Shown here: positions 1 to 64,000 of the stretch, in pieces
Position numbering within the stretch: position 1 is the first letter of the stretch
Layout: every line of letters begins with the position of its first letter
Source of the DNA: Nitrospinota bacterium
GTDB taxonomy: Bacteria; Nitrospinota_A; UBA7883; JACRGQ01
Direction: 5' to 3'
DNA length: 64,000 nucleotides
Assembly (NCBI GenBank): GCA_029881495.1
Contig: JAOUMJ010000001.1
Location: 124,001-188,000 of the forward strand
Position numbers and translations under genes: made by a program
The notes under the pieces: generated by a model
The model's database searches: none
Told to the model about the DNA's origin: nothing
What the model saw: only the letters and a program-made list of their open reading frames with translations

Positions 1-1
1 G

Positions 2-640
2 CCGATCGTTTTCAGTGAGGGAGGGATTGAATTTCATTCTTTCCCCTATACAGGGCAGAAGACCGGTTTTTTTCTCGATCTGAGGGAGGTAAGGAAATTT
101 CTTCCCGATATCCTGACCGCGGGTAATAGTGTGTTGAACTGTTTCTCAAGTTCGGGCGCTTTCTCCATAATTGCCAAGGCAAATGGGGCGAGCACGGTCA
201 TCTCGGTAGACAGCGATTCAAAATGCAGGGAACAGCTGGAAGGTCAGCTAAAGCAGAACAATATGCCGCCAACGGAGAATGAGTTTATCAAGGACAATGT
301 ATTTGAATATCTGGTCGAGGCGAAACTTCTGCCGGAGCGATATGGTCTGGTGATCCTGGATCCCCCCAATATGTGCACAAAAGCCTCGTCTCTCAAGCCC
401 GCGTTGAAAGGGTGGCAAAAGCTGGCGTCTTCCGCGCTCCCTCTCGTAAAGCCTGGTGGTCACCTCCTCCTTATCAACTGTTCGTCGTTCATGACAAGGG
501 AGATGTGCGAAAAAAGCCTCAAGTCCATGGAGGCGAATATTACGATTGAAAAGAGCGGGGGATTGCCAAAGGATCACACCGTTTCAAGAACCTTCCCCGA
601 AGGGGATTATCTGAAGTGGTGGCTATATAAAACCCGATAG
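2..640 (+). CDS. RlmI/RlmK-type rRNA methyltransferase (5' partial)
   Basis: Class I SAM-dependent methyltransferase of the RlmI/RlmK family, which methylates 23S rRNA. The frame is open from base 2, so the start and the N-terminal PUA part lie outside the window. Visible in order are GQKTGFFLD (bases 53-79), the SAM-binding motif VLNCFSSSGAFS around base 131, LDPPN near 355, and INCSSFMT near 475, which sits where RlmI has SCSGLMT and keeps the cysteine. The GTG at 131 looks like a start but lies inside the SAM motif, so it is internal. Which nucleotide is methylated cannot be told from this fragment. The gene converges on the rhodanese gene. Confidence 0.85.
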   Translation, partial: PIVFSEGGIEFHSFPYTGQKTGFFLDLREVRKFLPDILTAGNSVLNCFSSSGAFSIIAKANGASTVISVDSDSKCREQLEGQLKQNNMPPTENEFIKDNVFEYLVEAKLLPERYGLVILDPPNMCTKASSLKPALKGWQKLASSALPLVKPGGHLLLINCSSFMTREMCEKSLKSMEANITIEKSGGLPKDHTVSRTFPEGDYLKWWLYKTR

Positions 641-657
641 GGGGTTAATTGTTACTG

Positions 658-690
658 AAAAAAAAGGGTACAGAGTGTGAATCCGTACCC
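658..690 (-). terminator. Rho-independent terminator of the rhodanese gene
   Basis: Read on the minus strand, GGGTAC and GTACCC form a 6-bp stem around a 13-nt loop, followed directly by a run of eight T. It lies 24 nt beyond the rhodanese stop codon and in the right orientation for it. Confidence 0.75.
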
Positions 691-713
691 GTCGCAAACG
701 ATTATCCTGGAAA

Positions 714-1127
714 TTACTTTTCTATCGGCGCGCCCTGAACATGGTTTACGCCAGTCATGCCGGATTCAACGTTTATGACACTCGTAAAACCGTTTTCCGT
801 AAGGAACCGCGCGGCGGACCTGCTCCTCATTCCTGAGCGGCAGACTACATAGATCGTTTTTTCGCGGTAGCTCTCAAGCTCACTTACCCTTGAGGCAAGA
901 TCCTGTACCGGGATCAGCTTGGCTCCTTTTATATGACCAAGAGGGCCGTGAAACTCCTGAGGAGTCCTTACGTCAAGAACGAGGCTGCCGTTGCCGCTCT
1001 TTATCGCCTGAACCGCTTCCTGGGGGGAAACCGATTTGAAAGTATCGTTGGATGCAAACAGATCGTATACAGCGCTCATAGCAAACATAATTGTAATTAC
1101 TCCTATCACTAACTTTTTATTCTTCAT
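714..1127 (-). CDS. Exported rhodanese-domain protein
   Basis: Single-domain rhodanese of 137 aa, a sulfurtransferase or persulfide carrier expected in the periplasm. Residues 1-26 are a lysine-rich start followed by a hydrophobic stretch, consistent with a signal peptide or membrane anchor. The rhodanese fold follows: LDVRTPQEF near residue 51 and the active-site loop VVCRSGMRS with Cys96. The ATG at 1127 has GGAG 8 nt upstream. It stands alone, is followed by a clear terminator, and is divergent from the sigma-54 region at 1241-1859. The sulfur donor and acceptor are unknown. Confidence 0.85.
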   Translation of the reverse strand: MKNKKLVIGVITIMFAMSAVYDLFASNDTFKSVSPQEAVQAIKSGNGSLVLDVRTPQEFHGPLGHIKGAKLIPVQDLASRVSELESYREKTIYVVCRSGMRSRSAARFLTENGFTSVINVESGMTGVNHVQGAPIEK

Positions 1128-1240
1128 TTGTTCTCCATAATTTCAAACCGCCACCGCCTATTTATTACCGGTGCGTTATCCACTTAGATACCTTTTCTTA
1201 TGACAGGTTTCAAAAATAAATCATGATTAACAGGAAAACA

Positions 1241-1255
1241 ACAGGAATATCCTGT
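1241..1255. promoter_or_regulatory. Palindrome upstream of sigma-54 promoter 1
   Basis: ACAGGA-ATA-TCCTGT is a perfect 6-3-6 palindrome, centred about 115 nt upstream of the start site predicted for the sigma-54 promoter at 1337. That distance is usual for an enhancer-binding activator site. Role as an activator site is inferred from position only. Confidence 0.4.
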
Positions 1256-1267
1256 CAGCCAATTATA

Positions 1268-1291
1268 GACTCACTTATTGGGTATTGAGTC
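1268..1291. promoter_or_regulatory. Second inverted repeat upstream of sigma-54 promoter 1
   Basis: GACTCA and TGAGTC are perfect inverted arms separated by 12 nt, centred about 84 nt upstream of the predicted start site of the promoter at 1337. The arms differ from those of the palindrome at 1241-1255, so they may bind different proteins. Function is inferred from position. Confidence 0.35.
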
Positions 1292-1336
1292 GTTTTCGTA
1301 TCACCAAAATTGCGAGGGGAGCTTTTTCAGGACTTT

Positions 1337-1351
1337 TGGCAGGTGTGTTGC
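1337..1351 (+). promoter_or_regulatory. Sigma-54 (RpoN) promoter 1
   Basis: TGGCAGGTGTGTTGC matches the -24/-12 consensus TGGCACG-N4-TTGC at all fixed positions except one (G for C at position 6), with exact GG-to-GC spacing. The predicted start is near 1363, only two nucleotides before the GGAGG of the ORF at 1379. It shares the flank CTTTTGGCA with the promoter at 1628. Confidence 0.75.
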
Positions 1352-1378
1352 GCCACAGAAAATTGGAGGGAAATAAAA

Positions 1379-1444
1379 ATGGCTAAAAAACTATTATGTA
1401 AAAGGCGAATATACAGATACTTACAGTCTGGGGGTATGGTTTGA
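1379..1444 (+). CDS. 21-aa basic small ORF behind a sigma-54 promoter
   Basis: ATG with GGAGGG 8 nt upstream opens a 21-codon frame, residues MAKKLLCKRRIYRYLQSGGMV, ending in TGA. The peptide is strongly basic, has one cysteine and no membrane segment. The ORF lies between a sigma-54 promoter (1337) and a terminator-like hairpin (1496), giving a transcript of about 165 nt. I recognise no family. The transcript may instead act as a small RNA, with the ORF incidental. The ribosome-binding site, the promoter and the matching layout at 1628-1859 are the reasons for calling it. Confidence 0.5.
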   Translation: MAKKLLCKRRIYRYLQSGGMV

Positions 1445-1495
1445 GAAATATTAAAATCTAAAAATGATACAGGGTGGAGAGTGTTAAGAATTACC

Positions 1496-1526
1496 GCACA
1501 TTTTTTTTAAAAACGTGCACTTTTTT
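1496..1526 (+). terminator. Hairpin plus T-run ending the 21-aa ORF transcript
   Basis: GCAC-A-TTTTT pairs with AAAAA-C-GTGC (one A/C mismatch, 3-nt loop) and is followed by AC and six T. The AT-rich stem makes it weaker than a textbook terminator. Confidence 0.45.
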
Positions 1527-1627
1527 AGAAATAAAAACCGTATTTGTAGTCTTAAAAAAGCAGGAAAAACAAAAGCATAATTGTAACTGTTTGAATAAAT
1601 AGGGCAAAGTGCCTATGCCCCCCCTTT

Positions 1628-1643
1628 TGGCACCTACCTTGCA
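1628..1643 (+). promoter_or_regulatory. Sigma-54 (RpoN) promoter 2
   Basis: TGGCACCTACCTTGCA fits TGGCACG-N4-TTGCW with exact GG-to-GC spacing and one departure (C for G at position 7). The predicted start near 1654 is about 3 nt before the AAGGAG of the ORF at 1671. The promoter-to-ATG distance (29 nt from -12 GC to ATG) is nearly the same as for promoter 1 (28 nt). Confidence 0.8.
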
Positions 1644-1670
1644 CACTAGAATGAGCAAGGAGACATAGTA

Positions 1671-1859
1671 ATGAGAGCAAAAACAATAGAACCAAGGGAA
1701 TCGAAAAGAGCGGCTGTAAGGGTCTGCAATCATTGCGGCGGTACATTGAGATTTTACCGCGGATCACTCTCCTGCCTAATGTGCGGCAGGGACGTGGATC
1801 ACTCATGCAAGGATTGTGATGTATCCGCGCAACACCACGTTTTAGCCAAAACAGGCTGA
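1671..1859 (+). CDS. 62-aa small zinc-ribbon protein
   Basis: Small protein with three CxxC pairs: Cys19/Cys22, Cys35/Cys38 and Cys46/Cys49, plus His21, His44, His55 and His56. The first two pairs have the spacing of a zinc ribbon; the third may complete a second site or bind another metal. It has no signal peptide or membrane segment. The ATG has AAGGAG 8 nt upstream and follows a sigma-54 promoter by an almost leaderless UTR. No partner gene is linked except the similarly arranged 21-aa ORF upstream. Function is unknown; a stress- or nitrogen-responsive regulator is only a guess from the promoter. Confidence 0.75.
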   Translation: MRAKTIEPRESKRAAVRVCNHCGGTLRFYRGSLSCLMCGRDVDHSCKDCDVSAQHHVLAKTG

Positions 1860-1893
1860 ACAGCTACTCTTTTTAAAATAGAAACTGTTTGGC

Positions 1894-1917
1894 GGGCACT
1901 TGGATAGCCAGGTGCCC
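1894..1917 (+). other. Strong hairpin after the zinc-ribbon gene
   Basis: GGGCACTTGG and CCAGGTGCCC form a 10-bp stem (one G-T pair) with a 4-nt loop. No T-run follows, so it may be a 3'-end stabilising or Rho-assisted structure rather than an intrinsic terminator. Confidence 0.5.
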
Positions 1918-1947
1918 CTCCAGAGCAGTACAAGCCGATAAAGTTTG

Positions 1948-1978
1948 TTGACCCCCTTCTACCATTCGTTTCTAATAT
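1948..1978 (+). promoter_or_regulatory. Possible promoter of gpsA
   Basis: TTGACC and TAATAT are separated by 19 nt, which is long for sigma-70. Initiation would fall at or next to the gpsA ATG (1985), giving a leaderless message. No Shine-Dalgarno sequence precedes gpsA, which agrees with that reading. Confidence 0.35.
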
Positions 1979-1984
1979 GCCTGC

Positions 1985-2995
1985 ATGAAGATTTCAGGAA
2001 TTTCCGTAATAGGTGGTGGGGCGTGGGGCACTGCCCTTGCCAACCATCTGGCAGTAAACGGCAACAAGGTTATTATCTGGGCATATGAGAAGGAAGTCGC
2101 CGACGACATTAATGCGCGCCACCAAAATTCCGTTTTCCTGAAGGATATAGATCTCAGCCCAAACATCACAGCTACAAACAGCATCGAAGAGGCTAGCAAG
2201 GGGAACATCCTGATATTTGCCGCCCCTTCACACGTCATGGAGGGGATAGTCCGGCAGATGGCCAAATTCGTAAAGCCGGACGCAGTCATTGTTTCAGTCA
2301 CCAAGGGTATTGAAAACGAAAAACTCCGGTTGCCTTCCCAGATATTCGAAGAGCTTCTTCCGAAGGAGATATCAAAAAAGCTGGTCTGCTTCTCCGGCCC
2401 CTCATTTGCCAAGGAGGTCGTTTCCGGTCTCCCCACCGCCATAACTGCCGCATCGCTTGATCCATCGTCCGCGAAGACGGTGCAGAAACTGTTGAGCGTC
2501 GGGAAAATGAGGGTATACACCAACGACGACAAGATCGGCGTGGAGCTGGGGGGTGTGGTTAAAAACGTTGTCGCCATAGCCGCGGGAATTTCCGACGGAA
2601 TGGGTCTTGGTCATAACGCCAGGGCCGCCATCATCACCCGCGGTCTTGAGGAGACTATCAGGCTCGGTAAAAAAATGGGTGCAAAGGAGAAAACATTCAG
2701 GGGGCTTTCAGGGATCGGCGATCTGGTGCTCACCGCGAGCGGTGATTTGAGCCGGAACCGCACGGTCGGTATGCGTCTCGGTGCTGGTGAGAAGCTTGAA
2801 GATATTGTATCGGGGATGAAGATGGTAGCTGAAGGGGTGCGTACAAGTCTCTCCATTCACAGGCTCTCGGAGAAACTGAAAGTAGATATGCCGCTTTGCG
2901 ATGAGGTCTACTTCGTCTGCCACGAAGGGAAAGATCCGCGCGAGGCGCTCGCCGATCTCTTTGGCAGGAGCCTTAAAGACGAGTTTCATGGATAA
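1985..2995 (+). CDS. gpsA: Glycerol-3-phosphate dehydrogenase [NAD(P)+]
   Basis: Reduces dihydroxyacetone phosphate to sn-glycerol 3-phosphate for phospholipid synthesis, in the cytosol. The 336-aa length is normal. Motifs: N-terminal Rossmann loop GGGAWGTALA (residues 10-19), SGPSFAKEV near 140, the substrate-binding stretch ELGGVVKNVVAIAAG near 188, and GLSGIGDLVLT near 242. The ATG at 1985 lacks a Shine-Dalgarno sequence; a three-codon frame ATG-CCT-GCA-TGA (1977-1988) overlaps it in ATGA fashion. It is the first gene of a run with larB and larC and overlaps larB by 8 nt, though no metabolic link between them is evident. Confidence 0.96.
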   Translation: MKISGISVIGGGAWGTALANHLAVNGNKVIIWAYEKEVADDINARHQNSVFLKDIDLSPNITATNSIEEASKGNILIFAAPSHVMEGIVRQMAKFVKPDAVIVSVTKGIENEKLRLPSQIFEELLPKEISKKLVCFSGPSFAKEVVSGLPTAITAASLDPSSAKTVQKLLSVGKMRVYTNDDKIGVELGGVVKNVVAIAAGISDGMGLGHNARAAIITRGLEETIRLGKKMGAKEKTFRGLSGIGDLVLTASGDLSRNRTVGMRLGAGEKLEDIVSGMKMVAEGVRTSLSIHRLSEKLKVDMPLCDEVYFVCHEGKDPREALADLFGRSLKDEFHG

Positions 2996-3758
2996 GCTCA
3001 AGCTTAAAAAACTTCTCGAATCTGTAAAAACCGGCGATGTGAGCATCAGCCGCGCCATGGAAAGCCTTGAGGGGGAGAGCTATGAAGATATTCTTTACGC
3101 GAAAGTCGACCATCACAGAGAGAAGCGGCAGGGTTTCTGCGAGGTAATATACTGTCCCGGAAAAACATCGGCGCAGATATCCGGCATCGCGAAAAAACTT
3201 CTCGCCAGGTCCGATCATCTCCTCGCAACCCGTGGCGACAGGAAAATATACTCGTCCATTAAAAAGATCTCGCCGAAAGCGAAGTTTCACGAGGCAAGCG
3301 GCGCGATAACGGTCGAAAAGAAGAAGAGAGAGCGGAAAGGAAACCTCCTCGTCATTACCGCCGGTACAACCGACATCCCGATAGCAGAAGAAGCGGTCGT
3401 TACCGCCGACATCATGGGGACGGCGGCAAAGGCGATATACGACGTCGGCGTCGCGGGGATACACCGTCTCCTCGACCAGCAGGAACATCTCGCCAAAGCT
3501 GACTGCATTATCGTGGTCGCGGGGATGGACGGGGCGCTCGCTTCGGTAGTCGGCGGGATGGTAGCGGTCCCTGTTATTGCGGTGCCGAGCTCGGTCGGCT
3601 ACGGCGCCTCCTTTGGCGGACTCTCCGCGCTCCTGGCGATGCTGAATTCATGCGCGTCGGGGGTTGCGGTCGTGAATATCGACAACGGTTTCGGCGCCGG
3701 AGCGCTGGCGCACAAGATCGTCTCGCAGAAATACTCCGGCGGGGAAAGGGGTAAATAA
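2988..3758 (+). CDS. larB: LarB, nicotinate dinucleotide carboxylase for the nickel-pincer cofactor
   Basis: LarB carboxylates and hydrolyses nicotinic acid adenine dinucleotide to pyridinium-3,5-biscarboxylate mononucleotide, the first step of nickel-pincer nucleotide synthesis. The 256-aa protein has a helical N-terminal part (about 1-110) and a PurE-like C-terminal part with TAGTTDIPIAEEA, GVAGIHRLL, VVAGMDGALASVVGG and the tail PSSVGYGASFGG. I chose ATG 2988, which overlaps the gpsA stop by 8 nt, because residue 1 there matches the family start (MDKLKLKKLL); the frame extends upstream inside gpsA but has no support. larC follows after 2 nt. Confidence 0.92.
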   Translation: MDKLKLKKLLESVKTGDVSISRAMESLEGESYEDILYAKVDHHREKRQGFCEVIYCPGKTSAQISGIAKKLLARSDHLLATRGDRKIYSSIKKISPKAKFHEASGAITVEKKKRERKGNLLVITAGTTDIPIAEEAVVTADIMGTAAKAIYDVGVAGIHRLLDQQEHLAKADCIIVVAGMDGALASVVGGMVAVPVIAVPSSVGYGASFGGLSALLAMLNSCASGVAVVNIDNGFGAGALAHKIVSQKYSGGERGK

Positions 3759-3760
3759 AT

Positions 3761-4936
3761 ATGAAAACAGCGTGGTTTGATCCCTTCTCCGGCATAGCGG
3801 GGGACATGGTGATAGGCTCCATCATCGGCGCGGGTGTATCGCTTGACTATCTTGAAACGGAGTTGAAAAAACTCGGCCTCTCCGGCTACACGCTTAAAGC
3901 GGAGAAGGTGAAACTGAATTCCATAACAGCGATATCTTTCAAGGTCGAAGTCACGGAAAAGCAGAAGAGCAGGAACCATGCTGAGATTAAAAAGATCATT
4001 CAGGATTCCACGTTGAGCGAAACGGTGAAGAGTAATTCGCTGAAGATGTTTTTAAAAATTGCCGAAGCGGAGGCTGAGGTTCATGGCGAACCGCTGGACA
4101 AGGTGCACTTTCACGAAGTAGGGGCGATAGATTCGATAATCGATATCGTCGGCGCCTCCATAGGCTTTGAAAAGCTCGGCATCGGGAAGTTCGTATCGTC
4201 CCCCATTCCGCTCGGGAGCGGGAGCGTGAAAACATCTCACGGAATAATGCCCGTACCCGCGCCGGCGACGCTTCTTATATTAAAGGGCGTTCCCGTGGTC
4301 GGCGGCGGCCCGTCGATGGAGCTGACCACCCCTACCGGCGCGGCGATTGCGACTGCGCTTTGCGAGAATTTCAGCGGTATGCCGTCCATGAAACCGGAGG
4401 TAACCGGCTATGGCGCGGGGAGCGCCAAAAGGGGAGACGGAATGCCGAATCTCTTTCGCCTTGTCGTAGGGGAGGAGATTGGGAAAACTGTTTTTTCCAC
4501 GCGACTGGTGATAATGGAAACGAATATCGACGACGCGACACCAGAGGAGACGAGCCACGCGGTAACGAAACTTTTTGCCTCGGGCGCGCTGGACGTCTGG
4601 GTGACGCCGGTGATGATGAAGAAGGGGAGGCAGGCGTTCACCATTTCGGTTCTATCCGAGCCGGTGGAAGCGGAGAAACTGATGAACCTCCTCCTTGAAG
4701 AGACGCCGACTATCGGTGTCCGCCGTTACGAGGTCGATAGATACGAGTTACCGCGAGAGGTGGTTGAGGTAAACACAAAATATGGCAAGGTGCGCGTGAA
4801 GATTGTTAAAACTCCGTCAGGAAAGAGCCGCGCGAAGCCGGAATTCGACGATGTAAGCGCCATCTCTCAAAAGAATGGCACTTCGTTCCACGAAGTCTAT
4901 TCTGAAGCGCTGAATCTGTTTCAAGGCGGGAAATAA
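3761..4936 (+). CDS. larC: LarC, nickel-insertion enzyme for the nickel-pincer cofactor
   Basis: LarC inserts nickel into the dithio-pyridinium mononucleotide in a CTP-dependent reaction, finishing the cofactor used by lactate racemase and related epimerases. The 391-aa frame is uninterrupted, beginning with the family signature WFDPFSGIAGDM and continuing through VHFHEVGAIDSIIDIVG, SHGIMPVPAPATL and ELTTPTGAAI. In lactobacilli LarC is made by programmed frameshifting between larC1 and larC2; here both parts are in one frame. LarE, the sulfur-insertion enzyme, is not in this window, nor is a LarA-type client. Two nucleotides separate it from larB. Confidence 0.93.
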   Translation: MKTAWFDPFSGIAGDMVIGSIIGAGVSLDYLETELKKLGLSGYTLKAEKVKLNSITAISFKVEVTEKQKSRNHAEIKKIIQDSTLSETVKSNSLKMFLKIAEAEAEVHGEPLDKVHFHEVGAIDSIIDIVGASIGFEKLGIGKFVSSPIPLGSGSVKTSHGIMPVPAPATLLILKGVPVVGGGPSMELTTPTGAAIATALCENFSGMPSMKPEVTGYGAGSAKRGDGMPNLFRLVVGEEIGKTVFSTRLVIMETNIDDATPEETSHAVTKLFASGALDVWVTPVMMKKGRQAFTISVLSEPVEAEKLMNLLLEETPTIGVRRYEVDRYELPREVVEVNTKYGKVRVKIVKTPSGKSRAKPEFDDVSAISQKNGTSFHEVYSEALNLFQGGK

Positions 4937-5002
4937 AGATTCAATCTCTCAAGGAAGTCTTTTGTCAGTTACTCCCGGTTGTGCGGAAGGGATAGTTTGC
5001 TT

Positions 5003-6106
5003 TTATTTTGAGTACTCTTTTTCGATGATATCGAGGATGCGGTTGTTATCGTAGCGGACAAGGGCCGACTCTCTCGCTTTATCCGCGCGCGCTTTGGCGG
5101 CTGACGGATCGCCTAAGGTTTTGATGATCCCTTCGGCGAGCGACATGTGGCTTTTCGGCTCTACAAGAATTCCGTACTCTCCATGACCGAGATTTTGCGG
5201 CACGCCGCCGGACGACGCGGCGACAACAGGGACTCCGCAGAGTTTCGCCTCTATCACGCTTATTGAATACGATTCAAAATGCGACGGTAGAAGGAATAGA
5301 TCGAAAAGTCCCATCACTTCCGGTATGTCGCTTCGGTATCCGAGGAATTTTACATTTGATCCGAGAGCGAGCTTTCTTATCTCTTCCTCAAGACCAGGTT
5401 TTATCTTCCCTCTCATATGCTCGGTCTCATCTCCAACAAGTAGCAGAAGCGCATCTGGAAACTGTTTCAGCACGAGAGGCATCGCCCGTATCGCCTCCAT
5501 CTGCCCTTTAAGCGGTTCGATGCGCGAGAGCATCCCGAGAACAATCGTATTCTCACCCATACCGAGTTCCTTTCGAAGAGAAGCGGAACGAACAGGCCTG
5601 TATCTGTCGACCTCAAGTCCGTATGGAAGCTCCATCACTCTCTCCTTTGCTATCGGAAGATTCTCAACAGCGGAGCGTTCCCCTTCTTCGCCAAGTGCGA
5701 AGATCTTTTTCACTCTTGCATACTGCATCCGGTGGTAGATATCCTTTTTCGGCGCCGGGACTATCATATGCAGAGAGAAGAAGAGTTTGACGTCATCCAT
5801 CCCCCAAAGAGCGGGAACAGCCAGGCCCAAGTCCTTTGACATATGTATATGCACCGCGTCGAAACCGCCGGAAGAGATGATCTTTCGTATCTGGAACATC
5901 AGCGGGAAATCGAGGTAGTAGCTGAAGCATTCCCGGACTGAATGAACGGTTAGCCGATCTTTAAGCGCTTCCTTTTCTATTGTAGCGCCACTCCTTGCGA
6001 GATAATGGATGTCGTGTCCCCGCTTTTTAAGCGCGCTTGCGAGCCAGACGGAATATTTTTCCAGGCCTCCCCAACCGCTAGAAAAACATACTTGAAGGAT
6101 TTTCAC
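5003..6106 (-). CDS. GT4-family glycosyltransferase
   Basis: Retaining GT-B glycosyltransferase of 367 aa, probably adding a sugar to lipopolysaccharide or another surface glycan from the cytosolic face. The N-terminal half has the SSGWGGLEKY loop near residue 9. The C-terminal half has the nucleotide-sugar region GMLSRIEPLKG, and the acidic end SHFESYSISVIEAKLCGVPVVA near 275-296 carries the E-x7-E type motif of GT4. The GTG at 6106 is chosen because MKILQVCFSSG is the expected first strand; an ATG-TGA start-stop pair sits directly before it. It is divergent from the GT9 gene and convergent with larC. Confidence 0.88.
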   Translation of the reverse strand: MKILQVCFSSGWGGLEKYSVWLASALKKRGHDIHYLARSGATIEKEALKDRLTVHSVRECFSYYLDFPLMFQIRKIISSGGFDAVHIHMSKDLGLAVPALWGMDDVKLFFSLHMIVPAPKKDIYHRMQYARVKKIFALGEEGERSAVENLPIAKERVMELPYGLEVDRYRPVRSASLRKELGMGENTIVLGMLSRIEPLKGQMEAIRAMPLVLKQFPDALLLLVGDETEHMRGKIKPGLEEEIRKLALGSNVKFLGYRSDIPEVMGLFDLFLLPSHFESYSISVIEAKLCGVPVVAASSGGVPQNLGHGEYGILVEPKSHMSLAEGIIKTLGDPSAAKARADKARESALVRYDNNRILDIIEKEYSK

Positions 6107-6169
6107 ATGAAGTAGTATACATTGTTGGGTCGGTCGATAATTACATTTTGTAGGGTAAAATATGCCTGT

Positions 6170-7243
6170 ATGAACATTAATAAGGAATCGGTGAAGCGGA
6201 TACTTGTCCTCCGGTACCGTTCCATCGGGGATATAGTCCTATGCTATCCGGTATTGGAGAACCTGAAGCTCACTTTTCCTAACGCGACGATAGACATCGT
6301 CGTGGACGACGTATTCAAGGATCTCTGCTACGGCTGGCCGATGATCAATGAAGTGATCTGCAACAGGCGGAAGCGGAAGGGGATAGGAAAATTCGAATCC
6401 GCGATGGAGGATATCAAATTCAACTGGAGCATCCTGAGGCGAAGGTACAATCTTGTGGTGGATCTCCATTGCGGACCGAGGAGCGCGCTTCTTACCCTTT
6501 TTTCGCTTGCCCGGTATCGGCTTGGCAACAGGCACAGGCTGAGAAATTCGATCTGCTACAACATTTTCCCTCCTCCAGGCGACAAGCCCCATTCAGTGGA
6601 AAATATGCTTTCGATGCTCGCACCTCTCGAACCGCATATTGAAGAGAGCAAAAGGCTCTTTCTCTCGGCGAGCGACACAGATATGGAATACATAAGATCG
6701 TTTCTGTCAAAGCTTGGGATATCCGATAGTGACAGGCTTGTGATGGTGCATCCTGGGGCGCGAGTCGATTTCAAACGCCTTCCGCCGGAAGTAATGGGTG
6801 AGGCGATCGCGTGGATGAGGCAGAAGTATGGCGTGAAAGTGATCCTTGCGGGGAGCGACGCCGATCTGACCGCGCTTTCAGATATCGCGAAGGCGGCTGG
6901 GCACAAGTGTAAGGTTGCTACAAACCTTTCCATTGGGCAGTTATCAGCGTTGATAAACTCGTGCGTTCTTTTTATCGGCAACGACAGCGGGCCGATGCAC
7001 ATGGCGGCGGCGCTTAACGTTCCGGTAATAGCGTTTTTCGGGCCGAGTGACCCGGCGATATGGGGTCCCTGGAAGGTAAGGAGCAAAATCGTGCAGGCTC
7101 CAGCCATGGAATGCATGCCGTGCGATCAGAAAGGGTGCAAGTTTGTGCCGGAGCACTGCATGACAAAAATAAAAACTGAAAATGTAAAACGCGCAATCAG
7201 CGGTATGCTGGATGAAAAATCGGCCAGGATAGCCGCATCCTGA
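6170..7243 (+). CDS. GT9-family (heptosyltransferase-like) glycosyltransferase
   Basis: Inverting GT-B enzyme of the ADP-heptose:LPS heptosyltransferase family, about 357 aa. Motifs: RILVLRYRSIGDIVLCYPVL at the N-terminus, MVHPGA near residue 190, and GNDSGPMHMAAAL with FFGPSDPAIWGPW in the donor-binding half. The C-terminal part has four cysteines in a short stretch (CMPCDQKGC), seen in many members. Start: ATG 6170 is favoured; GTG 6191 has AAGGAA close by and is possible, and an in-frame ATG-like codon lies as far up as 6122. ATG-CCT-GTA-TGA overlaps the 6170 start exactly as at gpsA. Likely role is core or surface glycan assembly with its neighbours. Confidence 0.88.
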   Translation: MNINKESVKRILVLRYRSIGDIVLCYPVLENLKLTFPNATIDIVVDDVFKDLCYGWPMINEVICNRRKRKGIGKFESAMEDIKFNWSILRRRYNLVVDLHCGPRSALLTLFSLARYRLGNRHRLRNSICYNIFPPPGDKPHSVENMLSMLAPLEPHIEESKRLFLSASDTDMEYIRSFLSKLGISDSDRLVMVHPGARVDFKRLPPEVMGEAIAWMRQKYGVKVILAGSDADLTALSDIAKAAGHKCKVATNLSIGQLSALINSCVLFIGNDSGPMHMAAALNVPVIAFFGPSDPAIWGPWKVRSKIVQAPAMECMPCDQKGCKFVPEHCMTKIKTENVKRAISGMLDEKSARIAAS

Positions 7244-7299
7244 CGCGGGGGTGATTTAATGACTATTCCTTTTCCAAGTCTTATTTTAATGGCGGAAGC

Positions 7300-8391
7300 G
7301 TGAAGATAGGAATAGATATCTCTCCGATGGGGGAGCCGAACTATACCGGCGTAGGTGTTTATACTGAAAATCTGATAAAAAGCCTGGCGAAGATAGACAG
7401 CGATAACGATTATTATCTCTGTTACAGGCTTTCCAGGCTGAAGAAAAAATGGCTCGCCAATCCTGTAAACCAGAGCAACTTTCACTTTAAGATCATCCAG
7501 GAACCTTTAAATTTCCTTTTTGAACGCAAGCTCGATATCTTCCACGGTTCAGAGCGTCTGCCGAATTACAGGAGACCAAAGAAAATAGTTACCATCCACG
7601 ATATGGCAGCGGTGCTCGGCGGCGATTTCATGACGGATGATTTCAGGGAAATGATAAAGGACCGATACGGGCGGCTGGTAAAAACGGCTGACAGAATAAT
7701 CACTGTTTCAGAAAATACGAAGAGGGATCTGTGCGAGTACTACAAGCTTGCCCCATCTCTTGTGGATGTAACCTATCAGGGGATAAGCGAAAAATTCCGC
7801 CCTCTGCCGGAAGATACCATTAACGAAGTTCTGGGGAGACATGGATTGACCAAGCCATATATTCTCAATGTCGGCGCGCTACAGGAGAGGAAAAACATAC
7901 TCCGCATAATTGAGGCGTTCGGGCGATACATGAACGCCGGTGGAGACGCCAATACGAAACTGGTCTTGTGCGGGAAACCGACCTATGCCTTCGACAGAAT
8001 ACCGAAAAAGATAGCGGAGCTTGGGCTTGAGGAAAAAGTGGTAATTCTGCAATACATGGCGAATGACGACCTGGTCGCCCTTTACAACGGCGCCATGATG
8101 CTCTGCTTTCCCTCTCTGTTCGAAGGGTTCGGGCTTCCTATCGTGGAAGCGTTTGCGTGCGGGTGCCCGGTGATCACCTCAAATATCACATCAATGCCTG
8201 AAGTAGCAGGGGACGCGGCGTTATTGGTGGATCCGCTAAGCGTTGAGGATATTGAATCCGCTATGAGGAGCTTGACCAATGAAAGCGAAAGGAAGCGGCT
8301 GATAGAGAAAGGCCTGGAGCGCGCCAAGGTATTCGTATGGGGAAACATAGCCAAAAAAGTCCTTGATATATACAAGAGTGTTGTTCAATAA
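7300..8391 (+). CDS. GT4-family glycosyltransferase (mannosyltransferase-like)
   Basis: GT-B enzyme of 363 aa. The N-terminal domain carries GIDISPMGEPNYTGVGVY and the strand-turn TIHDMAAVLGG. The linker has TVSENTKRDLC followed by VTYQGISEKFRP. The C-terminal domain shows LNVGALQERKNILRIIEAF and the acidic signature PSLFEGFGLPIVEAFACGCPVI near 268-289 (E-x7-E). The GTG at 7300 follows GGCGGA and gives the family-like start MKIGIDISPMG. It lies 56 nt after the GT9 gene on the same strand, so cotranscription is likely. The sugar donor is not determinable, though the closest family look is mannosyltransferase. Confidence 0.9.
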   Translation: MKIGIDISPMGEPNYTGVGVYTENLIKSLAKIDSDNDYYLCYRLSRLKKKWLANPVNQSNFHFKIIQEPLNFLFERKLDIFHGSERLPNYRRPKKIVTIHDMAAVLGGDFMTDDFREMIKDRYGRLVKTADRIITVSENTKRDLCEYYKLAPSLVDVTYQGISEKFRPLPEDTINEVLGRHGLTKPYILNVGALQERKNILRIIEAFGRYMNAGGDANTKLVLCGKPTYAFDRIPKKIAELGLEEKVVILQYMANDDLVALYNGAMMLCFPSLFEGFGLPIVEAFACGCPVITSNITSMPEVAGDAALLVDPLSVEDIESAMRSLTNESERKRLIEKGLERAKVFVWGNIAKKVLDIYKSVVQ

Positions 8392-8501
8392 TCACTTTAA
8401 TCTTCGATACCGGTTGTCTGATTGCTGGCTTTTTGCGGTCAGGCGGATTTCCGGATTTGACAGGCGCATTTAAAATATTAGAAGAATAAAGGATTCCACC
8501 C

Positions 8502-9146
8502 ATGAAAATATTTGTTGATACCGCCGATATAAATGAAATAAGGGAAGCAAATTCCATCGGAATTCTTGACGGAGTGACGACCAACCCTTCTCTTGTGGCA
8601 AAGACAGGGAAGGATTTCAAAACGGTAATAAATGAGATTGTGCAGGAAGTGGACGGCCCGATAAGCGCGGAAGTGATATCGCTTGAAGCTGATGGAATGG
8701 TAAAGGAAGGGATAGAGCTTGCCAAGATACATGAGAATATCGTGGTAAAGATCCCGATGACGGTAGACGGCTTGAAGGCTACGAAAAAACTGACGAATGA
8801 GGGGATTAAAACAAACGTAACCCTTATTTTCCAGCCGTCACAGGCGCTCCTTGCGGCAAAGGCAGGGGCTACATATGTCTCCCCGTTCGTGGGGAGGCTC
8901 GACGATATTTCCGAGAACGGAATGCAGATAGTCGAAGACATTGTCGACATTTACAACAACTACGGATACGAAACTGAAGTTATCGTCGCCTCTATCAGAA
9001 ATCCGATGCATTTTGTAAACGCCGCGCTCGTAGGCGCCGATGTATGCACGATCCCGCTTGGGGTCATTCAGCAGCTGGTGAAACATCCGTTGACCGATAT
9101 CGGTATTGAGAGGTTCCTGAAAGATTGGGAAAAGGTTCCCAAGTAG
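8502..9146 (+). CDS. Transaldolase-like / fructose-6-phosphate aldolase (TalC/FSA family)
   Basis: Small class I aldolase of 214 aa, the size of the FSA/TalC subfamily. It transfers dihydroxyacetone units between sugar phosphates or cleaves fructose 6-phosphate. Motifs: [12 protein letters not shown] at the start, [15 protein letters not shown] near 26-40, the Schiff-base lysine in VVKIPMT near residue 85, and [11 protein letters not shown] near 125. The ATG has AAAGGA upstream. It lies 110 nt after the GT4 gene. Whether it acts as transaldolase or as FSA cannot be settled by reading; most bacterial members of this size are transaldolases. Confidence 0.93.
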
Positions 9147-9199
9147 AATTTAAAATAATCCGGGCGCGAAAGAGGCGGGTAGAGTTCTGCGCTTAACAT

Positions 9200-10243
9200 T
9201 CAGGAGATTATTCTTTTCACCGTCTCCATGTTTTCCAGAAGCCATGAGTGAAGCTGAACTATTCCCGTCTCAAAATCCGTGGTGGGTTTCCATCCGAGGA
9301 TGCGGGAGATCTTTGCGTTATCCGAAATAAAGATTTTCTGATCCCCAGCGCGTATTTCCCGTTTGCCTGGCTTGATGCTGATGCGGAGTTTATTTTCCAT
9401 AAAGAGGAGAAGCTCCAGAATGGAAACGGAATTTTTCGGGCCGCCGCCGATATTGAATATCTCGCCTTTCACGCGATCGATATTTTCGATGGCCCGGTCA
9501 AAGGCATCCGCCAGGTCCGTGACATGGAGGACGTCACGCACCTGCTTTCCGTTGCCGTATAGGTAAACGTCTTTTCCTAGAATACCCGCTATAAGGAACC
9601 ACGCGAGCCAGCCCTGATCTTCCACTCCATACTGGTTCTCGCCATAGATGCACGATTGGCGAAAGACTACAGTAGGGATGCCGTAAATCCTGTGATAATC
9701 CCTCACATACTGATCCGCTCCCCCTTTGGAGCAGCCGTAGGGTGAGTGAAAATCGAGCGGTGCCGATTCATCGACCCCTTCTGGGCTATCGATGAATTCG
9801 TATCGGAGTTCTTTCTCGGAAGTTTTGTTTGCCTCCAGTGCGCCATACACTTTGTTGGTCGATGAAAAGAGGAATACCGGTTTTTTTGTGAGTCCCCTTG
9901 CGTATTCGAGCATGTTGAATGTCCCTATGAGGTTTACGTTGAAATCGTTCTGTGGGTCGATTACCGATGTGGTTACTGCTACCTGTGAAGCGAGGTGAAT
10001 GATAACATCCACATCCGGATGTTTTTCAAGAAGCAAATATTTTACCGATGCATCGGATATGTCGGCATTGATAAATTCAGCATTCAGGTTTTTATGTACA
10101 AACTGCAGGTTAATGTCGGTACCTTTTCGCGAAAGGTTGTCCAGAATTACAATACGGTTATTTTTCCCGAAGTGGCGCGCGAAGTTCGTCCCTATGAATC
10201 CCGCTCCACCCGTTATCAGGATCTTCCTGTTTCCAGTTGTAAT
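9200..10243 (-). CDS. CDP-paratose 2-epimerase-like SDR enzyme, apparent ATT start
   Basis: Extended short-chain dehydrogenase of 347 aa related to CDP-paratose 2-epimerase (RfbE/Tyv). The N-terminus holds the NAD loop TGGAGFIGTNF, then DNLSRKGTDIN, as in RfbE. Further on are SSTNKVYG, the catalytic DFHSPYGCSKGGADQY (Tyr-x3-Lys), DQGW and GNGKQVRDVLH. No ATG, GTG or TTG occurs in frame before the Rossmann loop; the first such codon (TTG 10036) would delete it. ATT at 10243 has a strong AAGGAAGG 6 nt upstream and an in-frame TAA just before, so ATT is the apparent start unless there is a sequence error. No CDP-hexose synthesis genes are nearby. Confidence 0.85.
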   Translation of the reverse strand: MTTGNRKILITGGAGFIGTNFARHFGKNNRIVILDNLSRKGTDINLQFVHKNLNAEFINADISDASVKYLLLEKHPDVDVIIHLASQVAVTTSVIDPQNDFNVNLIGTFNMLEYARGLTKKPVFLFSSTNKVYGALEANKTSEKELRYEFIDSPEGVDESAPLDFHSPYGCSKGGADQYVRDYHRIYGIPTVVFRQSCIYGENQYGVEDQGWLAWFLIAGILGKDVYLYGNGKQVRDVLHVTDLADAFDRAIENIDRVKGEIFNIGGGPKNSVSILELLLFMENKLRISIKPGKREIRAGDQKIFISDNAKISRILGWKPTTDFETGIVQLHSWLLENMETVKRIIS

Positions 10244-10580
10244 TCTGCACCTTCCTTATGAGATCAAAAAGTAAATCATATATCGAAATTTCAGTTCATC
10301 AGTATATATCGGATGAAATCGTGCAAACCTGTAATAGCCGCAATGGGAAAAATCGTTCGAATATCTCTCTGTTTTTCAGTATTTTTCAAAGTAAAAGATC
10401 CCTTTGCGCTGTAATAAATAGTGACAATAATAAAAATGGTTATTGACTGAAAATTAAGAGCTTAGAGCAATGCTTGAAGTTTTGGACGGATTAGTGTAAC
10501 ATCTTGACAAGTGGTTGACCGGCAGGCTTGTCCGGGCTTAGGGGAGCCACACTTTGGGATGCAATATTGGAGAATCACTA
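10244..10580. other. Divergent intergenic region, 337 nt
   Basis: AT-rich spacer between the epimerase and the exported protein. It holds the Shine-Dalgarno sequence of the epimerase (10250-10257) and an inverted repeat GACAAG...CTTGTC (10506-10532, 15-nt spacer) that could be an operator. No convincing promoter pair or gene is seen; a 62-codon frame from 10258 has no ribosome-binding site. Confidence 0.5.
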
Positions 10581-10946
10581 ATGGGGCCTATTGAACGATT
10601 AAAACGCGTGGTACTTGCGCTTCTAGTATTTCCGTTGCTCTTTATCTCAGTTATCGATGTGCCGAATGCGGATGCATGGATATATGGGAAAGAGGAGGCG
10701 CAGCCCCCTTTGCTGTTTCTCGATACGGGTGAAGGGAGAAAAGCTGAAGTTGAGGTATATATTGACCGTAAACTGCATGCGAAGACAAATACAAATCTTC
10801 TCATGGAACTGAAGGCCGGCAAGGTCTATCACTTTGAAGTAAAGAGCGGTAAGAAACAGCTTTTCGAAAGCAGTCTTTCACTCTCTAACGGCAGGGAAGT
10901 ATTACTCCGCTGTACAGGCAGCAAAGAGTGTCTTTTAGACCTTTGA
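10581..10946 (+). CDS. Small exported protein of unknown function
   Basis: 121-aa protein with a typical signal peptide: basic start (GPIERLKR), a hydrophobic stretch of about 18 residues and a likely cleavage after PNADA near residue 33. The mature part is charged and probably beta-rich, with two cysteines close to the C-terminus (RCTGSKEC) that could form a disulfide. ATG 10581 is preferred over the upstream TTG because GGAG lies 8 nt before it. It converges on pyrD with a 12-nt gap. I do not recognise the family. Confidence 0.65.
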   Translation: MGPIERLKRVVLALLVFPLLFISVIDVPNADAWIYGKEEAQPPLLFLDTGEGRKAEVEVYIDRKLHAKTNTNLLMELKAGKVYHFEVKSGKKQLFESSLSLSNGREVLLRCTGSKECLLDL

Positions 10947-10958
10947 TCACTTCCGGGC

Positions 10959-11876
10959 CTAGCCGATCTTCACTTTTCCGATAATATCGTTTAAACCGTC
11001 AATCCGGTTATCAGTGCAGTATTTTTCCAGCTCCGCTACGAATCTGTTTGACGATTCCGGGTCTACAAAATTAAATGTCCCCACCTGTACGGCGGACGCG
11101 CCGGCAAGGAGAAATTCGACTACATCTTCAACGGACGTTATGCCGCCAATGCCGATGATAGGGATCTTAACGCTATTGGCGCATTCGTAGACCATCCTGA
11201 CGGCAACAGGCTTGATCGCAGGGCCGGAGAGACCGCCGAAGACCCTCGCCAATTTCGGTCTGCCGGTTTTTATATCGATGCTCATTCCGAGGAGCGTATT
11301 GATGGCGCTTATCGCGTCCGCCCCGCCGTTCTCGACAGCTACAGCGAAGGGCTTTATGTCCCCCACGTTTGGAGAGAGCTTTACTATCAGAGGAAGCGAG
11401 GTGGCCTTTCGGACTGCCAGCGTAAGTTTTTCGAGCACTTTTATATCGGTGCCGAATTGAATTCCACCTTTGCTTACATTCGGACATGAGACGTTCATCT
11501 CAAGCCCGTGAACTCCATCCATACCGTCAAGGGTTTTCGCAGTTTCGACGTATTCATCTTCACTCTCGCCAAAGAAGTTCACTATCACTGTTGCGCCGGT
11601 ACCGGCAAGCTTTGGGAGGGTTTCGTCCCTGAATTTTTCGATGCCGATATTTTCAAGGCCAATTGAATTGAGCATTCCCGCCGGAGTTTCGCAAATCCTC
11701 GGCATCGGATTTCCTTCCCTCGGTTTCAGCGAAAGCCCCTTTGTGCATATGGCGCCAAGGGTGGAGATGTCGAACATCTTATGGAATTTCAATCCATATC
11801 CGAAGGTGCCAGAAGCGGTCATTATAGGATTTTTCAGCTTGAGACGGCCAATCGATGTCTCCATGTTTACGCCCAT
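10959..11876 (-). CDS. pyrD: Dihydroorotate dehydrogenase B, catalytic subunit
   Basis: Oxidises dihydroorotate to orotate with FMN; class 1B, working with PyrK to reduce NAD+. The 305-aa protein begins ETSIGRLKLKNPIMTASGTFGYG and has the catalytic-cysteine stretch NVSCPNVSKGG near residue 135, KLSPNVGD near 172, GLSGPAIKP near 220 and IGIGGI near 248. ATG 11876 is chosen because GGAG stands 8 nt before it; it overlaps the end of pyrK by 10 nt, and ATG 11864 is the alternative. The frame extends further up inside pyrK without support. It is the last gene of the pyr operon. Confidence 0.93.
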   Translation of the reverse strand: MGVNMETSIGRLKLKNPIMTASGTFGYGLKFHKMFDISTLGAICTKGLSLKPREGNPMPRICETPAGMLNSIGLENIGIEKFRDETLPKLAGTGATVIVNFFGESEDEYVETAKTLDGMDGVHGLEMNVSCPNVSKGGIQFGTDIKVLEKLTLAVRKATSLPLIVKLSPNVGDIKPFAVAVENGGADAISAINTLLGMSIDIKTGRPKLARVFGGLSGPAIKPVAVRMVYECANSVKIPIIGIGGITSVEDVVEFLLAGASAVQVGTFNFVDPESSNRFVAELEKYCTDNRIDGLNDIIGKVKIG

Positions 11877-12607
11877 TCGATCACTCCAGTATTGAATACT
11901 GGACCGCTCATGCATGTCCGTCTGTTGCCGTTTACGGTTTTTACGATACACCCCAGGCAGACTCCAAAACCGCACGCCATCTTCTCTTCGGTTGATATCT
12001 GACCGTCTATTCCATGTTCCTTGCAGAGGTTATCGATCGCTTTCAGCATCCCCTTGGGGCCGCATGCAATTATGAAGTCGCTTTTGTCTTTTATCAATCC
12101 TGGAAGCGGAGCGGTAACTAGCCCTTTGATACCGGACGAACCGTCATCGGTGGTCACCGTGACATCTTTGCAATAGCGTTTAAGTTCTTCGACGCCGAAG
12201 ATATCCCTTTTTGTTGCCCCCCCGATTACGGCGGAAATATTGAGATGTCTGTTTTGCCGGGCGAAAAAAAGGAGGGGTGGTATGCCGACACCTCCGCCTG
12301 CCATGATAACTCTGGCTTCTTTCGGTGTGGAAAAGGGATTACCAAGGGGGCCGAGGACATCTATCTCCTCCCCGACAGATTTTGAAGAGAGTATCCCTGT
12401 CCCTTCGCCGACGTTCTTGAAAATTATTGAAGCGGTGCCGCCATCCTCGCCCGCGATGCTCATCGGTCTTCGCAACAGGGGGACGAGGCCGATATGTACC
12501 CTTATCATTACGAACTGTCCCGCTTTGGTTTTGCCGAAGGGCCAGTCAAATTGCAGTTCATGCAGGTTATCGGCGATCGTTCTCTTTCCGGTGATCTTTA
12601 CTATCAT
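11867..12607 (-). CDS. pyrK: Dihydroorotate dehydrogenase B, electron-transfer subunit
   Basis: Passes electrons from PyrD's FMN through FAD and a [2Fe-2S] cluster to NAD+. The 246-aa protein has the FAD motif LLRRPMSIAG near residue 47, the nucleotide loop IMAGGGVGIPPLLFFA near 106, and the C-terminal cluster motif CGFGVCLGCIV plus RRTCMSGPVF, giving four cysteines. The ATG overlaps the stop of the transglutaminase-like gene by 4 nt (ATGA), and its end overlaps pyrD, so the three are probably translated in a coupled way. Confidence 0.93.
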   Translation of the reverse strand: MIVKITGKRTIADNLHELQFDWPFGKTKAGQFVMIRVHIGLVPLLRRPMSIAGEDGGTASIIFKNVGEGTGILSSKSVGEEIDVLGPLGNPFSTPKEARVIMAGGGVGIPPLLFFARQNRHLNISAVIGGATKRDIFGVEELKRYCKDVTVTTDDGSSGIKGLVTAPLPGLIKDKSDFIIACGPKGMLKAIDNLCKEHGIDGQISTEEKMACGFGVCLGCIVKTVNGNRRTCMSGPVFNTGVIEWA

Positions 12608-14091
12608 CTGCTCCGCTCTATTGATTTTATTTCGATCCCTATTTTACCGATAAATTCAAACAGTTGTAGCTGTTTTGATAGTTCGCCTTCGATTAATTTT
12701 ACGTGCGTGACATCGGCGATCTCCTGGCCGAGAGTGGGATCTATCGCGATCCATTTCCCAGCGTATATCTCAGGCCACGCGTGGTATAGAAATCCTTCGA
12801 AGTCTTCCGAGTAGACTATTCCTGAGACCGTTCTCACCGGTATCCCTTCCGCTCTCGCAAGGGCGGCAAAAAGATTGGTGTGCGACTGACACTCCCCTTC
12901 CAGCGACCGTAATGTCTCAACAGCGGAAAAGGTGTCAATAAAGCTTTTCTTTACGTTTTTGTGAACCCATCTGCTGATGAGCTGAGCCTTTTTGAATGTA
13001 TCTTTCTCTTTTCCGGCGATACGTGACGCCCTTTTCAAAATCGCAGGGTCGTCGGATTGCGCCTCAAAAGTAGATTTCAAATATTCCTCCATCCCTTTGC
13101 CGGACTCAGAAATGGCAATCTTCGGGATCTCCTTTTCATTTTCCTTTCGTACTTCGATCTCAAGGATGATTGTTTTGCCTTTATTTCCGTTCCCCCCTTT
13201 GACCGTTTTTACCTTTTGTCTTGAATCCGAAGGTATCAAGCCCTCTGATGCGAGACCGCTCATATGGAGAACCATTACGGCTATTTCCTCTTTTTTCTCA
13301 ATATCGATTTTGACGGGGATGAGGCTGAAGGCAAGGATCTGGGTAAAAGGCATTACACCTTCCTTGAAGGATAAGGCCTGTTTTTCATCAACGGACTCGC
13401 TGGTAAAACCAAGAGGGGATATTTCCTTCAAGGTTCGACCGTTAGGCGTTAAAAAGGAAGTAACGGTAAAATTCTGGAATTTTGATTGGACCTCGAAAAC
13501 CTCTTCTTTTTTTCCGTTATGAACTATTGTTGTTTTTTTTCCGACTTCGATGGTAATCGCCTCTATTGCGAGGAGCGATTCCACGAAAACATGGAATTTA
13601 TATTTTGCTCCGGTCTCTAGAGTCATGTCGCCCAGGAGATAGCTGATTGCGTCCGCGAGATTGGCATTGTCGGGGAAAGGGACTTTCTTCCTGGAGACGT
13701 TTCCGCCGGATCTTATGGTTATGTCTGCTGTATTTCCAGAAATAATTCCGTCGAAGAACTGCCTGTGGTTCAGCATCTTTTGCATGTAAGTGAAGCTTTT
13801 CGGTTTTTTCCCGCTGTCGAGAAAAAATGTATGGCTAGTGGAAGCTTCCTGCGTGATGCCGTTAATTTCAAACTTCATTAACGACTTGGATGTGATCTTG
13901 TATTCTTCGCCTGTTCTTTCAACTTTCTGATAGGTGAATCCTATTTTGGACGAATTCATTTTTATTTCCATCCACTCTTCGCTGATGACTTCGGCAAAGG
14001 AAAGGTGGAAGGGAACCAGTACAAGCGTCAGGAATAAAAGCGTTATTCTTGGAAAAACCTCAGGTATGGTACTTCTGGATTGGAGTTGCAT
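12604..14091 (-). CDS. Exported transglutaminase-like protein in the pyr operon
   Basis: 495-aa protein with an N-terminal signal peptide (hydrophobic residues 15-32, likely cleavage after SFA) and a C-terminal transglutaminase-like cysteine-protease fold. The triad is visible: Cys401 in [14 protein letters not shown], His437 in LYHAWPEIY and Asp451 in AIDPTLGQ. The middle (40-340) is an uncharacterised beta-rich region. Likely role is cleavage or cross-linking in the envelope; the substrate is unknown. Its start lies 32 nt inside carB and its end overlaps pyrK, so it is locked into the pyrimidine operon though no metabolic link is evident. Confidence 0.82.
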
Positions 14092-17000
14092 CCATCTCCC
14101 TGTTCTTGATGGCTTTTATCGCCATGGTGTTTGCCCTTGCCCCGGCGATAGTTGTTGTATAGGGGATGGACAGCTGTAATGCCGATCGGCGGATATTGTA
14201 AGAATCCTTGATAGCCTTTTCTCCATGGGTGGTATTGATCACCAGCACGATCTCGCCATTTTCGAGCATGTCCACTACATGAGGGGATCCCTGGGCGACC
14301 TTGTTTACAGTCTGCACAGCTACCCCTTCCTCGGAGATTGCGTCGGCCGTCCCTTTTGTAGCTGCCAGTTCAAATCCGAGTTCGACCAGATTCTTTGCGA
14401 TTTTTACAATGTGTTTTTTATCTCCATCGGCAACAGAGAGAAGTACCTTCCCGGATGTCGGGAGTTTGGTGCCCGAAGCGAGCGTAGCCCGGAGGAAGGC
14501 GCTTCCAAAATCGGTATCAATGCCCATCACTTCCCCTGTCGATTTCATCTCCGGTCCGAGGAGGAGGTCAACACCCGGGAATTTGATGAACGGAAATACC
14601 GATTCCTTTACCGAAACATATTTCGGGATTATCTGTTTTGTAAATCCGAGCTGTTCGAGTGATTCACCAGCCATGACGCGCGCCGCGATCTTTGCCAAGG
14701 GCCTTCCAATAGCCTTTGATACGAACGGGGCAGTTCTGGATGCGCGCGGGTTTACCTCCAAAACGAATATTTCTCCCTCCTTGATGGCGAACTGAATATT
14801 CAGCAGTCCGATTACTTCAAGTTCAGCCGCCAGCTTTTTTGTCTGGTCGCAAATGTCGTCTATCATCGCCTGAGAAAGGTCGCGAGGCGGGAGAGAGCAT
14901 GCCGAGTCGCCAGAGTGAACGCCCGCTTCTTCTATATGTTGCATGACTCCGCCTATTACCGTGATCTTTCCGTCGCTCACGGCGTCCACGTCTATCTCGG
15001 TGCTGTTCTCAAGAAAGCTGTCTATCAGCACCGGATGTTCGGGCGATGCCTGGACCGCATGTTTCATGTAGTGGAGGATGGATTTTTCGTTATGAACGAT
15101 CTCCATCGCCCTTCCGCCGAGTACGTATGAGGGTCTTACCACAACCGGGTAACCGATCTTATTGCATATGGACAGCGCCTGCTCCGTGGAAATGGCTGTG
15201 TCGTTCACTGGCTGTTTTAATCCCAGCTTATGCAGAACCTCCTGAAAACGCTTTCTGTCTTCTGCGCGGTCTATCGCGTCAGGTTTGGTACCTATAATCG
15301 GCACCCCCGCCTTTTCCAGCGAAACGCAGAGTTTAAGCGGGGTTTGTCCACCGAAAGTAACGATAACGCCGTAAGGTTTCTCCTTTTCGACAATTTCCAT
15401 AACGTCTTCAAAGGTAAGAGGTTCGAAATAGAGGCGGTCGGAGGAGTCGTAATCGGTGCTTACCGTTTCGGGATTGCAGTTCACCATGATGGTTTCATAA
15501 CCTGCTTCCTTGAGCGCGAAAAGTCCGTGAACGCAACAGTAGTCGAATTCTATTCCCTGTCCTATCCTGTTCGGCCCGCCGCCGAGAATGATTATTTTCC
15601 GGTTTTCGGTTGGCGCCGATTCGCAGTCCTCTTCGTATGTCGAATACATGTACGGAGTGATCGCCTCGAATTCAGCGGCGCATGTATCTATTCTCTTGTA
15701 GACGGGGCGAACACCGAGCTTGATCCTCTTTTCGCGCACCTGCGATTCCCGCATACCCGTAATGCTCGCAAGTCTTCTGTCCGAAAATCCCATCTGTTTT
15801 AATCGTAAAAGGCTCTCCCTGCTTTCGGGAAATCCGCCTTTCCTTACCAGTTCTTCCGCTTCGATGATTTGGAGCATGTTGTCGAGAAACCACGGGTCGA
15901 TATGGGTTAGTTTATTTATCTTTTCCACGCTCCATCCGAACCTGAATGCCTGCCCTATCTGCCATACCCTCTGGGGGGTTGGGCGTTTCAGTTTCTCTTC
16001 CAGTTCCGTCTCGGAAAAATCGACCTCATTAAGGCCGTCCGCTCCTATTTCCAGGGAGCGCAACGCTTTCTGAAACGATTCCTTGAAAGTCCTTCCGATA
16101 GCCATCACTTCTCCGACCGATTTCATCTGGGAGGTTAATGTCTCGTCCGCGATAGGAAATTTTTCAAATGCGAAACGGGGAATCTTCACTACGCAGTAAT
16201 CGATGGTCGGCTCGAAAGACGCCGGGGTCGCCTTTGTGATGTCGTTTGGAATTTCGTCCAGCGTGTAACCTATGGCGAGTTTTGCCGCAATCTTGGCGAT
16301 AGGAAATCCGGTGGCTTTTGAGGCGAGGGCCGAAGATCTGGATACGCGGGGATTCATTTCGATTATTATCAAGTCTCCGTTTTCAGGATTCACTGCAAAC
16401 TGTATGTTTGAGCCGCCGGTATCGACTCCGATTTTCCTTATGATCGCTATGGCCGCGTTGCGCATTATCTGGTATTCCCTGTCGGTGAGGGTCTGCGCTG
16501 GCGCAATGGTTATACTGTCGCCGGTGTGCACCCCCATTGGATCGAAGTTTTCTATGGAGCAGATAATCACAACGTTGTCCTTATTGTCGCGCATTACCTC
16601 AAGTTCGAATTCCTTCCACCCAAGAAGCGACTGTTCGATCATTATCTGTTTTACCGGGCTTTGGGAAATACCCCACTTTGCTATCTGTTCAAACTCTTCG
16701 TCGGTAGTTGCCACGCCGCCGCCGGTTCCTCCGAGGGTGAACGACGGTCTGATAATGACAGGGAGGCCTATCTCTTTTAGGACTTTCTTCGCTTCGGCAA
16801 TGGATCTCGCGAACGAGCTTTTCGGGACGCAAAGGCCGATCTCTTCCATCGCTTTTTTGAAAAGCTCCCTGTCTTCCGCCTTGTTTATGGCTGCCGGATT
16901 TGCCCCGATCATTTCGACGCCGTTTCTTTCAAGCACGCCCGACCGGTCGAGTTCCAGTGCAAGGTTGAGGGCGGTCTGACCGCCTACAGTCGGGAGGAGG

Positions 17001-17254
17001 GCGTCCGGTTTTTCCTTCTCGATGATTTTTGAAAGTATTTCCACGGATAGCGGTTCGATATAGGTGGCATCAGCGTAATCCGGATCGGTCATGATGGTGG
17101 CCGGATTCGAGTTTGCGAGAATTACGCGGATACCTTCTTCCTTCAGAGCTTTGGTCGCCTGCGTTCCGGAGTAATCGAATTCGCAAGCCTGTCCAATGAC
17201 GATCGGTCCTGCCCCGATTATCAAAACGCTTTTTATATCTTTTCTTTTTGGCAA
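14060..17254 (-). CDS. carB: Carbamoyl-phosphate synthase, large subunit
   Basis: Makes carbamoyl phosphate from ammonia, bicarbonate and two ATP, for pyrimidines and arginine. The 1064-aa length is standard. Two homologous ATP-grasp halves are visible: [19 protein letters not shown] at residue 11 and the second-half counterpart [18 protein letters not shown] near 555. Also seen are [12 protein letters not shown] near 169 and [12 protein letters not shown] near 715, with a C-terminal MGS-like allosteric domain. The ATG is 4 nt after the unknown gene at 17259. In many bacteria carA and carB are adjacent; here a 222-codon gene separates them. Confidence 0.97.
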
Positions 17255-17258
17255 GTTG

Positions 17259-17927
17259 TTACCGGAATGCGTAAATGTGTTTTATGTCGATTTGTCTTGA
17301 GCGCCGCCATCGTAGCTGCATAGCACCCAGTTCGAGGAAGAGGTCGGGAGTTATCGAGTTTTTGCCGATTTTCCTTATGGCGTTCTTTATGAATTTCAGG
17401 GCTGATTTCGGGTGAAGGCAATGCGAACGCGAAAAATGGCATTTTCCCTTCATATGCACGATGCGGGTCATGAGGATATCCTGTTCTTCCAGGTTGTCCT
17501 CGCATGTTACGTAGAATTTCTTTTTCAATACCAGGTCTTTTACCTTTACAACTCCGTTTTTGTATTCAATGACAAGAAAAATAGATTGATGACTATTCGC
17601 TAATTCCATTCTTGCAAGAAGTTCGTCCGTGGTAGATGCATGCCGTTTTTGCTCGAGATAGCTTTTGTATATTCCTCCGGGGACTCCCCCCTCCGGCATA
17701 TAATCAAAAATGAACCACTCAAGAAATGAATCCATTCTCTGAATGAAATCGGGGTCATCTTCGAAAGTTTGGCCGACTTTAGAGTAATAAAGAGTCTTTG
17801 CGCGCTCAAGATGCGAGGCGTTTTGTTTTTCTGATGCAAATGTAAAAACTTCGTCGAGTATTGCACTTATTACCTTGCCGCTTTCAATATCCGGCTTCCA
17901 TTTACTCTCTCCAAAAAATATTCCCAT
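17259..17927 (-). CDS. Unknown 222-aa protein between carA and carB
   Basis: Soluble-looking protein with no signal peptide or membrane helix. The N-terminal part is helical and acidic (about 15-75), containing [15 protein letters not shown]. The middle has beta-like [15 protein letters not shown], and a Cys/His-rich patch follows (Cys142, His158, Cys163, His164, His169, Cys170, His172) that could bind a metal. The C-terminus is basic. It sits 9 nt after carA and 4 nt before carB, so it is cotranscribed with both. I do not recognise the family with certainty; a regulatory or nucleic-acid-binding role is only a possibility. Confidence 0.75.
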
Positions 17928-17936
17928 GTACGTTTC

Positions 17937-19070
17937 TTATCCTGCTTTCCTGAATTCTCTCATCAAGTTAATAAATTGCGTGAAATGGCCTGTAGTGTCA
18001 TGCGGCCCGGGCGACGCTTCGGGATGGTATTGAACGGAGAACGCCGGATATTTTTTATGGCGAACACCTTCGATGGTTCCATCATATAGAGAGTAGTGCG
18101 TAACTGCCAGATCTTCCGGCATATTTTCGTTTACCACAGCGAATCCGTGGTTTTGAGATGTAATCCGCACCACCTTTCCGGCCTCGATGTCCATGACAGG
18201 GTGGTTGATGCCTCGATGGCCGAATTTCAGTTTGAAAGTCTTCGCCCCCATTGCCAGACAGAAAATCTGATGTCCCAGGCAGATCCCGAATATCGGAAGT
18301 TTGCCGAGCAACTCCCGTATAGTATCCCTTACGACAGTGACAGGCTCCGGGTCCCCCGGTCCGTTTGATAGAAATAGGCCGTCCGGCTTTGCCGCCATGA
18401 TCTCATTTGCGGGAGTGGATGCCGGGAATAGCGTTACCCTGCAGCCTGCGTCGCTGAGATGGCGGAGGATGTTCCTTTTTATTCCGAGATCGAGAGCCGC
18501 AACATGCAGAACATCTTTATCGGAGGATGTATCACGGAAGCCGTTTCCAAGCCTCCAAAGACCTTCGGTATGTTCTGTTTTTGTTTTTCGGGTTACTTCC
18601 TTTACCAGGTTGGAACCTTTCATAAGCGGGAGCGACGACGCTTTTTCCGCCGTGCACTTCGGGCTTTCGCACATGACTGTAACCACTCCGCGCATGGAGC
18701 CTTTATCCCTGATATGCCTCGTAAGCGCCCTTGTATCTATTCCGGAAATTCCCATTACGCCCTGCTCCTTCAGATACTGGTCGAGGCTTTTTTGGGAGCG
18801 GAAGTTGCTTGTAATTCGGCTCAGTTCCTTTATTACCATCCCCTTTGCATGTACCATCTCCGATTCTTCATCCTCGGAGGTAATTCCGTAGTTGCCGATG
18901 AGGGGGTTGGTGAATACAACTATCTGCCCGTGGTATGAGGGGTCGGTGAGCACCTCCTGGTATCCGCTGAGCGAAGTATTGAAAACAACCTCTCCCCATG
19001 TCTGCCCTTCCAGGCCAAAGGCTTCCCCTTCAAAGTGCCGTCCGTCCTCAAGTACCAGTATTGCTTTCAT
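17937..19070 (-). CDS. carA: Carbamoyl-phosphate synthase, small (glutaminase) subunit
   Basis: Hydrolyses glutamine and channels ammonia to CarB. The 377-aa protein has the CarA N-terminal domain (GEAFGLEGQTWGEVVFNTS near 16, GISGIDTRALTRHIR near 108) and a class I glutamine amidotransferase domain with the nucleophile in GICLGHQIF near 262 and the His/Glu pair in YHPEASPGPHD near 346. Its ATG overlaps the pyrC stop by 4 nt (ATGA). The gene separates pyrC from the unknown 222-aa gene. Confidence 0.97.
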   Translation of the reverse strand: MKAILVLEDGRHFEGEAFGLEGQTWGEVVFNTSLSGYQEVLTDPSYHGQIVVFTNPLIGNYGITSEDEESEMVHAKGMVIKELSRITSNFRSQKSLDQYLKEQGVMGISGIDTRALTRHIRDKGSMRGVVTVMCESPKCTAEKASSLPLMKGSNLVKEVTRKTKTEHTEGLWRLGNGFRDTSSDKDVLHVAALDLGIKRNILRHLSDAGCRVTLFPASTPANEIMAAKPDGLFLSNGPGDPEPVTVVRDTIRELLGKLPIFGICLGHQIFCLAMGAKTFKLKFGHRGINHPVMDIEAGKVVRITSQNHGFAVVNENMPEDLAVTHYSLYDGTIEGVRHKKYPAFSVQYHPEASPGPHDTTGHFTQFINLMREFRKAG

Positions 19071-20347
19071 AAATCTGCCGAATTATACACAATATTTCCG
19101 CCGACAATCGTAATCAGATTTTGCCCTTTCATCTCCGCTCCTTTGAACGGGGTATTTCGCCCTTTGCTGAAAAATTTCTCGGGCTGAACCTTCCAAACTC
19201 GTTCAGCATCGAAAATGCAGATATCAGCCGGTGCCCCTTTGGCGAGACTCCCTCCCGGGAGATTGAATATCGAAGCAGGCCTGTTTGTAAACAGTGCGAT
19301 CATTTGCGTCAGGGTGATAAGGCCATCATCAACAAGCCTGAGCGCGAGCGGGAGCGCGGTTTCAAGCCCTACAACGCCGAACGGGGCGATATCTATCTCC
19401 GTCTCTTTTTCCCACTCGGCATGCGGCGCATGGTCTGTCGCTATGCAGTCGATCGTTCCGTCCGCTATACCTTTTCTAATCGCTTGAAGGTCCTCTTCGG
19501 CTCTGAGCGGAGGATTCATCTTGTAATTGGAATTCAGGCCGGCGAGCTCCTTTTCAGTGAGGATGAAATGGTGCGGAGCGACTTCGCATGTGACCTTGAT
19601 CCCGCTTGCTTTCGCGTCTCGCACCGCTTCCACTGTTTCCTTTACCGATATGTGGGCAAGGTGAACGGGGACACCGGTGTATTGCGATATCAGGATATTT
19701 CTTGCGGCGACGGAAGATTCAGCGGTGGACGGAATCCCTTTGATGCCGAATCTGGCGGAAATTTCCCCCTCGTTTATGATTCCACCTTTTGCGGAGGAAT
19801 CCTCGCAATGCTCAACAACCGTAAGGCCGAACATCGAGCCGTATTCCATTGCGTTTCGAATAATGGTGGGGCTGGTTACGCATCTCCCGTCGTCGGAAAG
19901 GGCTACGATCCCCGCTTCCTTCATCTCGCCAATTTCGGCAAGCTCCTTCCCGTTAAGCCCTTTTGTTACCGCGCCAATGGGGTAGACGCGGCATGATCCG
20001 GCGCTCTCCCCTTTTTCGATAATTGAGGCGGTGACGGTGCCGTTATCGTTAACTGGGCTGGTGTTTGCCATGCAGCATACGGAAGTAAATCCGCCAGCGG
20101 CAGCGGAACGCGCGCCGGTCTCTATGGTTTCCTTGTATTCAAATCCGGGTTCGCGGAAGTGCACATGAAGGTCGATGAAACCGGGGGCGACGATAAAGCC
20201 TTTTGCGTCGACGATCTTCGCCTTGTCGGCTTTCATGTTCTTAGATATCCCGGCGATAACCCCTTTCGATATTAATATGTCGGTGATCTCGTCGAGGCCG
20301 GAGGCTGGATCTATGACGCGCCCGTTTTTAATAATGATGTCGCTCAT
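19067..20347 (-). CDS. pyrC: Dihydroorotase
   Basis: Cyclises N-carbamoyl-aspartate to dihydroorotate; a zinc amidohydrolase of the class I (bacterial 426-aa) type. Motifs: VAPGFIDLHVHFREPG with the metal-binding HxH near residue 58, HCEDS and HLAHIS-like VPVHLAHIS for the other metal ligands, and the catalytic aspartate in ATDHAPH near 305. ATG 20347 overlaps the pyrB stop by 1 nt (TGATG), and the family-like start [14 protein letters not shown] supports it over a longer frame that begins within pyrB. Confidence 0.96.
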   Translation of the reverse strand: MSDIIIKNGRVIDPASGLDEITDILISKGVIAGISKNMKADKAKIVDAKGFIVAPGFIDLHVHFREPGFEYKETIETGARSAAAGGFTSVCCMANTSPVNDNGTVTASIIEKGESAGSCRVYPIGAVTKGLNGKELAEIGEMKEAGIVALSDDGRCVTSPTIIRNAMEYGSMFGLTVVEHCEDSSAKGGIINEGEISARFGIKGIPSTAESSVAARNILISQYTGVPVHLAHISVKETVEAVRDAKASGIKVTCEVAPHHFILTEKELAGLNSNYKMNPPLRAEEDLQAIRKGIADGTIDCIATDHAPHAEWEKETEIDIAPFGVVGLETALPLALRLVDDGLITLTQMIALFTNRPASIFNLPGGSLAKGAPADICIFDAERVWKVQPEKFFSKGRNTPFKGAEMKGQNLITIVGGNIVYNSADL

Positions 20348-21285
20348 CACTCGCTCCCCCCGCAAAGAAGGTAAAGGACAGCCATCCTCATGGCGACACC
20401 GTGCGTGACCTGGTAGAGGATTACCGACCACTCGCCGTCGGCGACCTCGGCGGATATTTCCACCCCTCTGTTGATAGGGCCCGGATGCATGATGATCACA
20501 TCCTTCTTGGCGTTTTTCATAACCTTTGGATTCAGGCAGTAGTAGCTAGAATACTCTCTCAGCGAAGGGAAAAGCCCCTGCTCCATTCTTTCCGATTGGA
20601 TCCTGAGCATCATAATTACATCAGCATTTTCCACAGCCTCGTTTATCTTGTGCGTGATCTTAGCCTTGAATATATTTTTGGCCCTCGGCAGAAGCGTTGG
20701 TGGGGCGCAGAGCGTGATGTTTGCGCCAAGTTTGTTAAGGGCGGCGATATTGGAGCGGGCTACACGGGAGTGAAGTATGTCGCCGATTATGCTCACGTTC
20801 AGGTTTTCGAAATTTTTATTGCTGTCGGCGATGGTCATCAAGTCGAGGAGTGCCTGCGTCGGATGGGATGAGGCGCCGTCCCCGGCGTTGATAACGGAGC
20901 ATCCAGCGATCTTTGAAGCGTACAGAGGGGCGCCCGAGGATGAATGCCTTATCACGATAGCGTCCGGCTTCATCGCCGCGATGTTCAGTATCGTGTCCTT
21001 AAAACTCTCCCCTTTCGTGAGGGAAGATGTTTTAACAGAGATGTTTATCACATCGGCAGAGAGCCTCTTTCCAGCGATCTCAAAAGAGGTCCTTGTCCTT
21101 GTGGAAGGCTCGAAAAAAAGGTTTACTACTGTTTTGCCCCGCAGTGTTGGCACCTTTTTGATCTTTCTTTCGGAAATCTCCTTGAACCGCTTCGCGGTAT
21201 TGATAAGGCCGAGTATTTCGTCCTTGGTAAGGTCATTGATGTTAAGGAGATGTTTCCCCAGGAAATGGCTTTCGGCTTCAGTCAT
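20347..21285 (-). CDS. pyrB: Aspartate carbamoyltransferase, catalytic chain
   Basis: Condenses carbamoyl phosphate and aspartate, the committed step of pyrimidine synthesis. The 312-aa protein shows the carbamoyl-phosphate motif [13 protein letters not shown] near residue 58, HPTQALLDL near 141 and the HPGPINRG stretch near 265. No regulatory chain (pyrI) is linked, which fits control by PyrR instead. It overlaps pyrR by 8 nt and pyrC by 1 nt. Confidence 0.97.
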
Positions 21286-21829
21286 TGCTGCCGTCCTTCA
21301 GGATTACTTGGTCCTTGCCGTCGATTTCGTTGAGCATTACCTGTACTCGCTGCTCTCGCGTGGTTGGTATGTTTTTTCCGACATAGTCGGGGCGGATAGG
21401 GAGTTCGCGATGCCCCCTGTCGAGAAGAACGGCGAGCTGTACCTTTGCCGGTCTTCCGAAATCTATCAGGTGGTCGACAGCTGCTCTTATCGACCGGCCG
21501 GTAAAGAGAACGTCGTCCACAAGGACGATGGTTTTCCCTGAAAGGTTTTCAGGAATATGGGTCTTTTCCACGTTCATTGTCGGCCTAACCTCGTGAACAT
21601 CGTCACGGTAGAAGGTGATATCCATCTCGCCGAGCGGTATATCAATTCCTTTAATGTTTTTTATATTGTCAGCTATCCGCTTTGAGAGCGGTACGCCCCG
21701 GGTAAATATCCCGACAAGTACGATGGAAGAAAGGTCTAAATTTTTCTCTATGATCTCATGGGAGATGCGGGAAAGGGTACGAGAAATTTCTTCTTCGCCG
21801 AGCAGGAGCTGCTCTTTTGCGTTACTCAT
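21278..21829 (-). CDS. pyrR: PyrR, pyrimidine operon regulator / uracil phosphoribosyltransferase
   Basis: UMP-responsive RNA-binding regulator with the phosphoribosyltransferase fold. The 183-aa protein has the PRPP loop [20 protein letters not shown] near residues 98-117 and a typical N-terminal helix with [16 protein letters not shown]. In Bacillus it controls attenuation, in mycobacteria translation. Here a PyrR-loop sequence lies just upstream (21904-21917), supporting autoregulation of the whole operon. The ATG overlaps a 19-codon leader ORF by 4 nt; no separate Shine-Dalgarno sequence precedes it, so coupling is likely. Confidence 0.95.
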
Positions 21830-21885
21830 GAACTGAATCCCATGGTGCAGAAGTTTTTTGGTGCAATTGCGCTTAACGCAGTCAT
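21826..21885 (-). CDS. 19-aa pyr leader ORF coupled to pyrR
   Basis: ATG 21885 follows AAGGAGG by 6 nt and opens 19 codons (residues [19 protein letters not shown]). The stop TGA overlaps the pyrR start as ATGA. The strong ribosome-binding site belongs to this leader and not to pyrR, so pyrR translation probably depends on it. The peptide shows no pyrimidine-related codon bias or recognisable domain; its value is likely as a translated leader. Called on the ribosome-binding site, the coupling and its position next to the PyrR loop. Confidence 0.6.
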   Translation of the reverse strand: MTALSAIAPKNFCTMGFSS

Positions 21886-21890
21886 TTCGT

Positions 21891-21930
21891 TCCTCCTTTT
21901 GTGAGCCTCACAGGACCCCCTTTAAAAAGG
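21891..21930 (-). promoter_or_regulatory. PyrR-binding loop with Shine-Dalgarno-pairing stem
   Basis: On the minus strand, GGTCCTGTGAGGCT (21904-21917) matches the PyrR loop consensus ARUCCNGNGAGGYU at 13 of 14 positions; the one change (G for A) still allows a G-U pair. CCTTTT (21925-21930) can pair with AAAAGG (21895-21900), which is part of the leader ORF's Shine-Dalgarno sequence. The same CCTTT can instead pair with the adjacent AAAGG (21919-21930), which would free it. No terminator follows, so translational control is the better model. PyrR binding is inferred. Confidence 0.7.
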
Positions 21931-21951
21931 TAATTAATTGTTTCGGGCGTA

Positions 21952-21980
21952 AGATTAGCAGGTTTACAGGTTTCTTACAA
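21952..21980 (-). promoter_or_regulatory. Putative pyr operon promoter
   Basis: TTGTAA (21975-21980) and TAATCT (21952-21957) are separated by 17 nt on the minus strand. The expected start near 21945 places the whole PyrR element in the leader RNA. Both hexamers are imperfect. Confidence 0.4.
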
Positions 21981-22099
21981 TGGGGAAAGAGTGGTCGAAA
22001 AAGAAAATATCCAATTTTAAAAAGTATGGGCAAAACAGGACGATTTCCGCATGTGATAAAATTACACAGCTATGAAAACAGGCCGATAAGGGGGTTGGA

Positions 22100-22813
22100 A
22101 TGGAACTGGAAAAAGCCAGGAAAAAGCTAGCCGAAGCTGGGAGCGTCGCGATACTGACCGGCGCTGGAGTTTCAGCCGAAAGCGGTGTGCCCACCTTCAG
22201 GGGCGAGGGGGGGCTTTGGAGAAATTACCGGGCGGAAGAGCTTGCAACCCCGGATGCTTTTGAGAGAAATCCTTCGCTGGTTTGGGAGTGGTATGACTGG
22301 CGGCGCGGCATCCTCGCTCCGCTAAAACCGAACCCGGGTCATTTCGCCATAGCCGGGATGGAAAAGAAATTCGACAATTTCCTCCTCATCACGCAGAACG
22401 TGGACGGCCTTCACGCAAAGGCAGGGAGCAGGAAAATGGTGGAGCTCCACGGCAACATCTGGAAGGTGAGGTGCCTTGCGGACGGTAAGGTTAGCGACAA
22501 CCATGAGACACCATTGAAAACGCTTCCGCCGAGGTGCGAATGCGGGAGTATGTTGAGACCCCATATTGTCTGGTTCGGGGAGTCGCTTGATGCAGGGGTG
22601 ATAGAGGCGGCGTTTTCCGCGGCGAGGGATTGCGAGGTTTTCATTGTTGCCGGGACATCGTCGCTCGTTCAGCCAGCGGCATCGCTTGCCGGGATAGCCA
22701 AGGAATCGGGGGCGTATGTAATCGAGATCAATCCGGAAGCTACGCCGGTATCCGGGATGGTGGACGCCAGCATCAGGGGGAAGTCCGGCGAGGTGCTGCC
22801 ATTGCTGGTTTAA
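22100..22813 (+). CDS. cobB: Sirtuin, NAD-dependent protein deacylase
   Basis: Removes acyl groups from lysines using NAD+. The 237-aa protein has GAGVSAESGVPTFRG near residue 20, TQNVDGLH near 99, the catalytic ELHG near 114, and the zinc region Cys...RCECG, laid out as in E. coli CobB. The Tyr and Arg of YDWRR near residues 64-68 form the YxxR pair that marks class III sirtuins able to remove succinyl and malonyl groups. The ATG has GGGGG with GGA upstream. It converges on glnD with an 8-nt gap and is divergent from the pyr operon. Confidence 0.94.
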   Translation: MELEKARKKLAEAGSVAILTGAGVSAESGVPTFRGEGGLWRNYRAEELATPDAFERNPSLVWEWYDWRRGILAPLKPNPGHFAIAGMEKKFDNFLLITQNVDGLHAKAGSRKMVELHGNIWKVRCLADGKVSDNHETPLKTLPPRCECGSMLRPHIVWFGESLDAGVIEAAFSAARDCEVFIVAGTSSLVQPAASLAGIAKESGAYVIEINPEATPVSGMVDASIRGKSGEVLPLLV

Positions 22814-22821
22814 AGATGTTG

Positions 22822-25410
22822 CTACAGGATCTGCAGGAGGCTTTTTTTTATCGAGTCCATCCGTTCCGAGTGAATGATCTTCTTTCCGTCCGGCTCCGAG
22901 ACGTAAAAGACATTTAGCGCTCGGTGCCCTTCTGTAGTTATCCGCGCTGAGAAGATATCCACTTTCTGGTCGCTTAACACGCGCGTCGATTCGTATAGAA
23001 GCCCAAGCCTGTCGCGCGAATAAGTCTCAATGACCGTATGCGCGAATGATACGTCGTTCATTATGTTTATTTCAGGCGTTATTGAGGGAAGGCTGTCGCC
23101 TATTGTCATCATCTTTTTCCGGCTTCTAAGGAGATCCTCGACATTAATAGAGCCGGAGAGGACATTTTTAATTTCATTTTCTACACGGTTGATCATGGCT
23201 TCGTCGGTAACCGTTTTTTCATCAAGGCCGTTGATCCTGAAGATGTCGACCGCGATGCCGTCACCCCTGGTGAATATCTGGGAGTCGAGTATGTTGAAGT
23301 TTTTTGATGTTAGTGTTCCCACAAGTTTCTGAAGAAGGCCGAGAGAATTTTTTGTGACGATGGTGATTTCCCCCGGTTCGTGCTTTGAGATAAGCCGATA
23401 GCCTGTTGCGGCGGATTCGTTCGAGTCGAGGTATGCCTGAAAGATTTCAGCGTCTTCTTCAGCGTGTAGTGGGTCGCGAATAAGCAGGTATCTTTCCGGC
23501 ATTCCTGCCGCGAATCGCGCGGCGGTTCGAGAAAGTTTCGCATAAAATTCTTCCTTGACCATTTCCGGCTTTTCGGCGGTTTCCCCTTTTTCGAGTACGG
23601 CAAAGGCCTTTTGATAAAGTTCCTTGAGTAGCGAACCTTTCCACGAGTTCCATATGCCGGGCCCAACAGCGGTGGTATCGGCAAAGGTTAGGAGATAGAG
23701 CCTCTTCAATGTTGTTGTATCGCCGATCTTTTCGCAAAAATCGGTTACTACCTTGTCGTCATGCAGATCCCTCCTCTGGGCAACCATGTTCATGAGGATA
23801 TGGTGGCGGACAAGTTTGCAGATCGTGCCTATTTCATCTTCTTCATAGCCGAGATTTCTGACAGACTCTTCATCGATCTCCGTTTCTTCACCATGATCCC
23901 CTGAGCTTTTTCCCATGTCGTGGAAAAGTATGGCCGCTCTTACGAGGTCTTTTCTGTTTTCCTTTTCGTAGAGGGAGCGTAGGATGCTGCATTCCCCAAG
24001 TTCGTTTCGCTTCAGGTTGTCGAATTCCGATATCGCCCTGAATGTATGGTCGTCCACCGTGAATTTATGGTAGAGGTCGAACGGGGTGAGGAATCGTATT
24101 GCCCGCAGTTCCGGGATAATGGTAGTCAGGATCTTTGTGTCGCGAAGGACGTTAAGCGCGCTGAAAGGGTCGTCTTCCTTCAGCAGGTCGCGAAAGTGCC
24201 TGGATATCTCTTCCCTGTCCGGTTTTTCCTTTTTCCATATTCTCCCCACTTCAAGAAATATCTTTCGCAACCCCGTGGAAGGCTTGAGCCTTTTTCTGAC
24301 CATGTGGCTCAGTATCAGAAATATTTTTTCAGGCAAGGAGGCAAGCTGGTTGGGAGTTATATCCGTCAGGTATATCTCTTCAGGCCCGGCAAAAATATTT
24401 TTATCGATCTTTTTATGGCTTGGCTTGAATGAGAATCTTGAGCTTTCGGAGCGATACCTCCTGGCCTGGTCGAGGATGGAATTGCTGAATCTGTATATGA
24501 CATCGGCTGCGCGGTAGTAATCGCGCATCATTTGCTTTGGCGATTCCTTGTCGTCGTCTCCGTAGCCAAGCCTTTTTGCTACCTTGGGCTGCATTGAATA
24601 GGAGAGCACATCGTTCGGGACATCCTGCTGGAAATGAAGGTCGCACCTTATCTTCAGGAGGAAATCGACAGCGCGGCGAACCTCTTCAGTTTCGGAATTG
24701 CCGGCCAGTCCGCGTGAATTGATAGCGCTTAGTGTATTAACTCCGTACTGCGCGTAGGCAACCCAGAGCGCGGTGTGATAATCCCTGAGCGTTCCAGGGG
24801 ATTTTTTAAGGTCCGGTTCCGTAAGAAATATCGAGTTGTAAAAAGTATTGTGGCGCAACTCGGTCTCCTGCTGTTTGAGTCGGACATACTGGTGCGGTTT
24901 GGCGGACAATGTTTTTTTTCTGAACTGTCTTGTAAATGAATTGTAGAGGTCGATATTGCCAAGGATGAAACGTGCTTCCATCATCGCCGTTTTGCTAATC
25001 AGGTCGTTTTCGGCAATTTTTATGCAGTCATCCGTGGATCGGGTGGAGTGGCCGACCTTGAAACCGATGTCCCACAGGTAGGGGATGATCCCGGTTTGTT
25101 CCGTGTTTTTCCGGTGGAGACGTTCTGGTTTATAGAGGAAGAGAAGATCAATGTCGGACTTTGGGCAGAGTTCCTGTCGGCCGTATCCGCCAAGCGCGGC
25201 TAGTGCAAAGCCGTTGGCCGTAATGCTTTTATCTCCCTTTGGACTGCCGTCGATTTCCATGAAAAGATCGCTGATTATCCCGTCAGTGATAGAAGTGAGT
25301 TCCTGGCAAGTTTCGAATCCGCCGGATTTTCCGGTATTAAGGAGATGTTTTTTTTCAAGCCCGGATTTTGAGAGTTTCAGCCGTTCAATGTATTTCGCGA
25401 TATTTTTCAA
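22822..25410 (-). CDS. glnD: [Protein-PII] uridylyltransferase / uridylyl-removing enzyme
   Basis: Senses glutamine and adds or removes UMP on PII proteins, setting nitrogen control. At 862 aa it has all four parts: nucleotidyltransferase with GGYGRQELCPKSDIDLLF near residue 94, a helical UTase region, an HD domain with FHDMGKSSGDHGEE near 498, and two C-terminal ACT domains (SLGLLQKLVGTLTS near 705 and RDRLGLLYESTRVL near 806). It may belong with the sigma-54 promoters at the start of the window in a nitrogen network, but no direct link is seen. Confidence 0.96.
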   Translation of the reverse strand: MKNIAKYIERLKLSKSGLEKKHLLNTGKSGGFETCQELTSITDGIISDLFMEIDGSPKGDKSITANGFALAALGGYGRQELCPKSDIDLLFLYKPERLHRKNTEQTGIIPYLWDIGFKVGHSTRSTDDCIKIAENDLISKTAMMEARFILGNIDLYNSFTRQFRKKTLSAKPHQYVRLKQQETELRHNTFYNSIFLTEPDLKKSPGTLRDYHTALWVAYAQYGVNTLSAINSRGLAGNSETEEVRRAVDFLLKIRCDLHFQQDVPNDVLSYSMQPKVAKRLGYGDDDKESPKQMMRDYYRAADVIYRFSNSILDQARRYRSESSRFSFKPSHKKIDKNIFAGPEEIYLTDITPNQLASLPEKIFLILSHMVRKRLKPSTGLRKIFLEVGRIWKKEKPDREEISRHFRDLLKEDDPFSALNVLRDTKILTTIIPELRAIRFLTPFDLYHKFTVDDHTFRAISEFDNLKRNELGECSILRSLYEKENRKDLVRAAILFHDMGKSSGDHGEETEIDEESVRNLGYEEDEIGTICKLVRHHILMNMVAQRRDLHDDKVVTDFCEKIGDTTTLKRLYLLTFADTTAVGPGIWNSWKGSLLKELYQKAFAVLEKGETAEKPEMVKEEFYAKLSRTAARFAAGMPERYLLIRDPLHAEEDAEIFQAYLDSNESAATGYRLISKHEPGEITIVTKNSLGLLQKLVGTLTSKNFNILDSQIFTRGDGIAVDIFRINGLDEKTVTDEAMINRVENEIKNVLSGSINVEDLLRSRKKMMTIGDSLPSITPEINIMNDVSFAHTVIETYSRDRLGLLYESTRVLSDQKVDIFSARITTEGHRALNVFYVSEPDGKKIIHSERMDSIKKSLLQIL

Positions 25411-25462
25411 ATGGGCATCCTTAAAAATTCAGTTGCGAATGCAACAGAAGCGCAAATTTTCA

Positions 25463-26155
25463 TTACCCCGGTTTCTCAGCGTAAATAAGGTCGCATATTC
25501 CGAACGTAAGGGGCGTAACCGATATGTTGATGAATCCGGATGATTGAAATATCTCGGCGAGGATCTTCCTGTTCGGAAAGTTTACCGCTGAAAGCGGTAG
25601 GTAAGTGTATGCCTCGCTATGGCCGGAAATAAGTCTGCCGATAATAGGGAGTATTCTTGTGAAGTAGAAGAGGTATACCGCCTTGATAATCGAGTTTTCA
25701 GGGGTGGTGAATTCCAGGATAACGGTTCTGCCCCCCGGTTTCAGCACTCGCAGAATTTCTTTCAGTCCCGTTTCCAGCTTTTCAAAGTTGCGGATTCCGA
25801 AAGCGCAAGTGATCCCGGCAAAGGAATTGTCCCTGAATCCCAGCGAGAGTGCGTCACCCCGCACAATTTTAATATTTTTCCCGGCGGTTTTCTTTCTGGC
25901 TATTTCCAGCATTGCCTGGCTGAAATCTGCGGCAACGATCGGCGACGTTCCGTCCTGTTTCCGTAACTCAAGAGAGAAGTCGCAAGTTCCCGAAGCAAGG
26001 TCGAGATAAAGGCCGTTTTTTGGGGCAAGTTTCCTAGCTCCAAGCTTTCTCCAATATCTGTCGATGCCTCCACTAAGTATCCGGTTGAGGAGGTCATAGC
26101 TTGAGGCAATCTCGGAAAACATTCTGCTGATCTTGGCGGAATTTTTTTGCACCAT
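25463..26155 (-). CDS. ubiE: Demethylmenaquinone / 2-methoxy-benzoquinol methyltransferase
   Basis: C-methylates the quinone ring in menaquinone (MenG) or ubiquinone (UbiE) synthesis. About 230 aa. Motifs: FSEIASSYDLLNRILSGGIDRYWR at the start region (split: SEIASSYDLLNRILS, GIDRYWRK), the SAM loop LDLASGTCDFS, AAFGIRN-like CAFGIRNFE near 125, and the C-terminal PNRKIL. ATG 26155 is preferred; GTG 26152 and TTG 26179 are possible, since none has a clear ribosome-binding site. Which quinone is made cannot be told, though an NfnAB-bearing organism more often has menaquinone. Confidence 0.93.
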   Translation of the reverse strand: MVQKNSAKISRMFSEIASSYDLLNRILSGGIDRYWRKLGARKLAPKNGLYLDLASGTCDFSLELRKQDGTSPIVAADFSQAMLEIARKKTAGKNIKIVRGDALSLGFRDNSFAGITCAFGIRNFEKLETGLKEILRVLKPGGRTVILEFTTPENSIIKAVYLFYFTRILPIIGRLISGHSEAYTYLPLSAVNFPNRKILAEIFQSSGFINISVTPLTFGICDLIYAEKPG

Positions 26156-26421
26156 AGTATGTAACTTTACAGCATGCAACGAGGTTTAGACAATTCAATG
26201 ATTTGCGCCGAGAAGATTATCTCTCTGTTTTGCATTTAAAACTATTCCTGCTTTTAATATTTACTTCAATCCTGATATGGTTTATTTATTAACACTTCGG
26301 AAATTTGTAGCTATATATTACATGGAGCAGGTCTTAGATATAATAAGAACCTTCGGAAATGCTTAATAATATAAGAATTTGGTCGATGAGATGATAAACG
26401 TTTTGAAGGGTGACATCTGAA

Positions 26422-27171
26422 GTGGATTTTGGCACATTACTCGGTCTGATACTCGGTCTCGGTCTTATATTCGGGGCAATAATAAGCGGTGGCGACATCG
26501 GCGGCTTTATAGACGTTCCCAGTATAATGATAGTGTTTGGCGGTACTTTGGCGGGCACCATGGTCATGTTTCCGCTTAGCCAAGTTCTTGGCTCCATAAA
26601 AGTAGCCCTTAATGCCATGAAAGTAAGCGGTCACGACCCTGCGCGAATTATCAGGCAGATGATGGAGATCGCCAAAAAAGCTAGAAAGGACGGCCTTCTC
26701 TCTTTGCAGAATTTCAAGTCGACCGACCGTTTTTTAAACAAGGCGATGCAAATGACCGTGGACGGGATGGATCAAAATGTCATCCGCGAGGTTCTCACCA
26801 CCGAGATTGAGAAGCTCCGCTTCAGGCATATGACCGGAGCGCAGTTTTTCGAGCAGGTAGGGCTCCTTGCGCCGGCATTTGGAATGATAGGAACGCTCGT
26901 GGGACTTGTGCAGATGTTGCAGAATCTCAGCGATCCGTCGTCCATCGGACCGGCCATGGCTGTTGCTTTGTTGACAACGTTTTACGGGGCGATCTTTGCC
27001 AACCTGGTCTGCATCCCGATAGCTAAAAAGCTCGAGATTCGCTCAGCGGAAGAGACGATAAGCCTGGAGCTGATAATGGAAGGGGTAATTTCCATTATCA
27101 AGAAGGAGAATCCGTCCATAATGAAGTCAAAACTGAACGCGTTCCTCAATCCTAAACTTCAGCACAAGTAG
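26422..27171 (+). CDS. motA: Flagellar stator protein MotA
   Basis: Proton- or sodium-channel subunit of the flagellar stator, in the inner membrane. About 249 aa with four predicted membrane segments: residues near 5-22, 29-48, 145-167 and 178-200. The conserved PAFGMIGTLVGLVQML in the third segment and the cytoplasmic charged loop between segments 2 and 3 are present. GTG 26422 gives the family-like start VDFGTLLGLILG, with GAAGGG 11 nt before it; GTG 26410 is possible but its Shine-Dalgarno sequence would touch the codon. motB follows after 15 nt. Confidence 0.93.
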   Translation: MDFGTLLGLILGLGLIFGAIISGGDIGGFIDVPSIMIVFGGTLAGTMVMFPLSQVLGSIKVALNAMKVSGHDPARIIRQMMEIAKKARKDGLLSLQNFKSTDRFLNKAMQMTVDGMDQNVIREVLTTEIEKLRFRHMTGAQFFEQVGLLAPAFGMIGTLVGLVQMLQNLSDPSSIGPAMAVALLTTFYGAIFANLVCIPIAKKLEIRSAEETISLELIMEGVISIIKKENPSIMKSKLNAFLNPKLQHK

Positions 27172-27186
27172 GAGAGCCTCCTTTGT

Positions 27187-27945
27187 ATGGCTAAAGTTGA
27201 GAAAAAGCAGAACATTGTACCGTTGTGGTACGTTACCTTTGCCGACCTCTCGACGCTCATGCTCACCTTTTTTGTACTTCTCCTCTCATTCGCGAATTTC
27301 GACATCATCAAATTCAAGGATATGCTTGGCTCTGTAAAGGACGCCTTTGGCGTAACCGAGGAGCGTGTCGGTAAGGTGGTGCCCTACCTCTCCGGCGAGG
27401 AGAGTTTTCAGTCTGGCAAAAAAAAGGAAAAGGAAATTTCCGCGGAACAGAAGGCCGAGCTTCAGGCGGACGCGCAGAGTATGGAGACTCTGATCAAGGA
27501 TAGCCAGCTTGCGGAAAATACCTCAATTTTCATTCAAAAGAACGAGATTGTCATAAGGGTTGATGGAGGCGTATTTTTTAAAAGCGGCACTTCGGAGATA
27601 AGCCCGCCGGCATTCAAGCTGTTAAACAACCTTGCGGAAATTCTAAAACGGTCGACCTACTACCTGACCGTTGAAGGGCACACGGACAATATGCCGATAA
27701 AAACTGAATTGTTCCCTTCGAATTGGGAGCTTTCAGGGGTGAGGGCGACGACAATTCTGCGCTACCTGGTGAAAAAGGGGATCGATGTAGACCGGTTGCG
27801 CGCGATCGGGCTGGCCGATACCCATCCAGTAATGGACAATGAATCTCCCGAAGGGAGGAGCCGGAACCGGCGGGTCGAATTCATTCTGAAGAAAATGGAT
27901 GAAGAGAAGAAGGTTCCGGCTGAGCAGCCTCAGGGAGGGGTCTAG
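27187..27945 (+). CDS. motB: Flagellar stator protein MotB (first copy)
   Basis: Partners MotA and anchors the stator to peptidoglycan. The 252-aa protein has a single N-terminal membrane segment with the ion-binding Asp in YVTFADLSTLMLTFFVLLL, a plug-linker region rich in Lys/Glu, and a C-terminal OmpA-like peptidoglycan-binding domain with VEGHTDNMPIK, SNWELSGVRA and RSRNRRVEF. It forms an operon with motA. Its last 4 nt overlap the end of the convergent lipoprotein gene, leaving no room for a terminator. Confidence 0.93.
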   Translation: MAKVEKKQNIVPLWYVTFADLSTLMLTFFVLLLSFANFDIIKFKDMLGSVKDAFGVTEERVGKVVPYLSGEESFQSGKKKEKEISAEQKAELQADAQSMETLIKDSQLAENTSIFIQKNEIVIRVDGGVFFKSGTSEISPPAFKLLNNLAEILKRSTYYLTVEGHTDNMPIKTELFPSNWELSGVRATTILRYLVKKGIDVDRLRAIGLADTHPVMDNESPEGRSRNRRVEFILKKMDEEKKVPAEQPQGGV

Positions 27946-28703
27946 AGATCGTCCAGGCCTTTCCTCTGTTCGATATTCCCAGTCCTTCCGCGCGAGTTGT
28001 CTTTCTTCTTGTCCCCTTCCGAACTTATCGCATTGAGAGCACGGCTTTTCTCATCTGTTTTTGCCTCTTTTTTCATGCTTGAATCATCTGTTGAAAGGTT
28101 GCCAAGCTCGTCAATGGAGATCCCGGATTTTATGCTTTGACGTTTTGGTTTGGACTTCAGGTCCCCCATCACAGCCGTTTCCGATTTTTCTCCTGCATAG
28201 ACCAGGTATAGGTCGTCTTTTGTTTTTAACCTTCCATCGGGTCCCATCGAAATTATCACGAATTCCCAATCGACCTTTTTATTTGCTCCTATCTCCAGTA
28301 CAAGCGGGCTTCCCCACATGTCATTTTCGGTTTTCAGAGCGGAGACTTTCGGGTAAACTCCGTTTCTTTCCTTGTACCGCACGACGATATTCTGCAGGGC
28401 GAACATCCGTTTTGCGGTTTTGGATACCAGCGGATCTTCTATGCTTACACCTTTCTGCTCAAGAATATTTCTGAGGTTTTCAAACGTTTTTGTTTTGGAA
28501 TATTTCTCTGTGAGTTCGAGGTATATCGCGTTGGCCTCTTCCTGATTTCCATTTTTCTCCAGCGACGCGGCTTTTTCATAAAGTTTTCTTGCAGCGAGTT
28601 CCTCAGGGAGCGAGGTCTTTTTCTCAGCTTTTTCCTCAGATGAGCAGCCGGCAAGCGAGATTGCGATCAGCGCCGCAAATATAATGAAATTGTTTTTGCT
28701 CAT
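27942..28703 (-). CDS. Lipoprotein with GspG-like C-terminal fold
   Basis: 253-aa protein with a lipobox (LAGC, Cys19) after a hydrophobic signal. Residues about 38-85 look like a short tetratricopeptide-type helical pair (KLYEKAASLEKNGNQEEANAIY). The segment DMWGSPLVLEI then SMGPDGRLKTKDDL, near 130-165, resembles the C-terminal part of the type II secretion pseudopilin GspG, including the DDL end. The C-terminal tail is charged and low-complexity. It is translationally linked to the second motB by a 1-nt overlap, so an accessory role for that stator is possible. Confidence 0.7.
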   Translation of the reverse strand: MSKNNFIIFAALIAISLAGCSSEEKAEKKTSLPEELAARKLYEKAASLEKNGNQEEANAIYLELTEKYSKTKTFENLRNILEQKGVSIEDPLVSKTAKRMFALQNIVVRYKERNGVYPKVSALKTENDMWGSPLVLEIGANKKVDWEFVIISMGPDGRLKTKDDLYLVYAGEKSETAVMGDLKSKPKRQSIKSGISIDELGNLSTDDSSMKKEAKTDEKSRALNAISSEGDKKKDNSRGRTGNIEQRKGLDDL

Positions 28704-29491
28704 TATTCCACCTTTATAAATTTAAATTCTACCCTGCGGTTTTTTTTCCGGTTTTGCGGCGAGTTGTTTTCAAGCGCTGGTTTTCTGTCGGCATACCCTA
28801 CTGCGGCAAGCCTCTCCTTGGGGACTCCGAATTCCAGGAGTTTCCTGAGCACAGTGGTCGCCCGGACGGTTGAAAGCTCCCAGTTTGAGGGGAATATCTT
28901 TGATTTTATGGGTATATCGTCGGTATGCCCTTCGACAAGGAGATTAAAATTATAGGAACGCATTATCTTTGAAATGCCGTTCAGAAAAGGAAAGATTTTC
29001 TCTTTAATGTCGGCTTTTCCGGAATCAAACAGCGCCGATTCGTCTATTCTCACACTTATTCCATCCTGCCCGATAAATATCTTTATATCATCTAACATCC
29101 CCTCGCGAATTGCCACATCGGTTATCAGTGACGCAAGGGCGTTTCTTTCCTGCCTTTCGGGATTTACCGGCGGCGCATTTTTCTTAATACCGAGTTTTTC
29201 CGCAAGAGAACCTTCTTCCTTTACAAGTTGATGGATCCCTTTTTCGAGTTTTTGTGAACCGAATGAGTCCTGCATGCTACCGAGCGCTTTCTGAAATTCG
29301 ATAATCTCAATATTCGCGAATGAGAGAAGGAGGACGAAAAAGGTGAGCATCAGGGTAGTGAGATCCGCAAAGGTGACGATCCAGGGGGGGGCGCTCCCCT
29401 TTTTGCGAGTGGGCGGTTTTTCCAGTTCCTTTACGAATTCATCGTCGGCAATATCGGCGTAGGATGTCGAATTTTTTTCACCATTGCTCAT
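28703..29491 (-). CDS. Second MotB-like stator protein
   Basis: 262-aa MotB paralogue with a 30-residue cytoplasmic extension, then the membrane segment with the ion-binding Asp in IVTFADLTTLMLTFFVLL, and the OmpA-like domain with VEGHTDDIPIK, SNWELSTVRATT and NRRVEFKF. It differs from the first MotB mainly in the N-terminal extension and the linker. No second motA is in the window. It is transcribed towards motB, with the lipoprotein gene between, and the ATG has AGGAAG upstream. It may supply an alternative stator or act without a flagellum. Confidence 0.88.
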   Translation of the reverse strand: MSNGEKNSTSYADIADDEFVKELEKPPTRKKGSAPPWIVTFADLTTLMLTFFVLLLSFANIEIIEFQKALGSMQDSFGSQKLEKGIHQLVKEEGSLAEKLGIKKNAPPVNPERQERNALASLITDVAIREGMLDDIKIFIGQDGISVRIDESALFDSGKADIKEKIFPFLNGISKIMRSYNFNLLVEGHTDDIPIKSKIFPSNWELSTVRATTVLRKLLEFGVPKERLAAVGYADRKPALENNSPQNRKKNRRVEFKFIKVE

Positions 29492-29716
29492 TTTGATACT
29501 TCTTCCTAAATTTACGGTATTTTCATTTTATCCCTTTTTCGCCGCCTGATAGTAAAATTTGTTTACAATCCATCTTTTTGCAGAGGCGGTTTTATGCAGG
29601 AGATCCAGTGAATTCAGGATTTTGCTGAACTGAAAAAACATCAATAATTCATTGAAAAAACAGTATAATTAGTCCTTAATGAATAATTCAGGGAAGAATT
29701 TGCGAGGGGAGTGACA

Positions 29717-30475
29717 ATGTCTTTCCACTGGTTCGATATAGCCGCGGGGGTCTTCCTGCTCGGCTGTGTAATCTACAGCAGTCTGCGCGGTTTTGTTAAG
29801 GATCTCTTTTCCATGCTTGCATGGGTCATCGGATATTTTGGTTCGATTAGTATCCATCCATACGCGACCCCATATACCAAACAGGTAATAAAAACCGGAC
29901 TTATCGCCGACCTGGTCACCTTTTTCCTCCTCTTCGCGTTCCTGTACATATTTGTGCGTCTTCTAGGGGTACTGTCGCAAAAAAAGCTTGGGTTGCAGCA
30001 TATACCATCTGAAATTGACCACGGCGCAGGCGCAATATTGGGATTCGCCAAATGGGCATTTTTCCTGGCGATATTCCTCTCCCCTTTGAATCATTTTCCA
30101 GAATTGAAAAAGGATCTTTCGGAGAATTCCTTCATGGCGTCGATTATACTTAAGGCCACGACCCAGTTTTCAGCTTCGGATGGGACAGGTCTGGAACCAG
30201 GCAATGTTTTTGAAATACCCCTCCTGACAGTAGACAGGGAGAAAGTTTCGCCCCCCCTGGAACCGGGTAATGAAGGTGGGGAGCCAACAGTAGACAGATC
30301 ATCGCCTGTAAATAAAGATGAAAAAGGGGGCTCAGAAAGCGAACATGGGAAGCAGTTCAAGGTGAAGGAGATAGAGCCGATCATCAAGGCTACAACCGAC
30401 GTCAAGGAGAACAAAATTGAACCGGGTGATAATCCGAACGGGATGGATGATTTTATCAAATCATTTAAGAATTGA
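29717..30475 (+). CDS. CvpA-like membrane protein
   Basis: 252-aa protein of the CvpA (colicin V production) family. The N-terminal 110 residues hold about four membrane segments, beginning FHWFDIAAGVFLLGCVIYSSLRGFVKDL (given in parts: DIAAGVFLLG, SSLRGFVKDLFSM). The C-terminal half (about 135-252) is a polar, disordered-looking tail containing two LEPGN repeats and TVDR repeats (TVDREKV, TVDRSSP). ATG 29717 is preferred to GTG 29711 because GAGGGGA gives a spacing of 6 nt. Function of the family is poorly known; here it heads a run with the phosphatase and STAS genes. Confidence 0.78.
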   Translation: MSFHWFDIAAGVFLLGCVIYSSLRGFVKDLFSMLAWVIGYFGSISIHPYATPYTKQVIKTGLIADLVTFFLLFAFLYIFVRLLGVLSQKKLGLQHIPSEIDHGAGAILGFAKWAFFLAIFLSPLNHFPELKKDLSENSFMASIILKATTQFSASDGTGLEPGNVFEIPLLTVDREKVSPPLEPGNEGGEPTVDRSSPVNKDEKGGSESEHGKQFKVKEIEPIIKATTDVKENKIEPGDNPNGMDDFIKSFKN

Positions 30476-30500
30476 CAGGCATGCAAAACGCCGGGATTAT
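30472..30500 (+). promoter_or_regulatory. Putative promoter of the PP2C phosphatase gene
   Basis: TTGACA (30472-30477, overlapping the stop codon of the CvpA-like gene) and GATTAT (30495-30500) are separated by 17 nt. The start would fall near 30507, giving a leader of about 60 nt to the ATG at 30569. Confidence 0.5.
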
Positions 30501-30568
30501 CAATGTAGCTAACGCAGGTTTGTGAATAGCAAAATAATTTTATGGTTTTTAAAGGTATTAAGGAGAAC

Positions 30569-32221
30569 ATGAACAAGGGGATCTACCTGAGCCTCAAGGT
30601 GAAAGTTACCCTGTTTGTGGTTTTTCTTTCACTTCTTGGCCTGAGTTCTCTGGCCTACTTCTTCGTACACGTTGAGAGGAAAATGGTCCAGAAATTCGAA
30701 AAGGAAAAGGTCGATCTAATCGAGACCTTCGTCAGCAGTACATTGTATCCTGTCATGATAAACGGATCTGCTGAGGTGATGTCGAGCATTTTGGCGAGCT
30801 ATAAGCATATCGCCAACATGGAGAAGGTTTTAGTCGTAAGGGTGGATGGCAAGGAAGCCTTTATGGACGATTCCACAGTGAAAGAAGTAAACGAAAGGGT
30901 CGGGTGGGAGAAGTTTTTCAAAGATCTTTCCAGTGAGCCGTCGCAGGTAATTCGGGAAAACGACAGAAATCTCATGAAAATTCTTTCTACCGGGGAGAGT
31001 GTGATCATTGAAGAAAAGGAGAAGGATAAAGGTTCATATGTAAAAATGATGATCCCGATCAAAAACGAGGCGGAGTGTCACATCTGTCATGGCGATGATC
31101 ACGAAATAAGGGGTCTGCTTCTTGCCAGTTTTTCCATGAACAAGATAGAAAAAGAGGTGTCCGCCAATAACGTGGATTTCATCAAATACGCGTTTTTGGT
31201 AATTATTCTGATGTCGGGCATTTCGTTTGTTGTGTTCAGGGGGATGGTAGTAAATCCGATTGCCGATATTGTTGAGCAGGTAAATTCCGTAGTGTCGCAC
31301 GACAGGTATGATTTGCGCCTTACTGAGCGGTCAAAAGACGAGATAGGCGAGATGGCGATGTCGTTCAACAGCTTCATATCTGCTGTGGAGAAATACCGCA
31401 TTGAGCAGGCAAGCGAAAAAGAGAGGCTCGAGATAGCGGTACAGGAGAAAACCAGAGAGCTAAGGGAAAAGAACCGGGTAATTGAGGATGATCTAAAGAT
31501 CGCGGGGAGGGTGCAGAAAGGACTTCTGCCGACCATGCTCCCTGACGTGCCGGGATATAGTTTTCATGCGGTCTGTCTGCCATGCATGTATGTTGGCGGA
31601 GATTATTACGATGTTTATCAAATCGATAATGAGCATATCGGGATATTCATCGGCGATGCTACCGGGCATGGTTCATCCGCGGCGCTCCTTGTTTCCATAG
31701 TCAAAACCCTGCTGATGTCCGACCGGAACAAGAGCCTCTCTCCGGCTGACGTCACGAAGAATATTAATGACTTTATGTACAGGAATACTCCCGATGACGT
31801 ATTTTTAACGCTTTTCCTCGGCGTGATAGAAGTAAAAACAGGGAAAATGACCTATACGCTGGCCGGCCACCCTTCCCCCGTGGTTTTCAGGAGCGCCGAC
31901 AACAGCCTTGAAAAGCTGGAGCTTTGCGGTGGTATGGTCGGCTCGTTCGAGGGCAACCTGTTCGAGGAGAAGGAAGTTATAATAGGAAGCGGCTCCAGAA
32001 TGCTATTATACACAGATGGTCTTATCGAGGCGGCCAGCGCCAAAGGCGAAGAGTTCGGATTGGAGCGGGTAAACAGTTTGGTCAGCGGAAAGTATAATTT
32101 GCGTTCGTCTGATATTATTGGAGAGATACTTAAAACGCTGGAAACCCATACCGGTGGTGCAACACTGTCGGATGATGTTACAATGCTCGTTGTAGATTAT
32201 AATAAAAACGGTAGCGGCTAA
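30569..32221 (+). CDS. Heme-c sensor / HAMP / PP2C-type SpoIIE phosphatase
   Basis: Membrane signal protein of about 550 aa. Residues 10-33 form a membrane segment, followed by a periplasmic domain containing CHICH (CxxCH, c-type heme attachment) near residue 170 with the flank KNEAECHICHGDDHEIRG. A second membrane segment near 207-225, a HAMP domain (about 226-280), a coiled-coil and a SpoIIE/PP2C phosphatase domain (about 310-550) follow, with VGGDYYDVYQID, GDATGHGSSAAL and the DDVTMLVVDY end. It probably dephosphorylates the STAS protein next door. ATG 30569 has AAGGAG; the ATG at 30542 lacks one. Confidence 0.88.
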   Translation: MNKGIYLSLKVKVTLFVVFLSLLGLSSLAYFFVHVERKMVQKFEKEKVDLIETFVSSTLYPVMINGSAEVMSSILASYKHIANMEKVLVVRVDGKEAFMDDSTVKEVNERVGWEKFFKDLSSEPSQVIRENDRNLMKILSTGESVIIEEKEKDKGSYVKMMIPIKNEAECHICHGDDHEIRGLLLASFSMNKIEKEVSANNVDFIKYAFLVIILMSGISFVVFRGMVVNPIADIVEQVNSVVSHDRYDLRLTERSKDEIGEMAMSFNSFISAVEKYRIEQASEKERLEIAVQEKTRELREKNRVIEDDLKIAGRVQKGLLPTMLPDVPGYSFHAVCLPCMYVGGDYYDVYQIDNEHIGIFIGDATGHGSSAALLVSIVKTLLMSDRNKSLSPADVTKNINDFMYRNTPDDVFLTLFLGVIEVKTGKMTYTLAGHPSPVVFRSADNSLEKLELCGGMVGSFEGNLFEEKEVIIGSGSRMLLYTDGLIEAASAKGEEFGLERVNSLVSGKYNLRSSDIIGEILKTLETHTGGATLSDDVTMLVVDYNKNGSG

Positions 32222-32275
32222 TATTGTGAATTGCTGTTTTGCAAGAAGGTTTATTTTCATTTGTGAGAGGATAGA

Positions 32276-32620
32276 GTGAAACTTACAAGCAAAGAGATAA
32301 AGGGTGTAACAGTTTTCGAGTTGGACGGAAATATAAAGTCCATGGAGGATCTGGAAACGTTTTCCAATACGGTTGACGGCGTGATTTCAGACGGGTGCAG
32401 GAAACTTCTGCTTAACTTTGAAGGGGTGAACTTCATCAATAGCTCCGGGCTGGGGCGCCTGATCATGATAATACGGAAGATGGGGGAGGTTAAAGGAACC
32501 CTGAAGGTCTCCAATCTTGGGGATGATCTTGAAGAACTGTTCAATTTCACGAAATTGAACGAGAAAGTAAATGTATTTCCAACCGAGGAGGATGCATTAG
32601 CAGATTTTGGTAACTCCTGA
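32276..32620 (+). CDS. STAS-domain anti-sigma-factor antagonist
   Basis: 114-aa single STAS domain of the SpoIIAA/RsbV type. The phosphorylatable serine is in FINSSGLGRL near residue 55. It presumably alternates between phosphorylated and free form, with the upstream SpoIIE-type phosphatase removing the phosphate. No anti-sigma kinase or alternative sigma factor is in the window, so the third partner is elsewhere. The GTG at 32276 follows GAGAGGA by 4 nt. Separated by 54 nt from the phosphatase gene. Confidence 0.9.
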   Translation: MKLTSKEIKGVTVFELDGNIKSMEDLETFSNTVDGVISDGCRKLLLNFEGVNFINSSGLGRLIMIIRKMGEVKGTLKVSNLGDDLEELFNFTKLNEKVNVFPTEEDALADFGNS

Positions 32621-32785
32621 TGTGACGGATTCCTCTGTTTTTTCCAACCGGCCGATTTCTTCAGGGTTGGATGGAGCTCTGTATGGATTCTTTTTTGACT
32701 CCCTGTATTCATCAGGGGAAATGTTCCAAACCTATTGACGTTTTCTTTCAAACTAAAACTATTTCACATGAACGGATAATGATAT

Positions 32786-34246
32786 ATGAAATTTGATTCG
32801 CTGAATCTTGATCCCTCGCTTCTGAAGGGGATTGCCGAAATGGGGTATCAGAAATGCACCCCTGTACAGGAACAGGGGCTTCCCGAAAGCCTTTTGGGAA
32901 GGGATATTTGTATTCAGGCTCAGACCGGAACAGGCAAAACCGGCGTGTTCCTGATAACGATAATTCAAAGGCTGATTGAGATGGGACCGACAAAAGATGA
33001 AGGCAACGCAATAAGGGCCCTCATACTTGTGCCGACCAGGGAGCTTGCCGTCCAGGTGGAGACTCAGGCGATAGCTCTGTGTAAACATCTCCCTTTCAAA
33101 ACGGTATCCATGTACGGGGGGGTAGGGTATGACAAACAGCAAAAAGATCTCCTTAAAAATCCGGAGATCGCCGTTGCCACCCCTGGCAGACTGATAGATT
33201 TCATTAAAAGCAGGACGGTCGATGTTTCCAGGACCTCCATCCTTGTAGTTGATGAGGCTGACAGGATGTTTGACATGGGATTCATGCCGGATGTCAGATG
33301 GATCGTAAAAAAATCTCCCGAGATAGGGAAAAAGCAGGCGATGATCCTGTCGGCCACGCTTGATGCGCGTATCAGGAGGCTCGCGGGACAGTTCATGAAA
33401 GATGCCGTTGAAGTCGAAGTAGAGCCCGATCAAATCACCGTCGACAAGGTTAAACAGCTCCTTTTTCATATCGGGCGTGAAGACAAAATGAGGCTTCTCC
33501 TCACCTTGATAGAGAAAGAGCAGATGGAAAAGCTTCTGATCTTCACGAACATGAAGCGTACCGCCGAGGATGTTTCGCGCAGACTGAATTCAAACGGGCA
33601 TATAGCGGAAGCTCTGACCGGTGATGTTGCTCAGCAGAAAAGGCTGAGGCTTGTCGAAAAATTCAAGGAAAATAAGATCAATATACTCGTAGCTACCGAT
33701 GTTGCGGCGCGCGGGCTTCATGTTGACGGGATAACGCATGTAATAAACTTCGACCTTCCGTCGGAAGCGGCCAGCTATGTACACAGGATAGGGAGAACGG
33801 CGAGAGCAGGCGCGGAGGGGATAGCATATACGCTCGCGTGCGAGGACCTTGTTGAGCATCTGGAGGGGATTGAAAAATATATCGAACAGAAAATAGAGAT
33901 AGGGCATGTAGATTTTGAACTTGTTGATGATAAGCTCGGCAACTATCGCGCGAAGACTCCTGGAAGAAGAGGGGGTTTCGGCGGAAAGTCTGAAGGTGGA
34001 TATCATGGCGCGCCAAGGGGTAGATCCAGCTCCGCTGGCGGCGGCAGAAAAACGCCCCAAAGGGAGTATGGCACGGCAAAAGAGGGGGGGGCGAAGAAAC
34101 CGTTCCAGAGGAAACATCCCGAGGGAGGAAGGAAAAGTGAACATATCCCCGAAAAAAGTGCTGTAAAAAAAGGGATGAACCAAGAGGAAAGACTTGCGTA
34201 CTACAAGAAAAAGTATGGGGAGTCGTTTTCTCAAGGTTCCAAATAG
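32786..34246 (+). CDS. DEAD-box RNA helicase (RhlE-type)
   Basis: ATP-dependent RNA helicase of 486 aa. Motifs in order: the Q region CTPVQEQGLP near residue 25, Walker A AQTGTGKTG near 48, PTRELAVQ, the DEAD box VDEADRMFDMGF near 154, SAT near 191, and C-terminal HRIGRTARAG near 331. The last 100 residues are a glycine-, arginine- and lysine-rich basic tail typical of RhlE-type proteins that bind RNA. The ATG at 32786 has no strong ribosome-binding site (GGAT only). A TTGACG at 32735 could be a -35 box but has no good -10. Confidence 0.92.
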   Translation: MKFDSLNLDPSLLKGIAEMGYQKCTPVQEQGLPESLLGRDICIQAQTGTGKTGVFLITIIQRLIEMGPTKDEGNAIRALILVPTRELAVQVETQAIALCKHLPFKTVSMYGGVGYDKQQKDLLKNPEIAVATPGRLIDFIKSRTVDVSRTSILVVDEADRMFDMGFMPDVRWIVKKSPEIGKKQAMILSATLDARIRRLAGQFMKDAVEVEVEPDQITVDKVKQLLFHIGREDKMRLLLTLIEKEQMEKLLIFTNMKRTAEDVSRRLNSNGHIAEALTGDVAQQKRLRLVEKFKENKINILVATDVAARGLHVDGITHVINFDLPSEAASYVHRIGRTARAGAEGIAYTLACEDLVEHLEGIEKYIEQKIEIGHVDFELVDDKLGNYRAKTPGRRGGFGGKSEGGYHGAPRGRSSSAGGGRKTPQREYGTAKEGGAKKPFQRKHPEGGRKSEHIPEKSAVKKGMNQEERLAYYKKKYGESFSQGSK

Positions 34247-34247
34247 A

Positions 34248-34451
34248 ATGTTTGCAAATCGGCTGGATGGGTCGAGCATCCGAAGGCCCGGTTTCGGCGC
34301 GCCGCTGGCGCTTTTATTCCTTGCGATTTTCCTTCACGGCTGTGCTTCGACAGAGCCATGCTGGAAGCCAGATTTCAGCAAGAAGGGGATAAACGGCTTC
34401 TCGGAAACAAAATGGCCCTGCTCCAGTCCATCAGGAAGTACTAGCCGATAG
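34248..34451 (+). CDS. Possible short lipoprotein
   Basis: 67-aa frame starting one base after the helicase stop. Residues about 16-30 are hydrophobic and end in LHGC, a lipobox-like signal, followed by a short polar tail with two more cysteines (EPCWKP and KWPC). If real, it is an outer- or inner-membrane lipoprotein cotranscribed with the helicase. No ribosome-binding site is clear; the frame could also begin inside the helicase gene. I do not recognise a family. Confidence 0.4.
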   Translation: MFANRLDGSSIRRPGFGAPLALLFLAIFLHGCASTEPCWKPDFSKKGINGFSETKWPCSSPSGSTSR

Positions 34452-34480
34452 CGCAACTGAACAGATCTCGCTGATCTTTC

Positions 34481-34945
34481 CTATCGCCCGACTTCGTCAG
34501 CCATCTTTTTTATGTAGTCATCCAATTTTTTTGCAACTGTTTTATCCGAAAGGGAAAGTATCCTGACCGCGGTCAATCCGGCGTTTACCGCGCCATGAGA
34601 GCCTATTGCCATGGTAGCGACGGGAACCCCTTTCGGCATTTGCACAGTTGCCAGAAGCGCGTCCAGCCCTTTTAGCGGTCCACCTTCCATAGGGACGCCG
34701 ATAACAGGTTTTGCGGTATGCGAGGCGACTACACCCGCCAGGTGCGCGGCCAAACCGGCCGCCGCGATGAATATCTTTGCCCCGGCTTTTTCCGATTCAG
34801 AAATAAGCCGTTTGGTCCTCTCCGGCGAACGGTGCGCCGAGGTAACGTGCATTTCATATGAAATCCCAAAAAGGTCCAGAGTGTCGGCGCTCTTTTGCAT
34901 CGTCTCTCTGTCGGAATCGCTGCCAAACAGTATCACCACGTCCAT
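34481..34945 (-). CDS. purE: N5-carboxyaminoimidazole ribonucleotide mutase
   Basis: Moves the carboxyl group from N5-CAIR to C4 in purine synthesis (class I PurE). The 154-aa protein shows GSDSDRETMQKSADTL at residue 7, SAHRSPERT near 37 with the active-site His, and AAGLAAHLAGVVAS near 62 and MPKGVPVATMAI near 100. The ATG has GAGAGGGA upstream. purK is not adjacent; purL is far away in this window (57280), so the purine genes are scattered. Confidence 0.95.
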   Translation of the reverse strand: MDVVILFGSDSDRETMQKSADTLDLFGISYEMHVTSAHRSPERTKRLISESEKAGAKIFIAAAGLAAHLAGVVASHTAKPVIGVPMEGGPLKGLDALLATVQMPKGVPVATMAIGSHGAVNAGLTAVRILSLSDKTVAKKLDDYIKKMADEVGR

Positions 34946-35062
34946 TTTGATTTCCCTCTCAATCGGTTGTCTGTTTTTTTGAATCCTGATTTTATATTAA
35001 TTTTAAAAAGGTTAAAACCTAATTTAAAAAATGGGTTCTTTCTTTGGAGTGTCGGCTTGTCC

Positions 35063-35839
35063 CTAGTGCCGGGGGATCAATCTGCGCCTGGTGAGGCTGA
35101 TGGCTATGCCGGTGCCGACAGGTATAAAAAAAGCGAGATAAAACGCCGAGAGGATCAGGTGCGGACCGTCTCCGCCGTAGAAGAGAAACCGGTTTATCTC
35201 CACCGAATGAGGGGTTGGAAAGATGAGGAATATCCCTGAAAACCATTCAGGGAGCATGCTGGTGGGGAAATAGATCCCGGAAAAAAGGAGAAGCGGCGTG
35301 AGAAAGAGGGTGAAAAAGAAATTAAAGAATTCGTAACTCCACGCAACTGCTGAAACAGCGAGAGCCAATGCGCTAAAGGCAACTCCAAGGACAAACATGT
35401 TGAGCAGGATCATCGGTATCTGCGCGTAGGAGGTAAAAATGGAGGCGGCCATCATCACCAGTAACATGGCGAAGGTGGAAAAAAACGATTTTGTCGCTCC
35501 CCAGAGTATCTCTCCTATTACGATATCCTCTATCTCGATAGGAGTGGCGAGTATCCCTTCATAAACCTTCTGTTCCGTCATTCGTGTATATGAGCCGAAG
35601 GTGCATTCGAACGCCGCGGCTGTCATGGCGCTTGCGGCGAGCATTCCTGGGGCGAAGAATTCTATGTACGGATGACCGTCAATCTCCCTTACGAAGGCCC
35701 CAAGCCCTATCCCGATGCCGAACAGATAGAGGATCGGTTCGCCGATGTTGCCGACGATTGTCGCAAGGTAATGGCTTTTAAAAACGTCGAGGTTTCTCTG
35801 CCAAACCCGGTGCGAGCGGCGCATGTTTGGAAATCTCAT
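35063..35839 (-). CDS. ABC-2 type transporter permease
   Basis: 258-aa inner-membrane protein with about six membrane segments, for example ATIVGNIGEPILYLFGIGIGLG (split: GNIGEPILYL, FGIGIGLGAF), MLAASAMTAAAFE, STFAMLLVMMAAS, FFTLFLTPLLLFSG and YLAFFIPVGTGIAISL. The pattern and the MLPEWFSG segment resemble NodJ-type ABC-2 permeases that export lipids or glycans. Its ATG overlaps the ATPase gene by 4 nt, so the two form one transporter. The substrate is unknown; proximity to surface-glycan genes is loose. Confidence 0.88.
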   Translation of the reverse strand: MRFPNMRRSHRVWQRNLDVFKSHYLATIVGNIGEPILYLFGIGIGLGAFVREIDGHPYIEFFAPGMLAASAMTAAAFECTFGSYTRMTEQKVYEGILATPIEIEDIVIGEILWGATKSFFSTFAMLLVMMAASIFTSYAQIPMILLNMFVLGVAFSALALAVSAVAWSYEFFNFFFTLFLTPLLLFSGIYFPTSMLPEWFSGIFLIFPTPHSVEINRFLFYGGDGPHLILSAFYLAFFIPVGTGIAISLTRRRLIPRH

Positions 35840-36750
35840 TCGCGGAGGCTCCTTCCTGCAAGCCTCAGAAAGAGATCTTCCAATGTCGCGTGCCTGTGCA
35901 GTATCTTGTTGTGGCTCTGATCCATGATACGCGAGAGGATGTCAGAAGCGTTTTCGGGGTAGACGTATACCGTTTCTCCATGCTGTTCATGATGAGTTTC
36001 CAGCTGGTTCAGGAGGTAAACAATCTTTTCCATGTCCCCTGTTTCAGCGGTAACTTCTATGACGTCTTTTCCTATCTCGTTTTTTATAAGTTCTGCAGGG
36101 ACCCCTTCCATCAGGATCGTGCCATGATCCATGATAGCTATCCTGTCAGTCAGTCGCTCCGCCTCTTCCATGTAATGGGTGGTCAAGATTATTGTCAGGC
36201 CGTCTTTTTTTAAAGAGGAGAGCCTCTGCCATATCAGCAGTCTTGCCTGCGGGTCGAGGCCGGTGGTCGGCTCGTCGAGGATCAGCAGGCGGGGCTGGTT
36301 TATCAGCGCCCTTGCGATGGCCAGCCTTCTCTGCATTCCGCCGGAGAGGGCGGGGATTTTTACATTTGTCTTCTCTTCAAGCTGGAGAAAAGCGAGAAGC
36401 TCCCTGGCGCGGGCTATGGCGTCGTGCCGGGGGATGTTGAAGTAGCGCGCATAGGTAACCAGATTCTGTATCACTGTCAGATCCCTGTCCAGGTTGTCGT
36501 CCTGCGAAACAATGCCGATTCTCTCCTTCACGACCCCCGCGTATTTTCCGATGTCCCTTCCAAGGACATGCAATTTTCCGCCGCTGTGCGGAATCATCCC
36601 CTGTATCATCCGGACGGTAGTGGTCTTGCCTGCTCCGTTTGGGCCGAGGAAACCGTAGCATTCGCCCGACGCAATGGCGAAGTCAATGCCGTTTACAGCC
36701 TGAAGGCCGCTGAATGTTCTCTTGAGTCCTATTGCTTCAACTATCGGCAT
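35836..36750 (-). CDS. ABC transporter ATP-binding protein (NodI-like)
   Basis: 304-aa ATPase of the DRA/NodI family that energises ABC-2 exporters. Walker A GPNGAGKTT near residue 36, the Q-loop, the signature LSGGMQRRLAIARAL near 135, Walker B LLILDEPTTGLDP near 156 and the switch His in ILTTHYMEEAERL near 190 are all present. The C-terminal 60 residues form the extra domain seen in NodI-type proteins. It is the first gene of the pair with the permease. The ATG start is divergent from the DUF218 gene. Confidence 0.9.
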   Translation of the reverse strand: MPIVEAIGLKRTFSGLQAVNGIDFAIASGECYGFLGPNGAGKTTTVRMIQGMIPHSGGKLHVLGRDIGKYAGVVKERIGIVSQDDNLDRDLTVIQNLVTYARYFNIPRHDAIARARELLAFLQLEEKTNVKIPALSGGMQRRLAIARALINQPRLLILDEPTTGLDPQARLLIWQRLSSLKKDGLTIILTTHYMEEAERLTDRIAIMDHGTILMEGVPAELIKNEIGKDVIEVTAETGDMEKIVYLLNQLETHHEQHGETVYVYPENASDILSRIMDQSHNKILHRHATLEDLFLRLAGRSLRE

Positions 36751-36841
36751 AAAAAAATTTCCCTGTAAATGATTATGATAATATACGCAAGTCTTGGCGA
36801 TGCATACAGATTTTGTGTCAATTGCGGAAACAGGGGGGAGA

Positions 36842-37459
36842 ATGGGTACGGGGCGAAGAAATATTTTCAGAAATTCACTTGTTGCGTTTTTTGCCGTCTT
36901 TTTGCTCTCGCTGATATTTCACGCTCGGATACTTAATTACATTTCTTCATCGCTGGTCCGCTCGGATGCAATAGAGTCGGCAGAAGCGATCGTAGTCCTT
37001 GCCGGCGATGGTCAGGGGGAGAGGATGATGTCGGCGATTGAACTATACAAAAGCGGAATGGGGAAGAAGATAGTTTTCTGGGGGGGGCAGCTTTACTGGA
37101 AGATAACATGGGCGGAGCTTTATATGAGACAGCTTAAAGAGGGGGGGATCCCCGAAGCCGATTTGATCTGGTCGGAGGAAAAGCTTGCGGAGCACAGCAC
37201 CGTCGGCGAGGCAATGGTTAACGTGCGCCTTATGGAGGAGAACGGAATTAAATCGTTTATCCTTGTCACCTCCCCTTACCATACCTCCAGGGCGGGGATG
37301 GTTTATGAAAAACAGATAGAGGGGAAAGGGATGCGGATGTATGTGCATCCATCCGCTGATTCCATCGTGAAAATTGAAGACTGGTGGAAAGACAGGCAAA
37401 GCGCCAAGCTGATCTATCTCGAACTTAACAAGACAATCTATTACCTATTTAAAAACTGA
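36842..37459 (+). CDS. DUF218 (YdcF/SanA-type) membrane protein
   Basis: About 205-aa protein with one N-terminal membrane segment (residues about 13-30 of the chosen start) and a periplasmic DUF218 domain. The domain shows EAIVVLAGDGQGERMMSAIELY near 48, then EHSTVGEAMVN and TSPYHTSRAGMVYE near 160, a pattern of the ElyC/SanA/YdcF family linked to envelope biogenesis. The start is uncertain: ATG 36842 has GGGGGGAG only 1 nt before it; ATG 36800 and TTG 36794 are alternatives. It is convergent with gspF, 20 nt apart. Confidence 0.8.
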   Translation: MGTGRRNIFRNSLVAFFAVFLLSLIFHARILNYISSSLVRSDAIESAEAIVVLAGDGQGERMMSAIELYKSGMGKKIVFWGGQLYWKITWAELYMRQLKEGGIPEADLIWSEEKLAEHSTVGEAMVNVRLMEENGIKSFILVTSPYHTSRAGMVYEKQIEGKGMRMYVHPSADSIVKIEDWWKDRQSAKLIYLELNKTIYYLFKN

Positions 37460-37479
37460 GTCAAAACGGCCTTCCGTGC

Positions 37480-38706
37480 TCAGGGGTGTACGATTTTTGT
37501 CAGATCCCATATCGGGAGAAATATCGAGAGCGCGATAAAAAGTATGATCGACCCTAGAATAAAAACCATTACCGGCTCAATATATGCGGAGAGGTTCTTG
37601 ATTTCCCTTTCGGCTTCCTTGTTGAAGAAGCCCGCGATCCGTTCAAGCATCTCATCGAGTTTTCCGGATGCCTCCCCAGCGGAGATCATCTGAATAACCG
37701 CGTGAGGTACCAGCCCCCCTCTTTTTCTCAACGGTTCGGCCATCCCCGTCCCTTCCTGAACCGATGTGCCGACCTCTACGAAAACGGTTTCAAGATATTT
37801 ATTCGCGGTAGCGTTTGATGAAAGGTCGATAGCCTTCAGTATCGGTATTCCGGATTTCACCAGGCATGAAAGAATGCCGCAGAACTGGGCGAACTTTATC
37901 CGTGTAATTACCGCTCCGGTAACGGGCGCTTTTAAAATAAAGTAGTGCCATTTCCCCTTCCAGGGTCCGTTCTTGATCAACCAATAGAAAATAATGATTG
38001 ATAGGGCGGATGCGCCGAAAATCACCAGCCAGTTCCCGTGAAAAAAGTCGTATAGAGTTATGAGCGTCTTTGTTGCCAGGGGGAGTTCTATTTTTGCATT
38101 GGTAAAAATAGCCGAGAATTTTGGCACTACGAATGTCATGAGCGTAATAATTGCGGTTATTATCGAAACAGCTACGATCTTGGGATATCTAAGCGCCTCG
38201 CGTATTCTGTTTGCCGTTTCAAGTTCGCGTTCAAGAAGTTTTACAAGCCTTTCGAGCGTCTGGTCGAGTGTTCCGGAAATTTCGCCGGCAATAACCATGC
38301 TGGTATATGTTTCAGGAAAGATCAGCGGGTATTCCCGCATTGATTCGTTAAGCGATGCTCCATCTTCAATTTTTGATTTGATATCGGATAGAACCTGCCT
38401 GAAATAGCTGTGGTCCTCCTGTTCGGAAAGGATATCAATGGTCTGCACTATCGGTATGCCTGCTTTTAGAAGCGACGCCAGCTGAGTAGTGAAAATGATC
38501 AGTTTTTCCGGGCTAAGGCTCCCGAAACTTTTGAAGTTTTTGGCAAAAAAATCGAAAAGGTATCTCTTTCTGGCTTCAATCCTGGAAGGTATAAAACCTT
38601 CCCTTAACAACTTGTCGGCGGCGGAATTTATGTTTGTCGCGCTTATGTCCCCCTTCATGAGCGTGCCGCCAGCTCTGGATCTCGCTCTATAGGTAAACAA
38701 TGGCAT
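37480..38706 (-). CDS. gspF: Type II secretion / type IV pilus inner-membrane protein GspF (PilC)
   Basis: Inner-membrane platform of a type II secretion or pilus machine. The 408-aa length is standard. Two homologous GspF domains are visible: IIFTTQLASLLKAGIPIVQTIDIL near residue 70 and FAQFCGILSCLVKSGIPILKAIDL near 272 (quoted in parts), each followed by an ISGTLDQTLERL- or ASGKLDEMLERI-type helix, with three membrane segments near 175, 225 and 380. The N-terminal 15 residues match the family start. A methyltransferase gene lies between it and gspE, so the machine's genes are not contiguous. Confidence 0.93.
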   Translation of the reverse strand: MPLFTYRARSRAGGTLMKGDISATNINSAADKLLREGFIPSRIEARKRYLFDFFAKNFKSFGSLSPEKLIIFTTQLASLLKAGIPIVQTIDILSEQEDHSYFRQVLSDIKSKIEDGASLNESMREYPLIFPETYTSMVIAGEISGTLDQTLERLVKLLERELETANRIREALRYPKIVAVSIITAIITLMTFVVPKFSAIFTNAKIELPLATKTLITLYDFFHGNWLVIFGASALSIIIFYWLIKNGPWKGKWHYFILKAPVTGAVITRIKFAQFCGILSCLVKSGIPILKAIDLSSNATANKYLETVFVEVGTSVQEGTGMAEPLRKRGGLVPHAVIQMISAGEASGKLDEMLERIAGFFNKEAEREIKNLSAYIEPVMVFILGSIILFIALSIFLPIWDLTKIVHP

Positions 38707-38743
38707 AACAAAATTCCCCAGGCATTATTCATTCCGGCAATCT

Positions 38744-39430
38744 TCAAAAGTTCAAGCCGATTTCCTTGTAAAACTCTCCGAGTGACTTTTTTAACATGCA
38801 ACAGCTGCTGCGAACATTGGAAGGGATTTCCATCCCCAGGCCGCATTCCTCTCCGTGAGCATATATCACCTTGTCGACTTCTTCGTACATGCCCGTCGAA
38901 ATAAAGATCGAGGGGTAATCGAGTTTAAACGTATAAACTTTTTCTTTCGGCAGATGGTGGTAGGGAGTTTTTACGGAACTGTCTGGCAGGAAATCACCGA
39001 TTATCAGGCGACCGCCATCTTTCACTGTCCTGTCTATTTCGTAAAGCGCTTTCATGAGGAATTCTCTTGATACCCAGTGAAGCACATAATTCACTATCAC
39101 AAGGTCGAAGGTTTCATCTTCCTTAACGGGTAGCTCCGAGATAACGCCTCTTCTGAATTCCACCGCGGGGAAGCTCTTTTTCCCATCGGTAATAGCTGCT
39201 TCAGAAGGTTCGATGCCGACACAGCGAGAGCCGACCTCATCGTGTATTCTGCCAAGTCTCCACCCGTTACTGCATCCAATCTCCAGCACGTTCTCAGGTT
39301 TTAACCCGTGAGTTTTTATCATCTCGATCGGAAAGTCTACGGCCCCTTTCCCCTTCTCGGCAAGACTCTTTTTGTTCCTTTCGAACCACTTGTCAGCCTC
39401 GCCGGCATAAAAAACTTTGTCCTGGGGCAT
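38744..39430 (-). CDS. Class I SAM-dependent methyltransferase
   Basis: 228-aa methyltransferase of the Methyltransf_11 or 23 type. The SAM loop is VLEIGCSNGWRLGRI near residue 48, followed by acidic GIEP near 72, DLVIVNYVLHWV near 108 and RLIIGDFLPD near 143. ATG 39430 has AAAGGA 9 nt upstream; ATG 39448 is possible but has no such site. It separates gspF from gspE. The substrate is unknown; methylation of a pilin or secretion component is only a suggestion from the position. Confidence 0.82.
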   Translation of the reverse strand: MPQDKVFYAGEADKWFERNKKSLAEKGKGAVDFPIEMIKTHGLKPENVLEIGCSNGWRLGRIHDEVGSRCVGIEPSEAAITDGKKSFPAVEFRRGVISELPVKEDETFDLVIVNYVLHWVSREFLMKALYEIDRTVKDGGRLIIGDFLPDSSVKTPYHHLPKEKVYTFKLDYPSIFISTGMYEEVDKVIYAHGEECGLGMEIPSNVRSSCCMLKKSLGEFYKEIGLNF

Positions 39431-39509
39431 TACTAAAAATCCTTTCATGATGAAAAATCTATTTACGGGGCATTCTACACGAGTTTACCTCCGCATAAAC
39501 AGTGCGCGG

Positions 39510-41213
39510 TTATCGAATTGCGCATTGGATATCGGAAGTTACCCGCAGGATCTCATCTTCAGTCGTAATGCCACGGTTTACCTTCTGCATCCCGTCCATT
39601 TTCATCGTTTCCATCCGCTGGTTATTGAAGAGGAATTTTCTTATCTCAGCCACGCCAACGCACCGGGATACGATTTCGCTCAAGCCATCGTCCATCATCA
39701 GAATTTCGAATATCCCGGTCCTCCCTGCGAATCCGCTTTTATTGCAAACCAAGCAACCGCGACCATAAAAGGAGGGAGCGCTTTCATTCTCAGGCGAAGC
39801 CTCCTCACCGTTTTTGCAGGATTTTTTAATCTTACATTTCTCGCAAATTTTCCTTACAAGGCGCTGGCCAATTACCCCGGCAAGTGAGGAGGAGATCAGA
39901 TACGGTTCAATGCCGAGGTCGATCAGCCGCACTACCGCGCTTGCCGCATCGTTCGTGTGGAGCGTGGTGAGTACCATATGACCAGTCATTGCCGCCTGAA
40001 CGGCGATCTCGGCCGTGCTTCTATCTCGTATTTCCCCGACCATTATCATATCAGGGTCCTGGCGAAGTATTGAGCGGAGAGAGTTGGCGAAATCAAGCCC
40101 TGCTTTGATATTGATCTGGGATTGGCGCACGCCGGGGAGCCGGTACTCCACAGGATCCTCGATAGTGACGATATTCCTGCTAATGTCGTTTAGTTCATTC
40201 AGAATGGCGTACAAGGTTGTTGTCTTGCCGGAACCTGTCGGCCCGGTAACTATTACCATCCCGTGCGGTGTCCCTGTAAGTTTTAATGTTTTCTCAAGGG
40301 ATGAACCGGTAAGCCCGGTTTGTATCAACGTGGTCAGTGTTGCATCCTTGCGCAAAATTCGGATAACCACATTCTCACCGTATATTGTCGGGAATGTTGA
40401 AACGCGGAATTCAACATCTTTCCCATTAATAGTAGCCATGAATCTGCCGTCCTGAGGCATTCGCGATTCTGAAATATCAAGGCGTGACACGACCTTTACC
40501 CGGCTTATCAGGAGAGATTGGAGTTTTTTAGGGATCTCCCCTGTTGGAAAAAGGACACCGTCGATCCTGTTTCGGATATTCAGTGAATTTTCATCAGGCT
40601 CAAGATGGATATCGCTTGCCCTTTCATCGACAGCTTGGCGGATAATGGCATCCAGCAGGGCGGCTACCGGAGCCATTCCTGCAGCATTATTTTGGGAGGT
40701 TTCTCCCTGCGATATCGGGGATATTTCGCCAGGCAGGAGAGGATCAACCGAGTGCATCGCATCCATGACCGTGCCGGAAATGCCGTAATTTTTTGTTATG
40801 AATCTTTCTATCTGGCTCTTGGGCGAAATGGAGACGGAAACTTTTGAATTGAGTTTAGCGGAGAGTTCGTCGATCGCCGGGATATTTAAAGGATCCGACA
40901 TCGCGATGATAATGGAATTCCCATTCATCTTCACAGGAACAACGGAGTGCCTCCGTGCAAGGCTTTCAGGCAGAAGGTCTAACAGTTTTTTATCAGGTTC
41001 AACCCCTTCAAGGTCGATCACTCGAATTTCCAGCTGTTTTGCCAGGGTGGAGATGATCTCCTCTTCGGTCAGGATGCCAAGGGAAATTACCGCTTCACCG
41101 AATCTTTCGCCTGAATTTTCCAGCCGTTCAAGGATCGCGTGCCTCTGTTCGGGTGAGATTGCGCCGGTTTCCATGAGAATGTCACCCAGTTTCTTTTTTT
41201 TCCAAACCGCCAC
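39510..41213 (-). CDS. gspE: Type II secretion / type IV pilus assembly ATPase (GspE/PilB)
   Basis: Hexameric ATPase powering pseudopilus or pilus assembly. The 567-aa protein has an N-terminal MshEN domain (GDILMETGAISPEQRHAILERL near residue 11, in parts), a central helical domain, and the ATPase core with Walker A TGPTGSGKTTTL near 322, ASP box, Walker B and TTLHTNDAASAVVRL near 413. The C-terminal zinc finger has four cysteines (CEKC and CLVC near 457 and 489). The start is the GTG at 41213 with GGGAGG upstream. gspF follows after the methyltransferase gene. Confidence 0.94.
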   Translation of the reverse strand: MAVWKKKKLGDILMETGAISPEQRHAILERLENSGERFGEAVISLGILTEEEIISTLAKQLEIRVIDLEGVEPDKKLLDLLPESLARRHSVVPVKMNGNSIIIAMSDPLNIPAIDELSAKLNSKVSVSISPKSQIERFITKNYGISGTVMDAMHSVDPLLPGEISPISQGETSQNNAAGMAPVAALLDAIIRQAVDERASDIHLEPDENSLNIRNRIDGVLFPTGEIPKKLQSLLISRVKVVSRLDISESRMPQDGRFMATINGKDVEFRVSTFPTIYGENVVIRILRKDATLTTLIQTGLTGSSLEKTLKLTGTPHGMVIVTGPTGSGKTTTLYAILNELNDISRNIVTIEDPVEYRLPGVRQSQINIKAGLDFANSLRSILRQDPDMIMVGEIRDRSTAEIAVQAAMTGHMVLTTLHTNDAASAVVRLIDLGIEPYLISSSLAGVIGQRLVRKICEKCKIKKSCKNGEEASPENESAPSFYGRGCLVCNKSGFAGRTGIFEILMMDDGLSEIVSRCVGVAEIRKFLFNNQRMETMKMDGMQKVNRGITTEDEILRVTSDIQCAIR

Positions 41214-41537
41214 CTATCAATTTCCTCCCGAAGATTTGGTGAAGCCGATCCAGGATATTTTCAGATTTCCCCCTCTGCATTTTTAACATGCCGTAGTCGG
41301 AAAATGAAATAATTTATTGGAAATAAAGGGGGGATCGGGAGTTGCAGAATAGGATGTGTGACTTTTTCGATTTGTATATTCGTATAGATAGTCCAGAAAA
41401 AGCGTCATATGAGGCAGGGAGAGTTGAATTTGCGAGTTTAGGCATAAAAAACAATCTCTTTCAAATTTCAATTGCCATAAATGGCATGAAATGGTGTAGT
41501 ATAGTCCTTTTAAAATTTAACTTGGACAGGAGGGTGT
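41214..41537. other. Divergent intergenic region, 324 nt
   Basis: Spacer between gspE and the PHP gene. It holds the palindrome TGCCAT-AA-ATGGCA (41473-41486), a TATAGT (41500-41505) with no well-placed -35, and a GGAGG just before the ATG at 41538. A 32-codon frame on the minus strand overlaps the gspE start but lacks a ribosome-binding site. The palindrome is a possible operator for the PHP gene; otherwise nothing is seen. Confidence 0.5.
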
Positions 41538-42374
41538 ATGGCAAAAATCGTTGCAGATTTGCATTTGCACTCAAATTGTTCCGATGGGTTGAATACACCT
41601 GAGGAAATATCTGAACTGGTTGAAAACAAGGCTGTTAAGGTATTTTCTTTGACCGATCACGATTCAGTTGCGGGCCATTCGGCTTTCGACAGGTTCACAA
41701 ATGGAGAGTTTATTCCCGGCATTGAATTGACATCCACCATTGAAGGGACTGAATTACACATATTGGGATATTTTATCGATTCAGCCAACAAGGAATTGCT
41801 GGAAGTTCTTGATAAAATTGCTATAAAGCGTAAATCAAGGCTTTTAAGCATTATTGAAAGGCTGAGTGCGAATTCGGATTTTGATATCGACAAGGATGAA
41901 GTGATCGCTGAGATAGGTAGCGGCTCATATAACCGCTTGAATCTCGCCAGATTCTTTCTGAAAAAAGGTTTCGCGATGAGTCTTGATGAGTGCTTCTCCC
42001 GTTATCTTGGCGAATCCGGCAGTTATTACGAGGCTGTTGATTTTTTTACATCGGGCGAGGCTATAAAACTGATCCACAACAGCGGCGGATTGGCTTTTCT
42101 TGCTCACCCCTGCGTCGGAAGCGCCCATATGTATATACCAAGGCTTGTTGAAGAGGGGCTGAACGGTATTGAGGTATACCACCCTTCGCATTCGGCGGAA
42201 AATGTCCGGTTCTGTCTCGATATCGCGGCGAAGTACTCGCTTGGGATTTGCGGCGGCAGCGACTTTCACGGAACCGAGAATTCAAAGAGGCAAATAAAGT
42301 CGTTTGGACTGGATGAAGAGCAACTTGATAATTTTTTATCAATGAATCCCGGCAGGGATTTGGTTCGTTATTAG
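41538..42374 (+). CDS. PHP-domain metal-dependent phosphoesterase
   Basis: 278-aa protein of the PHP family (TrpH/RNase AM-like). Metal-binding motifs: ADLHLHSNCSDG at residue 6, SLTDHDSVAGH near 37, IHNSGGLAFLAHPC near 178 and GGSDFHG near 240. Members hydrolyse nucleoside 3',5'-bisphosphates or trim RNA 5' ends. The ATG has GGAGGG 6 nt upstream. The two DUF507 genes follow after 12 nt on the same strand, so the three are probably one operon. Confidence 0.92.
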   Translation: MAKIVADLHLHSNCSDGLNTPEEISELVENKAVKVFSLTDHDSVAGHSAFDRFTNGEFIPGIELTSTIEGTELHILGYFIDSANKELLEVLDKIAIKRKSRLLSIIERLSANSDFDIDKDEVIAEIGSGSYNRLNLARFFLKKGFAMSLDECFSRYLGESGSYYEAVDFFTSGEAIKLIHNSGGLAFLAHPCVGSAHMYIPRLVEEGLNGIEVYHPSHSAENVRFCLDIAAKYSLGICGGSDFHGTENSKRQIKSFGLDEEQLDNFLSMNPGRDLVRY

Positions 42375-42386
42375 GAGAGAAATGAG

Positions 42387-42668
42387 ATGAAATTGCGTAA
42401 GGAAGTGGTTCATTATCTTTCAAAGAAGATTATTGAGCATCTTGAGGAAAAGGAGATAATCGAATACGATTGCGATTTTGACAGCGCCGTTTCGATAGTC
42501 GAGTCATCAATCGTGAACGATCTGATGGTTGAGGACAAGCTCAACGAAGAGGTGAAGGAGATTCTCCGCGAGCAGGAGAACCAGATAGACGAAAACAACA
42601 TTAATTACCGCAAGGTATTTCAGATGGTGAAAAACAAGCTTGCGCGCGAGAGAGGATTGATACTGTGA
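42387..42668 (+). CDS. DUF507 protein, first copy
   Basis: 93-aa helical, strongly charged protein of the DUF507 family, with no signal peptide or membrane segment. It starts MKLRKEVVHYLSKKIIEHL and contains DSAVSIVESSIVNDLMVEDKLNEE-type helices followed by NYRKVFQMVKNKLARERGLIL (quoted in parts). The ATG has GGAGAGAAATG context. It overlaps the second DUF507 gene by 4 nt (GTGA). The function is not known; the two copies probably form a heterodimer or complex. Confidence 0.88.
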   Translation: MKLRKEVVHYLSKKIIEHLEEKEIIEYDCDFDSAVSIVESSIVNDLMVEDKLNEEVKEILREQENQIDENNINYRKVFQMVKNKLARERGLIL

Positions 42669-42952
42669 ATCTGACAAGAGAAAAAATAAACCAGTTGTCC
42701 AAGGTGATTCTGCAGACCCTGCTCAAGGACGAAAGGATCGAATATTTTGTAGATGAGAACGATATGAGGCTCGGCATTGTGAAGGTCCTCACCGACGAGC
42801 TGAATGTAGAGGAAGAGATCGATCAGGCGGTAAGGAAAGCCATCGGATCATACGGCAGGGATATCCGCGAAGGTACCGAAGAGTGGGACATCGTCTACCA
42901 GCGCCACTATGCCGAACAGACAAAGAAAAGGCGCGGTCTGGATCAGGGATAA
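42665..42952 (+). CDS. DUF507 protein, second copy
   Basis: 95-aa DUF507 paralogue of the first, starting LTREKINQLSKVILQTLLKD and continuing RLGIVKVLTDELNVEEEID before the C-terminal YGRDIREGTEEWDIVY. It starts at GTG 42665, overlapping the previous stop by 4 nt. The two proteins share the fold pattern but diverge clearly in sequence, so the pair is an old duplication rather than a recent copy. Followed by three hairpins before the convergent dihydrolipoamide dehydrogenase-like gene. Confidence 0.88.
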   Translation: MNLTREKINQLSKVILQTLLKDERIEYFVDENDMRLGIVKVLTDELNVEEEIDQAVRKAIGSYGRDIREGTEEWDIVYQRHYAEQTKKRRGLDQG

Positions 42953-42958
42953 GAAAAT

Positions 42959-42978
42959 GGGGGATCATCTGTTCCCCC
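42959..42978. repeat. GGGGGA...TCCCCC hairpin
   Basis: GGGGGA and TCCCCC form a perfect 6-bp stem with an 8-nt loop, directly after the second DUF507 stop codon. No T-run follows. It may be part of a composite transcript end with the hairpins at 42985 and 43007. Confidence 0.5.
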
Positions 42979-42984
42979 TCAATG

Positions 42985-42997
42985 GCCGATTATCGGC
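42985..42997. repeat. GCCGAT/ATCGGC palindrome
   Basis: Perfect 6-bp arms with a single-base centre, between the DUF507 genes and the dihydrolipoamide dehydrogenase-like gene. The 1-nt centre suggests a DNA site or a cruciform rather than a hairpin. Confidence 0.4.
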
Positions 42998-43006
42998 TGT
43001 CAGTTT

Positions 43007-43034
43007 GCCGGGATGAACCGGCCCTCTATTTTTT
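43007..43034 (+). terminator. Terminator-like hairpin after the DUF507 genes
   Basis: GCCGG-GATGAA-CCGGC followed by CCTCTA and six T. The T-run is formed by the last codons of the convergent flavoprotein gene, so the T-run is shared with coding sequence; it still would act on plus-strand transcripts. Confidence 0.45.
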
Positions 43035-44414
43035 CGCTTCGAGAAGGGATGCCGCCGCAAGTGGGATCGCCTCTGCTATCGTCGGATGTCCGAAAATCGT
43101 GTTTGCCATCGCCTCAGCCGTCATTTCAGCTTTGATCGCCACTGCGGCAGTGTGAACGATCTCAGTCGCACCAGGGCCGGCCATATGAATTCCTACTATT
43201 CTCCCCGAATCATCGGTCAATATTTTTACCAGTCCGGCAATTTCCCCAGAAGCGTGGGCTCGGGCAAGAGCGCGGATGAAATGAACTCCTCTGTTGTAGG
43301 GATTTCCTTCCCTCTTTAAATCCTCTTCGGTTTTCCCGACAAATCCAACTTCGGGATTCGTAAAGATTATTATCGGAAGGGTGAAGTGATCTATCCTGAC
43401 CGGTCTAGCGTCCATTATTGCCAGCCCCCTGCTACCGAGTATGTCGCGGGCGGCGACAATCCCCTCGTGATGGGCGATGTATGCCAGGTTGGTTTTTCCT
43501 GCCACATCGCCGATTGCGTAGATCCCTTTTTGGGATGTGCGCATTGCCTGGTCGGTAATGATATACCCATCCTTGTCTGTGGAGACTTCTGTATTCTCAA
43601 GCCCAAGGCTCCCCGATTCCGGTATTCTCCCAATTGCGACCAGAAGAATTTCGGAATTGACAGTTTCACCGTTTTCCAGATCAATGCGCATGGAATCTCT
43701 GTGGCGGGAAACTTTAGAAGCTTTTGTGGCAGTTAAGAATGTCACCCCTTTTTTCTTAAGCTCCCTTTTGACAACCGCCCTTATTTCGCCGTCAACAGTT
43801 GGCAGGATGTCCTCAAGCGCTTCGATTACCGTGACATTTGTACCGACTCCGGAAAAGAAGGTCGCCATCTCCATCCCAATGGCTCCGCCGCCGATGATGG
43901 CAATCGATTCCGGCAGTTTTTCAATTGTGAAGATGGTATCGGAAGTGTAAATCCCGTCTCCATTGCCGAAAGGATTTATCGGTCTGCTCCCTGTGGCGAT
44001 AACCGCGTTTTCAAATTCAAGAATCGTTTGCCCGTTATTAATTGATAAGGTTTTCTCTGAAGTAAAAACAGCGTTTCCGGCAAGCATCGTTATGCCCATT
44101 TTTTGGTATGTTGAGTTCAGCCCTTTTTGCATTACTGAAACCACTTCTTCATGGTGCGCCTTGATGCCGCTGAAATCAGGAGCGGTGAGGTTTATGCCGA
44201 TCTTTTTTGCGAATTCTTTCTGCCTGTAAAGATGTTCTGCGGCAAGCCAAGATTTCGACGGAACGCAGCCCCGGTTCAGGCAGGAGCCTCCGAGACTCCC
44301 CTTGTCTATAAGGAAAGTTTTCAGGCCTTTGCCGGCGGTCTTTTCGGCGACTATGCCGCCTCCGGGACCTGCGCCGATAACGGCAATCTCGGCCCTGATT
44401 ATTTCATTTTCCAT
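43026..44414 (-). CDS. Dihydrolipoamide dehydrogenase-like flavoprotein
   Basis: About 462-aa pyridine-nucleotide-disulfide oxidoreductase. FAD loop IGAGPGGGIVAEK near residue 12, redox cysteines in GGSCLNRGCVPSK near 45, NAD loop IGGGAIGMEMA near 180, AIGDVAG near 310 and the active-site HPTIAEAIPLA near the C-terminus. The position of the redox pair and of the C-terminal His places it with Lpd or mercuric-reductase relatives. ATG 44414 is chosen as the family-like start; the upstream frame has no ribosome-binding site and neither does this ATG. No dehydrogenase complex is linked, so its partner is unknown. Confidence 0.85.
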   Translation of the reverse strand: MENEIIRAEIAVIGAGPGGGIVAEKTAGKGLKTFLIDKGSLGGSCLNRGCVPSKSWLAAEHLYRQKEFAKKIGINLTAPDFSGIKAHHEEVVSVMQKGLNSTYQKMGITMLAGNAVFTSEKTLSINNGQTILEFENAVIATGSRPINPFGNGDGIYTSDTIFTIEKLPESIAIIGGGAIGMEMATFFSGVGTNVTVIEALEDILPTVDGEIRAVVKRELKKKGVTFLTATKASKVSRHRDSMRIDLENGETVNSEILLVAIGRIPESGSLGLENTEVSTDKDGYIITDQAMRTSQKGIYAIGDVAGKTNLAYIAHHEGIVAARDILGSRGLAIMDARPVRIDHFTLPIIIFTNPEVGFVGKTEEDLKREGNPYNRGVHFIRALARAHASGEIAGLVKILTDDSGRIVGIHMAGPGATEIVHTAAVAIKAEMTAEAMANTIFGHPTIAEAIPLAAASLLEAKK

Positions 44415-44477
44415 CAATTTCTGGAAATTATAGTTTAGTGAAGGCTCAAAAGCCAATACAGAAAGAGGCTTAAAAGC

Positions 44478-45572
44478 TCAATTGACCTGGCTGGTACTTG
44501 GGGCGGTCTTGGATGCAACAGGCTTGAATGCGGGCATATCCCCCTCGTAGAAGAATGTCTCCGTCAGATAGTGTTTCTGCAACCTTCCGTTTTCAAATGG
44601 AACGCCCATATCTTCCGGGAATATAGCTACGGTAGTATCTTTAAAAACCCACTGATCAAGGTCAACTATGTTTTTGTCGGTCAATTCCACGCACCCTCTT
44701 GTATCTGGTGTACGCTCGCCTATTCCAGTGCCGTGGAGCCATATACCGCCTCCTGTGCGCCCCTTCTTCCTGTCGTACATGTTAGGGTAGTTCAGTACGA
44801 AGGCTCGAGGTCCGTAAATCTTATCAAGGTCTTTCGTGATTATTTCCGTCACATGATAAAGGCCCACAGGGGTTTTTAAGTCGCCCTGCGTCTCTTTCCT
44901 GCCGGTATTTTTGCCAAGGGAGACATCAAAACTGTTCACCACCTCAAAATGTTCCTGGAACTCCCGTAGGATGTGGAGTTTTCTGTTCTTTTTATCTACG
45001 GCAACAGCGTACTTCTCCAGTAGCGGAGCGGCCGGCGGCTCGGGAGCGATTGCCAGTTTTTCCAGTTCCTTTTCAGGCTCCGGCTTGGCAACGGTCTCCT
45101 GTTTCTCAATGACGACGGGTTTTTTTGATTCAAACGATTCTTGGATCGACGCCATCGATTCGCCGATGAACAGATCTGTGGTTGTTACAAAGTTGGCGGT
45201 AGTTTCGTATGAGCTTTGAGCTGTATTTTTTACGGTATCGTATATGAGGGCGCTTTTTTCGGATACATAGGCGGCAGTTGACTTCGCCGAGTTCGATACA
45301 AATACGGCAGTGGTCTTTGCCGTGTCCAATGTAAATACAGCGGTTGATTTTGCCGTGTCCCATACAAATACGGCGGAGTTCCCAATCAATGTGCGATTGC
45401 TCCATGTAAAGAAGGTCAGTGTAACGACAATCAACAGCGAAAGGGTGCCTGTAACCACTTTTTTCGGTATTACAGGACGTGTTCGGAAGGACTGCTTTAA
45501 CGCAAAGTTGGTGTACGCGACCCTTACATTGGTCCTGAGTACAAAGATATCCCTTTTCAGGTTATCAAACAT
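44478..45572 (-). CDS. L,D-transpeptidase with 11-residue repeats
   Basis: 364-aa YkuD-type L,D-transpeptidase, which makes 3-3 cross-links or anchors proteins in peptidoglycan. A membrane segment (residues about 41-56) is followed by four to five 11-residue repeats (67-121; units such as AVFVWDTAKST and AVFTLDTAKTT), then a proline-rich linker. The YkuD domain (about 190-330) shows KTPVGLYHVTEI and the active-site WLHGTGIGERTPDTRGCVEL with its Cys. The repeats suggest a long amphipathic helix across the periplasm. It is followed 29 nt upstream by the AMIN-domain lipoprotein gene, on the same strand. Confidence 0.87.
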   Translation of the reverse strand: MFDNLKRDIFVLRTNVRVAYTNFALKQSFRTRPVIPKKVVTGTLSLLIVVTLTFFTWSNRTLIGNSAVFVWDTAKSTAVFTLDTAKTTAVFVSNSAKSTAAYVSEKSALIYDTVKNTAQSSYETTANFVTTTDLFIGESMASIQESFESKKPVVIEKQETVAKPEPEKELEKLAIAPEPPAAPLLEKYAVAVDKKNRKLHILREFQEHFEVVNSFDVSLGKNTGRKETQGDLKTPVGLYHVTEIITKDLDKIYGPRAFVLNYPNMYDRKKGRTGGGIWLHGTGIGERTPDTRGCVELTDKNIVDLDQWVFKDTTVAIFPEDMGVPFENGRLQKHYLTETFFYEGDMPAFKPVASKTAPSTSQVN

Positions 45573-45601
45573 TCCGGTGCTCCAAGTTTTCCCTCTCTCC
45601 T

Positions 45602-46759
45602 TTAATTATCGATCCTGCTCCAATTCTCATCTAATATTTTCCACTTCCCGGATTCTTTTGTCAAAGAGAGGGTTTTAACCCCCCGGCTGTTGAAACTGTT
45701 TGACCGGTACAGCTGGTGGAACGTTGCCCTTGCCGCCCGGCTGGAGATGATCGATATCTCCAGCGCTTCAAAATCGATCTCGGGTACGCCAGGCCTTTTG
45801 AACTTGAAGGCTTTATCGGCCACCCACTCCTTTTTATCCATATATCCGAACTTGAAATCGGAAGAATAGTGCTCCGAGTAGTTCTTAATATCTTCCATGT
45901 TCCATGCTTTGATCCATGCCTCGATCATTTTTTTTATTGCTGTCTCCGGGTCATCCGGCGCGGCTATGGGGCCTTTGGACAACCCCCCTTCAGAGGCGCC
46001 GGCATTATCTCCGATAAGTCTTGTCTGAATGTTGCTTAACTGCTTTTCCATGAAAACAACCCTTGCCTGGAGCGTTTCGGCAAGGCTCATCGTCTCATCG
46101 AACTGCTTTTGGGCTTCGTTTGCCTGTTTTCTCATAAGGCTGTTCTCAAGCTCCAGCTTGATATTGTTCTCCCTCTCTTCGGCGATTTTGGCTTTAAGTA
46201 TATTGATCTCTTCCAGAAGCTCCTGTCTCGTTCTGTTTTCGTAATCGGCGCCAATGGCGGGATTTATTTTGTCTGATCCATTCTTATCTGTGCCGCGGTA
46301 TTCCATTGGAGCCGTAAAAAGGGAGCTATCGTCGGAGACGAGTATTTCAAGTCTCCCTTTCTTAAGGGCGACACTGAAAGGGGTTTCCCGGTAAAGTTGC
46401 AATTCAAGCCGAACAGAGTCGATTTCGGGGAACGCAACAACAGATACATGGGATACGGTTTTATCGTTTATTTCGGTTTTACGGGGTTCGAAGTCGAGCA
46501 CCACGTTTGGTATTTCCACCGCTACCCTGGTCGGCTCTGAAAGGGAATATGTGCTGTATTCCAGGGGGATGTTGCTGTAGACCTTGACTACCGTTCCTTT
46601 GTCCGTTGAGGCGTATGCTATCCGTTTAATATGGGCTTTCGAGCCTTCAGAGGCGTCATGAAGTGTGAGGTCAGTTCCCGCCGTTTTACATCCCGTTGTT
46701 ATAAGGAGGAGGAGCGTCATTTGGCGGACCGATGTCCGGAATCGTTTTGTCCCCCTCAC
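45602..46759 (-). CDS. AMIN-domain lipoprotein with NTF2/SnoaL-like C-terminal domain
   Basis: 385-aa lipoprotein with lipobox ITTGC (Cys24) after a basic, hydrophobic signal. An AMIN-type domain (about 40-150) follows, with VVKVYSNIPLEYSTYSLSEPTRVAVEIP (in parts: VKVYSNIPLEY, PTRVAVEIPN), which binds peptidoglycan or septal wall. A coiled coil (about 180-240) and a C-terminal NTF2/SnoaL-like domain (about 270-385) with KKMIEAWIKAWNMEDIKNY follow. GTG 46759 has GAAAGG 5 nt upstream and is chosen. It is in an operon with the L,D-transpeptidase downstream and FmdB upstream, so it probably helps the transpeptidase at the wall. Confidence 0.82.
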   Translation of the reverse strand: MRGTKRFRTSVRQMTLLLLITTGCKTAGTDLTLHDASEGSKAHIKRIAYASTDKGTVVKVYSNIPLEYSTYSLSEPTRVAVEIPNVVLDFEPRKTEINDKTVSHVSVVAFPEIDSVRLELQLYRETPFSVALKKGRLEILVSDDSSLFTAPMEYRGTDKNGSDKINPAIGADYENRTRQELLEEINILKAKIAEERENNIKLELENSLMRKQANEAQKQFDETMSLAETLQARVVFMEKQLSNIQTRLIGDNAGASEGGLSKGPIAAPDDPETAIKKMIEAWIKAWNMEDIKNYSEHYSSDFKFGYMDKKEWVADKAFKFKRPGVPEIDFEALEISIISSRAARATFHQLYRSNSFNSRGVKTLSLTKESGKWKILDENWSRIDN

Positions 46760-46779
46760 TGGTCCCTTTCCGTGCGGGA

Positions 46780-47019
46780 TCAGTTAAAGCCGCACATGCC
46801 GGAAGAGCATGGACTGCCGCCTGATTCAAGGTTACATGCTCCCCCCTTGGCGGATGAGGAGGAACTGCCGGCAATTGAAGGGGCAAAGGTTGAGAACGCT
46901 TTTTTTACCTTTTTCGACCCACATTTGGGGCACTCAACCCCCTTAAAGGAGCCACTGGAAAGTCTCATCTCTTCAAATTTGGCATCACAGTCGGAGCAGT
47001 TAAATTCATAAATCGGCAT
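46780..47019 (-). CDS. FmdB-family zinc-ribbon protein
   Basis: 79-aa zinc-ribbon protein starting MPIYEFNCSDCDAKFEEM, with Cys8/Cys11 and CPKCG near residues 30-34, the FmdB pattern. A low-complexity serine stretch and extra cysteines follow at the C-terminus (GGSPCSSGMCGFN). Members are proposed transcription regulators or metal-handling proteins. It is the first gene of the minus-strand run with the AMIN lipoprotein, 20 nt apart. Confidence 0.9.
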   Translation of the reverse strand: MPIYEFNCSDCDAKFEEMRLSSGSFKGVECPKCGSKKVKKAFSTFAPSIAGSSSSSAKGGACNLESGGSPCSSGMCGFN

Positions 47020-47112
47020 TTTGACCTCTACTTTCGATGAAATTGTCAGTTCATTATATCTCGTGAAACAGGTAATTTATCCTGTAACTATACAGATACA
47101 AATATTTCCATG

Positions 47113-47127
47113 CGGATTTAAAATCCG
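47113..47127. promoter_or_regulatory. Perfect 15-bp palindrome upstream of fmdB
   Basis: CGGATTT-A-AAATCCG has perfect 7-bp arms around one base, about 95 nt upstream of the fmdB start. The 1-nt centre favours a protein-binding site over a hairpin. The bound protein is unknown. Confidence 0.4.
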
Positions 47128-47330
47128 GCAAATTGAGGCAACTATTAAATCTATATAATCGCGGAAAACTTAACGTCATTCACGGCTTCCATAAGTTAAC
47201 ACTATGATTTTATGGTGTCAATCCCGGCATGGACTGCCGATTTTCTGCGGAAACCTCTATTCGCTGTTAAATCAGGGGTATGTGCAAATGATCCACTTTT
47301 TTGCCCAGTTTAATTTTCATGCCACGTTTC

Positions 47331-47360
47331 TTGATACATTCCCATGAAATCGACTATACT
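47331..47360 (+). promoter_or_regulatory. Sigma-70-type promoter of nfnAB
   Basis: TTGATA (47331-47336) and TATACT (47355-47360) are separated by 18 nt; both match consensus at 5 of 6 positions. The start near 47367 gives a leader of about 108 nt before the TTG of nfnA. Confidence 0.65.
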
Positions 47361-47427
47361 AGCGTTTCCTTTTTCCAGGAGCAGACAGCTGGAAGTGGCG
47401 TTTTTCTTTGGGGGGGATAGAGTCGCC

Positions 47428-47463
47428 ATGCATAGGAATGTGGAAAAATATTTGAATAGTTAG
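47428..47463 (+). CDS. 11-aa leader ORF before nfnA
   Basis: ATG with GGGGGGGA about 10 nt upstream opens 11 codons (MHRNVEKYLNS), and its TAG overlaps the AGGAGGG used by nfnA. Translation of it would place a terminating ribosome at the nfnA Shine-Dalgarno site. Supported only by position and ribosome-binding site. Confidence 0.35.
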   Translation: MHRNVEKYLNS

Positions 47464-47475
47464 GAGGGCTCTTAA

Positions 47476-48324
47476 TTGAGTAACAATAGCAAGTATGCGC
47501 AATCTTTCAAGATATTGAAAAAAAAGGAGCTTTGCACCAATACATTTTGGTACGAGCTGGAGGCCCCTTTTATAGCCCGCAAGATGCTGGCTGGGCAGTT
47601 CATCATCGTTAGACCGAACGAGGCAGGCGAGAGGATACCGCTTTCGATTTGTGGCTGGGATAGGGAGAAGGGGACGATCAACATTATAGTGATGTCAGCC
47701 GGTTTAACTTCCGGAATAATCAACGACATGAAGGTGGGGGACCGTCTTATCGACATAGTCGGCCCGCTCGGGATGCGCTCCCATGTATCTAAATATGATG
47801 GTACTTGCGTGGTAATCGGAGGCGGTTACGGCACCGGGGCGATCCTTCCGACCGCCAGGGACCTGAAGGAGTTGGGAAACAAGGTTATCGGCATTGTCGG
47901 GGCCAGGAACAAGGATCTGCTTATCATGGTTGATGAGTTGAGCGAAGTTTGTGACGAGGTAATGGTTACTACCAACGACGGCTCGGTGGGGATCGAAGGT
48001 TTCGTTACCCACGCGCTCCAGAAGATAGTCGACAGGGAAAAAGTAAGTTCGGTATTGGCTGTCGGGCCGGTGCCGATGATGATCGCGGTATCGAATATGA
48101 CCAAACCGCTTGGAATAGAGACTTGGGTTTCCCTCAACGCGATAATGGTTGACGGAACCGGAATGTGCGGAGCCTGCCGGGTATCGGTTGGCGGTGAAAC
48201 GAAATTTGCCTGTTTCCACGGTCCCGATTTTGACGGGCACAAGGTTGATTTTGATGAGCTGATAAAGCGTCAAAAAATGTTTGTTGAAAAAGAGAAAGAG
48301 GCCCTTGCGGCCTGTTCCAAATAA
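47476..48324 (+). CDS. NfnA, ferredoxin:NADP+ oxidoreductase, alpha subunit (NAD side)
   Basis: 282-aa flavoprotein of the NfnA/SudB type: an FAD-binding half (RPNEAGERIPLSICGW near residue 36), a nucleotide half (VVIGGGYGTGAILPTAR near 114) and a C-terminal [2Fe-2S] site with GMCGACRVSVGG and a further Cys in FACFHG. With NfnB it links NADH, NADPH and reduced ferredoxin by electron bifurcation. The same fold is found in the dihydroorotate dehydrogenase subunit PyrK, which is also in this window. The TTG start at 47476 has AGGAGGG 8 nt upstream. It is followed by nfnB after 11 nt. Confidence 0.88.
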   Translation: MSNNSKYAQSFKILKKKELCTNTFWYELEAPFIARKMLAGQFIIVRPNEAGERIPLSICGWDREKGTINIIVMSAGLTSGIINDMKVGDRLIDIVGPLGMRSHVSKYDGTCVVIGGGYGTGAILPTARDLKELGNKVIGIVGARNKDLLIMVDELSEVCDEVMVTTNDGSVGIEGFVTHALQKIVDREKVSSVLAVGPVPMMIAVSNMTKPLGIETWVSLNAIMVDGTGMCGACRVSVGGETKFACFHGPDFDGHKVDFDELIKRQKMFVEKEKEALAACSK

Positions 48325-48335
48325 AGGAGAGGGCG

Positions 48336-49859
48336 ATGGCAGGATTAAGCAATAAAGAGAGAATGGCGCTACCGAAGCAGGAGATGCCGCTTCATCCGGG
48401 TGAAGAAAGAGTCAAGAACTTTGACGAGGTTCCGATTGGCTATACGGCGGAGATGGCAAAGCAGGAAGCGCTCAGGTGCATTCAGTGCAAGAATCCAGGA
48501 TGCATTCCAGGCTGTCCGGTAGGGATAGACATCCCCGCCTTCATACAGCTTATTGAGGACGGTGACTATGCAGGGGCTGTAAAGAAGATAAGGGAGACAA
48601 ACTTCCTCCCTTCGATATGCGGACGCGTATGTCCCCAGGACAAACAGTGCCAGCTCGACTGCATAGTTGGAAAGAAAAACGCTCCGGTTGAAATAGGTTC
48701 ACTTGAGAGGTTTGTTGCTGATTACGAAAGGGACCACAACCTGAGGGTTCTCCCCGACATAGCGCCGGACACCGGCAAGAACGTAGCGGTCGTTGGCTCC
48801 GGCCCAGCAGGGCTGACAGCGGCCTACGAGTTGAGGAGACGCGGCCACAATGTTGTCGTTTTCGAAGCTTTCCACAGGGCGGGCGGCGTTCTGGTTTACG
48901 GTATCCCCAGGTTCAGGCTTCCGCTTGAGACCATCGACAGCGATATCCAGTTCCTTGAGGATATGGGGGTCAAGTTCGTTTACAACATGATCATCGGCAA
49001 AGTGCTTACGCTTGACGACCTCCTTAACGAGGAAGGCTTCGACGCCGTTTTTATCGGAACGGGCGCGGGAACACCCAAGATGCTCGGAGTTCCAGGAGAG
49101 AATGCGAATGGAGTTTACTCCGCAAACGAATACCTGACGCGAATCTACATGATGGGAGCAAAGGATTTCCCGAAATTTGCCACTCCGGTAGTCCAGGGTG
49201 AAAAGGTTGCCATCATCGGCGCCGGGAACACGGCAATGGACGCTCTCCGCACGGCTAAAAGGCTCGGCGCGGAAGTAACCTGCTACTACAGAAGGTCGAA
49301 AGAGCAGGCTCCGGCGCGTACGGAAGAGGTGCATCACGCCGATCAGGAGTTCGTGAAGTGGAAATTCCTCTCGAATCCGGTGGAGATCATCACCGACGAG
49401 AACAACTATGTGAAAGCGTTGAAGTGCGAGGTCATGGAACTCGGCGAGCCGGACAGCTCCGGAAGGCGCAAACCTGTCGGTACCGGAAAGTACTTTACCG
49501 ATGATATCGATACCATAGTTTTCTCGCTTGGTTGCGACGTGAATCCGGTTATCCCCTCTACCGACAAAGAGTTGAACGTCAACAAGTGGGGGATAATGAT
49601 GGTGGATGAAAAGACCTACCAGACATCCAAGAAGGGTGTTTTCGCCGGAGGCGATGCTGTTACCGGCGGTTCGACCGTTATCCTTGCAATGGGACAGGCG
49701 AAAGTCGCCGCTCTCGGCATAGATAAATACCTTAAAGGGGAGATGAGCTGGAAAGATGCCAACGTTCCTACCGATCCGAAATGGCCCGGCATTATCTGGG
49801 ATGCCCCAAAACCGGAAAAGAAGGACAAAAAAGATAAAAAGGCAAAAGCCGCCAGCTAG
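48336..49859 (+). CDS. NfnB, ferredoxin:NADP+ oxidoreductase, beta subunit (GltD-like)
   Basis: 507-aa iron-sulfur flavoprotein of the glutamate synthase small-subunit family. Two N-terminal [4Fe-4S] motifs are seen, CIQCKNPGCIPGCPVG near residue 48 and CGRVCPQDKQCQLDC near 97, then two nucleotide loops, VVGSGPAGLTAAYELRRRG near 153 and IIGAGNTAMDALRTA near 290. The C-terminal tail is lysine-rich. The adjacent NfnA makes a bifurcating NfnAB complex more likely than a stand-alone GltD. A strong terminator follows at 49881. Confidence 0.9.
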   Translation: MAGLSNKERMALPKQEMPLHPGEERVKNFDEVPIGYTAEMAKQEALRCIQCKNPGCIPGCPVGIDIPAFIQLIEDGDYAGAVKKIRETNFLPSICGRVCPQDKQCQLDCIVGKKNAPVEIGSLERFVADYERDHNLRVLPDIAPDTGKNVAVVGSGPAGLTAAYELRRRGHNVVVFEAFHRAGGVLVYGIPRFRLPLETIDSDIQFLEDMGVKFVYNMIIGKVLTLDDLLNEEGFDAVFIGTGAGTPKMLGVPGENANGVYSANEYLTRIYMMGAKDFPKFATPVVQGEKVAIIGAGNTAMDALRTAKRLGAEVTCYYRRSKEQAPARTEEVHHADQEFVKWKFLSNPVEIITDENNYVKALKCEVMELGEPDSSGRRKPVGTGKYFTDDIDTIVFSLGCDVNPVIPSTDKELNVNKWGIMMVDEKTYQTSKKGVFAGGDAVTGGSTVILAMGQAKVAALGIDKYLKGEMSWKDANVPTDPKWPGIIWDAPKPEKKDKKDKKAKAAS

Positions 49860-49880
49860 TATTCATATTTTCGTTTCTTT

Positions 49881-49916
49881 GGCGGGGAGCCGGTTTCGGC
49901 TCTCCGCCTTTTTTTT
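49881..49916 (+). terminator. Rho-independent terminator of nfnAB
   Basis: GGCGGGGAGCCG pairs with CGGCTCTCCGCC (12 bp, one G-T pair, 3-nt loop) and is followed by eight T. It is the strongest terminator in the window. Confidence 0.92.
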
Positions 49917-50028
49917 GCATTCAGCCCAGAAAAGAATTATCTCCGGTATGCCGGGGGAAACCCTTTAAGGTGATTTTGGCAAAGGAATACTGATTTCAGC
50001 GCTCCGGTTTGTATACGGAACGGGTAGT

Positions 50029-50703
50029 TTATTGAGAATTGGTTGTAGAGTCTTCGATCCTTTTGACCAGACCCTTCAAAACGTCGATTATCTCCGGCCG
50101 GTCCCACTCGGTGGGGCCGACAAAGTGGAGTATTACAACGCCGTTGCCGGCTATCAGGTATGTCTCGGGAACGCCGGTGATCATGTAATTTTTGGCGATG
50201 CCCCCTTCCTTGTACTTGTCGGTGTCCTTCTTTTCCGGGTCCAGAAGCACAGGGAACGTGATCCCCATTTCCTTTACAAACGGCGGAACGCTCTCCGTGC
50301 CGTCTTCATCAATGCTGACCGCGAGCATTTCAAAGTAAGGCCCTTTTAGCTCCTTATAAAGCCTCTCCATTGAAGGCATCTCGTCGCGGCAAGGGGGGCA
50401 CCAAGTAGCCCAGACGTTCAGAAATACGAGCTTCCCCTTGTAATCGGAGAGTTTGAATCTCTTTCCGTCTATTGAAGCAAGATCAAACGCCGGCGCGGCC
50501 TTCCCCTGCATGGGGCCCGGCTCCGGTGGCTTTGCTTCTTCTTCTGCGGTTTTTTCCTCAATCGGTTTCAATATGGGCCGATTCATTATCTCAACCTTTA
50601 TGGTGAAATAGGAGACGATAAGGAGTACGGAGAGGATCGCAAAAGGGACTATCGCCCTTGATCGCTCTTCGGCGAGATTTCTGCTAGTGGCTTCGTTTTG
50701 CAT
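50029..50703 (-). CDS. Membrane-anchored TlpA/ResA-type thioredoxin
   Basis: 224-aa thioredoxin-fold protein with an N-terminal membrane anchor (residues about 17-38) and a periplasmic domain. Motifs: APAFDLASIDGKRFKLSDYKGK near 70, the redox pair in VWATWCPPCRDEMPSM near 97-112, and MITGVPETYLI with the cis-proline near 172-182. Such proteins reduce disulfides in apocytochromes or other exported proteins. It overlaps the PCYCGC-type gene by 20 nt and is convergent with nfnB beyond the terminator. Confidence 0.9.
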   Translation of the reverse strand: MQNEATSRNLAEERSRAIVPFAILSVLLIVSYFTIKVEIMNRPILKPIEEKTAEEEAKPPEPGPMQGKAAPAFDLASIDGKRFKLSDYKGKLVFLNVWATWCPPCRDEMPSMERLYKELKGPYFEMLAVSIDEDGTESVPPFVKEMGITFPVLLDPEKKDTDKYKEGGIAKNYMITGVPETYLIAGNGVVILHFVGPTEWDRPEIIDVLKGLVKRIEDSTTNSQ

Positions 50704-51181
50704 AGTAGTTGTCGACTTCCATTCGTATCTCAGCAGGTGTTTTTCCCATCTGGGTCAGCTCGTGAGCCATCTGCCCCTCGTCGAGGCATACTCCGCAGTT
50801 TGCGGCGTGCATGTCGGTGAAGCATGTAAGGAGGGTTTTATGATTGAATTTCGGATTCTCCTTGCACCGGCAGTAGCAGTAGAGCGCGTCGAACGCTTCC
50901 GGTATCTCGGTTGCCCACTGATATATCTGCCGAACCCTGCCATCGAAATATTCCGGCATAAGTATTGGCCTGGTTTCTATCAGACGCTCCGTGTTGGTGT
51001 GCGGTATCCCTTTATACCCGTCGCTAGTGGTCACCATCTCCCGCTCGGCGCTATTGGCGTGAGTCTCCGGGGTTGTCGTATTCTGAGCCACCAGGTAGCC
51101 TACCATCAACGCGAAGGCGATACCGGCTAAGATCATCAGTTTTGTCTGTGTGCCGCTTTCATTGCTCTTCTTTTTTGCCAT
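50684..51181 (-). CDS. PCYCGC-type exported cysteine-rich protein
   Basis: 165-aa protein with an N-terminal membrane segment (residues 16-31) and a periplasmic part rich in cysteine: LYCYCRCKENP near 100, LTCFTDMHAANCGVCLDEG near 120. It resembles the PCYCGC-motif family (PF13798), which has an unknown role. The nearby TlpA-type thioredoxin, overlapping by 20 nt, suggests that its cysteines are kept reduced or loaded with metal or cofactor by that protein. The start lies near a purine-rich GAGAAAAAAG. Confidence 0.78.
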   Translation of the reverse strand: MAKKKSNESGTQTKLMILAGIAFALMVGYLVAQNTTTPETHANSAEREMVTTSDGYKGIPHTNTERLIETRPILMPEYFDGRVRQIYQWATEIPEAFDALYCYCRCKENPKFNHKTLLTCFTDMHAANCGVCLDEGQMAHELTQMGKTPAEIRMEVDNYYAKRSH

Positions 51182-51315
51182 CTTTTTTCTCGCTATAAGT
51201 GTTCAAATTTGAATTTGCATTGTAACAGACGAACATGTTTTAGGAAAGCGTGCGGCATTTTATATTTCCACCGGTTTTGATTACTCACTTATCCGTGGCG
51301 GGATAAAGTCTGCTT

Positions 51316-52500
51316 TTAAGACCTGTTCGCCTTGAAAGCGTTGAACTCCTTTTTGGCTTCCGCGACAAGAGAGGGATTCATGAAAAGCTCAATGGTCGTT
51401 GCCGCGAGCGCTTCGGTCATTTTCATCATGTTCTCCACCCCGTTTTTCGATAGGACGGCCTTCAGGAAATCCCTCGAGTGATTTACGGTCTTGCTGTCGC
51501 CGACCGCGAACTCCGGATGTAGCGCGGGGAGCGTCTGGCTCAGGTTCCCTATGTCTGACGAGCCTATCTGTTCCGTTTCGTTAAAGCCGTAATCCGTAAG
51601 GCCCACGTTTGCCATATGCGCTGAAAATATTTTCCCAAGGGTTCTGTTCGGCTCGAATGCGTGAAACGCCATCGGATTGTTCTTTATTTTAAGTTTGCAT
51701 CCGGTGGAAGAGGCGGCCCCTTTTGCGCATTCGATCAGCCGTTTTTTTACATATTCATAATCCCGCATGGTGATGCCCCTCGCCATGAACTTTGCCGAGG
51801 CATATTCCGGAATGATGTTCGGCGCGTCTCCGCCATGCATGACTATTCCGTGGAGGCGGCTGAAATTCGGGGTCTGTTGCCGAAGGGCGTTGACGGAGTT
51901 GAAAAGCGTTATGACTCCATCGAGGGCGTTTATCCCGAGTTCCGGATTGGCCGCCGCGTGGGAAGCCTTGCCGTAAAAGTGGAATTCCATTTCAGCGACT
52001 GCCAGCATTCTGGCGACTACTCTGTTCTTGTTTGAAGGGTGCACCATCATCGCGGCGTCTATCCCCTTGAACCATCCATCCGCTATCATTTGAATCTTTC
52101 CGCCGCCCCCCTCTTCGGCAGGGGTTCCCATCAGGGAGAGTTTTCCGCAACGGTCACCGAGTATGTTCTTTGCTACAACCGCCGCTCCGAATGACGATGC
52201 GGCTATCATGTTGTGGCCGCAAGCGTGTCCTATGCCGGGGAGGGCGTCATATTCCGCGAGCAGGGCTATCGAAGGTTTTGCCGATTTTCCGGTGAATACC
52301 GCCTCGAAAGCTGTTTTCAGTTTCCCTTTTCCTCTCTTTACCCTGAAACCATGTTTTTCCATCTCTTCGGCGAGGAGTTCCGACGCGAAAAGCTCATTGA
52401 AGTTCAGTTCAGGATTATCGAATATCAGTTTGTTGATACGAAGTATTTCGGGTCTCAGCTTTTCCAGCTCTTTGCGGATCCGTTTCTGGTCCGGCATCAT
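51316..52500 (-). CDS. M20-family amidohydrolase
   Basis: 394-aa metallopeptidase-fold enzyme of the M20D group (AbgB/HipO-like), hydrolysing an acyl-amino-acid or p-aminobenzoyl-glutamate type amide. Motifs: LLAEYDALPGIGHACGHNMIAASS near 82-105 (in parts), GTPAEEGGGGKIQMI near 125, and the lid-domain contact KASHAAANPELGINALDGV near 178. The HACGHN sequence carries the metal ligands. ATG 52500 overlaps the HPr-protein stop by 4 nt (ATGA); ATG 52497 is a possible alternative. The substrate is not known. Confidence 0.9.
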   Translation of the reverse strand: MMPDQKRIRKELEKLRPEILRINKLIFDNPELNFNELFASELLAEEMEKHGFRVKRGKGKLKTAFEAVFTGKSAKPSIALLAEYDALPGIGHACGHNMIAASSFGAAVVAKNILGDRCGKLSLMGTPAEEGGGGKIQMIADGWFKGIDAAMMVHPSNKNRVVARMLAVAEMEFHFYGKASHAAANPELGINALDGVITLFNSVNALRQQTPNFSRLHGIVMHGGDAPNIIPEYASAKFMARGITMRDYEYVKKRLIECAKGAASSTGCKLKIKNNPMAFHAFEPNRTLGKIFSAHMANVGLTDYGFNETEQIGSSDIGNLSQTLPALHPEFAVGDSKTVNHSRDFLKAVLSKNGVENMMKMTEALAATTIELFMNPSLVAEAKKEFNAFKANRS

Positions 52501-53864
52501 GTGACTATGTTCCTCGCGACCCTTATGTAGTTAAGCTCTTTTGGAATGGTTTCATCCTCGCAGTAATTGTTCTCCGCCAGAATAGTCAGATCTTTCAACG
52601 TCCGTTCGTCCCCTTCGAAATCGACTGTTTCGCTTTCCATGTCCGCGGTATGCCCGCCCCCTTCAAGAAGGTCGAGCACCGATCTGCAGTCGAACTTTCT
52701 GTCGCCGACAATCATGAATACATCGGTGCCGTGTTCTTCCACGACCAACGTAATGTAGTAGGCCGGTCTTGCGTGAAAACCCTTGGGCTTCGGGATAGGG
52801 AGAGTTATTCTGCTTTTTCGCATGAAGCGGCTCATTATTTTTTCGGCTATCGGCTTTCCTTCCTGCATGAATTTATGGGTGTAAAAGAATGCGAAGTGGG
52901 AAAGGAGTTTCAGGACGAAGTTCTTGTCGACAATATTGGAAATCCTGTCTTTGCTTTCGTCCGAGTGAATTTCATTTTCATGTCTTTCATAGAAGTGGAT
53001 TATCCACCTTGCCATCTCCATAAGGTGCATTGGGACGGAGATGTAGGCGCGAAAACGCTGGAGGTCGGGATCGGAACTTTCAATATTGGTGTGACGCACA
53101 TGCGTATCGTATTCCGACTGTATGTTGTGCAGGGAGTTTTCGAGTATCTTGACCATTGTTTCGTTTATGCGTACTGGGATCATCTGTGAAAGTTCCGCCG
53201 GGTCGGGTTTATTGCCGTATTTTTCCCTGCGCACCTTGATGGCGATCTTCCGGTAGCTCTCGACTATCTGCATTATCCTTGATTCGGACGTGGTGTACTG
53301 GTTCATTGAAATGTTTCTTGGCAGTTTTACCTGCTTTTCGATCTCCTGAAAGGCTTTCGGGTCCGCATCCGTTCCTTCAATGCGACAACCGAGCCTTTCC
53401 ATTTCTTTTATTGCTTCTTCTATGAGAGCTTTCTGTATTTTGCCGATGTAATTTAATACCTCTGCGCCATGCTGAAGGAACTCTTCAGAATCATCAGCGC
53501 TGTGGTTTGGGAAATAATCCTGATATCTGTTCACCACATGGCTTAACTCAAAAGATGCAACGGCGAAATTGCGGACACTGGCTACCAGTTCGCTGAAAAA
53601 ATACCAAGTCCGGTTGTTTCTCGCGCCGTAATCGTCCAGAAATGTTTCGAAGTTACCGGCTTCGTTCATCAGGTTGAAATAGAACTTGGAAGTGAAGTTT
53701 TCCGGAGTGTTGAGGTGTATGAGGTATGAGGCAAGCTGGAGGAACGGAGCGGCGTTTACCTGCAGGGGCTCGCGGAAGGCCTCCTCGCTTATTATCAGGT
53801 GGAGGGAGTCGCGTTCCTCCTGTGCAGGGTCTTGTCCGCTCTCGGCGTCATCATTCCGTTTCAT
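52497..53864 (-). CDS. Unknown 455-aa protein with a C-terminal HPr-like domain
   Basis: Helical protein of unknown role with a C-terminal HPr-like domain (about residues 350-435). That domain has GFHARPA with His364 at the place of the phosphorylated His15 of HPr, CRSVLDLLEGGG with Ser395 near the Ser46 region, and VDFEGDERTLKDL like the HPr helix 3 start. The N-terminal 340 residues are mostly helical and acidic, with no known domain, signal peptide or membrane segment. It overlaps the M20 gene by 4 nt. No EI or EII gene is near, so it may be a regulatory HPr-type protein. The domain call is by motif. Confidence 0.75.
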   Translation of the reverse strand: MKRNDDAESGQDPAQEERDSLHLIISEEAFREPLQVNAAPFLQLASYLIHLNTPENFTSKFYFNLMNEAGNFETFLDDYGARNNRTWYFFSELVASVRNFAVASFELSHVVNRYQDYFPNHSADDSEEFLQHGAEVLNYIGKIQKALIEEAIKEMERLGCRIEGTDADPKAFQEIEKQVKLPRNISMNQYTTSESRIMQIVESYRKIAIKVRREKYGNKPDPAELSQMIPVRINETMVKILENSLHNIQSEYDTHVRHTNIESSDPDLQRFRAYISVPMHLMEMARWIIHFYERHENEIHSDESKDRISNIVDKNFVLKLLSHFAFFYTHKFMQEGKPIAEKIMSRFMRKSRITLPIPKPKGFHARPAYYITLVVEEHGTDVFMIVGDRKFDCRSVLDLLEGGGHTADMESETVDFEGDERTLKDLTILAENNYCEDETIPKELNYIRVARNIVT

Positions 53865-53926
53865 ACACGGCCATTCTAGTATCTATGCGCGGCATGTTTC
53901 AAACATTTACCTCTCGGATGCCGAAG

Positions 53927-54862
53927 TCAGGATGATGCGGACTTGAAATATTCGATAGTTTTTTTCAGCCCGTCCTCAAGCGACCACCTCGGCTCCCAAT
54001 CAAGAAGTTTTTTCGCTTTCGAAATATCGGGCCTTCTCTGTTTTGGATCGTCTCCAGGGAGAGGTTTCATTACTATCTCGCTTTTGGAATTCAGCGTGTT
54101 CCTGATCTTCTGCGCCATCGCGAGAATTGTCATCTCGTTCGGATTGCCGATGTTCACCGGTGTTGTGACAGAGGAGAATGCAAGTTTTTTGATTCCGTCA
54201 ATCAGGTCGTCGACATAACAGAAGCTCCTTGTCTGCGAGCCGTCGCCGTAGACGGTTATCGGTTCGTTATTCAGCGCCTGAATAATGAAGTTCGGAACGG
54301 CCCTGCCGTCATTTAGCCTCATCCGGGGGCCGAATGTGTTAAATATCCTCACTGTCCTTGTGTCCACCCACCCCTGGTTCTGATATGTGTGAACCATCGC
54401 TTCGGAGAATCTTTTAGCCTCGTCGTAACAGGAGCGCGGACCGACCGTGTTGACGTTTCCCCAGTAGCCTTCGGGCTGAGGGGATATTTCCGGGTCGCCG
54501 TATATTTCAGATGTGGAAGCCATAAAGTAGACGGCTTTCTTTTCCTTTGCCATTTCAAGAGTGTTGTATGTCCCTGTCGAACCGACCAAAAGGGTTTCCA
54601 GCGGGAGTTCCGCGTAATCGATGGGGCTCGCCGGCGAGGCAAGATTCAGTATGTAGTCAAGCTTTCCCTTGTATTCGAATTTTTTCGTTATATCCTGCTC
54701 GATAAAGCTGAATCCGGCCTCACTTTCCAGGTGTTTAATGTTGGATGCTTCGGATGTAATGAAGTTGTCGACGCCGATAACCTTATGCCCGTCCTCAAGA
54801 AGAGATTCGGACAGGTGCGATCCCAGAAAACCGGAGGCTCCGGTAATCATTATTTCGGCCAT
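53927..54862 (-). CDS. UDP-glucuronate decarboxylase (UDP-xylose synthase)
   Basis: 311-aa SDR-family enzyme making UDP-xylose from UDP-glucuronate. NAD loop ITGASGFLGSHLSESLL near residue 5, DNFITSEASNIKHL near 31, ASTSEIYGDPEISPQPEGYWGNVN near 115, the catalytic SCYDEAKRFSEAM near 143 (Tyr-x3-Lys), and GDGSQTRSFCYVDDLIDGI near 221. The segment EGYWGNVNTVGPRSCYDE is typical of the UXS group. It overlaps the ugd gene by 13 nt, so the two enzymes supply UDP-xylose together from UDP-glucose. The use of xylose in this cell is unknown. Confidence 0.93.
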   Translation of the reverse strand: MAEIMITGASGFLGSHLSESLLEDGHKVIGVDNFITSEASNIKHLESEAGFSFIEQDITKKFEYKGKLDYILNLASPASPIDYAELPLETLLVGSTGTYNTLEMAKEKKAVYFMASTSEIYGDPEISPQPEGYWGNVNTVGPRSCYDEAKRFSEAMVHTYQNQGWVDTRTVRIFNTFGPRMRLNDGRAVPNFIIQALNNEPITVYGDGSQTRSFCYVDDLIDGIKKLAFSSVTTPVNIGNPNEMTILAMAQKIRNTLNSKSEIVMKPLPGDDPKQRRPDISKAKKLLDWEPRWSLEDGLKKTIEYFKSASS

Positions 54863-56154
54863 TTGTTTCTCCCCAATCCAAAATATTCGAAGCCGAGCCT
54901 TTTCTTTCTGACCGGGTCGTAGAAGTTCCTGCCGTCGAAAATTACAGGCTGTTTAAGTATTGTTCTTATCTTTTCAAGGTTAAGGAGCTTGAATTCGCGC
55001 CATTCGGTTACAAGGATCATAGCGTCGGCGCCTTCGCACGCCTCATACGGGTTCTGGCAGTAGGTGATATCCGGCATAATTTTTTTTGCGACCTCCATGG
55101 CAACCGGATCGAACGCCCGTATTTTCGCCCCCCCCTTTTGCAATTCATTGATGATCTCTATTGATTTGGCTTCGCGCATGTCGTCGGTGTTCGACTTGAA
55201 TGCCAGTCCGAGCAACGCGAATGTTTTTCCTTTCAGGTCGGGGAAGCGGCTCTTTATCATCTTCGCAAAATGTCCCGCCCTCTCACTGTTCGTGCCGAGC
55301 ACATTTTTAAGGAGAGCGAATTCGGAACCGAGTTTTGTGGATGTATGGAGGAGAGATTGCACGTCTTTCGGGAAGCAGGAACCGCCGAAGCCTAGCCCCG
55401 CGTTCAGAAACGCCCTCCCTATACGCTGGTCGGATCCCATCCCTTTCGCTACATGCTCAACGTCCGCCCCTACCTTCTCGCAGAGGTTCGCTATTTCGTT
55501 GATGAACGATATCTTCGTGGCCAGGAACGCGTTTGAGGCGTATTTTATTATCTCCGCAGAATAAACGTCGGTTATCAGCATCGGCGCTTCAAGTGAAGCG
55601 TAAAGCTCCAGCAATTTCATGGCGACCTCTTTGGTCGGGGCGCCTATTACTATCCGGTCGGGGTGAAGGGCGTCCTGTATAGCGGAGCCTTCCCGGAGAA
55701 ATTCCGGATTCGACACCACGTCGAATTTATGATTCTTCGGGTTGTTGGCATTGATTATCTCGCTTACGATGTCCCCGGTGCCGACAGGTACGGTGCTTTT
55801 ATTCACGATAACCTTGTAGCCGTTTATCGCTTCGGCGATCTCCTTGGCGACAGCTTTTACATATGAAAGGTCGGTCTCGCCGTGGTCCATTGGCGGCGTA
55901 TTAACGCAGATAAAGATGATCTCTGCCGCCTCAACCGATTTTTTAAAATCGGTAGTGAACGAGAGCCTCCCCTCATTCCGGTTTCGGACTACCAGCTCTT
56001 CAAGTCCAGGTTCATAGATAGGCATGATGTTCCGGTTCAGCAGATCGACTTTTTCTGCGATCTTATCTACGCAGATGACGTCATTTCCAAGTTCGGCAAA
56101 GACCGTTCCGGTCACAAGCCCGACATAGCCGGTTCCAATAACGCAAATATTCAT
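54850..56154 (-). CDS. UDP-glucose 6-dehydrogenase
   Basis: 434-aa enzyme oxidising UDP-glucose to UDP-glucuronate. NAD loop GTGYVGLVTGTVFAELGN near residue 7, VNKSTVPVGTGD near 117, the catalytic Cys in GFGGSCFPKDVQSL near 256, and LGLAFKSNTDDMREA near 316. It provides the substrate for the UDP-glucuronate decarboxylase that follows. The ATG is separated from fmt by 10 nt. Confidence 0.95.
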   Translation of the reverse strand: MNICVIGTGYVGLVTGTVFAELGNDVICVDKIAEKVDLLNRNIMPIYEPGLEELVVRNRNEGRLSFTTDFKKSVEAAEIIFICVNTPPMDHGETDLSYVKAVAKEIAEAINGYKVIVNKSTVPVGTGDIVSEIINANNPKNHKFDVVSNPEFLREGSAIQDALHPDRIVIGAPTKEVAMKLLELYASLEAPMLITDVYSAEIIKYASNAFLATKISFINEIANLCEKVGADVEHVAKGMGSDQRIGRAFLNAGLGFGGSCFPKDVQSLLHTSTKLGSEFALLKNVLGTNSERAGHFAKMIKSRFPDLKGKTFALLGLAFKSNTDDMREAKSIEIINELQKGGAKIRAFDPVAMEVAKKIMPDITYCQNPYEACEGADAMILVTEWREFKLLNLEKIRTILKQPVIFDGRNFYDPVRKKRLGFEYFGLGRNKWPK

Positions 56155-56164
56155 CTATTCCCCT

Positions 56165-57109
56165 TTAATCAGGATTGTCGGCAAAATGATCGCCATCTTT
56201 CAGTCTGGCGCCGTTTGCCCATACATTGGCCGGAATCGCTTTTTTGCCCTCCGGTCCGATTTCAAGAATTGCCAATCTACCATTTTCAGCCTCTACTTCC
56301 AAATACTCCTGGCGCATTCCGATTATCCTACCCGGTTTTCCGGCAGATGGAACATTATCAAGCACTCTTGAGCGGAGAATCTGGAGCCTCTTCCCGCGGA
56401 AATATGTATAGGCCCCCGGATTTGGCGAAAGCCCCCTTATAGTTCTGTCGATCTTTTCAGCTGACATGCGCCAGTCGATGAGTCTCTCCCCCGTTTCTAT
56501 CTTGGCGGCATATGTGGCGGCGGTTTCATCCTGCGGTTCTGGGGTGATACCCCCTTTTGAAAGGAGGTTGAGGCTCGTTACCATCAATTTCGCCCCGATG
56601 ACGGCAAGTGAATCGTGAAGGTCCCCCGCGGTCGTCTCCGTCCCTATCGGGATCGACTCCTTCATCAGCATATCCCCCGCATCCATCTTCCTAGCCATCA
56701 TCATCGTCGTTACCCCAGCCTCTTTGTGCCCCTCCATTACCGATCTCTGTATTGGCGCGGCGCCGCGCAGTAACGGGAGGAGCGAGCCGTGAAGGTTCAC
56801 GCATCCAAGCCGAGGTATCTCGAGCAACCTCTTCTTCAGTATCTGCCCGAAGGCTACAACCACTATGATGTCGGGCGCGCAATCGGCTATCCTTTTTACC
56901 GGCTCTTCAGCGTTGACGTTTTCAGGCTGGATGATATCAAGGCCGAGCTCTTCGGCGGCGTTCTTGACCGGCGGTGGGGTTGTTTTGCGCCCCCTGCCGG
57001 ACGGCCTGTCGGGCTGGGCGATGACAAGCGCGATATTGTGCCCCGCTTCGTGCAACGCTTTCAGCGTCGGTACGGCAAACTCCGGCGTCCCCATAAATAC
57101 GATTTTCAT
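56165..57109 (-). CDS. fmt: Methionyl-tRNA formyltransferase
   Basis: Formylates initiator methionyl-tRNA. The 314-aa protein has the N-terminal KIVFMGTPEFAVPTL, the formyl-transfer region NLHGSLLPLLRGAAPIQRSVMEG near 110 (in parts), DAGDMLMKESIPI near 147, and a C-terminal OB-like domain after about 205. The Asn-His-Ser-Asp core is intact. A hairpin lies upstream (57159-57175). It is divergent from purL. Confidence 0.94.
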   Translation of the reverse strand: MKIVFMGTPEFAVPTLKALHEAGHNIALVIAQPDRPSGRGRKTTPPPVKNAAEELGLDIIQPENVNAEEPVKRIADCAPDIIVVVAFGQILKKRLLEIPRLGCVNLHGSLLPLLRGAAPIQRSVMEGHKEAGVTTMMMARKMDAGDMLMKESIPIGTETTAGDLHDSLAVIGAKLMVTSLNLLSKGGITPEPQDETAATYAAKIETGERLIDWRMSAEKIDRTIRGLSPNPGAYTYFRGKRLQILRSRVLDNVPSAGKPGRIIGMRQEYLEVEAENGRLAILEIGPEGKKAIPANVWANGARLKDGDHFADNPD

Positions 57110-57158
57110 AACCTCTAAACTTAAACAGTATTAGGGCAAATGGCAAAAAAGATTTTCT

Positions 57159-57175
57159 CCCGGTTTTGCGCCGGG
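57159..57175. other. Hairpin in the fmt leader
   Basis: CCCGG and CCGGG form a 5-bp stem with a 7-nt loop, about 50 nt upstream of fmt. On the minus strand it is followed by AGAAAATC and six T, too far for a clean intrinsic terminator. Confidence 0.35.
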
Positions 57176-57239
57176 CTGCAGGGGGAAGGTTTTAAATACC
57201 CACTTGCGGAAGCAGATTTCCACATCAGGCAGGTACTGG

Positions 57240-57269
57240 TTGCGGTTTTTTAAAGTACGGCGATATAAT
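57240..57269 (+). promoter_or_regulatory. purL promoter with -10 overlapping an ATG
   Basis: TTGCGG (57240-57245) and a perfect TATAAT (57264-57269) are separated by 18 nt. The expected start near 57276 lies only about 4 nt before ATG 57280, so the message would be close to leaderless. Confidence 0.55.
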
Positions 57270-57279
57270 GCATCCCTTC

Positions 57280-59520
57280 ATGGAAACAGAGATAACCTTA
57301 CAGACGGCGCTCGACCACGGCTTAAGCGAAGGGGAATTCGCAAAGACGCAGGAGATACTTGGGCGTGTTCCAAACATCGTTGAGCTAGGCATCATCTCGG
57401 CCATGTGGAGCGAGCACTGCTCATACAAAAGCTCCCGCATACACCTTGCTAAATTCCCGACAAAGGGGAAACATGTAATACAGGGGCCGGGCGAGAACGC
57501 CGGGGTAATAGATGTCGGCGATGGAACGGCGGTGGTGTTCAAGATGGAATCGCACAACCACCCTTCATACATCGAGCCTGTGCAGGGCGCGGCGACAGGC
57601 GTCGGCGGGATACTGCGCGACGTCTTCACAATGGGGGCCAGGCCGGTGGCAAGCCTTGATTGCCTCCGCTTCGGACACTCGTCACATGAAAGAACCCCCT
57701 ACCTTGTAAGCGGAGTGGTTAAGGGGATATCCGGCTACGGCAACTGCATAGGGGTTCCAACGGTCGGCGGGGAGACCCGCTTCCACGAATGCTACAACGG
57801 GAACATCCTTGTTAACGTAATGAACGTCGGCCTTGCGAAAACCGATTCGATCTTTTACGGCCACGCATCCGGCCTCGGGAACAAGGTGATATATATCGGC
57901 TCCGCCACGGGGCGCGACGGCATACACGGCGCGGTGATGGCCTCCGACAGCTTCGGCGACGGAGGGGAAGAGAACAGACCGACTGTGCAGGTGGGGGACC
58001 CATTTACCGAAAAACTTCTGCTGGAAGCGTGCCTCGAGCTTTTCCAGGAGAAAGTAGTGGAAGGGATACAGGATATGGGGGCCGCCGGGCTTACCTCTTC
58101 CTCCTTTGAAATGGCGGAAAGGGGGGAGACAGGACTCTCCATCCATCTCGATAAGGTGCCGATGCGCGAAGAGGGGATGACCCCTTACGAACTGATGCTC
58201 TCCGAATCGCAGGAGAGGATGCTCCTTGTCGCAAAACCGGAAAATGAAAAACGTATCCTTGAGATACTGGCGAAGTGGGACCTTGAGGCCGCCACTATCG
58301 GAGAGGTGGAGGATCACGGGCATGTGAAGCTCTTCTTTCATGGCGAGAAGGTTGCCGACATACCGGTCGCCCCTCTTGTCGGCTCCGCCCCGAAACTCGA
58401 CCGTCCGCAGAAACGTCCTGAGTACCTGAACAAGGTCAATTCCTTCGATACATTAAGCGTTTCGAAACCTTCTGATCTGGGGGACGTTCTTCTGAAACTG
58501 GTCTCTTCCATGAACCTCAATTCAAAAAGATGGATAACCCGGCAGTACGATTCGATGGTAGGGATAAATACGGTAACCGGCCCGGGGAGCGATTCCGCCG
58601 TTATAAGGATAAAGGATTACAACGGCGGCAACGGAAGCGGAAAAACAAAGGGGCTTGCTCTCTCCGCCGGATGCAACGAGCGCTACTCATACCTTGATCC
58701 ATATACCGGCGGGTTGATAGCTATCGCGGAAAACGCGAGGAACATCGCGTGCGCCGGGGGGAAACCGCTTGCCGTGACCGATTGCCTCAATTTCGGCTCC
58801 CCCCAGAATCCGGAAATAATGTGGCAGTTCGTAAAATCGGTTGAAGGGCTTGCGGAGGCTTGCCGTCGCCTTGAGATACCTGTTGTCAGCGGCAACGTAA
58901 GCCTCTACAACCAGACAGGAGAGAACGCCATCTACCCGACGCCCATGATTGGGATGGTGGGGATTATCGAAGATATCGAAAAAAGGGTCTCATCCTTTTT
59001 CAGAAACGAGAATGACGTTGTATTTCTGCTCGGAGAAACGCTTGCGGAGATAGGGGGGAGCGAATATCTGAAAACCATCCATGGGCACGACAAGGGGAAA
59101 CCCCCTGCCCTCGACCTTAAAAAGGAAAAAGCGCTGATAGAACTCCTTCTGGCGCTCGCCGATGCGAAGCTCCTCTCCTCGGCGCACGACCTTTCGGAAG
59201 GGGGGCTTGCCGTCGCTCTTGCGGAGTGCTGTCTGGGCGGGGCAAAACTCGGTTGCCGCGTCGAGTTTTCATCCGATCTTCGCGAGGATGTTCTGCTCTT
59301 CAGCGAATCGCAGTCGCGAACCGTGATAAGCATGAACGAGAAGAATGAACATGCAGCAGTCGAGATGTTCGGCAAATTCGGCGTACCCTGGAGCGCCATC
59401 GGACGGGTTGGGCACGAAACATTCAAGATAAACGTGAACGACGAGACCTTTATAAAGACAACCGTGAGCGACCTCGAAACCGCCTTCGAGGGGACGTTTG
59501 AAAAAAGGCTTTTCGACTAG
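57280..59520 (+). CDS. purL: Phosphoribosylformylglycinamidine synthase, PurL
   Basis: Makes FGAM from FGAR in purine synthesis, in the small PurL/PurQ/PurS type. About 746 aa. Motifs: [13 protein letters not shown] near residue 40, [22 protein letters not shown] near 88 (in parts), [17 protein letters not shown] near 263, and [17 protein letters not shown] near 462. ATG 57280 is favoured because the TATAAT at 57264 contains the ATG at 57268, so a message from that promoter would not include it; the first 11 residues of either start are not well conserved. purQ and purS are not adjacent. Confidence 0.94.
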
Positions 59521-59532
59521 GAGATGTTGCCG

Positions 59533-60273
59533 ATGCGTAAAGGTCGGCTGATAATAGATGAACCGACTGACGGCCGCCGGAACATGGCGGTCGACGAAGC
59601 TCTCTTCAACATCGCGCATGAGGAGAGTTCTTTCCCGATTACCCTCCGTCTCTATGGATGGACCCCCCCTTGCGTAAGCATCGGGAGGAGGCAGTCCTTC
59701 GACATGGTCAACATTGATGAGTGCCTTCGGAAGGGACTGGACGTGGTCAAACGTATTGGCGGAGGCTCCGCTGTGTACCACGAGCACGAGCTTACCTACT
59801 GTTTCGTTTCCCGCCTCGACGCAATGCCGGAGCCGAAGGGTGTTGAGTGGCGCGCCATATTCGGTTCTCTTTTGGAAAATTTCGGAGTTTCACCGGACGC
59901 GCCAGATGACCGCGGTCTGGCCAGGGTGGAAACATGTTTCGCCTCGTCGGGCGATGACGAGCCGACCGTAAACGGCAGGAAGTGGGTTGGTTCCGCGCGC
60001 AGAAGATCGAGGAGCGTATTCCTCCAGCATGGGAGCATTCTCCTTGCAAGACAGCCCGATTTTTTCGATCAGCTTGTGCATACGAAGGTAGAGGACAATT
60101 CAACAGGCCTTTGGGAAATTATCCCGGACATTTCGGCGGAAAAGATCGCCTCGGTATTGACAGAAAAGATTGGGGAGGCGTTCGGGGTCGAGTTCCATAC
60201 CTCTCCAGCCAGCGCAGAGGAGACGGATGAAGCAGATAAAATTATTCATCGCGCCTCAACAGCCGCCATATAA
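59533..60273 (+). CDS. LipM-like octanoyltransferase / lipoate ligase family protein
   Basis: About 246-aa protein of the LplA/LipM family, which attaches octanoate or lipoate to apo-E2 or GcvH domains. Motifs: RNMAVDEALFN near residue 16, TLRLYGWTPPCVSIGRRQ near 37, VKRIGGGSAVYHEHELTY near 71, Cys in ETCFASSGDDEPTV near 134, and NGRKWVGSARRRSRSVFLQHGSILL near 150 (in parts). The cysteine is at the position of the LipM nucleophile, which favours octanoyltransferase activity over ATP-dependent ligation. ATG 59533 has AGGAG 9 nt upstream; ATG 59524 lies on the Shine-Dalgarno site. It follows purL by 12 nt. Confidence 0.85.
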   Translation: MRKGRLIIDEPTDGRRNMAVDEALFNIAHEESSFPITLRLYGWTPPCVSIGRRQSFDMVNIDECLRKGLDVVKRIGGGSAVYHEHELTYCFVSRLDAMPEPKGVEWRAIFGSLLENFGVSPDAPDDRGLARVETCFASSGDDEPTVNGRKWVGSARRRSRSVFLQHGSILLARQPDFFDQLVHTKVEDNSTGLWEIIPDISAEKIASVLTEKIGEAFGVEFHTSPASAEETDEADKIIHRASTAAI

Positions 60274-60316
60274 CTTAATCCTTGCACCGTTTCGCGTACG
60301 AACTTAGAGTATGCAG

Positions 60317-61315
60317 ATGAAAAAAAATATCGCCATAGCGGGGGCGTCCGGTTTTACAGGCATTGAGGCTGTAAAGATACTCTCACAGCACCCGAACGTA
60401 AACCTTGTCGCCGTTGCGGCGAATTCGAGTGTGGGTGAGACTCTGTCGAAATTTATGGAAACCGGCGCGCCGGAGATGAAGTTCTGCGAAGTCGACGCGC
60501 CGGAGGTAAACGGGGCGGATGTCATATTTTCCTGCCTCCCTCATAAAACCGGGATGTCCCAGGTAAAGGGGTGGGTAGAAAATGGGAAGACCGTTTTCGA
60601 CCTCTCCGCCGATTTCCGGCTGAAGGATGCGGCTCTCTACGAAGAGTGGTACGGCGTGAAACATCTGGCAAAGGAACTCCTTAAGGGCGCGGTCTACGGA
60701 CTGCCGGAACTCTACCGCGACGCCATTTCAAAGGCGAACCTCGTTGCCGTCCCCGGCTGTTACCCCACCGCTTCTATCCTCGCGCTTCTCCCCGCGCTGG
60801 AAGAGGGGCTGATCGAGCCGAATGTGATAGTCAACGCCGTTTCCGGCACAAGCGGCGCCGGGCGGGGGTTCGATACATCCAACGTGAAGGATGGAACATA
60901 CGCCTACGGCTTCCCCCGGCATCGGCACACCCCGGAGATGGAAGAGGTGCTGAAGGATATTTCCGGCGAAGAGGTTAAGGTGACCTTTGTTCCCCACCTC
61001 GGGAATTTCGAGAGGGGGATCTACGCCACGGTCTACGCAAAACTGAAAGGGAAGGTCTCGCAGGAGAAGGTCTCGGAGGCTTATGTTACGCGGTACGGTT
61101 CGGAGCATTTCGTATTTACCGCCGGACAGCTTCCGATGCTAAAGGATGTGCAGAATACCAATTCCTGCGCTGTCCATCCGCTGGTAGACGAGCGGAACAA
61201 CCGGCTTGTGGTGTTCGGAGCAATAGACAACCTTTTGAAGGGCGCGGCAGGGCAGGCTGTGCAATGTTTCAACATTCGGTTCGGATTCGACGAAGCGGAG
61301 GGGCTCGATGACTGA
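60317..61315 (+). CDS. argC: N-acetyl-gamma-glutamyl-phosphate reductase
   Basis: Third step of arginine synthesis: reduces N-acetylglutamyl phosphate. About 332 aa. NADP loop IAGASGFTGIEAVKIL near residue 5, the catalytic Cys in VPGCYPTASILALLP near 146, GTSGAGRGFD near 184 and the closing HRHTPEMEEVL near 209. ATG 60317 has AGAG 8 nt upstream; the ATG at 60311 would be too close. argJ follows with an 8-nt overlap, so the two are coupled. Confidence 0.95.
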   Translation: MKKNIAIAGASGFTGIEAVKILSQHPNVNLVAVAANSSVGETLSKFMETGAPEMKFCEVDAPEVNGADVIFSCLPHKTGMSQVKGWVENGKTVFDLSADFRLKDAALYEEWYGVKHLAKELLKGAVYGLPELYRDAISKANLVAVPGCYPTASILALLPALEEGLIEPNVIVNAVSGTSGAGRGFDTSNVKDGTYAYGFPRHRHTPEMEEVLKDISGEEVKVTFVPHLGNFERGIYATVYAKLKGKVSQEKVSEAYVTRYGSEHFVFTAGQLPMLKDVQNTNSCAVHPLVDERNNRLVVFGAIDNLLKGAAGQAVQCFNIRFGFDEAEGLDD

Positions 61316-62501
61316 GAGTAATTCTGCGATGGTAAAAGGTTTTCGGTTCGCGTCAATGGTCGCCGGAATAAAAAAGAAGCCGCTCGATGACCTCGGGATA
61401 ATCGTTAGCGACAGGCCTTGCACGGCGGCAGGCCTATTTACGAAGAATATGGTGAAAGCGGCCCCGGTACTTGTGAGCCAAAAGCACCTGAAATCGCCAA
61501 AACAGTTTGGAGTAGTGTGTAACAGCGGATGTGCCAATGCTGTAACCGGTTCAACCGGAATGAAGGATGCCGTGAATATGGCGAAGGTACTGGCCGATGG
61601 GATTGGGTGCAAAGCGTCTGAGATCCTTGTCGCCTCGACCGGCGTTATAGGTCAGTTCCTTCCGATGCCGAAGCTGGAAACCGGCATTCCAGCGCTGATA
61701 AAAGGGCTAAATGAGCACCCGGAGCCATTTTCCAGGGCGATCATGACCACCGATACGGTGCCAAAGACGGCATTTAAAACTGTAAAGCTCGGCGGCAAAG
61801 ATGTAGCCATTTGGGGTACATCAAAAGGTGCGGGAATGTTACACCCGAATATGGCGACGATGCTTGCCTTCATCGTCACCGATGCCGCCATTCCGAAGCT
61901 ACTCCTCAAGTCGCTACTCAAAGAGGTGGTGGATGTTACCTTTAACTGCATATCGGTCGACGGCGATACCAGTACGAATGATTCGGTTTTCCTCCTGGCG
62001 AACGGCGCGGCGGGGAACGCTCCGCTGAAAAAAGGTACCGCCGATTACAGGAATTTCGCCTCCGCCCTTCGCGAGGTCTCCCTCTCCCTTTCCGAGCAGA
62101 TAATTCTCGATGCGGAAGGGGCCACCGTCCTGGCCGAGATAAAGGTGGAAAAGGGGAAAAGCCTGAAAGAGGCGGTGACGGTCGCGCGGACGATCGCCGG
62201 TTCCCTCCTTGTGAAGACGGCGCTCAACGGCCGCGACGCGAACTGGGGGAGGATCATCTGCGCGGCGGGCTACTCCGGCGCGAAGGTCGATCCGGAAAAG
62301 ATGGAGCTTTACTTCGGCGAGCACTGCGCCTACCGGAAGGGCGCGCCCGTAAGTGATATGGAAGAGAAGCTCACCGCCGAGATGAAAAAGAAGCGGGTGA
62401 ATCTCCGGCTTGTTCTCAATCAGGGGAAAGCGTCCGCGTCTTATCTATTCTCCGACATCAGCCGGGAGTACGTCTCAATCAACGCCGACTACAGGAGCTG
62501 A
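61308..62501 (+). CDS. argJ: Arginine biosynthesis bifunctional protein ArgJ
   Basis: Transfers the acetyl group from acetyl-ornithine to glutamate, and in many bacteria also makes N-acetylglutamate from acetyl-CoA. The 397-aa precursor cleaves itself before the Thr in HPNMATML near residue 184, releasing alpha and beta chains. Other marks are NSGCANAVTG near 68, STGVIGQFLP near 109 and SVDGDTSTNDS near 217. The ATG overlaps argC by 8 nt, and xseA follows after 5 nt. argB and other arginine genes are not in the window. Confidence 0.95.
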   Translation: MTESNSAMVKGFRFASMVAGIKKKPLDDLGIIVSDRPCTAAGLFTKNMVKAAPVLVSQKHLKSPKQFGVVCNSGCANAVTGSTGMKDAVNMAKVLADGIGCKASEILVASTGVIGQFLPMPKLETGIPALIKGLNEHPEPFSRAIMTTDTVPKTAFKTVKLGGKDVAIWGTSKGAGMLHPNMATMLAFIVTDAAIPKLLLKSLLKEVVDVTFNCISVDGDTSTNDSVFLLANGAAGNAPLKKGTADYRNFASALREVSLSLSEQIILDAEGATVLAEIKVEKGKSLKEAVTVARTIAGSLLVKTALNGRDANWGRIICAAGYSGAKVDPEKMELYFGEHCAYRKGAPVSDMEEKLTAEMKKKRVNLRLVLNQGKASASYLFSDISREYVSINADYRS

Positions 62502-62506
62502 CCGGT

Positions 62507-63946
62507 TTGGTATCCACAGCCGACACTGCGGATATGGAGGGGCGGGAGACGCCGTTTACAGTCTCGGAAGTTGCCGACCTTATCAAATCTACTCTTGAGC
62601 GCGCGTTCCCTTCCGTCTGGATTGAGGGGGAGCTGAGCAAGGTTGCTCGCCCTGCGTCGGGGCATCTCTATCTCACGCTGAAGGACGACAAGGCGGTGCT
62701 CGACGCCGTGGTATGGAAACCTATGGCGATGAAGCTGGCGTTCGAGCCGGAAGAGGGGAGCAAGGTACTCGTGCGCGGGCGCGTTACCACCTACGCCCCT
62801 TACGGCAGGTACCAGATGGTGCTCGACAGGATAGAGCCTGCCGGTATCGGCGCGCTTCAGGTGAAGTTCGAGCAGTTGAAGAAGAAGCTCGATGCGAAAG
62901 GATATTTCGCCGAAGAGCGGAAGAGAGCGATACCCCCCTTCCCGAAAGCGATAGGGGTGGTCACTTCCGGCACCGGGGCGGCGTTTCACGACATCGTGCA
63001 GAACATACATCACCGCGATCCCGGCGTGCGGATCATCCTGGCGCCGGTGATGGTGGAAGGGGCGCAGTCGAAAGACGCGATAGCGGAAGCAATCGACGAT
63101 TTCAATAAATTCGGCGAGGTCGACATTCTTATTGTCGGGCGCGGGGGCGGTTCGCCGGAATCGCTCTGGGGGTTCAATGAGGAGATCGTCGCCGACGCCA
63201 TTTCCAGATCGAAGATACCTGTCATCAGCGCGGTCGGTCACGAGATAGATTTCACTATCGCCGATTTTGTTGCCGACCTTCGCGCGCCGACGCCGTCCAG
63301 CGCCGCCGTTCTCGCTGTGAAGGAGAGGAAGGATGTTGCCTATACGGTCAACTCGCTTTTGGGGAGGATGGTCTCCGCCGTTGATGGGATGGTGCGGAGT
63401 TACCGCGAACAGTTGAGCGGGCTTTTGAGCAGGACGGTCTTTACCGATCCGGCGCGGTTCCTTGAGCCGGACAGGCAGAGGGTAGACGAGCTGACGCTGA
63501 GGATGAGTAACGGCGTTCGGCGGAATTTTCTCGATACGCGCAGAAGGGTGGATGCGCTTTACCGCCAGTTGCAGAGTTTAAGGCCCGACAGGATATTGCA
63601 GATTAAAAAGGCGGCGGTGTCAGGTCTGGAGAACAGGCTCGCTAGCGTTATGAAGTCGCGCGTTGCGGAAAAGCATGAAAAGCTGACGGCAATCGCGGCG
63701 CGGCTCCCGGGGAGCGTCATGTCGCAGTTGGGGAGGAAGCAGAAGGGTTTCGCCATGGTGTCTGGGAAGATAGACGCGCTATCTCCGTTCAAGGTGTTGA
63801 AGCGCGGCTACTCCATTGCCCGCATGGAAGACGGCGCGGTGATAAAGAAAAAAGCCCAGGTTAAACGAGGTGATAAAATTTCCATCCTCCTCGACAAGGA
63901 CGAAACCACATTGAACGAAGACTCCATCAACTGCGAAGTGGTGTAG
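62507..63946 (+). CDS. xseA: Exodeoxyribonuclease VII, large subunit
   Basis: Degrades single-stranded DNA with the small subunit XseB. The 479-aa protein has an N-terminal OB-like domain (about 18-110, with FPSVWIEGELSKVARPASGHLYLTLKD, in parts) and the catalytic region with GVVTSGTGAAFHDI near 147, ILIVGRGGGSPESLWGFN near 206 and SAVGHEIDFTIADFVADLRAPTPSSAA near 240 (in parts). The rest is coiled-coil. TTG 62507 has GGAG 9 nt upstream; ATG 62534 is the alternative. xseB would be expected next but lies outside the window. Confidence 0.94.
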   Translation: MVSTADTADMEGRETPFTVSEVADLIKSTLERAFPSVWIEGELSKVARPASGHLYLTLKDDKAVLDAVVWKPMAMKLAFEPEEGSKVLVRGRVTTYAPYGRYQMVLDRIEPAGIGALQVKFEQLKKKLDAKGYFAEERKRAIPPFPKAIGVVTSGTGAAFHDIVQNIHHRDPGVRIILAPVMVEGAQSKDAIAEAIDDFNKFGEVDILIVGRGGGSPESLWGFNEEIVADAISRSKIPVISAVGHEIDFTIADFVADLRAPTPSSAAVLAVKERKDVAYTVNSLLGRMVSAVDGMVRSYREQLSGLLSRTVFTDPARFLEPDRQRVDELTLRMSNGVRRNFLDTRRRVDALYRQLQSLRPDRILQIKKAAVSGLENRLASVMKSRVAEKHEKLTAIAARLPGSVMSQLGRKQKGFAMVSGKIDALSPFKVLKRGYSIARMEDGAVIKKKAQVKRGDKISILLDKDETTLNEDSINCEVV

Positions 63947-64000
63947 CTGTTGATCTGGATTCGGATTAGACGGAGCCAAAAGAAGGGGCAGACTAGATTT
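63947..64000. other. Window end, 54 nt after xseA
   Basis: No gene start, terminator or repeat can be supported in this short tail. Confidence 0.6.

Follow-up and report, generated by a model that had tools for sequence, protein, structure and literature searches.

Sigma-54 RNA polymerase probably transcribes a stand-alone gene, the product of which is a zinc-ribbon protein of 62 residues, from a promoter at positions 1628–1642 of the window, the 64-kb stretch of a 2.82-Mb, 72-contig Nitrospinota assembly that was analysed here. The protein is likely to be a small zinc-folded adaptor or regulator. The gene and its promoter are referred to below as unit 2; a similar element with a short open reading frame upstream of it, unit 1, appears to be a separate entity. 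The literature searched holds almost nothing on sigma-54 in the phylum Nitrospinota. At this locus, a conserved family of small, uncharacterised proteins comes with a clear regulatory handle, and there is a concrete prediction: an rpoN-dependent transcription start at about 1654, together with candidate co-regulated units that include small RNAs.

Two tandem sigma-54-like elements

Two TGGCA-N6-TTGC elements can be read directly in the window, on the same strand and 291 bp apart. The features of the locus are as follows.

714–1127, minus strand: divergent rhodanese gene with a probable N-terminal signal (Pfam Rhodanese, 6e-16)
1337–1351, plus strand: unit 1 sigma-54-like -24/-12 element TGGCAGGTGTGTTGC, exact core in a weaker form with G at both outer consensus positions, not conserved
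1365–1370, plus strand: unit 1 Shine-Dalgarno sequence GGAGGG, read directly
1379–1444, plus strand: unit 1 open reading frame of 21 codons, MAKKLLCKRRIYRYLQSGGMV, a candidate peptide gene
1496–1526, plus strand: weak hairpin (GCAC/GTGC plus A-T pairs; fold -5.7 kcal/mol), then six T (1521–1526, read directly), a possible unit 1 terminator
1628–1642, plus strand: unit 2 predicted sigma-54 -24/-12 promoter TGGCACCTACCTTGC (TGGCACCTACCTTGCA over 1628–1643), canonical form
1657–1662, plus strand: unit 2 Shine-Dalgarno sequence AAGGAG, read directly
1671–1859, plus strand: unit 2 open reading frame, 62-residue zinc-ribbon protein, CxHCGG-x11-CxxCGR-x3-HxCxxC
1894–1917, plus strand: strong hairpin GGGCACTTGG/CCAGGTGCCC 3' of unit 2, without a T tract (fold -21.5 kcal/mol for 1890–1925)

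CTTTT lies directly 5' of both elements, and their GG-to-GC spacing is that of sigma-54 sites. Transcription starts, placed 12 nt past the C of the -12 element, are predicted at 1363 (unit 1) and 1654 (unit 2), giving leaders of 16–17 nt with the Shine-Dalgarno sequence 2–3 nt inside them. The ATG codons at 1379 and 1671 follow the -12 C by 28 and 29 nt, respectively, and the frame of unit 2 is open over 62 codons with three CxxC pairs. The initial annotation had given the two sites, their exact spacing and common flank, the Shine-Dalgarno placement, these distances and the sizes of the reading frames correctly. Its term 'near-consensus' suits the second site, which has the full form, and fits the first less well, where a G follows both TGGCA and TTGC. 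No known RNA family came near threshold at the locus. Several ACAGG/CCTGT motifs, including ACAGGAATATCCTGT, lie 5' of unit 1 at 1204–1258 and are candidates for a regulator site.

The window contains no further exact TGGCA-N6-TTGC match, and the 2.82-Mb genome has 30, these two included. Since this count barely exceeds those of control patterns (21 for the reversed pattern and 29 for the wrong spacing, N7), a bare match to the exact core is weak evidence. Of the 30, 15 have the fuller form TGGCAY-N5-TTGCW and 12 of these are intergenic, compared with 3 of the 15 that have other forms. The unit 2 site belongs to the fuller group and agrees with the consensus, with GG and GC dinucleotides at -24 and -12 and the fixed spacing. 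The unit 1 site (TGGCAG...TTGCG) has the core and departs from the fuller form at both outer positions.

Conservation of the unit 2 promoter

Orthologues were taken as the best match in each genome that keeps the Y-x-G loop, giving 18 besides that of the window. Four best matches without this loop (L050, L053, L054, and L056, from four genomes of the class) were set aside as paralogues, and none of these four has a sigma-54 site. In 13 of the 18 orthologues, the 80 nt before the ATG contain a sigma-54 core with no more than one mismatch, seven of them exact, against a background in 80-nt windows of the same contigs of 0.6% (one mismatch) and 0.1% (exact). The nominal binomial value for 13 of 18, about 1e-25, is overstated, as the orthologues are related and not independent. 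The element does, though, persist in six families (f1 to f6) whose gene neighbourhoods differ, so that its support does not depend on the kinship of the orthologues. The zinc-ribbon gene stands with rhodanese and methyltransferase genes in the window's family and with def/fmt in others. Both the rhodanese and the methyltransferase gene adjoin it in at least 4 of 10 family relatives, which in part contradicts the earlier description of the units as lying between unrelated genes.

In five of the 18 orthologues, no site is present when one mismatch is allowed. One of these is in G001, the genome with the most shared gene order; there, a chemotaxis gene now lies directly upstream of the zinc-ribbon gene, and the element is gone. 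The G002 element (CGGCACACATCCTGC) differs at two positions. Eight family relatives (L034–L041) carry an enhancer-like dyad, AAAATTGRCG...CGYCAAAA, about 107–140 bp 5' of the -24 element. The dyad is probably an activator site in these relatives, its position being as expected of an enhancer. It was not found in the window, where a hand-made profile of its left half reached top scores at chance level only, matched at other places in the same stretch.

The genome has one rpoN, a gene with a sigma-54 DNA-binding domain, and about 16 strong matches to activator ATPases. Predicted sigma-54 sites precede an FlgEFG-type flagellar gene (L015), a FliO-domain gene (L019), an N-methyl pilin gene (L026), and a gene for a peptidoglycan-binding protein (L030). 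Furthermore, a sigma-54-like sequence, TTGGCATATTGAGTGC, with a GTGC -12 element, lies roughly 100 nt upstream of groES (Cpn10, L124, G000:C2:58067–58082); if it is a real site, the chaperonin would be under sigma-54. Of the small stress or nitrogen regulon proposed in the initial annotation, the nitrogen reading is not supported: none of the other predicted targets, which are small RNAs, groES, and genes for flagella and pilins, points to nitrogen.

Taken with phylogenetic footprinting, the rpoN and activator genes and the like sites at flagellar and pilin genes support sigma-54 control of the zinc-ribbon gene. Transcription by RpoN, suggested earlier for both units, is supported as a prediction for unit 2; the unit 1 site is not conserved.

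A small zinc-ribbon family of one Nitrospinota class

A protein search found relatives of the zinc-ribbon protein in 22 of 22 other genomes of the class, with E values down to 3e-22. Neither the single further genome of the phylum nor the plasmids searched had one, and matches outside the class were few and weak. Named records with the protein are mostly Nitrospinota or Nitrospinales metagenome-assembled genomes, with three under a 'Nitrospirae' or unnamed label. By sequence, the family is largely confined to this Nitrospinota class. Fourteen positions are invariant in 19 sequences (C19, H21, C22, G23, G24, Y29, G31, C35, C38, G39, R40, H44, C46, and C49), a set that takes in all six CxxC cysteines along with H21 and H44. 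A second, divergent type often occurs in the same genome, in some cases with a lysine-rich tail. The C-termini of eight orthologues (L043–L049 and L052) all read [KR][TS]A, and the window protein ends in KTG.

The window protein has no curated match in Pfam or NCBIfam: DZR, C1, and others fell below cut-off, and NCBIfam gave noise only. A search of PDB sequences returned E values of 0.34 or worse. An AlphaFold2 model built from an alignment of 11 sequences has a mean pLDDT of 64, rising to about 82 over residues 21–40, and places two short strands within that segment and a short helix at 47–54. In a fold search of the PDB with this model, the top matches included zinc ribbons of transcription factors; these are discounted as evidence because their E values, 0.6 or worse, are not significant.

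Several known systems bear comparison. The double zinc ribbon (DZR, PF12773) is the Pfam family matched by most members (10 of 19), whereas the window protein scores 19.3 bits, below the curated cut-off of 27.3, and so is not assigned to it. HVO_0758 and HVO_2753 of Haloferax volcanii are small C(P)XCG zinc-finger micro-proteins whose deletion mutants alter swarming and biofilm (PMC10716476). Like them, the present protein has fewer than 70 residues, two CxxCG knuckles, and a single domain; unlike these archaeal proteins, with which no sequence relation is shown, its family adds a third group, HxCxxC, and lies under predicted sigma-54 control. The promoter architecture resembles that of sigma-54 regulons for flagella, pili, and the cell exterior (PMC3162934), in keeping with the sites 5' of flagellar and pilin genes in this genome, but no exterior role is known for the target in this case, a small zinc-ribbon protein. 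DksA/TraR-type small zinc proteins that act on RNA polymerase (PMC9239242) are comparable in that the present protein is small, is predicted to bind zinc, and could act on RNA polymerase; it has no curated family match, and the likeness is one of size and class only. From the sequence we infer that the protein binds zinc and, by analogy, that it has an adaptor role.

A model for unit 2

In the proposed mechanism, an AAA+ activator would respond to a signal, upon which sigma-54 RNA polymerase would transcribe unit 2 from 1628–1642. Such transcription, predicted from the promoter sequence, would give a leader about 17 nt long that opens almost directly with the ribosome site. The product would be small and probably cytosolic, most likely with one zinc held by two CxxC knuckles (C19/C22 and C35/C38), and H44, C46, and C49 could offer a second site or one shared with a partner. 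It may act as a small adaptor or regulator on RNA polymerase, the ribosome, or nucleic acid, and not as an enzyme. Unit 1 would stand apart from it: the site may have arisen by chance, or it may be a young sigma-54 start, giving a short RNA that might or might not encode the 21-residue peptide. The readings of unit 1 considered below do not compete with this explanation of unit 2.

Unit 1 and its possible origins

The relatives searched for unit 1 were 22 genomes of the class, all from other genera. Its DNA gave nothing there beyond short partial matches and 18- to 21-mers attributable to chance, and the 21-residue peptide had no match (best E 0.56). No second sigma-54 site lies 5' of the zinc-ribbon orthologues in relatives. 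Two candidate counterparts were rejected. The 21-base matches in G008 and G009 lie inside what appears by eye to be the coding sequence of a repair endonuclease, without a promoter, and were taken as chance; in G001, the similarity to unit 1 of TGGCATAGAAGGTGC, between the rhodanese gene and the next gene, is not beyond chance. Of the pair, unit 2 recurs in relatives, through the protein in every class genome searched and the element in most orthologues, and unit 1 does not. These comparisons suggest that unit 2 is old and that unit 1 is lineage-specific or fortuitous; it may have arisen at the level of the genus.

It is quite possible, though short of probable, that the 1337 site is a chance match and that unit 2 alone is a real transcription unit. 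In the genome, the exact core turns up about as often as control patterns do, and 12 of the 15 sites of the weaker form fall inside genes. Against this, the 540 bp of intergenic DNA that contain the site adjoin a conserved sigma-54 gene and would be expected to include about 0.003 exact matches on each strand (from 30 per 5.6 Mb of strand), and the site is followed by a well-placed Shine-Dalgarno sequence and ATG.

A somewhat more tentative reading takes unit 1 as a sigma-54-driven non-coding RNA or leader in which the reading frame is incidental. That the frame has no homologue agrees with this, as do candidates for sigma-54-driven small RNAs in the genome and family, one of them 2.2 kb upstream (C1:123141–123156). 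However, the folding of the RNA does not stand out from that of shuffled sequence (z = 0.02), and a good Shine-Dalgarno sequence stands at the proper distance from the ATG. As a possible target of C-rich small RNAs, unit 1 was rejected, the duplex energies being only 1–2 sd better than those of shuffles.

We consider it unlikely that the two units form one sigma-54 module, with tandem promoters under one activator and a basic peptide from unit 1 that works with the zinc-ribbon protein. The shared strand, the 291-bp separation, the CTTTT flanks, the nearly equal promoter-to-ATG distances, the presence of only two exact sites in the window, and the weak hairpin and T run between the units are all consistent with a module, but unit 1 has the weaker form of promoter, its DNA and peptide are absent from the 22 relatives, and only one site stands 5' of the zinc-ribbon gene in relatives. 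Nor is there a clear signal of duplication: a local alignment of the units scored 26 against 20 +/- 2.9 for shuffles, 15 of 300 shuffles were as good, and the score is driven by the promoter itself. A distance of 28 nt is also found at an unrelated unit of the same genome (L001). With no counterpart of unit 1 and no clear duplication, the initial picture of 'matched twin units' is not sustained.

Sigma-54-linked small-RNA candidates outside the window

Sigma-54-dependent small RNAs are known, for example GlmY (PMC3162934). A small RNA with the core CCCTCTAACCTCCCCTTAGA (G000:C16, from 66301, L179; L169–L178 in ten family relatives) is present in exactly one copy per genome in 11 family genomes and absent from 49 others. 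The core resembles an anti-Shine-Dalgarno sequence and is invariant save for one base in G008. A sigma-54 element starts 57–72 nt upstream of it; nine of the 11 genomes have the exact element, whereas that of G009 has one mismatch and that of G008 two. Downstream there is a terminator-like hairpin in which, across seven aligned copies, several pairs have changed on both sides in a compensatory manner. The copy of this genome had no match in Rfam at threshold. This small RNA may be of more interest than the units in the window.

A broader proposal would make the zinc-ribbon protein a class-wide, sigma-54-induced regulator of transcription or translation, in one regulon with the sigma-54-driven anti-Shine-Dalgarno small RNAs. 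The [KR][TS]A C-terminus, shared by most members that lie outside the family of the window, may be a hint of a recognised tail. We regard this as improbable; were it true, the sigma-54 response of Nitrospinota would act largely after transcription starts.

Another small-RNA candidate lies on the minus strand about 850 bp to the left of the window (G000:C1:123141–123156; L102:11156). It consists of TGGCATGATTCATGC followed by C-rich segments and a strong hairpin with a T run. At the same place in G001, which shares the gene order, there are two tandem small-RNA candidates (L111:16321 and 16550).
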